Shown here piece after piece: positions 1 through 48,470 of a stretch of 48,470 nucleotides of DNA. Position 1 is the stretch's first letter, and every line of letters begins with the position of its first letter. The position numbers were made by a program, and so were the translations under genes. The notes beneath the pieces were generated by a model. It did not search any database. It saw only the letters and a program-made list of their open reading frames with translations, and was not told where the DNA came from. This stretch comes from Anaerolineae bacterium. GTDB lineage: Bacteria; Chloroflexota; Anaerolineae; Aggregatilineales; J027. The DNA is taken from assembly GCA_019913005.1 (NCBI GenBank), contig JAIOHL010000197.1, forward strand, positions 1-48,470. The letters are read 5' to 3'.

Positions 1-2238
1 GTACTTGCGCCCTCCGCAGCCGATGGTATGGGTGGTGGTGGTGGCGGCGGCGGTGGCGGTGGTTTGACCAGCGTCAACGTCCGTGAGAACTTTGAACAAA
101 CGCCCCTGTGGGCGCCACATGTCGTTACCGATGAAAATGGCAAGGCGTCAGTCTCGATTGACCTGCCCGATAACCTGACGACATGGAAATTGGATGCACG
201 GGCCGTCACGTTGGATACAGAAGTGGGCCAGACCACAACTGAGATCATCACGACCCTGCCCTTGCTAATTCGCCCCGTCGCGCCACGTTTCTTCGTGGTC
301 GGAGATAAGGTTCAGTTGGCGGCAGTGGTCAATAACAATACGACTGAAGCCCAGACCGTACAGGTAATCCTCGAATCCAGCGGTGTCACGCTTGAAAGCG
401 AAGCCACCCAAACTGTAACCATCGAACCCGCCGCTCGCGCACGGATTGAATGGAATGTCGTTGCCGAAGATGTGCCGTTTATTGACCTGACGTTTGGCGT
501 CATCGGGGCGGACTATTCCGACGCGGTGAAACCAACCCTTGCCACTGGCCCGGATGGTACGATTCCAGTCTATCGCTATACCGCACCAGACACAGTAGGC
601 ACAGCGGGGATGTTGATGGATGCGGGTTCACGCACCGAAGGCATCAGTTTACCGACACGCATTGACACCAGTCGGGGTGAACTCACTATCCATCTCGACC
701 CATCGCTGGCGGCAACCCTGACAGATTCGTTCGACTACCTTCAGAACTATCCACACCAGTGCATCGAACAAACGGTTAGCCGCTTCTTGCCGAATATCGT
801 CACCTATGCCGCCCTTAAGGATTTGGGGATTCAAGACCCTGAATTAGAAGCGAATCTGTTTGTGGCCCTTGAACAAGCACTTGAAAAACTCATCACCCAA
901 CAAAATCCTGATGGCGGGTGGGGCTGGTTTGGCGGCATGGAAAGTAATCCATTGGTGACGGCCTACGCTGCGCTCTCGCTCATCGAAGCACGCGAGGCGG
1001 GGCTAACCTATGATGCCAATATGCTGAGTCGTGCCTTGAATTTCGTGCAGAGCGATGTCAAAGCCGTGACGATCAACAGCGACACATGGCAGTTGAACCG
1101 GCAGGCGTTTTATGCCTATGTGTTTGCCCGTGATGGCCAAGCCGATCTGAGTCAGTTGACCTCACTCTATGATCAGCGGCTACGGCTGTCGTATATGGCA
1201 CGGGCCTACCTGCTGATGGTTTATCAACAGGTGAACCCGAATGCTCCTGAAATCGCCGATTTGGTGAGCGACCTAACCAATGCCGCTTTCCTCTCGGCAA
1301 CGGGGGCACATTGGGAAGAAGAAAATGACGACTGGTGGAACTGGGGCAGCAACACCCGCACCACCGCCGTTGTCTTGGCGGCCCTTGTGCAAGCCCGTCC
1401 CGATAATGAGCTTCTGCCAAATGTAGTACGCTGGTTGATGGTAGCACGTGAAGGCGACCACTGGCAATCTACCCAAGAAACCGTGTGGGCCATCATCGGC
1501 TTGACCAAATGGATGGTACATACCGGCGAATTGCAGGGCAGTTACGAATACACCACCGATCTGAACGCCGAAAATATCGCCGATACCACCGTCACGCCGG
1601 ACACCGTGCGCGAAGGTCAAGTTTTGCGGATTGCGGTCAGTGAATTGCTACAAGATGAACTCAACCGTTTGGTGATTGGACGTGGTGAGGGCGAAGGCGT
1701 GTTGTATTACACCGCTCATCTCAATATCCGACTGCCTGTGGATGCGGTTGAACCCGTCAGCAAGGGGATTACCGTCACCCGCCAATATTTCTTGGAGGGC
1801 GACCCTGAAACCTCCATCACCAGTGCCAAAGTCGGCGACATCATCACTGTCCGCTTGACCATTACCTTGTCAGAGGACATCTACTACTTCGTCTTGGAAG
1901 ACCCCATTCCCGCTGGAACGGAGGGAGTAGATACCTCACTACTGACGACCAGCCAACGCGCTGAAGGGCCAGATTTGCAGATTGTGTGGGATGACTATGA
2001 TCCATTCTGGTATTGGGGCTGGTGGTGGTTTGACCGCACCGAACTGCGCGATGAACAGACCAATCTCTATGCCGATTATCTGCCTGATGGCACCTATACC
2101 TATACCTATCAAATTCGGGCCAGTGTTGCAGGTGAATTTCAAACCATCCCATCGCACGCCTATGCCTTCTACTTCCCGGAAGTTTTTGGCACATCCAACG
2201 GCACCCTGTTCACGGTGGAGGAAAGCGAAACCGAGTAG
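1..2238 (+). CDS. Alpha-2-macroglobulin family protein, C-terminal part (5' end outside window)
   Basis: The frame is open from base 1, so the gene starts upstream. About 745 residues are visible, the C-terminal half of a bacterial alpha-2-macroglobulin. These are periplasmic or surface protease traps that bind attacking proteases covalently through an internal thioester. The thioester motif C-I-E-Q is intact (bases 760-771), preceded by YPHQ as is usual in bacterial members. The stretch NFEQTPLWAPHVVTDENG near the start matches the region at the macroglobulin-core/bait boundary. A run of 11 glycines (31-63) precedes it and is probably a flexible linker. The thioester domain is followed by Trp-rich beta domains up to the stop. 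The gene ends at a hairpin terminator. Family assignment is firm; the target protease and any signal peptide cannot be seen. Confidence 0.9.
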   Translation, partial: VLAPSAADGMGGGGGGGGGGGLTSVNVRENFEQTPLWAPHVVTDENGKASVSIDLPDNLTTWKLDARAVTLDTEVGQTTTEIITTLPLLIRPVAPRFFVVGDKVQLAAVVNNNTTEAQTVQVILESSGVTLESEATQTVTIEPAARARIEWNVVAEDVPFIDLTFGVIGADYSDAVKPTLATGPDGTIPVYRYTAPDTVGTAGMLMDAGSRTEGISLPTRIDTSRGELTIHLDPSLAATLTDSFDYLQNYPHQCIEQTVSRFLPNIVTYAALKDLGIQDPELEANLFVALEQALEKLITQQNPDGGWGWFGGMESNPLVTAYAALSLIEAREAGLTYDANMLSRALNFVQSDVKAVTINSDTWQLNRQAFYAYVFARDGQADLSQLTSLYDQRLRLSYMARAYLLMVYQQVNPNAPEIADLVSDLTNAAFLSATGAHWEEENDDWWNWGSNTRTTAVVLAALVQARPDNELLPNVVRWLMVAREGDHWQSTQETVWAIIGLTKWMVHTGELQGSYEYTTDLNAENIADTTVTPDTVREGQVLRIAVSELLQDELNRLVIGRGEGEGVLYYTAHLNIRLPVDAVEPVSKGITVTRQYFLEGDPETSITSAKVGDIITVRLTITLSEDIYYFVLEDPIPAGTEGVDTSLLTTSQRAEGPDLQIVWDDYDPFWYWGWWWFDRTELRDEQTNLYADYLPDGTYTYTYQIRASVAGEFQTIPSHAYAFYFPEVFGTSNGTLFTVEESETE

Positions 2239-2274
2239 ACCAGCGCTCTGCTTAATCAATTAGCCCCCAGCTTT

Positions 2275-2313
2275 TACCCCCTTGCCAATCATGCGGTGAG
2301 GGGGTATTTTTCT
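2275..2313 (+). terminator. Intrinsic terminator after the macroglobulin gene
   Basis: TACCCCC (2275-2281) pairs with GGGGGTA (2300-2306) and is followed by a T-rich run (TTTTTCTC). It lies 37 bases after the stop codon. Confidence 0.75.
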
Positions 2314-2378
2314 CAGTCCGACCCACGTGGGATTAAGCACTCGACTAATATTTCAATAGTTGCATCCTTCAAATTGAC

Positions 2379-2384
2379 TATAAT
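2379..2384 (+). promoter_or_regulatory. Possible -10 element before the methyltransferase
   Basis: A perfect TATAAT lies 38 bases upstream of the start codon at 2423. No good -35 hexamer sits at 16-18 bases; TTGCAT at 2360-2365 is only 13 bases away, so this is tentative. Confidence 0.35.
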
Positions 2385-2422
2385 GGATTCATTCGATATT
2401 TCGAGCACTTTGGAGGCGCATC

Positions 2423-3118
2423 ATGCCCGCCCAAGATGAAATTTACCAAAAACATGCCAAAAAATATGATTTGCTGGTCATGCGCGAGGACTATCAAGAG
2501 AATATTCTGGCCGCTCTGCGAACCATCTATCCATTGCAAAATGCCGAAGTAGTCGAATTTGGGGCGGGTACGGGTCGGATGACGGGCATTGTCGCCCCTT
2601 ACGTCAAATCCATTCTGGCAACCGATATATCCGAGCATATGTTGGCCGTTGCAGATGAAAAATTAACCCCACACTATCCCCATCTGCGCTTGGCAGTGGC
2701 CGATAATCGCCAGATGCCGATCAAAACCGCCTGTGCCGACATCACCATTGCCGGGTGGAGTTTTGGACATGCGACGGTCTGGTATCAGGACAGATGGCGT
2801 GAGGAAATTAGCCTAGCGGTAACTGAGATGAAGCGGGTTTTGCGTCCGGGTGGAGTCGCCGTCATATTAGAAACACTGGGGACAGGCCGTGAAACGCCAA
2901 ACCCACCCACTGACATCCTTGCCGATTATTACAATTGGATGGAAAACGAGCAGCGGTTTAGTCATACATGGATTCGCACCGATTATCAGTTTGAGTCACC
3001 GGCGGAAGCCGATTTTCTGGTGCGCTTCTTTTTTGGCAATGATTTTGCGGACACGGTCATGAAGGATAAGCGCGTCATTTTGCCAGAATGCACCGGCATT
3101 TGGTGGCTAACCGTGTAA
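2423..3118 (+). CDS. Class I SAM-dependent methyltransferase
   Basis: 231 residues. The SAM-binding motif I is VVEFGAGTGRMTG (about residues 43-55), followed by the acidic end of strand 2 (ATDIS) and the LRPGG motif typical of UbiE/BioC-type Methyltransf_11 enzymes. A strong Shine-Dalgarno (GGAGGCG) lies just before the ATG. The substrate is not identifiable: the C-terminal part, with many aromatic residues, has no feature I can tie to a known pathway. Its last 12 bases overlap the end of the convergent NUDIX gene. It follows a terminator, so it is probably transcribed alone. Confidence 0.8.
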   Translation: MPAQDEIYQKHAKKYDLLVMREDYQENILAALRTIYPLQNAEVVEFGAGTGRMTGIVAPYVKSILATDISEHMLAVADEKLTPHYPHLRLAVADNRQMPIKTACADITIAGWSFGHATVWYQDRWREEISLAVTEMKRVLRPGGVAVILETLGTGRETPNPPTDILADYYNWMENEQRFSHTWIRTDYQFESPAEADFLVRFFFGNDFADTVMKDKRVILPECTGIWWLTV

Positions 3119-3586
3119 GGCCAATTGGACGGCTTTCCACACCATATCACCAGCGGTAAAACTCTCGGCGGCGCAATCATTGACGGCCACCCAATGCGGA
3201 TTGGTCGTCCACTCATCCGCTAAAATGCTATTACGGATCACACCGCCTGTCACCTCAGCCCGAAAGAAAAAATGGAGGGTATGCCAATGTTTGCCGCTTG
3301 GGGTCAGGAAGAAATTATCCTGCACATGCACCAACTCGATAATTTTGGCTTCTAGGCCTGTTTCCTCCCATACTTCGCGGATTAGCGCTTCCTCGACTCT
3401 TTCCCACACCTCAACCCCACCACCGGGTAAGTCAAATTTGTGGGTGTGGATATTATCCTGCACCAATAATTCGCCTTTGTCATTCAAAATGAGGGCATAG
3501 ACGCTGGGCCGCCACACCATTTTTTCGACCAGCATCTCGACCTGTTCCCCTTGAACGTTACGCCCTTTGACAAATTCTGGTGGCAT
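3107..3586 (-). CDS. NUDIX hydrolase
   Basis: 159 residues. A complete Nudix box fits G-x5-E-x7-REUxEExGU: G56, E62, R70, E71, E74, E75, G77. It is preceded by the usual FDLPGG. NUDIX enzymes hydrolyse nucleoside diphosphates linked to another moiety using Mg2+ bound by the box glutamates. The early part (VWRPSVYALILNDKGELLVQ) is the standard NUDIX beta strand. Substrate cannot be read from the sequence. It is the last gene of a leftward group, 10 bases after the DUF5996 gene, and ends in convergent overlap with the methyltransferase. Confidence 0.85.
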   Translation of the reverse strand: MPPEFVKGRNVQGEQVEMLVEKMVWRPSVYALILNDKGELLVQDNIHTHKFDLPGGGVEVWERVEEALIREVWEETGLEAKIIELVHVQDNFFLTPSGKHWHTLHFFFRAEVTGGVIRNSILADEWTTNPHWVAVNDCAAESFTAGDMVWKAVQLALHG

Positions 3587-3596
3587 AGGCCTTGTT

Positions 3597-4382
3597 TTAT
3601 CCTTTGGTCATGAGCGGGGCAATGGCTTGGAAAATCTGGGTTTGGAGGCCTTCAATCACCTGTGAAGTCCCGGTCATCCCGCGCAGACTGTCATATGGAA
3701 TCATGACACCTGTCCAGCCTTCGGTGTGCCACTGGGCCAGCGGCGGCAGTGGAATATCCAACAATCCGGGAGGGATGGGCCACGCATAGGCATAAAAATA
3801 GGGACGTGGTAGGCCTTCACTGAGGGGGGCAAAGCCAAAATTGAGATGAGGCGTTTGTTCACTGGCTTCGTTGGCGGCAAACCACAAAAATGAGAGATCA
3901 AAATGATGCGGCCATACAACAATCGGTGACATTAGGCCGTCTAATCGCGCACGGAAACGGGCGGTGGCGGTAAAGATTGAATACAGGGCGTCGGCATAAT
4001 CTTCAGCCAGCGACGGGCTGATAACAAATGGCTCAGTATCGGATAGTTTGTCAGTGGGCAAGGTAATCGGATGGCCTAGATGGGCCAATAATGCGACGGT
4101 GGCCTGAGCTAAGGTGGCTTGGTTGTGCCCAATCAGTGAAATATCAACAGTGGGGCTGCCTGCCGCGCGATACACCAGATGGCTGTTTACAAAATCGAGT
4201 ACAAATTCACCGCCAATGGGTAATAAACCTGTGCTTAATCCCTCTGGTACGACTTGCAGGCTGTGATGTAAAGAATGGGGCAGCGGCTGAAGTGTCTGCA
4301 AGCAAATTTCACGCAGCACTTTGCAGGCGCGGTGCAAGCTATCACGGGTATCGTCCCAAAAATTTAGTTCGGGCAGCAACAT
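3597..4382 (-). CDS. DUF5996 family protein, function unknown
   Basis: 261 residues, soluble, no signal peptide. The arrangement matches my memory of DUF5996: an N-terminal W-D-x-T-x-x-x-x-H segment, a central VVWPHHFDLSFLWF segment, then PYFYAYAWPIPPG and a final IPYDSLRG. A search would confirm the family. No catalytic role is known to me. A good Shine-Dalgarno (AAGGAAA) precedes the ATG. It lies between the sugar-phosphate transferase (18 bases upstream) and the NUDIX gene (10 bases downstream) and is probably cotranscribed with both. Confidence 0.7.
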   Translation of the reverse strand: MLLPELNFWDDTRDSLHRACKVLREICLQTLQPLPHSLHHSLQVVPEGLSTGLLPIGGEFVLDFVNSHLVYRAAGSPTVDISLIGHNQATLAQATVALLAHLGHPITLPTDKLSDTEPFVISPSLAEDYADALYSIFTATARFRARLDGLMSPIVVWPHHFDLSFLWFAANEASEQTPHLNFGFAPLSEGLPRPYFYAYAWPIPPGLLDIPLPPLAQWHTEGWTGVMIPYDSLRGMTGTSQVIEGLQTQIFQAIAPLMTKG

Positions 4383-4400
4383 AGGGATTTCCTTTTAGGA

Positions 4401-5486
4401 TTATTTTGACGTATCCGAGCGGGGCACAACCGGTATACCGTTGGAGCGCCCCCGCCAACTGACAATGACAAACGTACCCAGCACAATAATCACCATCACC
4501 ACCAAGCCCAACAATTTATAGAGGCGGCTGGTAGTCAACAGCGCGATACCGCCAAACAAGGCGCTGAACACATAATAGCCTAAGACGATGGTGCGCTGTG
4601 AATAGCCCAAATCCACCAAGCGCAAATGTAAGTGTCCACGATCCCCCATCATCGGGTTACGGCCCTCACTCATACGGCGAATGGCTTGCCACGCCAAATC
4701 CATCAGGGGCAGCCCCATCACCAGCAAAATGGTCGCCATTTTCGCCCCGCCGATGATGGCAAGGCATCCCAGCGTGAAACCCAGAAAGGTGGCACCACCC
4801 CCCATAAAAATTTTGGCGGGGTGGAAATTATAGGGCAAGAATCCCAGTGTTGCGCCAAATAGGGCTAGGGGCAGCAAGCCGACACTAATCTGGTTGAGTT
4901 CAAAGGTGGCGTGAAGAAAAATGACGAGTGAGGCAATTGCTCCGACACCCGCTGCTAGGCCATCCAACCCATCCAAAAAATTGACCGTATTCATCATCAA
5001 TCCCAACCAAAATAGGCTGAGGGTCACGGTTATCCAATAAGGCCAGTCTGATGTGGTGTTCCCGCTAAAAGGGTTATTGAAACTCTCAATAAAAATGAGG
5101 AAGGCAACCGCAATGGCAGCAGCAGTCAACTGCGCCAGATAATTGATGATGGGTGAAAAATCGTATTTATCATCAAGGAATCCCATAATATAGATGAAAA
5201 TTCCGCCGACCAGCAAACCAGTCAGGCGGATAATTTCGTTGGAATCAGTGGTTTCTACGTCGGTGAACTGGGCGACAATCACCGCCATAATAAACGACAG
5301 GGCAATGGCTAGGCCACCCAATTTGGAGGTGGGATGTTGATGTAGGCGGCGTCCCCCCGGTTTTGCCAAAATATTGAGCCGATGCCCCAAGCGAATCATC
5401 AATGGGGACAGAAGCATTGACAACCCAAAGGCCACCCCAAAGACAATTAAGAACGATGGCCCATGTTTTGACACAATATCTGTCAT
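4401..5486 (-). CDS. MraY/WecA-type polyprenyl-phosphate sugar-1-phosphate transferase
   Basis: 361 residues with roughly ten hydrophobic membrane segments. Motifs of the family are present: GGRRLHQHPTSKLGG (about 44-58), FLDDKYD with the catalytic Asp pair (105-106), NTVNFLDGLDGLAAG, and a cytoplasmic loop GDRGHLHLRLVDLGYS of the histidine motif seen in WecA/TagO types. The enzyme moves a sugar 1-phosphate (likely GlcNAc-1-P) from UDP-sugar to undecaprenyl phosphate at the inner face of the membrane, starting glycan synthesis. The histidine loop favours a WecA/TagO role over MraY, but no glycan genes lie next to it. It lies 34 bases after upp. Confidence 0.85.
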   Translation of the reverse strand: MTDIVSKHGPSFLIVFGVAFGLSMLLSPLMIRLGHRLNILAKPGGRRLHQHPTSKLGGLAIALSFIMAVIVAQFTDVETTDSNEIIRLTGLLVGGIFIYIMGFLDDKYDFSPIINYLAQLTAAAIAVAFLIFIESFNNPFSGNTTSDWPYWITVTLSLFWLGLMMNTVNFLDGLDGLAAGVGAIASLVIFLHATFELNQISVGLLPLALFGATLGFLPYNFHPAKIFMGGGATFLGFTLGCLAIIGGAKMATILLVMGLPLMDLAWQAIRRMSEGRNPMMGDRGHLHLRLVDLGYSQRTIVLGYYVFSALFGGIALLTTSRLYKLLGLVVMVIIVLGTFVIVSWRGRSNGIPVVPRSDTSK

Positions 5487-5520
5487 AATCTAATGCCTAT
5501 TCAGTGCTTGTGAAAACCCA

Positions 5521-6147
5521 TTAGGCTGTACCGAACTGACGATCTCCGGCATCACCCAAACCGGGCACGATGAAGCCAATCTCATTGAGGTGGTCATCAA
5601 CGGCGGCAAGGTGAATGGGCACATCTGGGTGTACCGTCGAGAGCTTGTCAATTCCTTCCGGCGCACCAATCAGGCCCACATACTTAATATGGTGGACACC
5701 CCAATTTTTCAAGACATCTACCGCCGCGACTGCTGAACCACCTGTCGCCAACATGGGGTCGAGAATCAGGCATAACTGGACAGTCGGCTCAACAGGGAGT
5801 TTATTGTAATATTGGACAGGACGCAGAGTGCGTTCATCACGGTAGAAACCTAGATGCCAGACCTGTGCGCCGGGGATCATTTCGAGCATTCCAGCCACCA
5901 TACCAAGACCTGCCCGCAAAATTGGAACGAGGCCAATCTCTTGCTTTAGGCGATGGCCCGGTGCTTGACCCATTGGCGTGTTAACGGTTAGTCCATCCAG
6001 TTCAAGATCGGCAGTCGCTTCATAGCATAACAATTTTGCCATTTCGCCTACCAACTCACGAAATTGGCGGTGTTTGGTTTCGGTGTCTCGAAGCAAGGCA
6101 AGTTTGTGCTGCAAAAGGGGGTGTTTGGACACATGCACTTGTGCCAT
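5521..6147 (-). CDS. upp: Uracil phosphoribosyltransferase
   Basis: Converts uracil plus PRPP to UMP in pyrimidine salvage. The chosen ATG at 6147 gives 208 residues, the usual Upp length, starting [12 protein letters not shown]. The frame is open further upstream (to 6255), but that part does not resemble the family. The PRPP-binding loop [10 protein letters not shown] (about residues 129-138), the [10 protein letters not shown] motif and a C-terminal [10 protein letters not shown] typical of Upp are all present. A good GGAGG lies about 35 bases before the chosen ATG, too far to serve it directly, so the start is the weak point. It heads a leftward group with the sugar-phosphate transferase. 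Confidence 0.92.
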
Positions 6148-6297
6148 AAGAGTAGTCAGGGGCAATAAATCTTGCGCCTGAAGTGTCCTCCTTCGTGAAT
6201 TATTCATTAAAATTTTCAATCTCGCCGAAAGATTATACGTGGCGAAGAGGCCCATGTCAAAACATTGTAGATAGGCCTTTTAGCCATTTTGCGCTAG

Positions 6298-6326
6298 TTG
6301 ACTTGCCTATAGGACAAGAGTATAAT
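6298..6326 (+). promoter_or_regulatory. Sigma-70 type promoter for the DUF4388-GTPase group
   Basis: TTGACT (6298-6303), a 17-base spacer and TATAAT (6321-6326): near-consensus. It lies 87 bases before the start codon at 6413, in the divergent gap with upp. Confidence 0.75.
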
Positions 6327-6412
6327 CCCAATGAAGGTTGGCTGATTCATTGATATTGCATTAACACACCGTCAAGGCTAGTTTCTAGCGACTCCAGGAG
6401 CATTACACGTCA

Positions 6413-7303
6413 ATGGCGCTTAAAGGTAATCTAGCGGTTTTTACAACCACGCAATTGCTCAACTTAATTAACCTGTCAAAGAAATCTGGAGTCCTTACCA
6501 TCTACGAAGGTCACAAAACGGGTAAAAAATTGATCATGGGGGACGGTCTTACCCAAATTGATGAAGTCGCTCCCGGCAAAGAAGTCGCCAATCTCAATTT
6601 TCAACAGGGGATGCTGGTATTTGCTCAAATGAACGGTAAGGACGGTCATCTTGCCAGTATTTTGCAGCGAGCCGGGAAATTGAATGAAGAACAAGCCCGC
6701 ACTATCCGCGAGAAAGCCGCCTCGCTCAACGATAAAGGGCTGGCGTTGCGCCTCATCAATGCCAACTATGTGACCAAAAATGATATCGTCCGCAGCATCC
6801 AAAAACACGCCGTCAGCATTGTCTTTGACCTGATGACGTGGAAACAAGAACCCTTCGAATTTAAAGAAAATATCGCCCCACCCGATAGTCACATTCTCGT
6901 GCCGATTGACCTAAAAAACGTTATTATCGAAGGCACACGCATTATCACCGAGCAAAAACATCTGGAAGAAGAAATCGAAAATCTCGATTTTGCGTTAAAA
7001 TTCCCAGAGAATCCGGGTGAAAAGTTCAAGAACGTGCAGCTTGGCACGAATGAATGGCGTGTAGTGGGGTTCATCAACGGTAAAAATACCATTCGGCAGA
7101 TCGGCAAGGCGTGTAACATGACCGATACCGAAATCCGCCGGATTGTTTATGGCTTGTTGCAGGCTGGTTTGGTTCAGATGATTCGACCCCAATCGGCAGA
7201 ACAACCCAAACGTGGCACAGACCTGAAACGGCAGCAGCCCGCCAATACCCGAATTGAGCGTGATGTCATTCAGCGTCTGATTGTAAAAATTAAGAATACC
7301 TAG
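6413..7303 (+). CDS. DUF4388 domain protein (PatA-like N-terminal domain)
   Basis: 296 residues, soluble. It begins MALKGNLAVFTTTQLLNLI with KKSGVLTIYEG and later QQGMLVFAQ, the hallmark of DUF4388. That domain is split here by an insert (about residues 36-65) and then followed by a helical region of the GspE-N kind (ILQRAGKLNEEQARTI, LINANYVTKNDIV). The C-terminal part (about 215-265) looks like a winged helix (VVGFINGKNTIRQIGKACNMTDTEIRRIVYGLLQAGLVQ). Such proteins occur beside small GTPases and Roadblock proteins in signalling modules. The GTPase gene follows 83 bases downstream, which supports a joint role. The precise function is unknown. Confidence 0.75.
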   Translation: MALKGNLAVFTTTQLLNLINLSKKSGVLTIYEGHKTGKKLIMGDGLTQIDEVAPGKEVANLNFQQGMLVFAQMNGKDGHLASILQRAGKLNEEQARTIREKAASLNDKGLALRLINANYVTKNDIVRSIQKHAVSIVFDLMTWKQEPFEFKENIAPPDSHILVPIDLKNVIIEGTRIITEQKHLEEEIENLDFALKFPENPGEKFKNVQLGTNEWRVVGFINGKNTIRQIGKACNMTDTEIRRIVYGLLQAGLVQMIRPQSAEQPKRGTDLKRQQPANTRIERDVIQRLIVKIKNT

Positions 7304-7386
7304 TTTAGTCATCATTTTTTATCATCCGTGCTAGGGAGGGGGTTACTCCCGGCTTTCATGGTAGAAATGCGAGTAACGAGACACCT

Positions 7387-7932
7387 ATGCAAACTGTAAA
7401 AATGGTTATCACTGGCCCTTTTAGTTCGGGCAAAACTGAATTTATTAAATCCATTAGCGAGATCGAGGTTGTCTCGACGGAAAGCCCTATCGCTAAAGAT
7501 TCGCCGGAATCAATGGAGAAAGCCAATACCACCGTTGCGATGGACTTTGGCCGTATCACAGTGGACGACGATTTAGTGCTGTATTTGTTTGGTACCCCCG
7601 GCCAGCGCCGTTTCGACTTTATGTGGGAAATTTTGGCAGAAGGCATGTTGGGTTTCGTGGTCATGGTGGATAGCTCCAAGCCAGAAACGTTCCGTGAAGC
7701 CCGCAGCATCTTGGAAACGTTCCGTGCCTATGCCCCAACGCCGTATGTAGTGGCCGCTAACAAACAAGACCACGAAGACGCATGGAAACCAGAAGACTTG
7801 CGCATCGCCCTCCGTATTGAGGACGAAAACGTGAAACTGCTGTCCTGTGTTGCCAAGAACAAAGAAAGCGTCAAAGAAGTTCTGTTGGAACTGCTCTATT
7901 CAATTTTGGAAGAGATGGACGCGCCAAAATAA
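7387..7932 (+). CDS. Small Ras-like GTPase of the bacterial MglA/Rup-like type
   Basis: 181 residues, a single G domain. P-loop GPFSSGKT (10-17), switch I threonines near 48-49 (TTVAMDFG), G3 as FGTPGQRRF (69-76), and G4 NKQD (125-128). The G3 Asp is replaced by Gly (FGTPGQ where Ras has DTAGQ), as in several bacterial families. No lipidation or membrane signal is seen. Bacterial GTPases of this type act with Roadblock/LC7 proteins and DUF4388 proteins in polarity or signalling. Here the DUF4388 gene is directly upstream; no Roadblock gene is in the window. The start ATG is weakly supported by a ribosome site. Confidence 0.85.
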   Translation: MQTVKMVITGPFSSGKTEFIKSISEIEVVSTESPIAKDSPESMEKANTTVAMDFGRITVDDDLVLYLFGTPGQRRFDFMWEILAEGMLGFVVMVDSSKPETFREARSILETFRAYAPTPYVVAANKQDHEDAWKPEDLRIALRIEDENVKLLSCVAKNKESVKEVLLELLYSILEEMDAPK

Positions 7933-8005
7933 TCCTTGCAATTGGCGAGGGGCAGCAAACAATTTTTATCTTTTAATCACCAATGCAATCGCTAGGATTA
8001 TTGCT

Positions 8006-8821
8006 GTGCCTTTATTGGTAACTGAAGCGCCTAATCCCGGTATTATCCATTATGAAACTTATGGTCGGGGTCGTCCAGTTTTGTTTTTACACGGATGGCT
8101 CGGCTCATGGGCTTTGTGGCGTCCCACCATTGAAGCGTTGGGTCAAGAATATAAAACCTATTCCCTAGATTTTTGGGGCTTTGGCGAAAGTCGCGGCTCG
8201 GGCGAAAACTCGGCTAATCTCCAGTCTTTTCAGGTAGATAGCTTCGTCGAGATGGTCAGCCAATTTATGGATAAATTGGGCATCCCCAAAGCCGCCGTGG
8301 TTGGACACAGTATGGGGGGGACGGTCTCGCTGAACACAGGGATCAAGTACCCCGATAAGGTTGTGAAAGCCTGCTGTATAGGCTCCCCCATCAACGGGAA
8401 TTCCTTAAACTTGCTGCTCAAGCTCTCCGGTGTACCCGCCTTTGCCTTTATTGTGTGGCGCTTCCCCCCGCTGCTGCGAATGTTCTTACGCATCTACAGC
8501 CGCTTTATGGCAAAAGACGGCAAAAAGATGGCGGCGATGATTAACCAAGATGTGTCGCAGGTCACCATGGAATCATTCTTCCAAAGCATTGGTACCCTGC
8601 GTGAGACCAACCTCACCGATCAACTCAACAAAATTACCATGCCGACACTGGGGATTTATGGCAAACGTGACATCATTGTAAATCCCAATCAGCGCCATCT
8701 CTTGGCAAAAGGTGTACCCCATGCCAAAGTTGTCTATATTGAGGATGCGGGACATTTCCCCATGCTGGATACCCCCGACCTCTTCTTGGAGACGCTGCGG
8801 AATTTCCTAAAAATCAAATAG
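8006..8821 (+). CDS. Alpha/beta hydrolase
   Basis: GTG start at 8006 with AGGA upstream gives 271 residues beginning MPLLVTEAPNPG. The open frame runs back to 7847 inside the GTPase gene, but that part is Cys/Trp-rich, unlike the family, and out of frame with a real gene. Oxyanion-hole motif HGW (29-31), nucleophile elbow GHSMGG with Ser102, acid in GKRDIIV and histidine in DAGHFPMLDTPD form the usual triad. The fold suggests an esterase, lipase or C-C hydrolase. The substrate cannot be told. It follows the GTPase by 73 bases and may share its promoter. Confidence 0.85.
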   Translation: MPLLVTEAPNPGIIHYETYGRGRPVLFLHGWLGSWALWRPTIEALGQEYKTYSLDFWGFGESRGSGENSANLQSFQVDSFVEMVSQFMDKLGIPKAAVVGHSMGGTVSLNTGIKYPDKVVKACCIGSPINGNSLNLLLKLSGVPAFAFIVWRFPPLLRMFLRIYSRFMAKDGKKMAAMINQDVSQVTMESFFQSIGTLRETNLTDQLNKITMPTLGIYGKRDIIVNPNQRHLLAKGVPHAKVVYIEDAGHFPMLDTPDLFLETLRNFLKIK

Positions 8822-8865
8822 CCCTTATTGCTACCTACCCACATTTTATCCCAACGAGGTGACGC

Positions 8866-9585
8866 ATGACCGAACTCCTCTATCAACTCGATGCGTATCT
8901 ACGTGAATTTGAGGCTGTCGTTACTGCAATTGACCCCGAAACGAAGGGTGTCATTCTTGATAAAACAGCTTTCTATCCGGGTGGCGGGGGTCAGCAACCC
9001 GATGCCGGGGTGTTGATCGCAGGGGATGTTCGGTATGTCGTCAGCCAAGCCAAGAAAAATGGCGATACCGTGCTTCATTTAATCGAAGGAGAGGTGCGTC
9101 CTGCTGTCGGTACAACGGTCAAAGGGGTATTGGATTGGGAGCGGCGTTATGCCGCCATGCGTACTCACACCGCCATGCACATCCTGTGTGGGGTGATCTG
9201 GCGCAAATTTGGCGTCAGTGTGACGGGAGGTAATATGGAATTGCTCAAAGGGCGCATGGATTTTGAATTTGGCGAACTGACCCGTGACACGATAGCCGAA
9301 ATTGAGGGCGACATCAATGCCGAAGTAGCGGCGGCGCGTCCAGTGCGGGTAGCGATTCTGCCTCGTGATGAAGCCTTTCAAATCCCCGACCTCATTCGCA
9401 CCAAAATCAACCTGCTGCCTCCGCAAATCCAACAAGTTCGTACAGTGGAGCTTGTAGGATTAGATTTGCAGGCGGACGGCGGCACCCATGTCCACAATAC
9501 GTCGGAAGTCGGGCACATCCGCATCACCGACTATCAAAGCAAGGGCAAGGCCAATAAACGGCTCTATATTGAGCTAGACGCATAG
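8866..9585 (+). CDS. Alanyl-tRNA editing protein (AlaX type)
   Basis: 239 residues, matching medium-length AlaX. It resembles the editing domain of alanyl-tRNA synthetase, which removes serine or glycine from mischarged tRNA-Ala. TAFYPGGGGQQPD (34-46) and the zinc motif HTAMH (H101, H105) are intact, as is the GGTHVHNTSEVG motif with H208. The position of the usual fourth ligand, a cysteine four residues before that histidine, is Asp204 here. Some AlaX proteins may share this. Start ATG is preceded by GAGGTGA. It lies in a run of rightward genes with 20-45 base gaps. Confidence 0.85.
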   Translation: MTELLYQLDAYLREFEAVVTAIDPETKGVILDKTAFYPGGGGQQPDAGVLIAGDVRYVVSQAKKNGDTVLHLIEGEVRPAVGTTVKGVLDWERRYAAMRTHTAMHILCGVIWRKFGVSVTGGNMELLKGRMDFEFGELTRDTIAEIEGDINAEVAAARPVRVAILPRDEAFQIPDLIRTKINLLPPQIQQVRTVELVGLDLQADGGTHVHNTSEVGHIRITDYQSKGKANKRLYIELDA

Positions 9586-9605
9586 GGAAAATTTAGGGAA
9601 ATCTT

Positions 9606-10079
9606 ATGGAAATTCGCCACGCGACCCCTGACGATTATGCGCCAATTATCAAGGTTATAAATGACTGGTGGGGTGGTCGCCAGATGAGTGATATGCTGCC
9701 CAAGCTGTTTTTTGTGCATTTTCAGGACACCAGCTTTATTGCTATTGAGAACGACCAAATTGCAGGATTCCTCATTGGCTTCTTATCGCAAACGTTTCCG
9801 AATGAGGCGTATATTCATTTTGTGGGGGTACATCCCGATTTTCGGAAGAAAGGCGTGGGCAAGCTCCTGTACGAGCGTTTTTTTGAAGTGGTTCGTCAGC
9901 ATGACCGCCAAATCGTGCGCTGTGTCACCTCACCCATCAACCATACCTCGATTGCCTTCCATACCCGGATGGGATTTGTCGCCGAACCCGGCACATTGGT
10001 CAGTGAGTCGGGGGTTCCGGCATCCCCCAACTATGATGGGGCGGGGGAACATCGTGTGCGATTTGTCAAGGAAATTTAG
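9606..10079 (+). CDS. GNAT family N-acetyltransferase
   Basis: 157 residues. It begins MEIRHATPDDYAPI, the typical GNAT N-terminus. The acetyl-CoA pyrophosphate loop is seen in VGVHPDFRKKGVGKLLYE (R/Q-x-x-G-x-G/A pattern), followed by a C-terminal strand region with an FHTRMGF motif. The acceptor substrate is unknown. A Shine-Dalgarno (AGGGA) lies upstream, and the gene begins 20 bases after the tRNA-editing gene, so cotranscription is likely. Confidence 0.85.
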   Translation: MEIRHATPDDYAPIIKVINDWWGGRQMSDMLPKLFFVHFQDTSFIAIENDQIAGFLIGFLSQTFPNEAYIHFVGVHPDFRKKGVGKLLYERFFEVVRQHDRQIVRCVTSPINHTSIAFHTRMGFVAEPGTLVSESGVPASPNYDGAGEHRVRFVKEI

Positions 10080-10091
10080 TTGAAAACTCCC

Positions 10092-10119
10092 TAGACACCC
10101 CGCTGTAGCGTCCTATAAT
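10092..10119 (+). promoter_or_regulatory. Probable promoter of pcm
   Basis: TAGACA (10092-10097), a 16-base spacer and TATAAT (10114-10119), 45 bases before the start at 10164. Confidence 0.55.
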
Positions 10120-10163
10120 AGTCGTTAAGTATCAACAAGCTATCAGCGATTGGGACTCATGCT

Positions 10164-10820
10164 ATGCTGACCGACCAAGATTTTGCCCTTGAACGCGAGC
10201 ATATGGTACGGGAACAACTGATTGACCGCAATATCAGTGACCCACGAGTATTAGATGCCATGCGCCGTGTTCCTCGCCATGCTTTCGTTCCCGATAATCT
10301 CCAGTTTGCTGCTTACCGTGACCGCCCCCTCCCCATTGGACATGAACAAACGATTTCCCAGCCCTACATCGTGGCGTTGATGCTTGAACTGCTTCAATTG
10401 AGCGGGCATGAAATCATTCTGGAAATCGGTACCGGGTCAGGCTATCAAACTGCATTATTGGCGGAATTGGGTGCTTTTGTCTATTCGCTAGAGCGCAATC
10501 TCGATCTTGCCGAAAGAGCAGGCGAACGCTTGGCCGACCTCGGTTATCACAATGTCGAAGTCCTACCCGGCGATGGCAGTCAGGGTTTGGCAGATATGGC
10601 TCCGTTTGATGCAATTATCGTCAGTGCCTGTTCCCCCTCGATTCCCGGCCCCCTCCGTGCTCAGATGCGCGATAACGGACGGATGACAATTCCAGTTGGC
10701 TCGATGGAAAGCCAATATTTGGAGCGGGTCTGGCGCACAGGCGATACTTGGCACATTGAACGCCTAATCCCGGTGATGTTTGTGCCGCTTTTTGGACGCT
10801 ATGGTTTTACGGGACGCTAA
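10164..10820 (+). CDS. pcm: Protein-L-isoaspartate O-methyltransferase
   Basis: 218 residues, near the usual length. It methylates L-isoaspartyl residues in damaged proteins with SAM, starting their repair. Family signatures: RVPRHAFVP, an IGHEQTISQPYIVALM segment (the substrate-site motif), SAM motif EIGTGSGYQTALLAELG, and the C-terminal VMFVPLFGRYGF. The start ATG has GGGA upstream. It has its own likely promoter and ends at a hairpin shared with the convergent isocitrate lyase gene. Confidence 0.92.
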   Translation: MLTDQDFALEREHMVREQLIDRNISDPRVLDAMRRVPRHAFVPDNLQFAAYRDRPLPIGHEQTISQPYIVALMLELLQLSGHEIILEIGTGSGYQTALLAELGAFVYSLERNLDLAERAGERLADLGYHNVEVLPGDGSQGLADMAPFDAIIVSACSPSIPGPLRAQMRDNGRMTIPVGSMESQYLERVWRTGDTWHIERLIPVMFVPLFGRYGFTGR

Positions 10821-10851
10821 ACTATAGATGTTTAACAAGAAATAGAATACC

Positions 10852-10889
10852 AAAGAGGCAATTTGTTATGATGCGGTTGCCTCTTTTTC
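10852..10889. terminator. Bidirectional terminator between pcm and isocitrate lyase
   Basis: AAAGAGGCAA (10852-10861) pairs perfectly with TTGCCTCTTT (10877-10886), flanked by A and T runs so that it can serve both convergent genes. Confidence 0.8.
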
Positions 10890-10905
10890 ATTCGATTTGG
10901 ATCAA

Positions 10906-12198
10906 TCAGTGCATTTCAAATTGGGCCGTCTCGGTTGATCCTGCCAGAGCCGCTGTCGAAGTCGCCCCACTCGTGATGGTCAAGAGTACCTGATCAAAAT
11001 ATCCCGTACCCGATTCCCGTTGATGGCGTGTCCCGGAATAGCCATATTGCTCGGCAGCGAATTCTTGCTGCTGCAATTCGACATAGGCGCTCATCCCGGA
11101 TTGGGCGTAGCGTTGCGCCAAGTCGAAGGTGTGATAATTGATCGAGTGCCAGCCCGCCAATGTGATAAATTGGAATTTGTAGCCCATCGCTCCCAGTTCG
11201 CGCTGAAACCGAATGATCGTGAGGTCATCCAAACGACGTTTCCAATTGAAAGATGGGGAGCAGTTATAGGCCAACATCTTATCGGGGTACTGTGTGTGAA
11301 TAGCCTCAGCAAATTGACGGGCTTCATCCAAATCGGGCATGGAGGTCTCGCACCAAATCAAATCCGCATAGGGGGCATAGGCCAAGCCCCGTGCAATCGC
11401 AGATTCGATACCGGGTCGCACCATAAAATAGCCTTCGGGGGTGCGCTGCCCCGTCGTGAATTGATGGTCGTAAGGATCAATATCACTCATCAAAAGGGTC
11501 GCACTATTAGCATCAGTACGGGCGATCAAAACCGTCGGCACATCCAATACATCGGCGGCTAAACGCGCGGCGGTGAGGGTACGGATAAATTGAGAGGTCG
11601 GAATCAAAACCTTGCCACCTAGATGCCCACATTTTTTCTCCGCCGCCAATTGATCTTCAAAATGAACGCCAGACGCCCCTGCTTCGATCATGGATTTCAT
11701 CAATTCAAACGCATGGAGAGGGCCACCAAAACCCGCTTCAGCATCAGCCACAATCGGGGCATACCAATAGGTGCTGTCATCGCCCTCGGCCCGATGAATC
11801 TGGTCAGCGCGGGTCAAGGCGTTGTTGAGGCGCTTAATCAAATTCGGGACACTATTGGAGGGATAGAGGCTCTGGTCAGGATAGGTCTGCCCGGCTAAAT
11901 TAGCATCGGCGGCGACCTGCCACCCACTCAGGTAAATGGCTTTCAAACCAGCACGTACCATCTGAACCGCTTGTGCCCCGGTCATTGCGCCCAATGTGTG
12001 GATATAGGGTTCATCTCGTAACAATGACCACAACCGTTCGGCCCCAACCTGTGCTAAGGTGTGTTCGACCAAAATCGAAGCACGCAACCGAAGCACATCC
12101 ATTGCACTATAGGGGCGTTGAATACCCTGCCAACGCGGATTGGTTTGCCACTCACGTTCTAGTTGCTGCTCTTGCTGTTGGATGGTAGTTTTTGGCAT
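10906..12198 (-). CDS. aceA: Isocitrate lyase
   Basis: 430 residues, the length of bacterial AceA. It cleaves isocitrate to succinate and glyoxylate, the first step of the glyoxylate shunt, allowing growth on acetate or fatty acids. The catalytic signature KKCGHLGGK is present (K188, K189, C190, G191, H192), with [10 protein letters not shown] and the Mg2+ region ADAEAGFGG also intact. A strong ribosome site (GAGAGGA) lies upstream of the ATG. Malate synthase, the partner enzyme, is 23 kb away on the same strand. The 210 bases upstream hold no promoter I can call with confidence. Confidence 0.95.
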
Positions 12199-12408
12199 GG
12201 CGTCCTCTCACATGAATTCAATTATTGGAAATTTGGTGAATCCCGATCTATTGTGAATAATGGTACAAATTCGGATTATGGGTTAAAACGCATCTTTCGA
12301 TAGTTTTTGAAAAGCAGATGGGTAGGTCAGTCGGTCAATACTCCCCACCCGGTTGTGTAGGATTTCACAGATCGCCGTTTTGAGGTAAGGTATCGCTTTT
12401 GGAGTTTT

Positions 12409-13125
12409 GTGAGGTTAGATAAATTGCCCCCGAAAAATGAACTTGCCTCGCGGCGGATTCTCTCAGTCACAGAGGAAGAATTAAGCCGCATCGTCTTAGA
12501 TATTCATGATGGGCCAGTCCAGAATTTGTTCGCGGCCCTCTCGCTCATTACCCGCCTACAAAACGAGATTTCCCATCTGTCCTTTGAGCAATTACAATCA
12601 GCAGGAGTTGGCGAACTTATCCCAATTGTGGGGCAAGTGGAGAAATTGATTGAAAACTCGCTGCACGAAATAAAATTCTTTTTGGGGACTTTTCGTCCAC
12701 CCGAATTCCACCGCCGAACACTGGCTTCGATTGCCGAGGGGTTGGTGTATCAGCATGAGGAATGGACAGGTTGCACCGTCGAGTTGAATATATTGCCCCT
12801 CCCAGAAAACATTTCCCTGCCCAGCAAAATCGCACTGTATCGGATTTTTCAGGAAGCACTTTCGAACGGATTTCGCCATGCCGGGGTAGACCGCCAGTGG
12901 GTAAAATTATGGAGTGAGGGCAACATGATTTGTTTGGAGGTGATAGATGAGGGCAAAGGTTTTGACCCACCACCACTTGAAGGCCCAACCGCCACCGAAC
13001 AGGAAGCCCATATCGGCCTGCGCGGGATGCGTGACCGCGTGGCCCTGCTTGACGGCACATTTCAATTGACCAGCAGCCCCGGTAAAGGGACTCAAATTTT
13101 AGTGAAGATACCCGCCTATGTCTGA
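12409..13125 (+). CDS. Soluble NarL-group sensor histidine kinase
   Basis: GTG start with GGAG upstream; 238 residues. The HisKA_3-type dimerisation motif is DIHDGPVQNLF with phospho-acceptor His33. The HATPase_c domain follows: N box around FQEALSNGFRHAG, G1 in DEGKGFDPP, then HIGLRGMRDRVALLDG and SSPGKGTQILVKIP. There is no transmembrane segment, PAS or GAF domain; only about 20 residues precede the kinase core. The signal must therefore come from a partner or be cytoplasmic. The 3' end overlaps the response-regulator gene by 8 bases. Confidence 0.88.
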   Translation: MRLDKLPPKNELASRRILSVTEEELSRIVLDIHDGPVQNLFAALSLITRLQNEISHLSFEQLQSAGVGELIPIVGQVEKLIENSLHEIKFFLGTFRPPEFHRRTLASIAEGLVYQHEEWTGCTVELNILPLPENISLPSKIALYRIFQEALSNGFRHAGVDRQWVKLWSEGNMICLEVIDEGKGFDPPPLEGPTATEQEAHIGLRGMRDRVALLDGTFQLTSSPGKGTQILVKIPAYV

Positions 13126-13756
13126 AAAAATTCGTCTCATGCTTGCCGATGACCATGCGCTGGTATTGCAGGGATTAACCACTCTGCTTGAACAAATCCC
13201 GGATATGGAAGTCGTGGCGACGGCCCATAATGGCGACGAGCTATTGAACCTCTTAGGCCAGCAACAAGTTGATGTAGTGGTCATGGATTTACAGATGCCC
13301 TATCACGGGCTGACGGCGCTGGCGGAAATCCGCAAACGTGGCATGGCGGTGCATGTGCTGGTACTGACCGCTTTTGGGGATGGGGATAGCATCCGGTCAG
13401 CGCTTGAATTGGAGGCGGAGGGGTTCGCCCTTAAAACAGAATCCCCGACACAGACAGTCGAGGCGATTCGACAGGTGGCACAGGGGCGGTTAGTCTTTCC
13501 GCGTGCTGCCCAACGCTGGTTGGCAGTACAGCAGAAGCCTCAGATTCAAGCCGAAAGCCTGCTGTCGCCGCGTGAATCGGATGTCTTGAAACAAGTAGCA
13601 CGTGGGCTGACCAATCCAGAAATTGCGGGTCAGTTGAATGTCAGCGAAAATACCGTGCGTTTTCACCTGAAAAATATTTTTGAGAAATTGAGAGTCACCA
13701 ATCGCACTGAGGCCGCCGCGTGGTTTTTTCAACAGGGTGGCTCAGTCGAATTGTAA
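13118..13756 (+). CDS. LuxR/NarL-type response regulator
   Basis: 212 residues. The receiver domain (about 1-125) has the acidic pair D11/D12, phospho-acceptor D57 (VVVMDLQMP), T84 and K106. The C-terminal HTH (about 148-205) reads SPRESDVLKQVARGLTNPEIAGQLNVSENTVRFHLKNIF, a full LuxR-type DNA-binding domain. It is translationally coupled to the kinase gene by an 8-base overlap, so the two form a two-component pair. An ECF sigma gene starts 12 bases downstream; the regulator may control it, which is inference. Confidence 0.92.
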   Translation: MSEKIRLMLADDHALVLQGLTTLLEQIPDMEVVATAHNGDELLNLLGQQQVDVVVMDLQMPYHGLTALAEIRKRGMAVHVLVLTAFGDGDSIRSALELEAEGFALKTESPTQTVEAIRQVAQGRLVFPRAAQRWLAVQQKPQIQAESLLSPRESDVLKQVARGLTNPEIAGQLNVSENTVRFHLKNIFEKLRVTNRTEAAAWFFQQGGSVEL

Positions 13757-13768
13757 TGGGGGAAATCC

Positions 13769-14404
13769 ATGTTAACGATTGAGGACGCGGACATCATTCA
13801 AGGACTTCGACGTGGTGATGAGAGTGTCTTTGCATCCCTGTTTGATGGCTATCAAAACTCACTGCTCCGCTTGGCATTGATGTATGCCGCCGACCAGCGC
13901 CTTGCCGAAGAAATTGTCCAAGAGACATGGCTGGCGGTCTTAAAAGGCATACATCGCTTTGAGGGTCGTTCGGCACTCAAAACATGGATATACAGCATCC
14001 TCATCAATCGAGCCAAAACCGTCGCACAACATGAAGGCCGCTATAATAACTTGACACTATCGCTGGATGAGCAACCGGAATCAAACGAGCCGTCCGTACC
14101 AGTAGATCGGTTTCACCCAGACGACGATCACCCCTATCCGCATCATTGGTTGAACGGCCCATCAGACTGGGGTGACCTCCCCGAAGACAAATTACTATCG
14201 GATGAGACCCAAAAGGTGATTTTAGCCGCGATTGATGGTCTGTCCCCAAACCAGCGCGAAGTGATTACCCTGCGTGATATTGAAATGCTGTCGTCGGAAG
14301 AAGCCTGTAACATCTTAGGGATTAGTGAGTCTAATCAGCGGGTTTTGCTACATCGAGCACGGGCCAAAGTACGGCAGGCATTGGAAGGATATTTGGAGCG
14401 ATAA
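13769..14404 (+). CDS. ECF-type RNA polymerase sigma factor
   Basis: 211 residues. Region 2 (about 10-85) includes DQRLAEEIVQETWLAVLKGIHRFEGRSALKTWIYSI-type residues. Region 4 (about 150-205) reads LSPNQREVITLRDIEMLSSEEACNILGIS with a following HRARAKVRQAL helix. The linker is longer than usual and rich in His, Pro and Asp (about residues 108-135). The gene starts 12 bases after the response regulator and ends 9 bases before a small zinc-finger protein that is probably its anti-sigma factor. Confidence 0.88.
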   Translation: MLTIEDADIIQGLRRGDESVFASLFDGYQNSLLRLALMYAADQRLAEEIVQETWLAVLKGIHRFEGRSALKTWIYSILINRAKTVAQHEGRYNNLTLSLDEQPESNEPSVPVDRFHPDDDHPYPHHWLNGPSDWGDLPEDKLLSDETQKVILAAIDGLSPNQREVITLRDIEMLSSEEACNILGISESNQRVLLHRARAKVRQALEGYLER

Positions 14405-14413
14405 GGCGCAACT

Positions 14414-14695
14414 ATGGACGAACACGATTTAACCTGCCAAGAATTGGTAGAACTGGTTACGGATTATTTGGAAGGGGCATTGCCTGAAACGCAGTTCAAG
14501 CGTTTTGAGGAACACCTCTCCGGTTGTCATGATTGTCATCATTATTTCGACCAGATGCGGTTTACCATCCGTCTGGTGGGTCGGCTTTCCGAATCACACT
14601 TGAGTTCCGGGGCCAAAGATGAACTTCTCGACTTGTTCCGCGATTGGAAAAAAGAACTGCCCGAACAGGAAAAACCAGAAAACTTAGAAGAATAG
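14414..14695 (+). CDS. Putative zinc-finger (zf-HC2) anti-sigma factor, soluble
   Basis: 93 residues. The anti-sigma zinc-finger pattern HxxxCxxC is present (H34, C38, C41) within EEHLSGCHDC, after a typical start (TCQELVELVTDYLEGAL). No membrane segment follows, so it would act in the cytoplasm, as redox- or metal-sensing ZAS proteins do. Its position immediately after the sigma gene supports a sigma/anti-sigma pair. No terminator is seen before the lysine-operon promoter 23 bases downstream. Confidence 0.8.
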   Translation: MDEHDLTCQELVELVTDYLEGALPETQFKRFEEHLSGCHDCHHYFDQMRFTIRLVGRLSESHLSSGAKDELLDLFRDWKKELPEQEKPENLEE

Positions 14696-14717
14696 TTGGT
14701 TATTTCATCCAAATGTA

Positions 14718-14746
14718 TTGACAGAAAAATTGGACTGCGTTATCTT
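14718..14746 (+). promoter_or_regulatory. Promoter of the lysine operon leader
   Basis: TTGACA (14718-14723), exactly 17 bases, then TATCTT (14741-14746). The first leader ORF starts about 33 bases after the expected transcription start. Confidence 0.75.
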
Positions 14747-14785
14747 TTTGCCCACTTACAAAGTATCAACGAGCAATTAATCAAC

Positions 14786-14839
14786 ATGACCATTTCATCT
14801 GTGACTTTGAAAAAAGGCAAAAAACCGAATCACACCTAA
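14786..14839 (+). CDS. Leader peptide 1 of the lysine operon (17 residues, four Lys codons)
   Basis: A short ORF reading MTISSVTLKKGKKPNHT then TAA. Four of its 17 codons are lysine, all AAA, clustered at 14810-14824. It lies directly between a consensus promoter and a terminator, upstream of a complete lysine operon, which is the classical arrangement of an attenuator leader peptide. The ribosome site is weak (CGAG at a distance). Leader-peptide attenuation has been reported for the lysine cluster of Thermus thermophilus, which uses the same LysW pathway. The reading here rests on sequence only, but a second similar ORF downstream makes chance unlikely. Confidence 0.7.
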   Translation: MTISSVTLKKGKKPNHT

Positions 14840-14901
14840 CGGGTGGTTTTTGTGTTTTGCCAACAAGGGCACAGCCAAAAAGCAGATACTGAATGCCACC
14901 C
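14831..14901 (+). promoter_or_regulatory. Attenuator 1 pairing regions (1:2 and 2:3)
   Basis: Region 1 CACC (14833-14836, inside the last leader codons) can pair with GGTG (14842-14845). Region 2 GGGTGG (14841-14846) is a perfect complement of region 3 CCACCC (14896-14901), the 5' arm of the following terminator. A ribosome stalled at the Lys codons would cover region 1 and free region 2 to pair with 3, preventing termination. A ribosome at the stop codon (14837-14839) would cover region 2, so that 3 pairs with 4. Confidence 0.65.
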
Positions 14902-14917
14902 AACGCGGTGGTTTTTT
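14896..14917 (+). terminator. Attenuator 1 terminator (3:4)
   Basis: CCACC (14896-14900), a 6-base loop, GGTGG (14907-14911) and TTTTTT (14912-14917). It lies between the two leader ORFs. Confidence 0.75.
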
Positions 14918-14951
14918 GTTTTTAGGGGTCATAGGTAACAGGGAAATTAGC

Positions 14952-15032
14952 ATGATTTTTATAGACAGCATCAGCAAAAAAGCGAAAAAACCGAACACCC
15001 GCTGGCGGCGATTAGCCCGACAGTGCGCTTGA
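14952..15032 (+). CDS. Leader peptide 2 of the lysine operon (26 residues, four Lys codons)
   Basis: A second short ORF, ATG 14952 with AGGGA about 8 bases upstream, ending TGA at 15030-15032. It contains SKKAKKPNT, which mirrors KKGKKPNHT of the first leader, with all four lysines again AAA (14976-14990). After these it continues for 16 codons, Arg-rich, to the stop. It is followed 28 bases later by the strong terminator that directly precedes lysW. The matching KK(G/A)KKPN core suggests the two leaders arose by duplication or by common constraint. The frame is open further upstream, but no better start is seen. Confidence 0.65.
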   Translation: MIFIDSISKKAKKPNTRWRRLARQCA

Positions 15033-15060
15033 TGCTGGATTGAGTGAAATCAACCACCGC

Positions 15061-15098
15061 GCCCTCTCTGGAATATCGCCAGAGGGGGCGTTTTTGTT
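15061..15098 (+). terminator. Attenuator 2 terminator before lysW
   Basis: GCCCTCTCTGG (15061-15071) and CCAGAGGGGGC (15079-15089) pair with one mismatch around a 7-base loop, followed by GTTTTTG. It sits 38 bases upstream of lysW, in the same transcript direction, so it must be read through for expression. Possible competitors: GTGCGC at 15023-15028 with GCGCCC at 15059-15064, or CTGGCG at 15002-15007 with CGCCAG at 15077-15082. Confidence 0.8.
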
Positions 15099-15135
15099 TC
15101 ATAGCCAAGTGTTCAATCAATAGGAGCGTTTCAAA

Positions 15136-15312
15136 ATGAGCAATAACAATGTCGAATGTCTGGAATGTGGTGCAGATGTACGAGTGCCCGGCAATGTGAT
15201 GCAGGGTGAAATTTTGAAGTGTGGGGACTGTGGCATTGAGCTAGAAGTCACTGAACTGAACCCCCTGACCATTGACCTCGCGCCGATGGAAATGGAGGAC
15301 TGGGGCGAATGA
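15136..15312 (+). CDS. lysW: LysW, amino-group carrier protein for lysine biosynthesis
   Basis: 58 residues, the usual LysW length. LysW carries alpha-aminoadipate on the gamma-carboxyl of its C-terminal Glu so that the side chain can be converted to lysine while protected. The zinc-binding pairs CLEC (C8, C11) and CGDC (C29, C32) are present and the protein ends in the signature EDWGE. AGGAG lies 9 bases upstream of the ATG. The stop overlaps the lysX start (ATGA). It is the first structural gene after the two leader peptides. Confidence 0.95.
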
Positions 15313-16172
15313 GCGCCAGAATCGGAATTTTGTGCAGCCGCGTCCGCATCGAAGAAAAGCTGTTGTTCGCGGCCTTTGAAGAATTGGGCATCAATCCTGT
15401 GCGGTTGGACGAACGTGAGATGATTGCACGGATCGGCGAATTTGCCCCGGAAGTGGATGTGGTGTTGGAACGCAGCATCAGCACCTCGGCGGGATTGGTC
15501 GCGGCCCAATTGTTGGAAGCGGCCCATATCCCCGTCATCAATAGCCATGCCACCGCCAGTACCTGCGCCGATAAGATTCGCACCACGATTGCGCTGGCTC
15601 AACAGGGCGTACCGCAGCCGATTACCGAAGTCGCCATGAGTGCCGAATCCGCCCTTGCCGCGATTGAGCAGATGGGCTATCCGGTTGTCCTCAAGCCCCC
15701 GATTGGCTCATGGGGGCGTTTGTTGGCACGGGTCAATGATCGGGACGCCGCCGAAGCCATCCTTGAACATAAAGAAACGCTCGGCGGGGTCAGTCACCAG
15801 ATTTATTACATTCAGGAATATATCGAAAAGCCCGCCCGTGACATCCGCGCTTTTGTCATCGGCACTGAAACCATCTGCGCAATCTACCGCAACTCACTCC
15901 ACTGGATAACCAACACGGCACGCGGCGGCAAGGCCAGCAACTGCCCCATCACCGATGATATTGCCGAAATTTGCCAAAACGCGGCGTTGGCAGTCAGCGG
16001 CGGTCAAGGGGGCATCTTGGCGATTGACTTGCTGGAAGACCCCGAACGCGGTTTGCTGGTCTGCGAAGTCAATCACACGATGGAATTCCGCAACAGCATT
16101 GATACAACGGGAGTCAATATCCCGCTACGTATGGCCCAGTTTGTGCTGAACGGCGTCGAGGTGGTGCGATGA
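15309..16172 (+). CDS. lysX: LysX, LysW-alpha-aminoadipate ligase
   Basis: 287 residues, an ATP-grasp enzyme (RimK-like) that attaches alpha-aminoadipate to the C-terminal Glu of LysW using ATP. The ATP-grasp core includes [32 protein letters not shown] and [12 protein letters not shown] with the metal-binding Glu and Asn. The segment WITNTARGG fits LysX, which recognises aminoadipate, rather than ArgX. The start overlaps lysW and the stop overlaps lysY, both by four bases. Confidence 0.93.
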
Positions 16173-17215
16173 GCCGGTTGCAAGTTGGCATCGTTGGGGC
16201 ATCGGGCTATACCGGCGGGGAGTTATTACGGTTGCTCAGTCAGCACCCGCAGGTAGAGGTTATGCAGGTGACGGCGGGACGGAATGTGGGCAAGTTTGTC
16301 CACAACGTCCATCCCCATTTGCGGGGTCAGTTGAATCTGCAATTTATCGCGGATGAGGGTCTGCAACCCTGTGATATATTGTTTCTCGCACTGCCACATG
16401 GACAAGCCCAACAGTCTATCGAACACTACGCCACCCTCGCCCCGCGTATCATTGATCTCAGTGCCGATTTCCGCCTCCGCAACCCCACCGATTACGCCAC
16501 CACCTATGCCCATGACCATCATGCACCGACATGGTTAGACCGTTTTGTGTACGGTCTACCGGAAATTAACCGCCAAGCCTTAATCGGCACGAATTACGCC
16601 AGCGGGGTCGGCTGCAACGCGACGGCGACCACATTGGCGCTGTGGGCATTAGTCAAGGCTGGAATTTTGAATGCCGACCAACCGATTTTTGCCGATATTA
16701 AGGTGGGCAGCAGTGAAGCAGGCAGCACACCGACCCCCGCCAGCCATCACCCCGCCCGCAGTGGCATCGTGCGCCCCTTCCAACTCACCGGACATCGGCA
16801 TGAGGCTGAAGTGCGGCAGGCCCTACATGAGTGTGGGGATTTTGATGTACGGATGGCGGTGACGAGTGTCGAAATGGTGCGCGGGGTGGCAGTGGCGGCG
16901 CATATCACCCTCCCTACCGGACTACGTGAACGGGATTTGTGGCAGGCGTATCGCGGCGCATGGAAGGGGGAGTCGTTTGTCCGTATCGTGCATGAACAAG
17001 ACGGCCTGCATCGTCACCCGGAACCACGTCTATTGGCAGGGACGAATTATGCCGATATTGGTTGGGAATATGACCCTACTACCGGACGGACGGTGTTGCT
17101 GGCGGCAATTGACAATCTGGGTAAGGGCGCGGCGGGAAGCGCTGTGCAATGTATGAATTTGATGTGTGGATTCGACGAAACAACCGCATTGACCTTTGGG
17201 GGAATTTATCCATGA
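16169..17215 (+). CDS. lysY: LysY, LysW-aminoadipyl-6-phosphate reductase
   Basis: 348 residues, an ArgC homologue. It reduces the acyl phosphate on LysW-aminoadipate to the semialdehyde using NADPH. The N-terminal Rossmann motif is [18 protein letters not shown], and the catalytic cysteine is Cys149 in [31 protein letters not shown] and the C-terminal [12 protein letters not shown] match the ArgC/LysY family. It could act on the Glu-derived arginine intermediate as well, as bifunctional LysY do, but no ArgX is in the window. ATGA overlaps on both sides. Confidence 0.93.
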
Positions 17216-18030
17216 CATACGTATTGAAGATCGGGGGCGGCGCAGGGGTTGACCAACACGCCGTCATCCGCAATTTAGCCGAACGCATTCAAGCTGGCGA
17301 ACGCTGGGTTTTGGTACATGGCACCAGTGCCGCCGCCAACGAATTAGCCGTCCGTATGGGGGTTGAAGTGCGTACTATCACCAGCCCCGGCGGGCATGTC
17401 AGCCGCTACACAGATGCCCAAATGATCGGCATTTATGGGATGGCAGCCGCCTCGGTGAATCAGCAACTGTGTTCCGAATTATCGGGATATGGCGTGCGGG
17501 TCGCGGGATTAACTGGTCCAACTGCCATCACGGCCCAACGTAAGCAGGCCATCCGCGCTATTCAAAATGGGCGACCTGTCGTCATTCGGGATGATTTTTC
17601 GGGCCGCATTACAGGCATTGACCATGATTTGCTTGAATCGTTATTGGATGCAGGCTACACCCCGGTCATCGCACCTTTGGCGATTGGAGAAGCGGGTGAG
17701 TCGTTAAATGTAGACGGTGATTTAATCGCCGCCACCGCTGCCCGTTCGCTTAATACCGATTTGCTCATGATTTTAAGCAATGTGCCCGGCTTGCTGCGTG
17801 ATGTAAATGACCCGACCTCGGTGATTGAGCATTTCGCCTTACACGAAATCGAGCGTTATGAGAATTTCGCAGCGGGGCGCATGAAGAAGAAGTTATTGGC
17901 GGCGCGGGAAGCAACGGTTGAGCAGGTTATCTTGGCTGATTCTCGCCTAGAAAATCCGATTGACACGGCACTTGCGGGTGCGGGCACACATATTTGGCGG
18001 GAGGGGCAGCATGTTGGACACCACGCTTGA
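17212..18030 (+). CDS. lysZ: LysZ, LysW-aminoadipate kinase
   Basis: 272 residues from the ATG at 17212, which overlaps the lysY stop and follows TTTGGGGGAA. The open frame extends 63 bases into lysY but the conserved start is [13 protein letters not shown]. It is an amino-acid kinase related to ArgB and phosphorylates the aminoadipate side chain on LysW. Visible motifs: KIGGGAGVD (ATP loop), a VHGTSAAANELA substrate region, NVDGDLIAATAARSL and the C-terminal AAGRMKKKLLAA with its conserved lysines. The last 20 bases overlap the start of lysJ. Confidence 0.93.
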   Translation: MTYVLKIGGGAGVDQHAVIRNLAERIQAGERWVLVHGTSAAANELAVRMGVEVRTITSPGGHVSRYTDAQMIGIYGMAAASVNQQLCSELSGYGVRVAGLTGPTAITAQRKQAIRAIQNGRPVVIRDDFSGRITGIDHDLLESLLDAGYTPVIAPLAIGEAGESLNVDGDLIAATAARSLNTDLLMILSNVPGLLRDVNDPTSVIEHFALHEIERYENFAAGRMKKKLLAAREATVEQVILADSRLENPIDTALAGAGTHIWREGQHVGHHA

Positions 18031-19186
18031 TACTCTTGCCCTTGAACAAGCCCACACCAGCGGCGTCTACATGAAGCGCGACCTGCAAATTGTACGCGGT
18101 GAAGGGGCTTATCTTTATGACCCATCAGGTCGGCGTTATATAGATTGCGTTGGGGGGCAGGGGACGGCCAATTTAGGCCATGCCCACCCCACGATTGTCA
18201 CTGCCATTCAACGGCAGGCCGCCGAACTCATTTCATGCCCCGAACTTTTCCACAACCCGATACGGGCGCAGTACCAAGCCGCCTTGTGTGAGGCCGCTGG
18301 CATGAATCGCGTGTTTCTATGCAACAGCGGGGCAGAGTCGGTGGAGGCCGCCATCAAGTTTGCACGGGCCAGCACTGGACGGACGGGCATTATTTCGACC
18401 ATGCGCGGCTTTCATGGGCGCACGTTTGGGGCGCTCAGTGTCACATGGAACAAGTCGTATCGTGAACCCGTTGAACCGCTTGTGCCGGGGATTAATTTTG
18501 TGCCGTTCAATAATATCGAGCGCTTGCAGGCTGCGCTGAATGATTCGGTGGCGGCGGTAATTGTTGAAGTTATGCAGGGCGAAGGCGGCGTCTATCCAGC
18601 CGAACAAGGGTATTTGCAGGCCGTTCAAGAATCATGCCGGGAAAACGGGTCACTATTGATTGTAGACGAGGTGCAAACCGGATTTGGGCGCACCGGAAGC
18701 CTCTTTGCTCATCAGCAGGACGGCATCACACCCGATTTGCTGTGCCTCGCCAAGAGTATCGCAGGGGGCTTGCCAATGGGGGCGGTCTTGATTGGCGAAC
18801 GGGTGAATACACTTGCCCCATCGCTCCACAGCAGCACGTTTGGCGGCAATCCGTTGGCGTGTGCGGCGGCACTGGCGACCCTTGATGTCCTGCAAAACAC
18901 GGATGTGATTGAACAGGCCCGTCAGCGTGGCACTGCCGTGATGGAATATTTACGGAATACTCTCCCCGAAAGCGTGATACGCGAGGTGCGTGGACGAGGG
19001 TTGTTGATTGGGATTGAACTCCGCGATAAAGCCGCACCATTTTTGCGCCGACTACAAGAGGAGGGCGTGTTGGTACTGACCGCTGGCCCAACTGTTTTAC
19101 GACTGCTACCCCCACTTGTGATTAGTGAATCCGATTTATGGGAAGTCATTTCGATTATCGAAAGGGTGTTGACCGATGCCGCTTAA
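18011..19186 (+). CDS. lysJ: LysJ, LysW-aminoadipate semialdehyde aminotransferase
   Basis: 391 residues from the ATG at 18011 (GGGAGGGG ribosome site inside lysZ). An earlier in-frame start at 17960 would sit deeper in lysZ and is not needed. It is a class III PLP aminotransferase, homologous to ArgD, that turns the LysW-bound semialdehyde into LysW-lysine using glutamate. The PLP lysine is K248 in LLCLAKSIAGG. CNSGAESVEAAIK, GFHGRTFGALSVTW and IVDEVQTGFGRTG match the family. Its end overlaps homocitrate synthase by 11 bases. Confidence 0.93.
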   Translation: MLDTTLDTLALEQAHTSGVYMKRDLQIVRGEGAYLYDPSGRRYIDCVGGQGTANLGHAHPTIVTAIQRQAAELISCPELFHNPIRAQYQAALCEAAGMNRVFLCNSGAESVEAAIKFARASTGRTGIISTMRGFHGRTFGALSVTWNKSYREPVEPLVPGINFVPFNNIERLQAALNDSVAAVIVEVMQGEGGVYPAEQGYLQAVQESCRENGSLLIVDEVQTGFGRTGSLFAHQQDGITPDLLCLAKSIAGGLPMGAVLIGERVNTLAPSLHSSTFGGNPLACAAALATLDVLQNTDVIEQARQRGTAVMEYLRNTLPESVIREVRGRGLLIGIELRDKAAPFLRRLQEEGVLVLTAGPTVLRLLPPLVISESDLWEVISIIERVLTDAA

Positions 19187-20312
19187 CCAATTTGCCATTA
19201 TTGAAAGTACCTTACGCGAAGGGGAGCAGTTTAGCACGGCGACTTTTTCCACCGCGCAAAAGCTGGAAATCGCTGGACTGCTGGATGATTTTGGGGTCGA
19301 AATGATCGAAATGACCTCCCCTTGTGCCTCCCCTCAAAGTGAGGCCGATATTCGCGCCGTCAGTAATCTAGGATTAAACGCCCGTATTTTGACCCACATC
19401 CGCTGCAATCGGGATGATGCGATTCGTGCATTGGATACGGGTGTGCATGGACTGGATATTGTGATCGGCACGTCGCCCCAACTCATGCAGCACAGTCATG
19501 GCAAGAACATCAACCAGATTATTGACCTTGCCGCCGATGTGATGTGCTTTATCCGCGAACAAGCCCCAGAGATTATCCTGCGCTTCAGCACCGAGGATAC
19601 CTTCCGCAGTCGAGAAGCCGATTTGCTGCGGGTGTATCTCGCCGTTGCCGATCTCGGCATGGTTAATCGCTTGGGCGTGGCGGATACCGTCGGGGTCGCC
19701 ATGCCACAGCAGGTGTATCAGATGGTCAATCAACTGGTACGGCTGACCGGGTTAGATGTCGAATTTCATGGACATAATGACAGCGGCTGCGCGATTGCCA
19801 ATGCGTGTGCCGCGTTGGAAGGGGGAGCAACCCATATTGATACCACCATTTTGGGCATCGGCGAACGTAATGGCATCACGCCATTGGGCGGCCTCGTGGC
19901 GCGGTTGTACACCCTCAATCGAAATTATGTGACCAAATATAACCTCCGCCTGCTGCCCCAATTGGATCGGCTCATCGCGGATATTTGTGAAATAGGCATC
20001 CCCTTTAACAATTACATCACCGGGGCCAGCGCCTTTATCCACAAGGCCGGGATTCATGCCAAAGCGGTGCTGGCTGATCCCACTACCTATGAAATTTTGT
20101 GCCCTGAAGAATTTGGGCTAAATCGGGAAGTGGCGATTGGGCATCGGCTGACAGGATGGAATGCCATCCGAGAACGGGCGCTGTCTTTAGGGGTTAGTTT
20201 GGAAAACGCGACCCTGCAAGCCATTACCCAAGACATCAAGCGTCGTGCCGATGTACGCCCCCTGACCTTGCCTGAAGTAGATGCGCTCATTAGGGAGGCG
20301 GCAAACGTATGA
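19176..20312 (+). CDS. Homocitrate synthase
   Basis: 378 residues, of the LeuA/HCS family. It condenses acetyl-CoA with 2-oxoglutarate to homocitrate, the first and usually feedback-regulated step of the AAA pathway. The catalytic segment is [15 protein letters not shown]; metal-binding HGHND and the HTHIR-like Arg-rich motif are visible, as is the lid region [15 protein letters not shown]. There is no C-terminal LeuA regulatory domain: the length fits the short archaeal/Thermus type. The order after lysJ and before homoaconitase, with overlaps on both sides, fits one operon. Confidence 0.92.
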
Positions 20313-21565
20313 GTGGCAAGACCTTTGTCGAGAAAGCATTAGCCCGTGCCGCCGGGGTCAGTGAGGCCAGCGCCGGGGACATTTTGGATGTGCGGCCAGA
20401 CATGATTTTCAGCCATGATAATTCGGCTGCCATCCGCCGCATTTTTGAAAAAATCGGGGCGAAAAATATGGCACGGCCCGACCGGATAGCCATTACGCTC
20501 GACCATGCCGTTCCCGCCCCAACCACGCAGCACGCCCAAAACCATGCCGAAATCCGTGAATGGATTAAGCAGCAGAGTATCCAACATTTTTTTGAGGTAG
20601 GGCGCGGCATTTGCCATCAGGTGATTAGCGAAGAAGCGCTGATTCTACCCGGCGAAGTCATCTTAGGAGCAGACAGCCACAGCACCCATTTTGGCTGGTT
20701 AGGGGCATTTGGAGCAGGTGTAGGTCGGACAGAAATGGCAGCATTATGGGCAACAGGTGAACTCTGGCTACGTGTGCCGGAAGCCATGCGCGTAACGCTG
20801 ACGGGCCGCTTGCAACCCGGCGTCACCGCCAAAGACATCAGCTTGCGAATTTTGGGGGATAGGGGTGTCGAAGGTGGCCTCTATCGTTCAGTGGAATTCG
20901 CTGGGGATACCCTCAGCACCCTCTCATTGGATGAACGGCCCGTCCTGCCGAATGTCATGGCCGAATTTGGCGCGAAAAATGCCTATATGCCGCCCGACGA
21001 AGTAGTATTCAATTATTTGGAGGCCCGCCGCACCCGCGATTATACGCCGCTGTATCCTGACCCTGACGCGCATTATGAAGTCGAATATGCGCTGGATGTC
21101 AGCCAACTCGAACCCCAAATCGCGCTTCCTCACCAACCCGATAACGTCGTGCGGTTGTCGGATGCGATTGGTGAACCTGTCCAGCAGGCATTTATCGGCA
21201 CGTGTACCAATGGGCGACTGGAAGATTTGCAGGCGGCAGCGGACGTCTTGCGTGGTCATCAAGTGGCTTGTCGGTTGGTGGTCATTCCCGCCAGTTCGCA
21301 GGTGTTATTAGAAGCGGCCCGTTCCGGCATTATCGAGACTTTGTTGATGGCAGGAGCGACCATTGCCACCCCCGGTTGTGGGCCATGTATGGGCAATCAT
21401 ATGGGTATCCCCGCGCCAAATGAAGCCACCATCAGCAGCGCCAATCGCAATTTTAAGGGTCGCATGGGTACACCCGAAGCACCTGTTTATCTCGCCAGCC
21501 CGTATGTCGTCGCCGCCAGTGCCATTTGTGGAGTCATTGCCGATCCGAGGGAGTTTTTATCATGA
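20309..21565 (+). CDS. lysT: Homoaconitase large subunit
   Basis: 418 residues, LeuC-like. With the small subunit it converts homocitrate to homoisocitrate through cis-homoaconitate, using a [4Fe-4S] cluster. Cluster ligands are seen in GTCTNGR and [34 protein letters not shown] is the family active-site stretch. It could also act as isopropylmalate isomerase, but the operon (homocitrate synthase before, homoisocitrate dehydrogenase after) makes homoaconitase the better call. ATGA overlaps on both sides. Confidence 0.9.
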
Positions 21566-22056
21566 GCATTCACCGCTGTTGGGTTTATGGAGATAACGTC
21601 AATACGGATGTCATTTTCCCCGGCAAATATACGTATACCCTCAAGACGCCGGAAGAAATCGCGGCCCATGCGCTGGAAGACCTTGATACAACCTTTGCCG
21701 CTAATGTACGTCACGGAGATGTGATCGTCGCGGGGCAAAATTGGGGCTGTGGCAGTAGCCGCGAACAAGGTGTCACCGCACCCAAATATGCTGGGGTAGA
21801 TATTATCATCGCCGCTTCGTTCAGTCGCATCTATTTTCGTAACTGCATCAATCAAGGCGTGCTGCCGATTGTCTGCCCCAACCTGAATACACTGGTGCAA
21901 ACCGGAGACACCATTGAAATTGATATAACCAATGGACAAATTCACGCGGCGGGGCAAACTTTTACCTTCCCACGCCTATCCCCCTCTGTGCAAGCCATTT
22001 TGGACGCGGGCGGGTTGGTTCCCATGTTGCAGCGTCGTTTCGCAGGAGAAAACTAA
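21562..22056 (+). CDS. lysU: Homoaconitase small subunit
   Basis: 164 residues from the ATG at 21562, which overlaps the large-subunit stop; the in-frame start at 21526 would add 12 residues not typical of the family. LeuD-like swivelling domain: [16 protein letters not shown] at the start and [22 protein letters not shown] with the substrate loop. The stretch NVNTDVI is the usual region for small subunits. Partner of the upstream large subunit. Confidence 0.9.
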
Positions 22057-22058
22057 AC

Positions 22059-23033
22059 ATGACCCAGATCATTACCTATATCAATGGCGACGGCATCGGT
22101 CAAGAAGTGATTCCTGCCGCCCGTCAGGTGGTCGAAAGTCTGGGCTTACCGCTGGAATTTCGAGAGGCAGAGGCGGGTTTTGGCACATTTGAAAAAACAG
22201 GGAACGCCCTGCCACCTGAAACTTTAGCCTTATGTCAGCAAAGTGATGCGGTGTTGTTTGGGGCAACCAGTTCACCCATGACCAAGACCCCCGGCTATCA
22301 AAGTCCGATTTTGACCCTGCGCCGCCATTTTGATTTATTCGCCAATCTGCGTCCGGCAGTCAGTGAAAATATTGACTTACTGATTGTGCGTGAAAATACC
22401 GAAGGGTTATATAGTCGGCGCGAACGGGTTGAGGATAATGGGCAAACCGCCATTGCCGAACGGGTCATTACCGCCCGTGCCTCGGAGCGCATTATACGGG
22501 TAGCCTGTCAACAAGCCACGCAGCGTCGCCGACAACTGACCATCGTGCATAAAGCCAATGTCCTTTCGGAGACCTGTGGCTTATTTCGGCGGGTGGCGTT
22601 TGAGGTTGTCAAGGAATTCCCCGATTTGACTGTGAATGAATTATTGGTGGATACGGCAGCAATGAAGTTGGTGCAGTCTCCGCAAAATTTTGATGTCATT
22701 GTCACCACCAACCTGTTTGGCGATATTCTGAGCGATTTAGCGGCAGGATTAACGGGTGGGTTAGGCATTGCCCCATCCGCGAATATCGGCGTCGGACGGC
22801 CTGCGGTCTTTGAACCTGTGCATGGCAGCGCCCCCGATATTGCCGGACAGGGCATCGCCGACCCGCGTGCCGCCATCCTCAGCAGCGCTATGATGCTTGA
22901 TTATCTTGGCTACACCAAAATCGCCGAACAGGTACGGCAGATTACTTATCAAACGGCTCATCAAGGGACAACCCAAGCCACGACACAAGCCATCATCCAC
23001 CAATTGCTAGAGGTTGCCGTCCATGCCAAGTGA
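22059..23033 (+). CDS. Homoisocitrate dehydrogenase
   Basis: 324 residues. It oxidises and decarboxylates homoisocitrate to 2-oxoadipate with NAD. It belongs to the isocitrate/isopropylmalate dehydrogenase family: [15 protein letters not shown] start, [12 protein letters not shown] substrate motif, [31 protein letters not shown] with metal-binding Asp residues, and [18 protein letters not shown]. The substrate is assigned by operon position and by the resemblance to HICDH; isopropylmalate dehydrogenase activity cannot be excluded. AGGAGAA precedes the ATG, only 2 bases after the small-subunit stop. Confidence 0.88.
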
Positions 23034-24063
23034 ATTATTAGTGGAATTGGTCAGCCGCTACAGCCCATCTCGTTATGAAACCTCCGCCGTCGAATATTTG
23101 GTGGCATGGATGCAAGCGCATGGGTTTGAAGCGCACATAGATGAGGTCGGCAACGCTTTTGGGCGACGGGGGTCAGCCGATGCACTCCATACCTTAATAC
23201 TGCTAGGGCATATAGACACCGTGCCGGGGGAGATTCCGGTGAGGATAGAAGATGGTCTCCTATACGGGCGTGGCAGTGTGGACGCCAAAGGGTCATTGTG
23301 TGCCTTTGCCGATGCTGCTGCCCTTGCGACGATTCCCGATGGGTGGCAGGTGATCGTCGTGGGCGCAGTCGAGGAGGAAATTGCCACCAGCAAAGGCGCA
23401 CACCATATCCGTGACCAATTTTGCCCAGATTTGTGCATCATCGGCGAACCCAGTGGCGCTGACCGGATTACATTAGGTTATAAGGGGCGGCTGTTGGTGG
23501 ATTTCTCACTGACCCGGCCCCTCGCGCATACCGCACGGCCTGAACCCAGTGTCGGGGCGATTGGGACAGCCTTTTGGAATGATGTTTTAACTTGGTGCTG
23601 GGTACAAAATGAAGGCCGTACCGCCCATTTTGATCAGGTTACGCCACATCTCCGCAGCATCAATACCGAGTCGGATGGCTTTCAGGATACCGTGCGCTTG
23701 ACCGTCGGTTTTCGATTGCCACCCCATCACACCCCGGCCAGCGTATTTGCCGAAATCAGCCGATTCGCCCCACCGGATGCCGCCCTCCACCCTTATAGCA
23801 TGGAACAGGCCTATCAGGGGGATAAAAATAACGTGTTGGTACGGAGGATGCTGGGTGCTATTCGAGGTCAGGGGGCGCGTCCGGCCTTTGTTTTAAAAAC
23901 AGGCACCAGCGATATGAATGTGGTCGGCGCGAAATGGAACTGTCCGATTGTGGCGTATGGGCCGGGGGATAGCAATCTTGACCACACGCCCAATGAACAT
24001 TTGCCCCATGCCGAATATGATAAAGCGGTAGCTGTACTGCGTCATTTGATTGAGCATCTTTAG
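23023..24063 (+). CDS. lysK: LysK, LysW-lysine hydrolase
   Basis: 346 residues from ATG 23023 with AGAGG upstream; a TTG at 23014 is a less likely start. M20-family metallopeptidase that releases lysine from LysW, the last step. Metal ligands: H63 and D65 (GHIDTVPG), D87 (VDAKG), E117/E118 (EEE), and GEPSG. Overlaps the preceding gene by 11 bases. It ends in a four-base convergent overlap with the molybdopterin gene. All steps from 2-oxoglutarate to lysine are in this operon, except the aminotransferase LysN that makes aminoadipate, which is not in the window. Confidence 0.92.
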
Positions 24064-25985
24064 GGAAACACTACCTGCCCGGTTTGGCGTGTATCATAAC
24101 CGGGCTGTTTACCCAATAATTGATGAAAACGGGGGTCATGCAAGGCGGCAAGAAGATTTTGGATGCCGAGGTGTGATTGGTAAACATCGGGGATCACTAA
24201 ATCGTACTGCTCCCAGCCAAACGGGATAAAATCCAACCCCATCGCAGATGCCGCACTCCGTACCCCCATCCCGCAATCCGCCACCCCCGAAGCAACCGCC
24301 GCCGCGACTGCCAGATGGGTAACTTCTTCATGGTCATAACCTGCGATAGCTTCTGGCGAAATCCCCTGCCGTTGCAATTCGTAATCCAACAGCAAACGTG
24401 TTCCTGCCCCGCGCTGACGATTGACAAACCGGACTCGTGTTAAATCAGCAACTCCATAAATGTGATGAGGATTACCCGCCGCCACGATAAACCCCTGTTC
24501 ACGATGCGCAAAATTGACCAGCGTCACCGCTTCGTTGGGCAGATATTTGCCAAGATAGGGGATGTTGTATGCACCTGTTTGGGGGTCAAGCAGATGAATT
24601 CCAGCGAAATGGGCCTCTTGACGACGCAGGGCCACCAAACCACCAATTGACCCAACATTCGCCGAGGTCAGCCGATAACCCGGATAGTGGGTCGCTAGAA
24701 ATTCCGCCAATAAATCGAGCATCGGGTCATGACTGCCCATCGCCAAAATGGTTTGCTGAATCTCGTGCAAGGGGCGATAGAGCCGCACATCCATCAGTTG
24801 GCCCATATCTACCCCTTCGCTGAAACGTGGAATATGCGCGAGGCCATCCGCTTTGACCAGTGATGTAATCACCCCCGCACCGCGATTTAAAGGACTTGCC
24901 AGCAACCGTTCACCCACCTGTGCCAATGTCACCCGTACAAAATCATCATCACCGATGGGGGATAATAATTTGCGCGTCACGATGGCTTGGACACGTGGAC
25001 GGGTAGATATAGCCGAGGGCTGCCCCAACCAATTTGCGAGGATGGGCTGAATAAAAATTTCGCCTGTCAACGCGGCACTAACCGGATAACCGGGGACACC
25101 CATCACGGGGATGTTTTCAATCTGGCCGATAATCACGGGATGGCCCGGTCTGACCGCAATGCCATGTACCAACAATTGGCCCATTTCTCGAATAATCGAG
25201 GCGGTGAAATCTTTGCTGCCCGCCGATGAGCCAGAGAGCACCAAAATCAAATCGGGCTGCTGTTGGATGTCCTGTTCCAATGCTGCACGGATTTTGTCGG
25301 GCGTATCCGGCACGATGTCGGTAATGGTGGCAAGCGCACCCGATTCTTGAATCTGACCCGCCAGCACCAAGCTGTTGTATTCGATAATCTGGCCCGGTTT
25401 AGGGGTCTGGGTGATGGGGACAAGCTCACTGCCCGTCGGGATAATCTGAACACGCGGCTGACGGCGTACCGACACCGTTGAATACCCGCACCCCGCCATC
25501 GCACCCAAATCTACCGGACGGATTTTGTGATTGGCAGGCAGCACCAATTCGCTGACGACCATATCCTCTCCCATCAGCCGCACATGCTGGCGGGGTACGA
25601 CGCTGGCCCGAATTTCAATCTTGTCGGGGGCAAGTGCCTGCACGTCCTCGATTTTGATAACGGCATTGGTATCAGGCGGTAGCGGATCACCTGTATTGAT
25701 AGCGAAGGCTTGTTGGCCCACCTGCAAAATAATCGGGCGAGTCTCGGTGGCGTGCAGGGTATCTTCGGCCTGAACCGCATAGCCATCCATCGCGGCGCTG
25801 TGATAATGGGGGGATGAAAGTCTAGCCCACACAGCGGCGGCGGTGATCCGGCCCAGTGCCTGTGCTAAGGCGATTTCTTCACCTGCCAATGGCGATGCTT
25901 TGCCGACTTGATCAAGGGCCAGCATCAATTTGGCCTGCGCCTCATCTAGCGGAATATCTTCAAGGTAGATGTTACGTTCAGCCAT
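24060..25985 (-). CDS. MoeA fused to a PBP-like (substrate-binding) domain
   Basis: 641 residues. The N-terminal 400 or so are a complete MoeA (molybdopterin molybdenumtransferase): [54 protein letters not shown], and [16 protein letters not shown]. The C-terminal 220 or so match the PBP_like domain related to periplasmic molybdate/LysR effector-binding proteins ([32 protein letters not shown]-type region, [31 protein letters not shown]). Such fusions occur with formate dehydrogenase genes. It follows a second moeA, overlapping by 8 bases. Its role is inferred as molybdenum (or tungsten) insertion with metal or cofactor sensing. Confidence 0.88.
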
Positions 25986-27216
25986 TAAACACCATCACTT
26001 CGACGGGCGAACCCGCTTTAAGGCCGTTGCTATTCAGCGGGATATGCACCACACCATCGGCCCGTACCAGCGTAAAAATAAGATTCGACTTACCAAACAA
26101 CGGTTTGGCCTGCCAACCACCCTCGCACTCAATTAACCGCACAGGAATGGTATCTTCCCGGCCTGTCACCGAGGCGATATTGTGGGTCAGGGTCGCTTGG
26201 ACAAACATCGGGCGGGGTGATTTTTGACCCAAAGCGTAACGAATCAAGGGGACGACGATTTGCCGCGCTACCAAGAGGGCCGATACGGGATTTCCCGGTA
26301 GACCGATGACGGGTTTGCCGTCGCAGACCGCCAATATGCTCGGTTTGCCCGGTTTGACTGCCAAGCCATGCTGCAAAATCCCCGGTTGACCCAAACGGGT
26401 AATCACATCACGGGTCAGGTCGCGGCTAGACACGGAACTCCCCGCCGTCATCAGCAGCATATCCACTTCGTCAAATCCAGCACGGGCGCGGGTGTGATAA
26501 TCATCGGCGTCATCTTGGGCAATTCCCAATAAAATTGGATGTCCGCCCGCCGCTTGTACCAATGCTGCCAACATCGGCCCATTAATGTCGCGGATTTGAC
26601 CGGGGGCAGGAATCGCTTCGGCGGGTACTAATTCATCACCGCAACTCAAAATGCCCACACGCGGCGGCTGAATGACCTTGATGGCTAACACTCCCACCGC
26701 CAACAATCCGCCTATATCTTCGGGGCGAAGCTGATGTCCAGCGGGCAAAATCAATTCGCCCGTTTTAATATCTTCGCCAATCTGCACCACATTTTCACCG
26801 GGGGCAACGGGGGCAAGGATTTCAATTTCGGCCTCCCCAAGTTTTTGGGTACGCTCCACCATCACAACGGCATCAGCATGGGCTGGCAGCATCGCGCCTG
26901 TAAACATCTCGACACACTGCCCTATCTGAATCGAAATATCGGCGGCTTGACCCATATAAATTGAACCAATACAGGTTAGATAAGCGGGGAGGGATTGGGT
27001 CGCCCCAAAGGTATCGGAAGCACGGACAGCATAGCCATCCATTGTGCTGCGTGGGAAATAGGGTAAGCGTTCGGGAGAGTAAATCGGCTCGGCTAACACA
27101 CGGCCCAATGCAGAGCGCGGGTCAATGATGCTGGTCTGGCGATTCGGCGACCAATGCGAATAGAGCTTTTCCAAACTCACCTGCACGGTAACGACATTAA
27201 AAAATTCGGCACTCAT
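25978..27216 (-). CDS. moeA: Molybdopterin molybdenumtransferase MoeA
   Basis: 412 residues from ATG at 27216, one base after the fdhD stop. The frame stays open upstream (to 27444) but that stretch covers the end of fdhD and is unlike MoeA. Motifs: RSTMDGYAVRASDTFGA, GQCVEMFTGAMLPAHADAVVMVERTQ, GILSCGDELVPAEAIPAPGQIRDIN, MTAGSSVSSRDLTRD, and GLPGNPVSALLV. MoeA ligates molybdate to adenylylated molybdopterin. Together with the fused paralogue downstream this gives two MoeA in a row, perhaps for different metals. Inference only. Confidence 0.93.
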   Translation of the reverse strand: MSAEFFNVVTVQVSLEKLYSHWSPNRQTSIIDPRSALGRVLAEPIYSPERLPYFPRSTMDGYAVRASDTFGATQSLPAYLTCIGSIYMGQAADISIQIGQCVEMFTGAMLPAHADAVVMVERTQKLGEAEIEILAPVAPGENVVQIGEDIKTGELILPAGHQLRPEDIGGLLAVGVLAIKVIQPPRVGILSCGDELVPAEAIPAPGQIRDINGPMLAALVQAAGGHPILLGIAQDDADDYHTRARAGFDEVDMLLMTAGSSVSSRDLTRDVITRLGQPGILQHGLAVKPGKPSILAVCDGKPVIGLPGNPVSALLVARQIVVPLIRYALGQKSPRPMFVQATLTHNIASVTGREDTIPVRLIECEGGWQAKPLFGKSNLIFTLVRADGVVHIPLNSNGLKAGSPVEVMVFNG

Positions 27217-27217
27217 A

Positions 27218-28051
27218 TCAAGGTTGAGGGACAGTCTGTTCGGAAATAGGTGAAATTTCGGGCAGGCCAAGTCGTTCGGGGTGGGTATAAACACGCATTC
27301 CGCCACGCCGCACATAGCCCACAATACAAATGCCCCATGCCGTCGCCAACTGCACGCTAATGCTGGTCGGGGCGGTACGGCTGGCGACCAACGGAACCCC
27401 CATGCGCCGCGCCTTGCCCAACATCTCAGAACTGATGCGCCCACTGCTCAACAATAGGCAGTTGTGGGTATCAATGCCTGCCTGCAACGCCTTGCCTGCA
27501 ATTTTATCAATCGTGTTGTGTCGCCCCACGTCCTCGGCGCTGACCAGCATCCCCGCTTCATTTGCCAGAATCGAGGTATGGACACCACGCACGGCATTAT
27601 AGAGTTGAGCCGCCCCTTGTAAATCACCCATGCGCTGCCAAATGACATCGGGGGTAATGGCAAAATTGGTTTCTAGCGGCGGGTGGATGGCGGTCAAATC
27701 CTGCAAGCTGATACCCCCACCACAGCCAGAGGTCAAAATCATGCGGCGCGGGGGATTAAATTCGGCCCGATTCAAAAACACGTCCACCGCTGTATATGTA
27801 ACATTCGCTTGAACCAGTCTGATTTCCGCCAGCGATTCGATGACGCCTTCGTTATAAAGAAAGCCGAGCGACAATGCTTCTTGGTCAAGGGGACTGCACA
27901 TGACCGTCGCCAATTCCTGCCCGTTGACAAAGATGCTAACCAGCGATTCTTCGATCACCCCACCTTCGGTTAGTTCCGTTTTTTCGAGATCAACCGTCCA
28001 GTAGGTATAGGGAACTACGCCATGCACCGTTAGATCCATATGTTCACTCAC
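27218..28051 (-). CDS. fdhD: FdhD, formate dehydrogenase sulfurtransferase
   Basis: 277 residues from GTG at 28051, or 273 from ATG at 28039; the GTG start overlaps the upstream ATPase gene by 8 bases. FdhD carries sulfur from a cysteine desulfurase to the molybdenum cofactor, an essential step for active formate dehydrogenase. Motifs: SLGFLYNEGVIES, the SGCGGGISL loop, GVHTSILANEAGMLVSAEDVGRHNTIDKIAG, and LLSSGRISSEMLGKARRMGVPLVASRTAPTS. The CxxC of the E. coli protein is here CGGG, with only the first Cys kept. Partner genes for formate dehydrogenase lie upstream. Confidence 0.92.
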   Translation of the reverse strand: MSEHMDLTVHGVVPYTYWTVDLEKTELTEGGVIEESLVSIFVNGQELATVMCSPLDQEALSLGFLYNEGVIESLAEIRLVQANVTYTAVDVFLNRAEFNPPRRMILTSGCGGGISLQDLTAIHPPLETNFAITPDVIWQRMGDLQGAAQLYNAVRGVHTSILANEAGMLVSAEDVGRHNTIDKIAGKALQAGIDTHNCLLLSSGRISSEMLGKARRMGVPLVASRTAPTSISVQLATAWGICIVGYVRRGGMRVYTHPERLGLPEISPISEQTVPQP

Positions 28052-29711
28052 TTTTCAAAGAAGTTCTCATGACCTCAACAAGCTGACGCATTGGATTCAG
28101 GTCAATTTGAGAGGTTTCGGTCATTTCCAATGCCCGCTTCATGACTACTGCCTTGTAGTATGTGAAGTCAGGAAGGCCGTCTTGTAACCATCTTTCGACC
28201 CGCTTTGAAAACATCATTTTGGGAGGCAAGACAGTCCTTTCATGCCAAATCTCAAATAGCTCTTGGGCTTGAGCTTCTCCTGTTATTTCACTAAGTGCTT
28301 GGAAGTAGCATTCTCTTGGTATCAAATCTTCGAGTTCTTGACCTTCTTTTAGAGTAATAATTGGCACATCCGGGTGTTTGCCACTAACGTCCTGCTGCTT
28401 GACTCGGCGTATTTTATCGCCATCAACAAATATGATTACCTTTGACCCTTGAGATTTGGCTAGGCGACACCAATACTCAAAGCTGTCCCCTTGACCATTG
28501 ATAAAGTGACTTTGGGACAACAGATGTATCGCTTGCTCGAAACCTTGAATTGATTCCTTGGATAACCTTTGAAGTAATGTTGCGATTGTAGCTATCTCTG
28601 TATCTCCTTCAACTACAATGGTGATAGGGGCATAGAGAAGTGAATCGCTAGGTGAAAGACCTAGACTCGTACGAATTGGAAGAAAATTGTCCTTAATAGG
28701 CTGATTATCAATTTCAGTAGTTGCTTTGCCATTTATGTTTGTCCGTCGCAACAGGCGTAAACCACTGCAATTAACAGTATTTATCATTGATGGAGAATGG
28801 GTTGCATAAATGACTTGAATACTTTTGTTCATTGCTAGTGCTTCGAGTAATGACCGCAATCTATGTTGTGCATCAGCGTGAAGTGAATTTTCTGGTTCAT
28901 CAAACAGTATATAATGATGCCTTGACTCAGAGATACGTTTGTCCAAGAGTAAAGCTATTAAAGTTAGCATTTTTCGGACACCTGAACCCCGTAAGTTTAC
29001 GGGTGTATCTCCTCCGTGTTGATCCTCGAAACCCAGAGAGAATTTATAGGGATTAACCTCCAGAACATCAAGAACAAGTTTCAAGCCCATAGAAAATGGT
29101 AGGAGCTTGCTTAATTCCTCATTTAGGCGATCATTCCCACTTCGCAATTCTCTTCTTCGCCTAACATCGTTATGTGCAGCGAGTTTAGAAACTCCTTCAG
29201 GCCCGAAAGCGGTGAGAAGGATACTTTGTTCCAAAGAATTTAGTGAAGTAGTATCTATAATTGAATTAACCTCTAGCTCTGTAGGAAGCCATAGGACATT
29301 TGGCATATGTGAGATATTTGGAACATGATGGCTAAAATTCACTACTCCCCGCCTAGCGGTTACACATTGCGCTCGATTGAGGGTTAGTAAAAACTCTATG
29401 TCAATTTCGTCGCCTGCAACCAGATTATTTGACGGCGTATAGTGTTGAAGGTACTCAGAAGTAACGAATGTAGCAATACATTTTACATCGGCATCCCTGT
29501 CCCAAGTTGTACCTGCATCAACAGTACGATCCACATTGTAGTCATCTTCTAGAATCGCCTCTCTTTGACAAATTCTTTGAATTAACCGAAGAACAGCCGA
29601 TTTTCCAACATCGTTTTGGCCTGTCAGAATAGTTACATTCTGGTCGACATCTAAAGTGGCCGGCAAAGCAAACGGCCCATATCCCTCAATGACAAGTCTT
29701 TTTAGAATCAT
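28044..29711 (-). CDS. OLD-like ATPase with TOPRIM nuclease domain
   Basis: 555 residues. N-terminal ABC/SMC-like ATPase: Walker A GQNDVGKS (31-38), signature-like LRGSGVRKMLTLIAL (240-254), Walker B ILFDEPE (268-274) and H-loop ATHSP (303-307). The C-terminal TOPRIM domain follows: VVEGDTE (E368), FVDGD (D430, D432) and ELEDLIP (about 459-465). This is the OLD-family arrangement of DNA nucleases linked to phage defence. No UvrD-like partner (GajB) is adjacent. Its base composition is visibly AT-richer than its neighbours, and it breaks the formate dehydrogenase operon between the diaphorase subunit and fdhD. Both suggest horizontal insertion. GGAG precedes the ATG. Confidence 0.85.
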   Translation of the reverse strand: MILKRLVIEGYGPFALPATLDVDQNVTILTGQNDVGKSAVLRLIQRICQREAILEDDYNVDRTVDAGTTWDRDADVKCIATFVTSEYLQHYTPSNNLVAGDEIDIEFLLTLNRAQCVTARRGVVNFSHHVPNISHMPNVLWLPTELEVNSIIDTTSLNSLEQSILLTAFGPEGVSKLAAHNDVRRRRELRSGNDRLNEELSKLLPFSMGLKLVLDVLEVNPYKFSLGFEDQHGGDTPVNLRGSGVRKMLTLIALLLDKRISESRHHYILFDEPENSLHADAQHRLRSLLEALAMNKSIQVIYATHSPSMINTVNCSGLRLLRRTNINGKATTEIDNQPIKDNFLPIRTSLGLSPSDSLLYAPITIVVEGDTEIATIATLLQRLSKESIQGFEQAIHLLSQSHFINGQGDSFEYWCRLAKSQGSKVIIFVDGDKIRRVKQQDVSGKHPDVPIITLKEGQELEDLIPRECYFQALSEITGEAQAQELFEIWHERTVLPPKMMFSKRVERWLQDGLPDFTYYKAVVMKRALEMTETSQIDLNPMRQLVEVMRTSLKSE

Positions 29712-29749
29712 GAAGAGCTAAACTCCAACCGATAATATGGAGGAATATC

Positions 29750-30454
29750 CTAGTCTTCATATTCTACACGATGTTTGCGTCGGCGGGTGCTTTGTCGAAT
29801 TTGCTCTGGCGTCATACCCTGCTCCATGCCCCACTGAATTTTCGGCTTGAGTGCGCCCGTCGGGCACACCCCAACACACTGCCCACAAAACACGCAGGGT
29901 GATTCGGGCATGGGAATATCAAAGGCGGTGGCGATGTGTGTATCAAAGCCGCGTCCGCCGAACGTCAGGGCGAAGGTATATTGGGCATCGTCGGCACAGA
30001 CCTGCACACAACGCCAGCATAATACACATTGGCTGTAATCGCGCACATAAAACGGGTTGTCATCCAAAAGGGCATGTTCGCGGCGTTCAGCATTGGGAAA
30101 ACGGGCGGGGTCGGCGTCATAATCATTCATAAGGGTTTGAATGGCCGGGGCGTGCTGCAAATCTACCGCTGAATTCAGCATTTCCAAGATGGTGCGTCGG
30201 CTGCGTTCGACCCGATCATTGCGGGTTTCAACTGTACTGCCATTGGCGCAGGTCGTGACACAAGCCGCTTGCAGCAACCGCCCATTATTGACATCCACCA
30301 CACACACCCGACACAACCCGTTGGAGGTGGTCGCATCATGATAACAAATCACTGGGACTTCAATGCCCAACTGGGCCGCCGCTTCGAGCAGGGTCGTTCC
30401 GGCGGGGACGGTAATTTCTTGACCATCAATCGTCAGGGTAACGGTATCACTCAT
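29750..30454 (-). CDS. Formate dehydrogenase Fe-S subunit (HoxU/NuoG N-terminal-like)
   Basis: 234 residues from ATG at 30454 (the upstream open frame is part of the previous gene). It carries electrons between the diaphorase and the formate dehydrogenase subunit. A [2Fe-2S] domain has C37, C48, C51, C65; two [4Fe-4S] motifs are C143-x2-C146-x2-C149-x3-C153 and C187-x2-C190-x2-C193-x3-C197. The His-Cys cluster (N5) usual between these in NuoG/HoxU is not visible: residues 91-140 contain no cysteine. ATGA overlap with the preceding NuoEF gene. Confidence 0.85.
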
Positions 30455-32163
30455 ACAGGCTGACCTTTCACGGCGAACAAATCGGGCCATTTTTCGAGGG
30501 CGCTTAGAACTGCCGAAGCCGCCGTCTGCCCCAAGCCACATAACGATGATTCGGTCATGGTCAAGCCAATATCGCGCAACCGTTCCCGATCACCTACCAG
30601 CGGAGTATCGGCCCGTTCCAATATTTCCATTTGGCGCTGGGTGCCCAATTGGCAGGGGAAACATTTGCCGCAGCTTTCATGTTTAAAAAAGCGTCCCAGC
30701 CGTCGCAATATATCGCGTATATCGGCGGTTTCATTAAAGACCATAATCGCCCCTGAGCCAAAGGTACTGCGGATGGCCCGTAAATCCTCAAAAGTCAGGC
30801 GCACATCCAATTGATCGGGGGTCAAGAATGTGCCTGCTGCCCCACCCATCAACACCATTTGCAGGTCGCCAATCACCCCGCCGCAAAAACCCTCTAACAA
30901 CTGGCGCAGGGTTATGCCGGGGTTGATTTCATAGACGCCGGGGCGCTGCACATGCCCACTGACCGATACCAATTTTGGTCCGGTACTTTTTTCTGTACCC
31001 CACTGCCTAAACCAATCGCCGCCATGCTCTACGATGCCGGGGATGGTACTCAGGGTTTCGACATTGTTAACAACGGTTGGCTTCTGAAATAAACCATGTG
31101 TGGTTGGATAGGGGGGCTTGATGCGCGGAAAGCCACGATTTCCCTCAATCGCTTCAAACAGGGCCGTTTCCTCACCACAGATATAGGCCCCACCGCCGCG
31201 CCGAATTTCAATATCGAGAGAGAACTCGCTGCCCAAAATATTGGCACCAAGCAAACCTGCGTGGGTCGCTTCATCAATCGCCCTTTGCAGTCGCCATGCG
31301 GATTCAGGATATTCCCCACGCACAAAGAGATAAGCTTTCGTCGCGCCAATGGCAAAGGCACACAGTGCCACTCCCTCTAAAATGAGATGCGGACGGGCTT
31401 CCATCAACACGCGGTCTTTAAATGTGCCGGGTTCGCTTTCGTCGGCGTTACACACTACATATTTGGGCTGACCAGTGGCTTGACGGGTCATTTTCCATTT
31501 GGTCGCTGTTGGGAAGGCCGCACCACCCCGCCCAATGAGACCCGATTTTTCGACTTCCCCGATTACCCCGTCTGGCCCTAATATGGTGATGGCGTGATGT
31601 AGAGCGCGGTAATTTCCATAATCGGCAAGGGATTCGACATTCCCACCATCCACACCTTTTAATAGGATGTCCCCCCGAACGATGCTTTGATAGGGAGAAA
31701 GGGTGAGGAGTTCTGAAAAATCCGTTTCGGGTGTCAGTGGGGCTATAGCGGTTTCCGATTGTCCGCGCTGACTAATTAAGGCGGCGGGAGCGTGGTCGCA
31801 TAAGCCCAAACAGGTCGTATGACTAACCGCGTACTTTCCGTCGGGAGTAATTTCGTCGTGATGAATATTCAGACGACGGCAGAAGTTATGGATAGCCTCA
31901 TCTGCGCCAGCCAACCCACATACCGGATCGGTACAAATGCGAATGACTGTCTTGGCAGTTGGTTCTGAGGAAAACAGACTGTAGAAGCTCATCACGCCAT
32001 AAATATCGGCTTCAGGCACATGCAGGGTATGGGATATTTGGCGCACCGCGTCCGGCCCAATATGCCCAAAGGCGGTCTGCATATCCCACAAGACAGGCAG
32101 CAAAGCGTCCCTCTGGCGACCTTGATAGGGAACTAAAATTTCAGCGATTGAAAGGGAGTCCAT
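30451..32163 (-). CDS. NuoE-NuoF fusion, NADH-binding diaphorase subunit of formate dehydrogenase
   Basis: 570 residues. The N-terminal 130 or so are a NuoE-like thioredoxin fold with a [2Fe-2S] site (C77, C82, C118, C122). The NuoF-like part has [13 protein letters not shown] (211-223) with the FMN/NAD-binding loops, [33 protein letters not shown], and the [4Fe-4S] ligands ESCGKCFPC plus a later SSLCGLG. It passes electrons between NAD(H) and the Fe-S chain, as in HoxF or soluble NAD-dependent formate dehydrogenases. AGGAA precedes the ATG. It lies between mobA and the small Fe-S subunit gene. Confidence 0.92.
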
Positions 32164-32189
32164 TCCAATTTCCTATGCCATTTGAATAA

Positions 32190-32783
32190 TCATTCACCTG
32201 CCAACCGCCGCGCTTCCTCAAGTTCCTGCGGTGTGTTGACATTAAAGAACGACAGACCTTTGGGGTCAAAGGATTGATATTCGGCCTCGTCCAGATAGTG
32301 CACCCGCACGTCGCCGTAAAAACCCATTACCTTAAGCTGGTCGGCGTCCAATCGTTTGCGAATGGGGGCAAGGCAGGCTTGGCTGTAAATCGCGTGCAAT
32401 CCTTCGGGATAGTTGTCTACACGCGGCACAATCACGTCGTGTGTTCCATCACATAGCCCCATCATATATTTCAGCAGGGCGGGATTGGCAAAAGGCATAT
32501 CGCAGGCGATCACCAATGTATATTCAGACTGACTATAGGTAATCGCGGTATAGATTCCCCCCAACGATCCCTTATCAGGCAGGACATCGGCGAACATGGG
32601 CAGACCCAGCGTGGCGTAATCATTAGGGCGGTTGGTGATCAGAATGCGCTCATCTTCACCCAAGTCAGCCAGCCGATCCAACAAATGTTCAATGAGGGGC
32701 TTGCCGAGCATGGTGACAAACGATTTGTCCGTGCCCATGCGCGAACTTTTGCCGCCCGCCATAATCGCTAGGGTCAGGCTCAT
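32190..32783 (-). CDS. mobA: Molybdenum cofactor guanylyltransferase MobA
   Basis: 197 residues, near the family's usual length. It attaches GMP to molybdopterin, forming the dinucleotide cofactor used by formate dehydrogenase. The nucleotide-binding start is LAIMAGGKSSRMGTDKSFV, with VIACDMPFANPALL holding the metal-binding Asp, and an NVNTPQEL ending typical of MobA. It starts 12 bases after the formate dehydrogenase catalytic gene and ends 26 bases before the NuoEF gene, so the cofactor enzyme is made in the same operon as its client. Confidence 0.92.
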   Translation of the reverse strand: MSLTLAIMAGGKSSRMGTDKSFVTMLGKPLIEHLLDRLADLGEDERILITNRPNDYATLGLPMFADVLPDKGSLGGIYTAITYSQSEYTLVIACDMPFANPALLKYMMGLCDGTHDVIVPRVDNYPEGLHAIYSQACLAPIRKRLDADQLKVMGFYGDVRVHYLDEAEYQSFDPKGLSFFNVNTPQELEEARRLAGE

Positions 32784-32795
32784 GACTTGCCCCTT

Positions 32796-34961
32796 TTAAT
32801 GCACATAGGTGGTGGGGTCTTTGATCGTGCCCCGTTCATCTAATGCAATATCGGCCCCTTCCCGCATTGGCGCATCCGTTTTGCGTAAGCGCACCGCCGC
32901 CATTTTAAAGTCCGGGATTTTGGCGCGGGGGTCAATCTTATCGAGCGTGAGCAAATTCGCTGCCGCCTCGACAAAATGGAAGGGTAGAAACACCGTCCCC
33001 ACCGGAGAGCGCCCTGTTACCATCACCCGACAGACGACACTGCCCCGCCGCGAACTGACCTCCACCCAATCCCCTGACACCAATTCAAGAGTATGGGCAT
33101 CGTCGGGGTGCATCTCCAAAATCGGCTCCGGGAAAATCTCGTTGAGTTTGGAGGGGCGGGTCATCGTGCCGCCGTGCCAATGGAACAAGACACGGCCCGT
33201 CGTCAAATGATAGGGGTATTCGGCGTCGGGGAGTTCGCTGTCCGTACCATATTCCAATGCCCAGAATTTCCCTCTGCCGCGTGGAAAATCGTGTTCAAAC
33301 AGATAGGGTGTGCCGGGGTGGTCAAGGGATGGGCAGGGCCAATGCACACCCCCTTCGCGTTCCAGCCGTTCATAGGTAATGCCATAAAAATCAGGCGTTA
33401 GGAAACGCATTTCTTCCCAGATGGCCTCCGCATCCACGTAATCAAATCCAGCGCTGTGTTCGACACCCATTAGGTGTTCCATGCGGGTGGCGATTTCACA
33501 CACAATCTGCCAATCGGGACGCGACTCCCCATAGGCAGGTAAAGCCTGTCGAACCCGCTGGATACGGCGGTCACTATTGGTAAATGTGCCGTCTTTTTCG
33601 GCAAAGCTGGCGGAGGGCAAAATCACATCGGCCAGTTCACCCGTTTCGTTCATGAAAATATCAATGCACATCGTAAAATCGAGATGTTCCATCGCGTGGC
33701 GGGCATGGGCTAGATTAGGTTCGCTCATGAGGGGATTCTCTCCCATCACAACCATTGCACGGATTTTGCCCAGCAGTGCTCCATCCACCATTTCGGTCAC
33801 GGTCAGGCCGGGGTCAGGCGAAAGGGCAGTGTGCCATGCGGATTCAAATTTGCCGCGAATGGCCGGATCGGTGATCTTTTGATAGGCGGTGAATACATTG
33901 GGCAGGCCGCCACTGTCGGAACAGCCCTGTACATTATTTTGACCACGTAGCGGGTTGAGGCCTGTACTCGGTTTGCCGATATGCCCGGTTAACAAGGCCA
34001 GATTAGTCAAGGCAAGGGCGTTATCCGTACCATGTGTGCTTTGGCTAATACCCATGCCCCAATAAAAGGCGGCGCAATCCGCTTGGGCATACATGCGGGC
34101 GGCTTGACGAATTTGCTCGGCGGGCACTCCACTAATTTCTTCGGCCAATTCCGGCGTAAATTGCTCTAGGGATTCAATATAGTCGTTAAAATCTTCGGTG
34201 CGGCGGCTGATAAAATCCTCGTTATAGAGTTTCTCGGCGACAATGACATGCGCCATTGCTTGATAGACCGCCACATCTGTCCCCGGTTTTTGCCGCAGCC
34301 ACAGCGTAGCAAAATCGGTCAATTCGATTTGGCGCGGGTCAATCACAATCAATTTGGCGCCATTTTGTCGCACGGCCCGTTTGAGAAATAGGCTAATCAC
34401 CGGGTGGGTTTCGGTGGTGTTGCTGCCCGTGACAATAAAAGTGTCGAGATGCTCCATTTCGGCGATACTGTTGCTCATGGCGCTCGACCCGATGGCGAGT
34501 TGCAGCCCGGTCACACTTCCAGCATGGCATAGCCGCGCACAATGATCCACATTATTTGTTTTGAGGACGGCCCGCACCCATTTTTGGAACACATAGTTGT
34601 CTTCATTGGTGGCTTTGGCGCAGGCATAGGTGGCAATGCTATCCCCACCGCTTTCGCGCACAATCTGGCTGAGTTTTTCGGCGATGAGCGTGAGGGCTTC
34701 TTCCCAAGTGGCTTCTCGAAATTCACCGGGGCCACCATTACGAATCAAGGGTGTCTTGAGGCGGCGGGGGTGGGTCGTAAAGTCCAGCCCAAAACGACCT
34801 TTGACACACAGATTGCCATAATTGGGTGCGGAATCAAACGGAGCACTCACACGGTAAATGACATCATCTTTGATGTGCAAATTCATCTGACACCCCACAC
34901 CGCAGTAGGGACAGGTGGTACGGACAGTGTGGTCTGGGGAGAGCATGGGGGCTGCGACCAT
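32796..34961 (-). CDS. Formate dehydrogenase catalytic subunit (molybdopterin, Cys type)
   Basis: 721 residues from ATG at 34961 (GGAG upstream); a start at 35009 would add 16 residues of no family likeness. It oxidises formate to CO2 at a Mo or W bis-MGD centre. The [4Fe-4S] ligands are C17, C20, C24 and C52. The metal ligand in HCARLCHAGSVTGLQ is Cys145, followed by His146; no selenocysteine. MGMGISQSTHGTDN and the C-terminal DDAHTLELVSGDWVEV match the molydopterin-binding fold of FdhF. No N-terminal Tat signal, so it is cytoplasmic, fitting the NAD-linked diaphorase genes downstream. Confidence 0.93.
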   Translation of the reverse strand: MVAAPMLSPDHTVRTTCPYCGVGCQMNLHIKDDVIYRVSAPFDSAPNYGNLCVKGRFGLDFTTHPRRLKTPLIRNGGPGEFREATWEEALTLIAEKLSQIVRESGGDSIATYACAKATNEDNYVFQKWVRAVLKTNNVDHCARLCHAGSVTGLQLAIGSSAMSNSIAEMEHLDTFIVTGSNTTETHPVISLFLKRAVRQNGAKLIVIDPRQIELTDFATLWLRQKPGTDVAVYQAMAHVIVAEKLYNEDFISRRTEDFNDYIESLEQFTPELAEEISGVPAEQIRQAARMYAQADCAAFYWGMGISQSTHGTDNALALTNLALLTGHIGKPSTGLNPLRGQNNVQGCSDSGGLPNVFTAYQKITDPAIRGKFESAWHTALSPDPGLTVTEMVDGALLGKIRAMVVMGENPLMSEPNLAHARHAMEHLDFTMCIDIFMNETGELADVILPSASFAEKDGTFTNSDRRIQRVRQALPAYGESRPDWQIVCEIATRMEHLMGVEHSAGFDYVDAEAIWEEMRFLTPDFYGITYERLEREGGVHWPCPSLDHPGTPYLFEHDFPRGRGKFWALEYGTDSELPDAEYPYHLTTGRVLFHWHGGTMTRPSKLNEIFPEPILEMHPDDAHTLELVSGDWVEVSSRRGSVVCRVMVTGRSPVGTVFLPFHFVEAAANLLTLDKIDPRAKIPDFKMAAVRLRKTDAPMREGADIALDERGTIKDPTTYVH

Positions 34962-35098
34962 AAACACTACTCCAATAAATTTTAAGCGTAGTGAAAGACA
35001 ATATTTCAAAATTTAGTTATTTGAATTATACCGCAGAGAGTTGACCAGAGGAAAATGGGTAGGGCAACGAATCACCCCATCCATTAAACACAAGTGGG

Positions 35099-36691
35099 CT
35101 AAATGTAATCGTAGGCGATGACGGTCAAAAATTCGGGATACTCATCGTTGGCAACCAATTGATCGAGGATTCTTTCGGCGTCGGTATAGCGTCCATTGGT
35201 AAAGGCTTTCTCCCCGACCATTTCCTTAATCTTGCCCAATTCCTCTTGAATGATCTGGCGGATCATGGCGACATCCACTTTGCGGCCATCATTCAACTTG
35301 CCATCGGGGTGATGGACCCACTGCCAAAGCTGTGAACGGGAGATTTCGGCGGTTGCGGCGTCTTCCATCAGGTTAAAGATCGCCACTGCGCCATTCCCTC
35401 GTAGCCACGCCTCAACATATTGCAGCGCCACACTGACATTATTCCGCACCCCAACCTCGGTGATTTGACCGCCGGGGATTCTGAAGTTAATCAGGTCGCT
35501 CGGCTTCACATCCACTTCAGGAATGCGCCCTTTTTGGTTAGCCCGGCCCTGCAACCCTTCCTCAAAAATAGGGCGGGCGACGGGCACGAGATCGGGATGG
35601 GCAACCCATGTGCCATCAAAACCATCATTGACCTCGCGCAATTTATCCTCCCGTACTTTGGTGAGAGCAACCTCATTAACCGCCGCATCCCGCCGACTGG
35701 GGATAAAGGCCGCCATGCCGCCCATAGTATGAGCACCGCGCCGATGGCAAGTCTGCACCAACAATTGGGTATAGGCCCGCATAAACGGCACGGTCATGGT
35801 CACTTGGGCACGATCTGGCAGCAGGAAATCGGGCTGACTGCGGAATTTCTTGATACAGCTAAAAATATAATCCCAACGACCCGCGTTGATCCCGGCAATG
35901 TGATCGCGCAGTTCATACAGAACTTCTTCGATTTCAAACGATAACAGGATGTGTTCGAGCAGGGCGGTGACTTTGATCGTGCCAATGGGTAGACCAAGTT
36001 CATTTTGGGCCATGACAAACACGTCATTCCACAGACGTGCTTCAAGGTGGCTCTCCATTTTCGGTAGATAAAAATAGGGGCCAGTGCCTTTTGCCAAGAG
36101 ACGGCGGGCATTATGGAAAAAATACATGCCAAAGTCGAACAACGACCCTGATATAGGCTCGCCATCCACCAATACATGCTTCTCATCCAAATGCCAACCA
36201 CGCGGACGCACCATCAAAAGGGCCGTCTGTTCATTCAAGCGATATGCTTTACCGTCGGGGTTGGTAAAAGTAATCGTGCCGTCAATCGCATCCCGCAGAT
36301 TAATCTGGCCCTCCACCACGTTTGACCACGCGGGGGTATTGGCATCCTCTAAATCTGCCATGAACACATCCGCACCCGAATTAAGGGCGTTAATCATCAT
36401 TTTGCGCTCGGTTGGGCCAGTGATTTCGACCCAACGGCGTTGTAAATCATCGGGAATCGGCGCGACCTGCCATTCGCTGGTACGAACCTGCTCAGTTTCG
36501 GCCAGAAAGGTCGGCATAATGCCTTGATGCAAACGACGTTGTACTTCTTTGCGGCGCTGCAAAAGTTCACGACGACGACCCCCAAAGGCCCGCTGCAACT
36601 TGGCAACCAATGCCAGCGCCTCCGGGGTCAAAATCTCATGGTAGGCGGGGGAGGTTTGACCTATGACCTGAATATCGGCAAGCAACTGCAT
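35099..36691 (-). CDS. aceB: Malate synthase A
   Basis: 530 residues, the usual malate synthase A length. It condenses glyoxylate and acetyl-CoA to malate, the second step of the glyoxylate shunt. The family signature [17 protein letters not shown] is present, with [16 protein letters not shown] for Mg2+/glyoxylate binding and [15 protein letters not shown] before the active-site region. AAAGGA precedes the ATG. It stands alone on the leftward strand, about 23 kb from isocitrate lyase; a perfect inverted repeat at 36733-36749 lies 42 bases upstream. Confidence 0.95.
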
Positions 36692-37113
36692 TCTCTAGCG
36701 TCCTTTCTTTCTGTCAATCGTGAAATCTTTTGCAATCTTAGAAAGATTGTACACGCCCCCACGAAAATTCCTGCTACAAATCCTAGTAGGGGGTTCACTA
36801 CTCAAAAATATAGGGAGAGGAATTTTGTAGATCACCAACCCTAAATTTCCCCTACACACGACCCAACATATCAACCAACCTGTTTATGATCTATTAACTG
36901 TTGACTGTTGGTTGGAAAACCGCACGAATTTACGATATTCACGGAAATTTCATGAAGTTTTCGAGGATTGTAAGGTAAATGCAATGCGGAATTTCATATA
37001 ATATTAATGGCATGATACTTTCATTCGTTTTCTCATTAGAACTCTTACACCTCTATCGGCAAAGGTTGAGGTCACAGTAATCAACGTTTCACTAGGCTAT
37101 GGGGGAATCATCT
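36692..37113. other. Divergent intergenic region between malate synthase and the subtilase
   Basis: 422 bases without a gene. It holds the inverted repeat at 36733-36749, a second long-loop inverted repeat, CAACCAAC (36872-36879) with GTTGGTTG (36907-36914), and a TATAAT in TTTCATATAATATTAATGG about 110 bases before the subtilase. No well-spaced -35 was found for it. Composition is AT-rich compared with the genes. Confidence 0.5.
36733..36749. promoter_or_regulatory. Inverted repeat upstream of malate synthase, possible operator
   Basis: CAATCTT, a 3-base centre, AAGATTG: a perfect 7-base inverted repeat, overlapping a TACAAT that could be the malate synthase -10 on the minus strand. Confidence 0.4.
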
Positions 37114-39384
37114 ATGCGCCTTCGACGAACGCTGAAATGGGTCTTATTTCTAATAATTTTTTTAATTCTCTCTTCCAGTATCCTGTTTTTTAATGATGTT
37201 CCAAAAACCAAAGGCCAAGAAACAACCTCCGGTGAATCCTGCGTATTAACGCCAGAAATCCTCGGTGGGCAAGGTTTCTCAGTCTCAGGGCTTGGGTTCT
37301 CGGTTTCTGGCCTCGGCTTTTCTGTCTCGGGGCTTGGTTTCTCAGTCTCGGGTCTCGGCTTTTCTGTCTCCGGCCTCGGGCTTGACCCTGCCCAAGTTGC
37401 CCAAGAAATCCGCGATAACCCTATCTCGAACCAGTGGTTGCTGGATTTGCAACCAGACATTACCACAGGGTCAGATTTTAACACGACCCATGTGGCGATC
37501 CTCATTTTGGACGATTTCAGCACCCCCACCTCACACGGGAATGAAGTGCTGGCGGTGTTTAATGATCTCGCCAGTGTCGTGGACATGTCCAAAATCCTGC
37601 TCGTCCCGATTGACATTGGTGGCGGCAACACAGGTTATCGCACCGAAGACCTCAAAGCGGTGGTTTACAACACCATTGATGGGCCGGGCGGGTTGATAGA
37701 TCAGGGCTACAAGCATTTTGTCATCAATATGAGTTTTGGGATTATCCCGTGCGAAGACCCCGGCATGATAATTGATGACACGCCCATTCCACCGTTCAAA
37801 TTTGACGAAGCAGTGTCGTGGATTGATGAGTATGAGCCTGTCACCAATGGCGCGGTTGTCCCAACCCTCGATTGTGTTGCTCGGCAAACAGATGGCAAAT
37901 ACGTGGCGTGGTTTGGTTATGACAACACCAATGATGTGATGGTCAACACCCCGGTAGGAACAAACAACCGTTTTAACCCGACCCCGACAGATCGGCAGCA
38001 ACCACGAGTGTTTGAACCCGGCGATTGGCACAAAGTTTTCTCAGTTAAGTTTAGTCATGGAACGACACTGGTGTGGAAACTCAAAGGGCCGGATGGTGTA
38101 GAGCGAACGGTGAGTGCCAACAAATATTCTACCCCCTGCGAAAGCGTTCCTGCTAACCCAACGAACGCGGTCAAACCTATCGTTAACTGCGTTGCCGACG
38201 CAGGTGATGGTGTCTTTGTTGCACGGTTTGGTTATGAAAACCACAATACGGTCTCTGTCACTGTCCCGGTTGGAAACAACAATTATGTGATTCCAAATCC
38301 CCAAGATCGTAAACAGACCATTACCTTCCTGCCGGGCGCCCACAATGACGTCTTCCGGGTCAATTTTAACGGTAGTGACCTCACGTGGAAATTGAAATCA
38401 CCTGATGGCAACTATTATCGGGTAATCGCCAACAAGTATTCCCCACCCTGCTCGGATGAAATGGGGGTTGGATTGAGTGACTACTTGACCGATCAATTGG
38501 GCGTGCCAGAAGACAAGCTAGATTATTACCTCTTCAAACTGACGCAATCAGCAGATGATGAAGCCCAACTCGCCGATTTCCGGGGTTTGTTGAAGGAATA
38601 TCTGGAGCGTAGTGCCGAGTCTGATGGTGAATTCGCGGTAATCCCTGTGGCCTCTTCCGGTAATTTCCGTCCTTGGTTGGGATCGTGGCCGCTGTCGCCC
38701 GCCCGCTGGCCGGAGGTGGTTGCAACTGGCGCGACCCTCGGCAATAATGGCCCGCTGTGGCAGTTCTCCCATGATGGTAATGTGATTGCCCCCGGTGCAG
38801 GCTTCCCATATGGTGATAACACCTTCCTTGCCGGAACGTCCTTTGCCGCACCCTATGTCAGCATGGTCGGTGCTCAATGGCTGACCTATCCCAAAGCCTG
38901 CATTTACGATGGGCAGTATCCACCCCTGACTGAAAACGCGCTTGGCAAAGACCTAAATGCCGCGTTCGTGCCGGGAGTTGCTGGCCCCTATAACTGCCTG
39001 CCTGATCGCTCTTCCGCAGAATGGCGTTTGATTGAATCGAATGACCCGATTGTGGCACGCTCAGGATCATGGGCCAATGTCAGCACAGGAAGTGCCAGTG
39101 GAGGTAGCTATCTCTATGCCACCCGCGCCCGAAACACCTATTTGACTTTCGAGTTTGAAGGTGAAAAATTGGAAGTCATTTACATCTCAGGGCCGAAACT
39201 GGGCACATTCACCATTGTTGTGGATGGAGTAGCGGTTCGCACAGTGAATACCTATTCTTATAAGACGGAATATGGCAAGACTGAGGTCATCAACTATCTT
39301 ACCCCCGGTCCACACACTGTAAAGATTGTTCCGGCCTATGGCACAGTCGCCATTGATGCCTTCTACGCGGCGGTCAATGACTAG
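37114..39384 (+). CDS. Secreted subtilase (S8) with GFSVSGL repeats and a duplicated inserted domain
   Basis: 756 residues from ATG 37114 (GGGGGA upstream); an ATG at 37099 overlaps that ribosome site. Signal or anchor segment at about residues 8-27 after an Arg-rich start. Five copies of GFSVSGL follow (residues 54-88). The S8 catalytic parts are D133 (ILDDF), H141 (SHGNEV), VINMSFG, oxyanion Asn in ASSGN, and Ser576 in GTSFAAP. D133 and H141 are only eight residues apart, much closer than usual. Between VINMSFG and ASSGN lie two copies of a ~90-residue Cys-bounded domain (37873-38139 and 38188-38451). A C-terminal beta domain ends the protein. A terminator follows. Confidence 0.82.
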   Translation: MRLRRTLKWVLFLIIFLILSSSILFFNDVPKTKGQETTSGESCVLTPEILGGQGFSVSGLGFSVSGLGFSVSGLGFSVSGLGFSVSGLGLDPAQVAQEIRDNPISNQWLLDLQPDITTGSDFNTTHVAILILDDFSTPTSHGNEVLAVFNDLASVVDMSKILLVPIDIGGGNTGYRTEDLKAVVYNTIDGPGGLIDQGYKHFVINMSFGIIPCEDPGMIIDDTPIPPFKFDEAVSWIDEYEPVTNGAVVPTLDCVARQTDGKYVAWFGYDNTNDVMVNTPVGTNNRFNPTPTDRQQPRVFEPGDWHKVFSVKFSHGTTLVWKLKGPDGVERTVSANKYSTPCESVPANPTNAVKPIVNCVADAGDGVFVARFGYENHNTVSVTVPVGNNNYVIPNPQDRKQTITFLPGAHNDVFRVNFNGSDLTWKLKSPDGNYYRVIANKYSPPCSDEMGVGLSDYLTDQLGVPEDKLDYYLFKLTQSADDEAQLADFRGLLKEYLERSAESDGEFAVIPVASSGNFRPWLGSWPLSPARWPEVVATGATLGNNGPLWQFSHDGNVIAPGAGFPYGDNTFLAGTSFAAPYVSMVGAQWLTYPKACIYDGQYPPLTENALGKDLNAAFVPGVAGPYNCLPDRSSAEWRLIESNDPIVARSGSWANVSTGSASGGSYLYATRARNTYLTFEFEGEKLEVIYISGPKLGTFTIVVDGVAVRTVNTYSYKTEYGKTEVINYLTPGPHTVKIVPAYGTVAIDAFYAAVND
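37273..37377 (+). repeat. Five tandem 21-base repeats encoding GFSVSGL
   Basis: Five 21-base units coding GFSVSGL each, with many silent differences between units (for example TTC/TTT for Phe and TCA/TCG/TCT for Ser), so selection acts on the peptide rather than the DNA. The run ends in GLGLDPAQ. Confidence 0.9.
37873..38451 (+). repeat. Duplicated ~90-residue domain inside the subtilase
   Basis: Copy 1 (37873-38139) and copy 2 (38188-38451) each run from a Cys to a Cys over 88-89 codons. Shared positions include FGY, TPVG/VPVG, NNxx followed by P, DRxQ, FxPG, VF, WKLK, PDG and NKYS-P-C. Confidence 0.85.
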
Positions 39385-39393
39385 CACCCAAAC

Positions 39394-39416
39394 GGGGATG
39401 GGGTCTATCCATCCCC
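39394..39416 (+). terminator. Hairpin after the subtilase gene
   Basis: GGGGATGG (39394-39401) pairs with CCATCCCC (39409-39416), followed by TTTA; the T-run is short. Confidence 0.55.
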
Positions 39417-39436
39417 TTTAATATTGCCGCTCATAT

Positions 39437-39470
39437 AAAAAGGCCATCTCTAAACCCAGATGGCTTTTTT
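39437..39470. terminator. Bidirectional terminator between subtilase and kinase genes
   Basis: GCCATCT (39443-39449) pairs with AGATGGC (39458-39464), flanked by an A run (39437-39441) and TTTTTT (39465-39470), suiting the convergent genes. Confidence 0.75.
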
Positions 39471-39476
39471 ACTGCT

Positions 39477-42400
39477 CTATACCCGACCCATCATTTGCAG
39501 CAGCATATTGGCGCGTTCTTGCAGCGCTTCGGCCACCACCGTTTCCAAATCGAGCGCGACCCCTTTTTCGGCGGCGGCATCGGCATTTTGAGGCGATACC
39601 GCTGATTTGAGTTTTTCCAAGACGGGAGCGGCTAGTTTCTTCGTGCCTTCGGAAGTCGCCGAATGGTGCATGACCAAGCCGAGCCATGTTAAGGCACGAA
39701 TACGGTCTGGAATCACATCAGCAAGTCCAATCAAGGCTTCCATTAAGGTTGGGATAGCCTGAATTTCACGAGCCAAACTGAGGGCTTGATAATAATAATC
39801 AGCCGCCCGTTCAAGGCTCTTTTCCGCACGTGCCACATGCCCCAAATTGACTAAGGTCGTTGCCATCCCCCGCCGATTGCCAATCGCACGAGCAAGCGCA
39901 AGGCTGGCCTCAAAATAACGGGTGGCGCCGGGGTAATCCCCTTTAAGTTCAGCGACAAACCCTAAATTATCAAGGGCCATCGCTACTCCCCGCCGATTGC
40001 CAATGGCGCGGCAGGTTTCGAGGGTTTCTTGGAAGTAACGGGTAGCACTGTCAAAATCACCTTGTTCACCTGCCACACTACCCAAGTTCATCAGCGAGAT
40101 GGCGGCTTGGCGGCGATCCCCAACTGTCTGCCAGATCGTCAGACTCTCGGAAAAATAGCGCCGAGCACCGGGGTAATCACCTTGAGCATAGGATACCGTA
40201 CCCAGATTGTTAATGACAATCGCGCAGCCCTCTAGGTCATTAATCTCACCCACGTAGCGCAGACTTTCTTCCAAACGCTGCACCGCCGTCGCATAATCAC
40301 CCGTCTCAGCAGATACCATCCCCAAACGATTGAGTGATCGTGCAATACCCCGTTGATCGTCAATAGCCCGTGAAATGGTTAAGCCCTCCTCGCAAATCGC
40401 GGCGGCTTTGGGATAATCCCCTTGTCCCCAATAGGCATCGCCCATCAAGTTGAGAGCGCGGGCCGCCCCCGTCTGGTCATCAATGGCGCGGGCGATTTGC
40501 AGGCCTTTTTCCAACCGACGAATTGCGTTCACGTAGTCGCCGATGTATTGCAGCGTTTCACCCAGTTTGGTGTGAAGTTCCGCCTCGATACGTTCCGCCG
40601 ATTGGCTTGGCAGCAGTTCCAATGCCCGTTCAAAATGGGTAATCGCGTCCGAAAAGGCGCTGATTTTCAGAGCATGTTCACCCGCGCGTTGGGAATAGAA
40701 ACGTTCCTTATCCACATCCCCTACCACGCGCCAATGTTGGGCCATCGTTGCAGCTTGATCTAAAGCATTCGGATAAACCTTTTCAATCGCCTCGGCAATC
40801 TTGCGATGATAGCTTGACTGTTGCTCCGAAGGGATGGCGTTCAAAGCAGCAGCACGCAGTTTGTCGTGAGTAAACCGCCATTCGCCTTCCTGTACTTCCA
40901 ATACGGCCCGATTAGCACAGATGATGAGCCATTCATCAAGGTTAAGGCTGTCCTTCACCTGCTCCAAAACCGCCAAATCCAGTTCGCGCCCCAATACTGC
41001 TGCTAATTGCAGCAAAATTTGACCTTCGGCAGGAACACGATCCAACCGCCGCTTAATGACCGTCTGAATACCCCCAGCGAAAATATGTTGTGGGAGATCA
41101 ACCCGCCCAATTTGGTCAAGCCGCCCCGCTTCTTCGGCCAGTGCCCGTACCACCTCGACCATAAAAAAAACATTGCCTTCGGTCTCACGTTGCAGCAATT
41201 CTAGCACTTGAGGCTGGCGGCCCGTCTCACCGAGCATCGAAACACTGAGTTCAGCAATCCCCTCTGTCGAAAGACGTTCGAGTTTGAGCAGCGTCATTTC
41301 GGGGAGTTCTTCTGCAAGCTGTGGACGATCTTCTGTACGATAACTGCCCACAATCAATATCGGCAGTTCACCGATCATACCCGCCAGACGCTTAACAATT
41401 TCTAGGCTCTCATTCGACACCCACTGCAAATCTTCCAGTAGCAGTAAAACGGGCTGCTGTTGACGTTGGAAAATACTAGCAATCGTGCCCAATAGCCGCT
41501 GCTGATAGGCTGTACCCTCCAATTTCACCGCGTCTGGCACTTTTCGCCCGATGAGGTCTTCAATATCGGAGATCAAGTCCTTGAGAATGCCCGCCTCAAC
41601 ATCCGTGACATCAGAGGTCAATACCAATCGTCGCAGTGGATCATGCCAGATTTCGTAGGGCAGTCCCCCTTCGGATACGGCCTGACCGCGCAGCAGCATG
41701 ACACCTTCAACCAGTGCATGGGTACGTAGTTCATCCAATAGGCGAGATTTGCCAACGCCACTTTCTCCGCCGACCAACCACGCGCTGCCTTGTCCTGATA
41801 AGGATTGGCTTAGGGCCTTTGTAAGCTGCCCAAGTTCGGTATGCCGTCCAACAAATTCGGCTGCCTGCAAAAAGCTCTCCCGGATGGCAGGGGATTCAGC
41901 CGGAACTTCTTGACCAATAGCGGCGCATAATTCTTGAATAACATCATAGGCATCGTAATAACGGTCAGCAGGAGATTTCGCTAACAATCGTCCAATAATG
42001 GAGGCCAAAATATAACGTTCGTTCGGCGTGTCTGGCAAAGTCTCAAACTCTACATCACCCTTGAGGGGAGGGTTATTTAAATGCTGTGTATCATCCAATA
42101 GTACAATTCGATTTTCATCCGTGATGGTTTTATCTTCTTGGCTGTCCAGTGCCGCAGTAGGGGGCTGATTCCCCTCGAAATGAAGCGTATCCCCCAATTC
42201 ACCATCCAACTCCGGAACAATCTCCCCATAAAAAGTTTGGGCATAAAGCAGTTCCAAATCAGGATTGATGTTTAAAATGGCCCGTACTAAATGATTGGTA
42301 TCCCGGACATCAAATGGATGACGGCCTGCGATGAGTTCATAGGCCATCACGCCAACCGCGTATAAATCTGAAGCGACAGTGACTTGTTTTCCCTGCAACA

Positions 42401-42956
42401 CTTCGGGGGCCATATAGGCTATTGTGCCCGCAATTTCTTTGGCTTGTTCCGATTTCGCCGCTAACCCAAAATCCAATACTTTGACCTGACCATTCGCGTC
42501 CACCAAGACATTGCCCGGCTTCAGGTCACGATGCAAAATGCCGCGCCGATGCAAATAGGCCAATGCTTGAAGCAATTCGACCAGCATCTCGATTTTTCGT
42601 TCCAGCGACTCCCCTTGTCCGGCCAGTACAAAGGGACGTGCTTCTTGCAGCAGTTCCATCGTCACAAATGGCTGTCCAACCTCATCAAACCCATAGTCAA
42701 GGACACTGATAATATGGGGGTGACGCAGCGAAGCCAATACTTTAAACTCGCGGGCCAACGCCAGACGGATATCGAATCTTTCGGTACTAGAATCCAAAGG
42801 GCGGCTTTCAAACACAGTGGTCACACGCTTGACCGCAACCGTTTGTGCTGTCAAGCGGTCAGTAGCCCGATAAACCGCCCCCATGGCCCCACGTCCAAGA
42901 GATTCATGTAGCTGGTATCGCTTTCCAATGAGCGTTGCTGCGGAGTTTCCAGTCAT
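39477..42956 (-). CDS. Ser/Thr protein kinase-AAA ATPase-TPR regulator
   Basis: 1159 residues. Kinase domain first: Gly loop GRGAMG (21-26), K43, E70, HRDLKPGN (142-149), DFG (162-164), APE (183-185); all catalytic residues present. An acidic, low-complexity stretch (about 245-312) is inserted in its C-lobe. Next is an AAA_16-type ATPase with Walker A GGESGVGKS (396-404) and LLLLEDLQW as Walker B. The C-terminal half carries about eight ~40-residue TPRs in the LNLMGDAYWGQGDYPKA pattern. Such proteins combine signalling and protein-binding; partners are unknown. GGGGAGG lies 5 bases before the ATG. Confidence 0.9.
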   Translation of the reverse strand: MTGNSAATLIGKRYQLHESLGRGAMGAVYRATDRLTAQTVAVKRVTTVFESRPLDSSTERFDIRLALAREFKVLASLRHPHIISVLDYGFDEVGQPFVTMELLQEARPFVLAGQGESLERKIEMLVELLQALAYLHRRGILHRDLKPGNVLVDANGQVKVLDFGLAAKSEQAKEIAGTIAYMAPEVLQGKQVTVASDLYAVGVMAYELIAGRHPFDVRDTNHLVRAILNINPDLELLYAQTFYGEIVPELDGELGDTLHFEGNQPPTAALDSQEDKTITDENRIVLLDDTQHLNNPPLKGDVEFETLPDTPNERYILASIIGRLLAKSPADRYYDAYDVIQELCAAIGQEVPAESPAIRESFLQAAEFVGRHTELGQLTKALSQSLSGQGSAWLVGGESGVGKSRLLDELRTHALVEGVMLLRGQAVSEGGLPYEIWHDPLRRLVLTSDVTDVEAGILKDLISDIEDLIGRKVPDAVKLEGTAYQQRLLGTIASIFQRQQQPVLLLLEDLQWVSNESLEIVKRLAGMIGELPILIVGSYRTEDRPQLAEELPEMTLLKLERLSTEGIAELSVSMLGETGRQPQVLELLQRETEGNVFFMVEVVRALAEEAGRLDQIGRVDLPQHIFAGGIQTVIKRRLDRVPAEGQILLQLAAVLGRELDLAVLEQVKDSLNLDEWLIICANRAVLEVQEGEWRFTHDKLRAAALNAIPSEQQSSYHRKIAEAIEKVYPNALDQAATMAQHWRVVGDVDKERFYSQRAGEHALKISAFSDAITHFERALELLPSQSAERIEAELHTKLGETLQYIGDYVNAIRRLEKGLQIARAIDDQTGAARALNLMGDAYWGQGDYPKAAAICEEGLTISRAIDDQRGIARSLNRLGMVSAETGDYATAVQRLEESLRYVGEINDLEGCAIVINNLGTVSYAQGDYPGARRYFSESLTIWQTVGDRRQAAISLMNLGSVAGEQGDFDSATRYFQETLETCRAIGNRRGVAMALDNLGFVAELKGDYPGATRYFEASLALARAIGNRRGMATTLVNLGHVARAEKSLERAADYYYQALSLAREIQAIPTLMEALIGLADVIPDRIRALTWLGLVMHHSATSEGTKKLAAPVLEKLKSAVSPQNADAAAEKGVALDLETVVAEALQERANMLLQMMGRV

Positions 42957-43082
42957 TAGTGCCTCCCCATCGAACGGGGGTCTGATGTCTTAAATGAGGT
43001 AAATGGGTATTTTACCACTTGTGAGTGGACTCTCGATGCCTAGCTTTGTAGTTTACGAGATGTTGGCGGGGTTTACAAATTT

Positions 43083-43106
43083 GGGAATTAAAATCTTTTA
43101 ATTCCC
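43083..43106. promoter_or_regulatory. Perfect 11-base inverted repeat, probable operator
   Basis: GGGAATTAAAA, a 2-base centre TC, then its exact complement TTTTAATTCCC. No T-run follows and the spacer is too short for an ordinary terminator loop, so a dimeric-regulator site is more likely. It lies between the divergent kinase and PKD genes. Confidence 0.5.
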
Positions 43107-43236
43107 TCACACACATTTCTAACAAGGGCCTCTAACAAGGGGAAGAAGTCCACCAATAGACAATAAAGTCTCTAATATAGATTCAAAGTTAGTATACAAA
43201 CCATTTCCCTTTCGGAAAAATTCACGCCAAGGCGCT

Positions 43237-43263
43237 TTGTCATGCAATTCTTTCTTATATAAT
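43237..43263 (+). promoter_or_regulatory. Possible promoter of the PKD protein gene
   Basis: TTGTCA (43237-43242), 15-base spacer, TATAAT (43258-43263), 77 bases before the start codon at 43341. The spacer is short. Confidence 0.45.
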
Positions 43264-43340
43264 GTGATTTATGGAAGGTTTGTCTAAAGTTCATCCCATG
43301 CTGCCATTTCATCAGCTATAAGGTGGAGGATCTAAGCACT

Positions 43341-46300
43341 ATGCGATATAGCTATAAGCGCTTGTTCTTTAATTTGTTAATTATTCTAACCATTCTCGTC
43401 ACTGGAACATTGGGAGGAGTGCAGGGTCTGTTGAAGGACAGCCAACCCCAGACTGCCCTCGCCGATGACCCACCCACACAAACACCCACTCCCGAACCAC
43501 CTCCGCCAACTGATGGTAACGAGGGAGATGGCACAACTGATCCAACCACGACCACTGAAACCCCGGTAGCAGAACCCACTGAGGGCGTCATCTCGGTTGA
43601 TCCGGCAGCATCAGAAGATGAAGGTGGTATCCAAGCGCAACAGACCTATTGTCAAATGGATATTGGCAATAATAACGATACCAATCCCTACACCTATAGC
43701 TTCACGGCGCTGCATTCACCAGATATTGTCAATTACGATTGGGACTTTGATGATGGCTTCGTGGCGACTGGCCCCGGCCCTCAAACCATCACTTACACCG
43801 CAGCGGGCACGAAAGCAATCACACTGACATGCAGGACGGCGACGATCACCCTACCTGTATTGACCGGCAGCATTTCAATCACGACACCGCCCAATGCCGC
43901 CTTTACACTCAATCCAAGCAATTATACGGGTTTGCTGCCAATTACCGTCCAAACCTTTAACTCCAGCACCCCTAGCGGATTGACCTATCTATGGCAAGTC
44001 ACGGCCCAACCTGTTGGTGATCCAACGGTTTATGCCAGTGCGACCACCCAAAACGCCTCGTGGTCATTCAGCTATTATGGCGCCTATACCATTCAACTAA
44101 CTGTGACCGATGGTGCTGGGCTGTTTTCAATCCTTAGCCGTTCGGTGGCCTTAAACGCTCCGCAACCTTCGGCCAACTTCTCGATGGTGCCCTCTGATGG
44201 GACTGCACCCCTGACTGTCACCATTGTGCCGGAAGATTTGGGCACAGGCCCGATTACCTCATGGTCATTTGATTTCGGCGATGGCACGCCTGTCCAAACA
44301 TTCACTCAGGCGACTGCTCCCGCACCGTTTAATCATACCTATACGGCAAATGGCCCGCTGCCCAATGGCACCTATGATGTGGTCATGACGTATACTGGCC
44401 CCGGTGGAAGCGGTACAGTGACACGACAGGTTGGTGTCTATCCTTCCGGTCAGGTGGTTGTTGCCAGTTTTACCTATCAATTCACGGGCAATAACCCCGG
44501 TGGACAAATTGAGGTCTGCTTTACCAACACCAGCAGTGGCCCTATCCTGCACAATCGTTGGAATTTTGGCGACGGCACGCCCGTTACCGAAGATAACAAC
44601 ACCATCGTTTGCCATCTTTTTGCCAATCAAGGCCTATTCACCGTCATTTTGACGGTTGACGATGGTGGAACACCCACCCCCGCCAGTTCCACCGATACTC
44701 AAACGCTGAGTGTTGTGTCCGCGCCAATTGCCAGCTTCACTTCAAACCCAAGCGGCGCGATCACATGGGGCACCAACGTTAACTTCACCGATACCAGCAC
44801 AGGCGCGATTACGGCATGGTCATGGGACTTTAATGGTGATGGTGTTGAAGATAGCAACCTTCAAAATCCCATCAACATTCCCGTTGGCAACATCCTCGGC
44901 AATATCACGTTGGGTGGTAATCCCATTCGGCTTACCGTAACAGGCCCCGGTGGAAGTTCCTATGCCGAGATGACGATTACGGTCAATTTACTGCAATTGA
45001 CCTGTGACATTACGGGCGATTTCGATATTCTGCCCGGCGACCCGGCCCAGACCTACGACAGCAATGTGGGCAATATCAATGGTCGCACCGTCACCTATAA
45101 CTGGACGGTCACGGGCGTTGGTGCAGGCCTGCCCATGACCGGATCAGGCGCGACCATCAATGTGGATTGGGCCGCGATTGGTTTTGGTTCATTCCAATTG
45201 GAATTTACCGCAACTACCCCCGATGGCGCGTCGTGTGCCGACAGCCAAACTGTGACCCGCTCATGGCCGCCCTTAAACTGCCTGATGGGTACGACGACCA
45301 CCCCCCCCCTGCCCATTCCACTCTATCCCGATAACCAGACCTATACATTCAGTGCTAATGTGCAAAACCTGAATGGTCGTACCCCCTTGACCTATCGCTG
45401 GTATGTCAATGGTGGGCCACCAATTGCAGGGCAAACAGGGCCAACCTTTGCATGGGCCAATACGGACTCCACACCGGGCAACGTTACGATTCGTTACGAA
45501 GTAGATGTGGACAACGGTGCTGGGTACACCCCTGCCATTTCGACCTGCTTTGAGGAACAAATAGTTACCCGTGTAGCATGGCCGACATTAAGCTGCACCG
45601 ACATTGGAGGCCCAAGTCCAGTCGTACCAGTGAACACTAATGGTAGTGCGGCCAATCGGACGTATACGGCCAACATTGATCCCAACACTGTCGCGGGTCG
45701 TCGGATTAGCTATACTTGGACAATTTCGGATGGAACGATTATTGCGCCCAATCCGAATCCTATCGATCCGCCAGTCGTTGGGGCGAGTAATCAGGCCACC
45801 GTTCGCTGGAATACAATTGCTGGTCAGATAGCCCCGGCGGCGGCAGACGACGCGATTAGCGTAATCGTCAGGGTGTATGATATGAGCGGCACCACCGAAC
45901 TGAGCAATTGTGCAATGACCCGAAACATCGCCGTCCAATATAATCACCTGACCTGCAATGCACCCGGTGGTGATACAACACCAGTGGTAGGCGAAACCGT
46001 TGGCTACACACCGAACATTGTTAATCCTTATGGACGGGCGATTACCTATGCTTGGGAACTGGAAATTTGGAATGGGACGGCTTATGTTCCATTTGCAACC
46101 AGCGCGACCAATCCGTATAACATCACATTCCCGAATGTTGGAGAACAATATCGCCTGCGTTATACGGCTACCGCAGCCGCGAATGGCTCTATTCCCGGCG
46201 AAACCTGCACTCCGTCCCCTTGGCGAGTTCTGACCGTTCAAGGCACGACTGGCGTCAGCTTCGCCTGCGATGGTTGGGGCGGTGGTAACGACTATAGCCC

Positions 46301-48470
46301 AGACAACCCCGGTAACTATGCCTACAACATTGACATTGACAACGGGAATGCGTTGCCACTACGTTATACATGGCGATTGCTCGGCCCCGGTGGGTACAAT
46401 CAGGTGCTTGCCGATTCGGTCAATACCCCCATTATCCTGCCCAACAATGGGGTCTTTGCCAGCCCAGCTTTTGCCTTCAATAGCGCATTTCTCGCCCCTG
46501 TTGGCGTAGATAATTTTACTTTGCGCGTGGATGTGACGGATTCGTCCGGTCAAACTACGGATACCTGCTACCTCGAACATGCGCTGGCGATTGGCACATT
46601 CAACGTGAGCTATACCTATACGGGCACCGCCAGTGCAATTGCAGTCGGCCAATCCGTCTGCTTCACCAACATGTCGGGCACTAGCTTTGACGGCATTGGC
46701 GGCCTAACCTATCTGTGGAATTTTGGGACGGCGAATACCACCCTCGGTACACTCACCAGCACGTATGCTCTAGCTGACCCTCCCCTCTGCCTTAGCTTTA
46801 ATGCAGCGGGCACGTATAACGTCACACTGGTTGGCACCAATCCATCCGGCTCACGCACCAACGCTGCCAATCCATTTAGTGTCACGTTTAATGTGTATCC
46901 CGCCCAGAGCCTTGCCATCAATCGCACAGGCAGCAACTTCGCTGGAACCAACCAAACGTTCAATGCAATTGCCACCAATTTGACGGGCAATCTGCGATGG
47001 CGCGGGTATGATGCCGCCAATAATCTCCTGTGGACAGTCAACAATGTCCCGCAAAATGGCAGTGTCACTCGTTTCTTTGCCACTCCCGGACTCTATACGG
47101 TTGTTGTTGATGGAAATGGCCCGCTCGGCGCAACCTCAGCCAGCCTGCAATTTACGCTGATTGACATCAACAGCATCAGCGCGTCGTTTACCCCATCGCT
47201 CTATGCGGGCCAAGCACCCATGACCGTGTGTTTTACTGATACCAGCACGGGCAATAACATCACCGATTGGGCATGGGATTTTGGCAATGGGCAGACGTTG
47301 GTCTACACCAATTCCAGCATTCCTGCGTCCATCTGCACGAGCTATACCACCCCCGGTGGTACCTTCCCAGTGACACTGAATATCCACAGTGATGTGAGCG
47401 GCCTTGACGGTACTGCGACCAACCAGATTCGCACCTATAACCCACTGGAAGCCTCCGCCACCTTCACGATCACGCCCAATGGCACGGCGAATTTCTGCTT
47501 TACCGCTGTTCTGCCTGTTGGAGTAAGCGTAACCAGTTGGGACTTTGGTGATACCACAACTGGCCCGGCCCAAAACACGATTTGTCACAACTTCGCGTCA
47601 TCGGGCACCTATCAGGTGAGTATGCACATCACCAACGGCACCACGACGGGTATCATCACACGCCCAGTGGTTGTCAATCTCAGTAACCCGAACCCAGTTC
47701 CGGCCCTCAATGTAAGCGGCGTCTGCTCGGCCTATCGTGTGGCCTCCTTCACCGTGACCAATACGGGCGATGCTATGGTTACACCCGATCAGATCACCAT
47801 CCGTGATTTGAATGGCGTAGTGGTACTCACAGACGCAATCTTATTGGGTGCGAATCAAAGCCAGACCTTCACCGTCTCCAATTTGTCCGGTGCAGTAACG
47901 TTCAGCTCGTTGGACTTCGGCCTAACCGCCAACACGACCTGTAACTACCCACCCGACTTGACGGCCAATGGCACTTGCTCGGCTTATCGGGTCGCCTCCT
48001 TCACCATCACCAACGCTGGCGGCCCCATGCCTGATCCCGATACCGTTACCATCCGCGATCTCAATAATAACGTCGTGCTCACCCAATCCTTCCAACTCGC
48101 GGCCAATGGCACCCAGACCTTTACCGTCAATAACCTCTCTGGCCCAGTCACCATGTCCACTGGCACGTCGGGCGTCACCGCCAACACAACCTGTAACTAC
48201 CCACCGGACTTGACCGCCAATGGCACTTGCTCGGCTTATCGGGTCGCCTCCTTCACCATCACCAACGCTGGCGGCCCCATGCCTGACCCGGATACCGTCA
48301 CCATCCGCGATCTCAATAATAACGTCGTGCTCACCCAATCCTTCCAACTCGCTGCCAATGGCACCCAGACCTTCACCGTCAATAACCTCTCTGGCCCGGT
48401 CACGATGACAACTGGCACGTCCGGCGTCACCGCCAATACCACCTGCAACTACCCACCCGACTTGACCGCC
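43341..48470 (+). CDS. Very large secreted PKD-domain protein (3' end outside window)
   Basis: 1710 codons are visible with no stop; the gene runs off the window. ATG at 43341 follows GGAGG. It starts with a short basic segment and a hydrophobic signal or anchor (about residues 8-27), then a Pro/Thr/Glu-rich linker with runs such as PTPEPPPPTDG. The body is a series of PKD/Ig-like beta domains with motifs SFDFGDGTPV, NFGDGTPV, AWSWDFNGDG, DWAWDFGNGQ and SWDFGD. From about 47724 it changes to 84-residue tandem repeats. No enzyme motif or LPXTG-type signal is seen in the window. A surface or extracellular structural or adhesion role is likely. It is AT-start but GC-rich like the chromosome. Confidence 0.85.
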   Translation, partial: MRYSYKRLFFNLLIILTILVTGTLGGVQGLLKDSQPQTALADDPPTQTPTPEPPPPTDGNEGDGTTDPTTTTETPVAEPTEGVISVDPAASEDEGGIQAQQTYCQMDIGNNNDTNPYTYSFTALHSPDIVNYDWDFDDGFVATGPGPQTITYTAAGTKAITLTCRTATITLPVLTGSISITTPPNAAFTLNPSNYTGLLPITVQTFNSSTPSGLTYLWQVTAQPVGDPTVYASATTQNASWSFSYYGAYTIQLTVTDGAGLFSILSRSVALNAPQPSANFSMVPSDGTAPLTVTIVPEDLGTGPITSWSFDFGDGTPVQTFTQATAPAPFNHTYTANGPLPNGTYDVVMTYTGPGGSGTVTRQVGVYPSGQVVVASFTYQFTGNNPGGQIEVCFTNTSSGPILHNRWNFGDGTPVTEDNNTIVCHLFANQGLFTVILTVDDGGTPTPASSTDTQTLSVVSAPIASFTSNPSGAITWGTNVNFTDTSTGAITAWSWDFNGDGVEDSNLQNPINIPVGNILGNITLGGNPIRLTVTGPGGSSYAEMTITVNLLQLTCDITGDFDILPGDPAQTYDSNVGNINGRTVTYNWTVTGVGAGLPMTGSGATINVDWAAIGFGSFQLEFTATTPDGASCADSQTVTRSWPPLNCLMGTTTTPPLPIPLYPDNQTYTFSANVQNLNGRTPLTYRWYVNGGPPIAGQTGPTFAWANTDSTPGNVTIRYEVDVDNGAGYTPAISTCFEEQIVTRVAWPTLSCTDIGGPSPVVPVNTNGSAANRTYTANIDPNTVAGRRISYTWTISDGTIIAPNPNPIDPPVVGASNQATVRWNTIAGQIAPAAADDAISVIVRVYDMSGTTELSNCAMTRNIAVQYNHLTCNAPGGDTTPVVGETVGYTPNIVNPYGRAITYAWELEIWNGTAYVPFATSATNPYNITFPNVGEQYRLRYTATAAANGSIPGETCTPSPWRVLTVQGTTGVSFACDGWGGGNDYSPDNPGNYAYNIDIDNGNALPLRYTWRLLGPGGYNQVLADSVNTPIILPNNGVFASPAFAFNSAFLAPVGVDNFTLRVDVTDSSGQTTDTCYLEHALAIGTFNVSYTYTGTASAIAVGQSVCFTNMSGTSFDGIGGLTYLWNFGTANTTLGTLTSTYALADPPLCLSFNAAGTYNVTLVGTNPSGSRTNAANPFSVTFNVYPAQSLAINRTGSNFAGTNQTFNAIATNLTGNLRWRGYDAANNLLWTVNNVPQNGSVTRFFATPGLYTVVVDGNGPLGATSASLQFTLIDINSISASFTPSLYAGQAPMTVCFTDTSTGNNITDWAWDFGNGQTLVYTNSSIPASICTSYTTPGGTFPVTLNIHSDVSGLDGTATNQIRTYNPLEASATFTITPNGTANFCFTAVLPVGVSVTSWDFGDTTTGPAQNTICHNFASSGTYQVSMHITNGTTTGIITRPVVVNLSNPNPVPALNVSGVCSAYRVASFTVTNTGDAMVTPDQITIRDLNGVVVLTDAILLGANQSQTFTVSNLSGAVTFSSLDFGLTANTTCNYPPDLTANGTCSAYRVASFTITNAGGPMPDPDTVTIRDLNNNVVLTQSFQLAANGTQTFTVNNLSGPVTMSTGTSGVTANTTCNYPPDLTANGTCSAYRVASFTITNAGGPMPDPDTVTIRDLNNNVVLTQSFQLAANGTQTFTVNNLSGPVTMTTGTSGVTANTTCNYPPDLTA
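47724..48470 (+). repeat. 252-base (84-residue) tandem repeats in the PKD protein
   Basis: Units start at Cys codons 47724, 47976 and 48228, each 252 bases apart, reading CSAYRVASFT... and ending TTCNYPPDLTANGT. Units 2 and 3 are nearly identical at the DNA level; unit 1 has diverged. Unit 3 is cut by the window end. Confidence 0.92.

Follow-up and report, generated by a model that had tools for sequence, protein, structure and literature searches.

Classical attenuators of amino-acid operons, of the trp, his, leu and thr type, combine a short open reading frame (ORF) that has many codons for the end product of the operon with mutually exclusive RNA helices and a terminator in front of the first gene. 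To our knowledge, this textbook form of RNA control as a rule uses one sensor per operon. The lysine cluster of Thermus thermophilus is reportedly also governed by leader-peptide attenuation, with a single leader.

Pairs of leader elements have been described in other settings. In the Salmonella mgtCBR leader, two short ORFs, each with its own alternative stem-loops, respond additively to different signals, ATP and proline (PMC3641672). Induction of ermB needs two leader peptides, one of which, ermBL2, was found with a frameshifting reporter; this is drug-driven translational attenuation, not termination set by tRNA charging (PMC8274638). In Gammaproteobacteria, the rimP leader contains a second tandem terminator, the upper one having a potential antiterminator, and the corresponding portion of the source describes no leader peptide for rimP (PMC2965389).

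Here we describe the leader of a lysine operon in a 48,470-nt stretch of DNA from an Anaerolineae bacterium (the window, which is the whole stretch analysed). Judged from its sequence, this region is very probably a single transcript leader that holds two ribosome-mediated transcription attenuators in series, both sensing lysyl-tRNA. The locus resembles the trp, his, leu and thr attenuators in its short ORFs rich in the product's codons, its exclusive helices and the position of its terminators before the first gene. It differs from them in that two complete units for the same amino acid would act in series, that unit 2 would target the loop and 3' arm of its terminator instead of the 5' arm, and that an extra helix brackets the Lys codons. 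With the Thermus thermophilus cluster it has in common lysine synthesis by the LysW/aminoadipate route and, as predicted here, leader-peptide attenuation, and it has two leaders in place of the reported one. Like mgtCBR, it has a pair of leader ORFs on a single leader, each ORF with a predicted attenuator of its own, here behind one promoter-like site on the + strand; unlike the two-signal design, both ORFs contain the same Lys core and the operon makes lysine. Its two leader peptides for one response recall ermB, and its two tandem terminators before a gene recall rimP. Among the matches listed from the open-licence literature, none describes a series of two attenuators for one and the same amino acid, or lysine leader peptides in Chloroflexota; nor did that literature yield a paper joining transcription attenuation, leader peptide and Chloroflexi.

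Results

Two lysine-rich leader ORFs precede a LysW lysine operon

By NCBIfam assignment, the ten genes at 15136-24063 form a LysW/aminoadipate lysine operon (Table 1). Behind lysW lie lysX, argC/lysY, lysZ ([LysW]-aminoadipate kinase), argD/lysJ, homocitrate synthase, the large and small subunits of homoaconitase, homoisocitrate dehydrogenase and lysK ([LysW]-lysine hydrolase). The transaminase gene scores above the cut-off of the argD model and below that of the LysJ equivalog model, and the homoisocitrate/isopropylmalate-type dehydrogenase (22059-23033) falls under its family's cut-off. Elsewhere in the same assembly (L176), contig C101:2333-3532 encodes a diaminopimelate decarboxylase (lysA) above the TIGR01048 cut-off, and lysine may therefore be made by more than the aminoadipate route; the 803 nt upstream of lysA contain no Lys-rich leader by the relaxed rule given below. 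Ahead of the leader, at 12409-14695, are a response regulator and a histidine kinase, followed by a sigma-70-family factor and a small zinc-finger anti-sigma-like protein, all named by eye from their translations. The anti-sigma-like gene lies immediately upstream of the lysine promoter, and in L049, the most distant genus member, nothing in that position clearly corresponds to its end.

The earlier note on this DNA had described a TTGACA-17-TATCTT promoter, two short ORFs of 17 and 26 codons with four AAA codons apiece, and a terminator after each ORF, with lysW next. These elements were found directly in the sequence, the terminators as hairpins with U tracts. The two promoter hexamers (TTGACA at 14718-14723 and TATCTT at 14741-14746, 17 nt apart) are both identical in an alignment with the four other genus members (4/4, L049 included). 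This site, upstream of ORF1, is the sole promoter-like site on the + strand in 14401-15600. A separate promoter for ORF2 gained no support from the scan, which gave no + strand promoter-like site in 14747-15135. Taken singly, the scans are near chance: two promoter-like sites were observed vs 1.2 (sd 1.1) in shuffles, and three terminator-like sites vs 1.4 (sd 1.3). What stands above chance is the combination of elements and its conservation.

Table 1. Features of the predicted tandem lysine leader and its operon (window positions)
Feature	Position	Strand	Basis
Sigma-70-type promoter-like site, TTGACA-17-TATCTT	14718..14746	+	Consensus scan; conserved hexamers
Leader ORF1, 17 codons, MTISSVTLKKGKKPNHT and stop	14786..14839	+	Read from sequence; conserved
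Segment 2 of attenuator 1 (GGGTGG), antiterminator 5' side	14841..14846	+	Pairs with 14896-14901
Terminator 1 (segments 3 and 4)	14895..14912; U tract to about 14925	+	Scan; conserved pairing
Leader ORF2, 26 codons, MIFIDSISKKAKKPNTRWRRLARQCA and stop	14952..15032	+	Read from sequence; conserved
Segment 1 of attenuator 2 (CAGCATCAG), directly 5' of Lys codons	14966..14974	+	Pairs with 15029-15037
Segment 2 of attenuator 2 (GGCGATT)	15007..15013	+	Pairs with terminator 2 loop and 3' arm
Segment 1' of attenuator 2 (TTGATGCTG)	15029..15037	+	Partner of segment 1; present in minimum-energy fold of 14952-15098
Terminator 2, 13-bp stem, 7-nt loop	15059..15091; U tract to about 15098	+	Scan
lysW, amino-group carrier protein, first operon gene	15136..15312	+	TIGR01206 above cut-off
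Nine further lysine operon genes	15309..24063	+	NCBIfam

The four AAA codons of ORF1 (14810-14815 and 14819-14824) form the core AAA AAA GGC AAA AAA, and those of ORF2 (14976-14981 and 14985-14990) the core AAA AAA GCG AAA AAA. Of the shared motif KK(G/A)KKPN proposed earlier, KKxKK stands and 'PN' does not: ORF2 reads KKAKKTN in the four other genus members, which leaves the KKxKK core as the only shared part. When folded, terminator 2 of the window reaches -25.3 kcal/mol and terminator 1, with its A/U arms, -11.8 kcal/mol. Overlapping the stop codon of ORF1 is another small hairpin (14833-14845), the third, which is absent from the earlier note; we read it as a competing 1:2 hairpin, not as an additional terminator.

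The tandem leader is conserved in the genus, the order and several class families

The whole leader is common to the window and its four genus relatives (L046-L049). Between L049 and the window, identity is high in the leader parts (51/54 in ORF1, 68/74 from segment 2 to terminator 1, 77/81 in ORF2 and 32/33 in terminator 2) and low in the surroundings, both in the background (31/95 at the end of the upstream gene, 70/131 at 4-fold sites of lysX) and in the spacers (21/39 in the spacer, 22/32 between terminator 1 and ORF2, 16/26 between ORF2 and terminator 2), which marks out two constrained islands. The Lys codons are all AAA in the window and in L049, and ORF1 of L047 contains one AAG.

For the order, we took the genomes with LysX relatives at E<=1e-118 (25 of 154, five of the 25 being one genus) and searched upstream of lysW for short Lys-rich ORFs, defined by at least four Lys in 8 residues and a length of 8-45 amino acids (strict rule) or by at least three Lys in 7 (relaxed rule). 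At least two Lys-rich ORFs were present in 17/25 genomes by the strict rule and in 21/25 by the relaxed one. Among 1389 control windows of 600 nt, drawn from the same loci, overlapping and mostly coding, at least two occurred in none (strict) or six (relaxed), and at least one in three or 87; among 500 dinucleotide shuffles under the strict rule, at least two occurred in none and at least one in 24. Two complete units of ORF plus terminator were found in 14/25 order genomes, vs 0/1389 control windows and 0/500 shuffles. Inspection showed that none of the 25 lacks an ORF2-type leader. Four genomes (L072, L078, L081 and L083) have only this second leader, and in L081 and L083 a promoter-like TTGACA was seen by eye just upstream of it.

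Beyond the order, we examined a non-random class sample of LysW loci, 24 from the best LysX matches and 51 hand-picked for spread. Sixty stretches were fetched, nine of which were left uncounted, being cut by contig ends (L136, L140, L148-L150) or having no recognisable lysW (L157, L160, L162, L165); L038 was also excluded from the class count as too short. By the relaxed rule, the 75 loci contain two Lys ORFs in 23 cases (10 by the strict rule), one in 10 and none in 42. By the relaxed rule, tandem leaders occur in families f2 (6/6), f20 (7/9), f36 (6/8), f38 (2/2), f40 (1/1) and f56 (1/2, a case, L137, that by eye looks like a chance match); f2, with f5, lies within the window's own order. 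Family f43 has no Lys-rich ORF at any of its 12 loci in this sample. Elsewhere in the phylum, none of 23 LysW loci has two Lys ORFs, and one is present at none (strict) or five (relaxed); L110, with 78 nt of upstream sequence, is excluded from the 23, and at some of these loci another lysW lay within the 600 nt examined. In four Chloroflexota genomes outside the class (G617, G589, G559 and G631), two to three LysW genes adjoin each other. Thermus composti, a control genome, gave a LysW match.

The earlier note had looked to relatives for conserved Lys-rich ORFs and terminators; both are conserved, and the lack of conserved Lys codons or ORFs that would have spoken against its proposal was looked for and not seen.

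Leaders of other kinds were also observed. In two f15 loci (L131 and L175), a single Arg-rich leader-like ORF (NSRRAR.KRS) and then a terminator-like hairpin lie about 60-200 nt upstream of lysW; before this LysW/LysX-type pair, the leader is possibly an arginine attenuator ahead of an arginine branch of the pathway. Three f16 loci (L041, L116 and L119) have a single conserved leader ORF that ends in IKKAA..PGPDGSPVLT. It contains fewer Lys codons than the leaders of the tandem do, and a strong terminator-like hairpin lies between it and lysW.

Candidate antiterminator pairings covary in both units

In attenuator 1, segment 2 is complementary to CCACCC in the 5' arm of terminator 1. In a MAFFT alignment of 17 order genomes, where segment 2 takes the form GRGUGG, 98.0% of the cells of this pairing are paired, and its variable pair is A-U in ten genomes, G-C in six and G-U in one; neither the 500 shuffles nor any slid register produced a covariation score as high. 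The stem of terminator 1 is paired in 100% of cells, and RNAalifold, given the ORF1 alignment, proposed the terminator alone.

The spacing of attenuator 1 fits the dimensions of a ribosome, whose edge lies ~13 nt downstream, counted from the first base of the codon in the A site. Segment 2 starts 14-17 nt past the last Lys codon in 13/16 order genomes and the stop codon is at +12 in 11/16, both together in 10. A ribosome stalled on the Lys codons would thus leave segment 2 free, and one at the stop codon would cover it.

Attenuator 2 is built differently. The partner of its segment 2 (order form GGCGAUU) is 15072-15080, a stretch in the loop and upper 3' arm of terminator 2, and six pairs form in the window before a U-U mismatch. 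In the 17-genome alignment, 92.2% of cells are paired, a value matched by 7/500 shuffles; the covariation score is matched by 16/500 and the number of cells changed on both sides by 5/500. RNAalifold, given the ORF2 alignment, proposed unprompted four of these segment 2 pairs and nothing else. Examples of the pair are GGTGATTGA/TCAATCACC in L061, CCAGCGATT/AATCGCTGG in L056 and GCGGTAAACC/GGTTTACCGC in L051. By these alignments, covariation is weaker in attenuator 2 than in attenuator 1. In the window, 16 nt of ORF2 separate segment 2 from the stop codon; a terminating ribosome would therefore lie past segment 2, not on it.

We also compared pairings across 33 genomes drawn from several families, all selected for having both ORFs recognisable. 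Left out were the single-leader genomes L059, L060, L072 and L078; L022-L025, L029, L030, L036 and L042, some of them tandem; and the close relatives L046-L048, L064, L065, L125 and L164, with L065 restored in the 17-genome alignments. By looser duplex energies, a genome's own pair ranked first in 3/33 (attenuator 1) and 0/33 (attenuator 2), with median rank fractions of 0.23 and 0.20, foreign GC-rich pairs often being stronger. After this loose test, a contiguous-helix measure with permutation of partners was adopted. By this measure, the own helix of attenuator 1 averages -18.56 vs -14.27 for permuted partners (p=5e-5; p=0.0006 within the order only), and that of attenuator 2 -18.86 vs -15.18 (p=5e-5). 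Within groups, permutation gives attenuator 2 weak support (order p=0.065, f2 p=0.19, f20/f36 p=0.057), its segment 2 being almost invariant there. A control by the looser duplex energies, comparing units 1 and 2 of one genome, went as expected: duplexes within a unit (R1:T1 -28.0, R2:T2 -35.0) are stronger than those across units (R2:T1 -24.3, R1:T2 -26.9), an advantage with p=0.013 and 4e-5 (n=33).

A bracketing helix and predicted folding in three ribosome states

A further helix joins segment 1, just 5' of the Lys codons, to segment 1', which lies 3' of segment 2, and so brackets the Lys codons. Examples are CAGCATCAG/TTGATGCTG in unit 2 of the window, ACACATTGAAG/CTTCAATGTGT in L062 and GTCAGCGTGT/GCACGCTGAT in unit 1 of L061; in unit 1 of the window the helix is short (CTGTG/CACAG). 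The search covered the 24 nt that precede the first Lys codon and positions +24 to +60 counted from the last one. Compared with permuted partners, the genomes' own helices gave p=0.0002 (unit 1) and p=0.0022 (unit 2) in 16 order genomes. The best helix starts 34-42 nt past the last Lys codon in 8/16 (unit 1) and 10/16 (unit 2); helices placed elsewhere in the remaining genomes may be unrelated. In the window, the bracketing helix of unit 2 belongs to the minimum-energy OFF fold.

Folding at equilibrium only the RNA exposed downstream of a ribosome gave, as means over the 33 genomes, a probability of terminator 1 of 0.66 with the ribosome at the first Lys codon, 0.75 at the last and 0.95 at the stop, and of terminator 2 of 0.82, 0.87 and 0.98, so that the means of both units shift in the expected direction. 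From the last Lys codon to the stop, terminator 1 rises in 17/33 genomes, is unchanged in 15 and falls in one, and terminator 2 rises in 8/33 and is unchanged in 25. At the last Lys codon, the probability is below 0.5 in six genomes (attenuator 1) and three (attenuator 2). Unit 1 of the window follows the expected course (0.18, 0.78 and 0.96), and terminator 2 of the window stays at 1.00 in all three states, never opening in equilibrium folding. With equilibrium folding unchanged in many genomes for both units, switching would often have to be kinetic, as it would at terminator 2 of the window. In such a scheme, segment 2 of unit 2 would pair with the loop before the 3' arm is completed.

Lysine codons and other readings of the leader

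Across families, the Lys codons comprise 116 AAG and 17 AAA in 33 ORF1s, and 104 AAG and 19 AAA in 32 ORF2s; AAG predominates outside the genus, and L133 is again mostly AAA. The Lys cores are thus kept while their codons swap between AAA and AAG, which points to constraint at the level of the peptide, that is, of the tRNA. Past the core the alignments tell otherwise: an equivalent of the WRRL stretch (CTGGCGGCGATTA in ORF2 of the window) is present even in relatives that end ORF2 just short of it, as happens in 7 of the 17 aligned genomes (L050, L051, L054, L058, L062, L063 and L065). On the aligned sequences, constraint past the Lys core is on the RNA.

These observations bear on the improbable reading that the second leader senses arginine besides lysine. 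In the genus, the Lys core of ORF2 leads into TRWRRLAR, and several order members have an ORF2 that ends in a similar way, like WRR(L/F/V).R. The LysW pathway of some organisms also branches towards arginine, ORF2 of f20 and f36 often reads KRxKK, and the two f15 leaders examined upstream of lysW are Arg-rich. However, the DNA that encodes WRRL appears to act as an RNA element, which still pairs with terminator 2 in the seven genomes that stop ORF2 before it.

Still less probable is that only ORF2 and terminator 2 form a working attenuator, with ORF1 and terminator 1 the remnant of an older duplication. The weak terminator 1 of the window (-11.8 kcal/mol, vs -25.3 kcal/mol for terminator 2) would suit this, as would the four order genomes that retain an ORF2-type leader alone, two of them with TTGACA just upstream by eye. 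Against it, L049 preserves ORF1, segment 2 and terminator 1 about as well as unit 2, covariation is clearer in the 2:3 and 3:4 helices of unit 1 than in the helix of unit 2, and predicted switching by folding is better for unit 1. A ligand-binding riboswitch or T-box, with incidental Lys ORFs whose A-rich codons are the A tracts of bidirectional terminators, would suit the ability of these codons in the window to pair with downstream U tracts, but it is very improbable, as no Rfam family, lysine riboswitch (L-box) and T-box included, reached its gathering score anywhere in the window, and in most relatives the Lys codons are AAG within less A-rich sequence, so that Lys is kept but no A tract.

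Discussion

Sequence features of a ribosome-mediated attenuator are present at this locus: ORFs rich in the product's codons, a terminator before the first gene, and conserved, mutually exclusive pairing, which is weaker within groups for unit 2. The earlier note's proposal of two complete attenuators in series is supported in that the Lys cores and both terminators are conserved and each unit has a covarying antiterminator pairing, the second weaker; these pairings and the bracketing helix go beyond what the note described. Anatomy, conservation, synonymous preservation of Lys codons and covarying pairings are read from sequence, and from them we infer translation, stalling, termination and a multiplied response.

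In the tandem lysyl-tRNA attenuator that we propose, a ribosome would translate the short ORF with the KKxKK core in each unit. When lysyl-tRNA is scarce, it would stall on the Lys codons and mask segment 1, leaving segment 2, which in the order lies roughly 14-26 nt 3' of the Lys codons, free for the emerging terminator. Free segment 2 would take the 5' arm in attenuator 1; in attenuator 2 its target would be the loop together with the upper part of the 3' arm. RNA polymerase would then read through. When lysyl-tRNA is plentiful, the ribosome would reach the stop codon and cover or pass segment 2, and the terminator would form. In an untranslated leader, segments 1 and 1' would pair and so enclose the Lys codons together with segment 2, again allowing the terminator to form.

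Because both gates precede lysW on one transcript, their read-through probabilities would multiply, and the operon would probably be transcribed only when lysine is short at both. Provided that each read-through rises as lysyl-tRNA falls, two gates would leak less than a single one and respond more steeply; the steeper or two-threshold response suggested in the earlier note may follow from this. With less assurance than we attach to the tandem arrangement itself, we lean towards a broader view: that this is a widely conserved serial (AND-type) lysyl-tRNA sensor, present in several families of the class and using two different antitermination geometries, that its multiplied read-through would be steeper and tighter than that of any single attenuator, and that the single-leader relatives are half-circuits.

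That two attenuators for one amino acid are conserved as a pair suggests that such switches can also evolve in series. It makes a question of design testable, namely whether stacking sharpens the response, lowers the leak or widens the range, and the single-unit relatives (L072, L078, L081 and L083) offer natural single-gate comparisons. For the Chloroflexota, leader-peptide control gains evidence, and the small ORFs named here are of a size that gene finders often miss.
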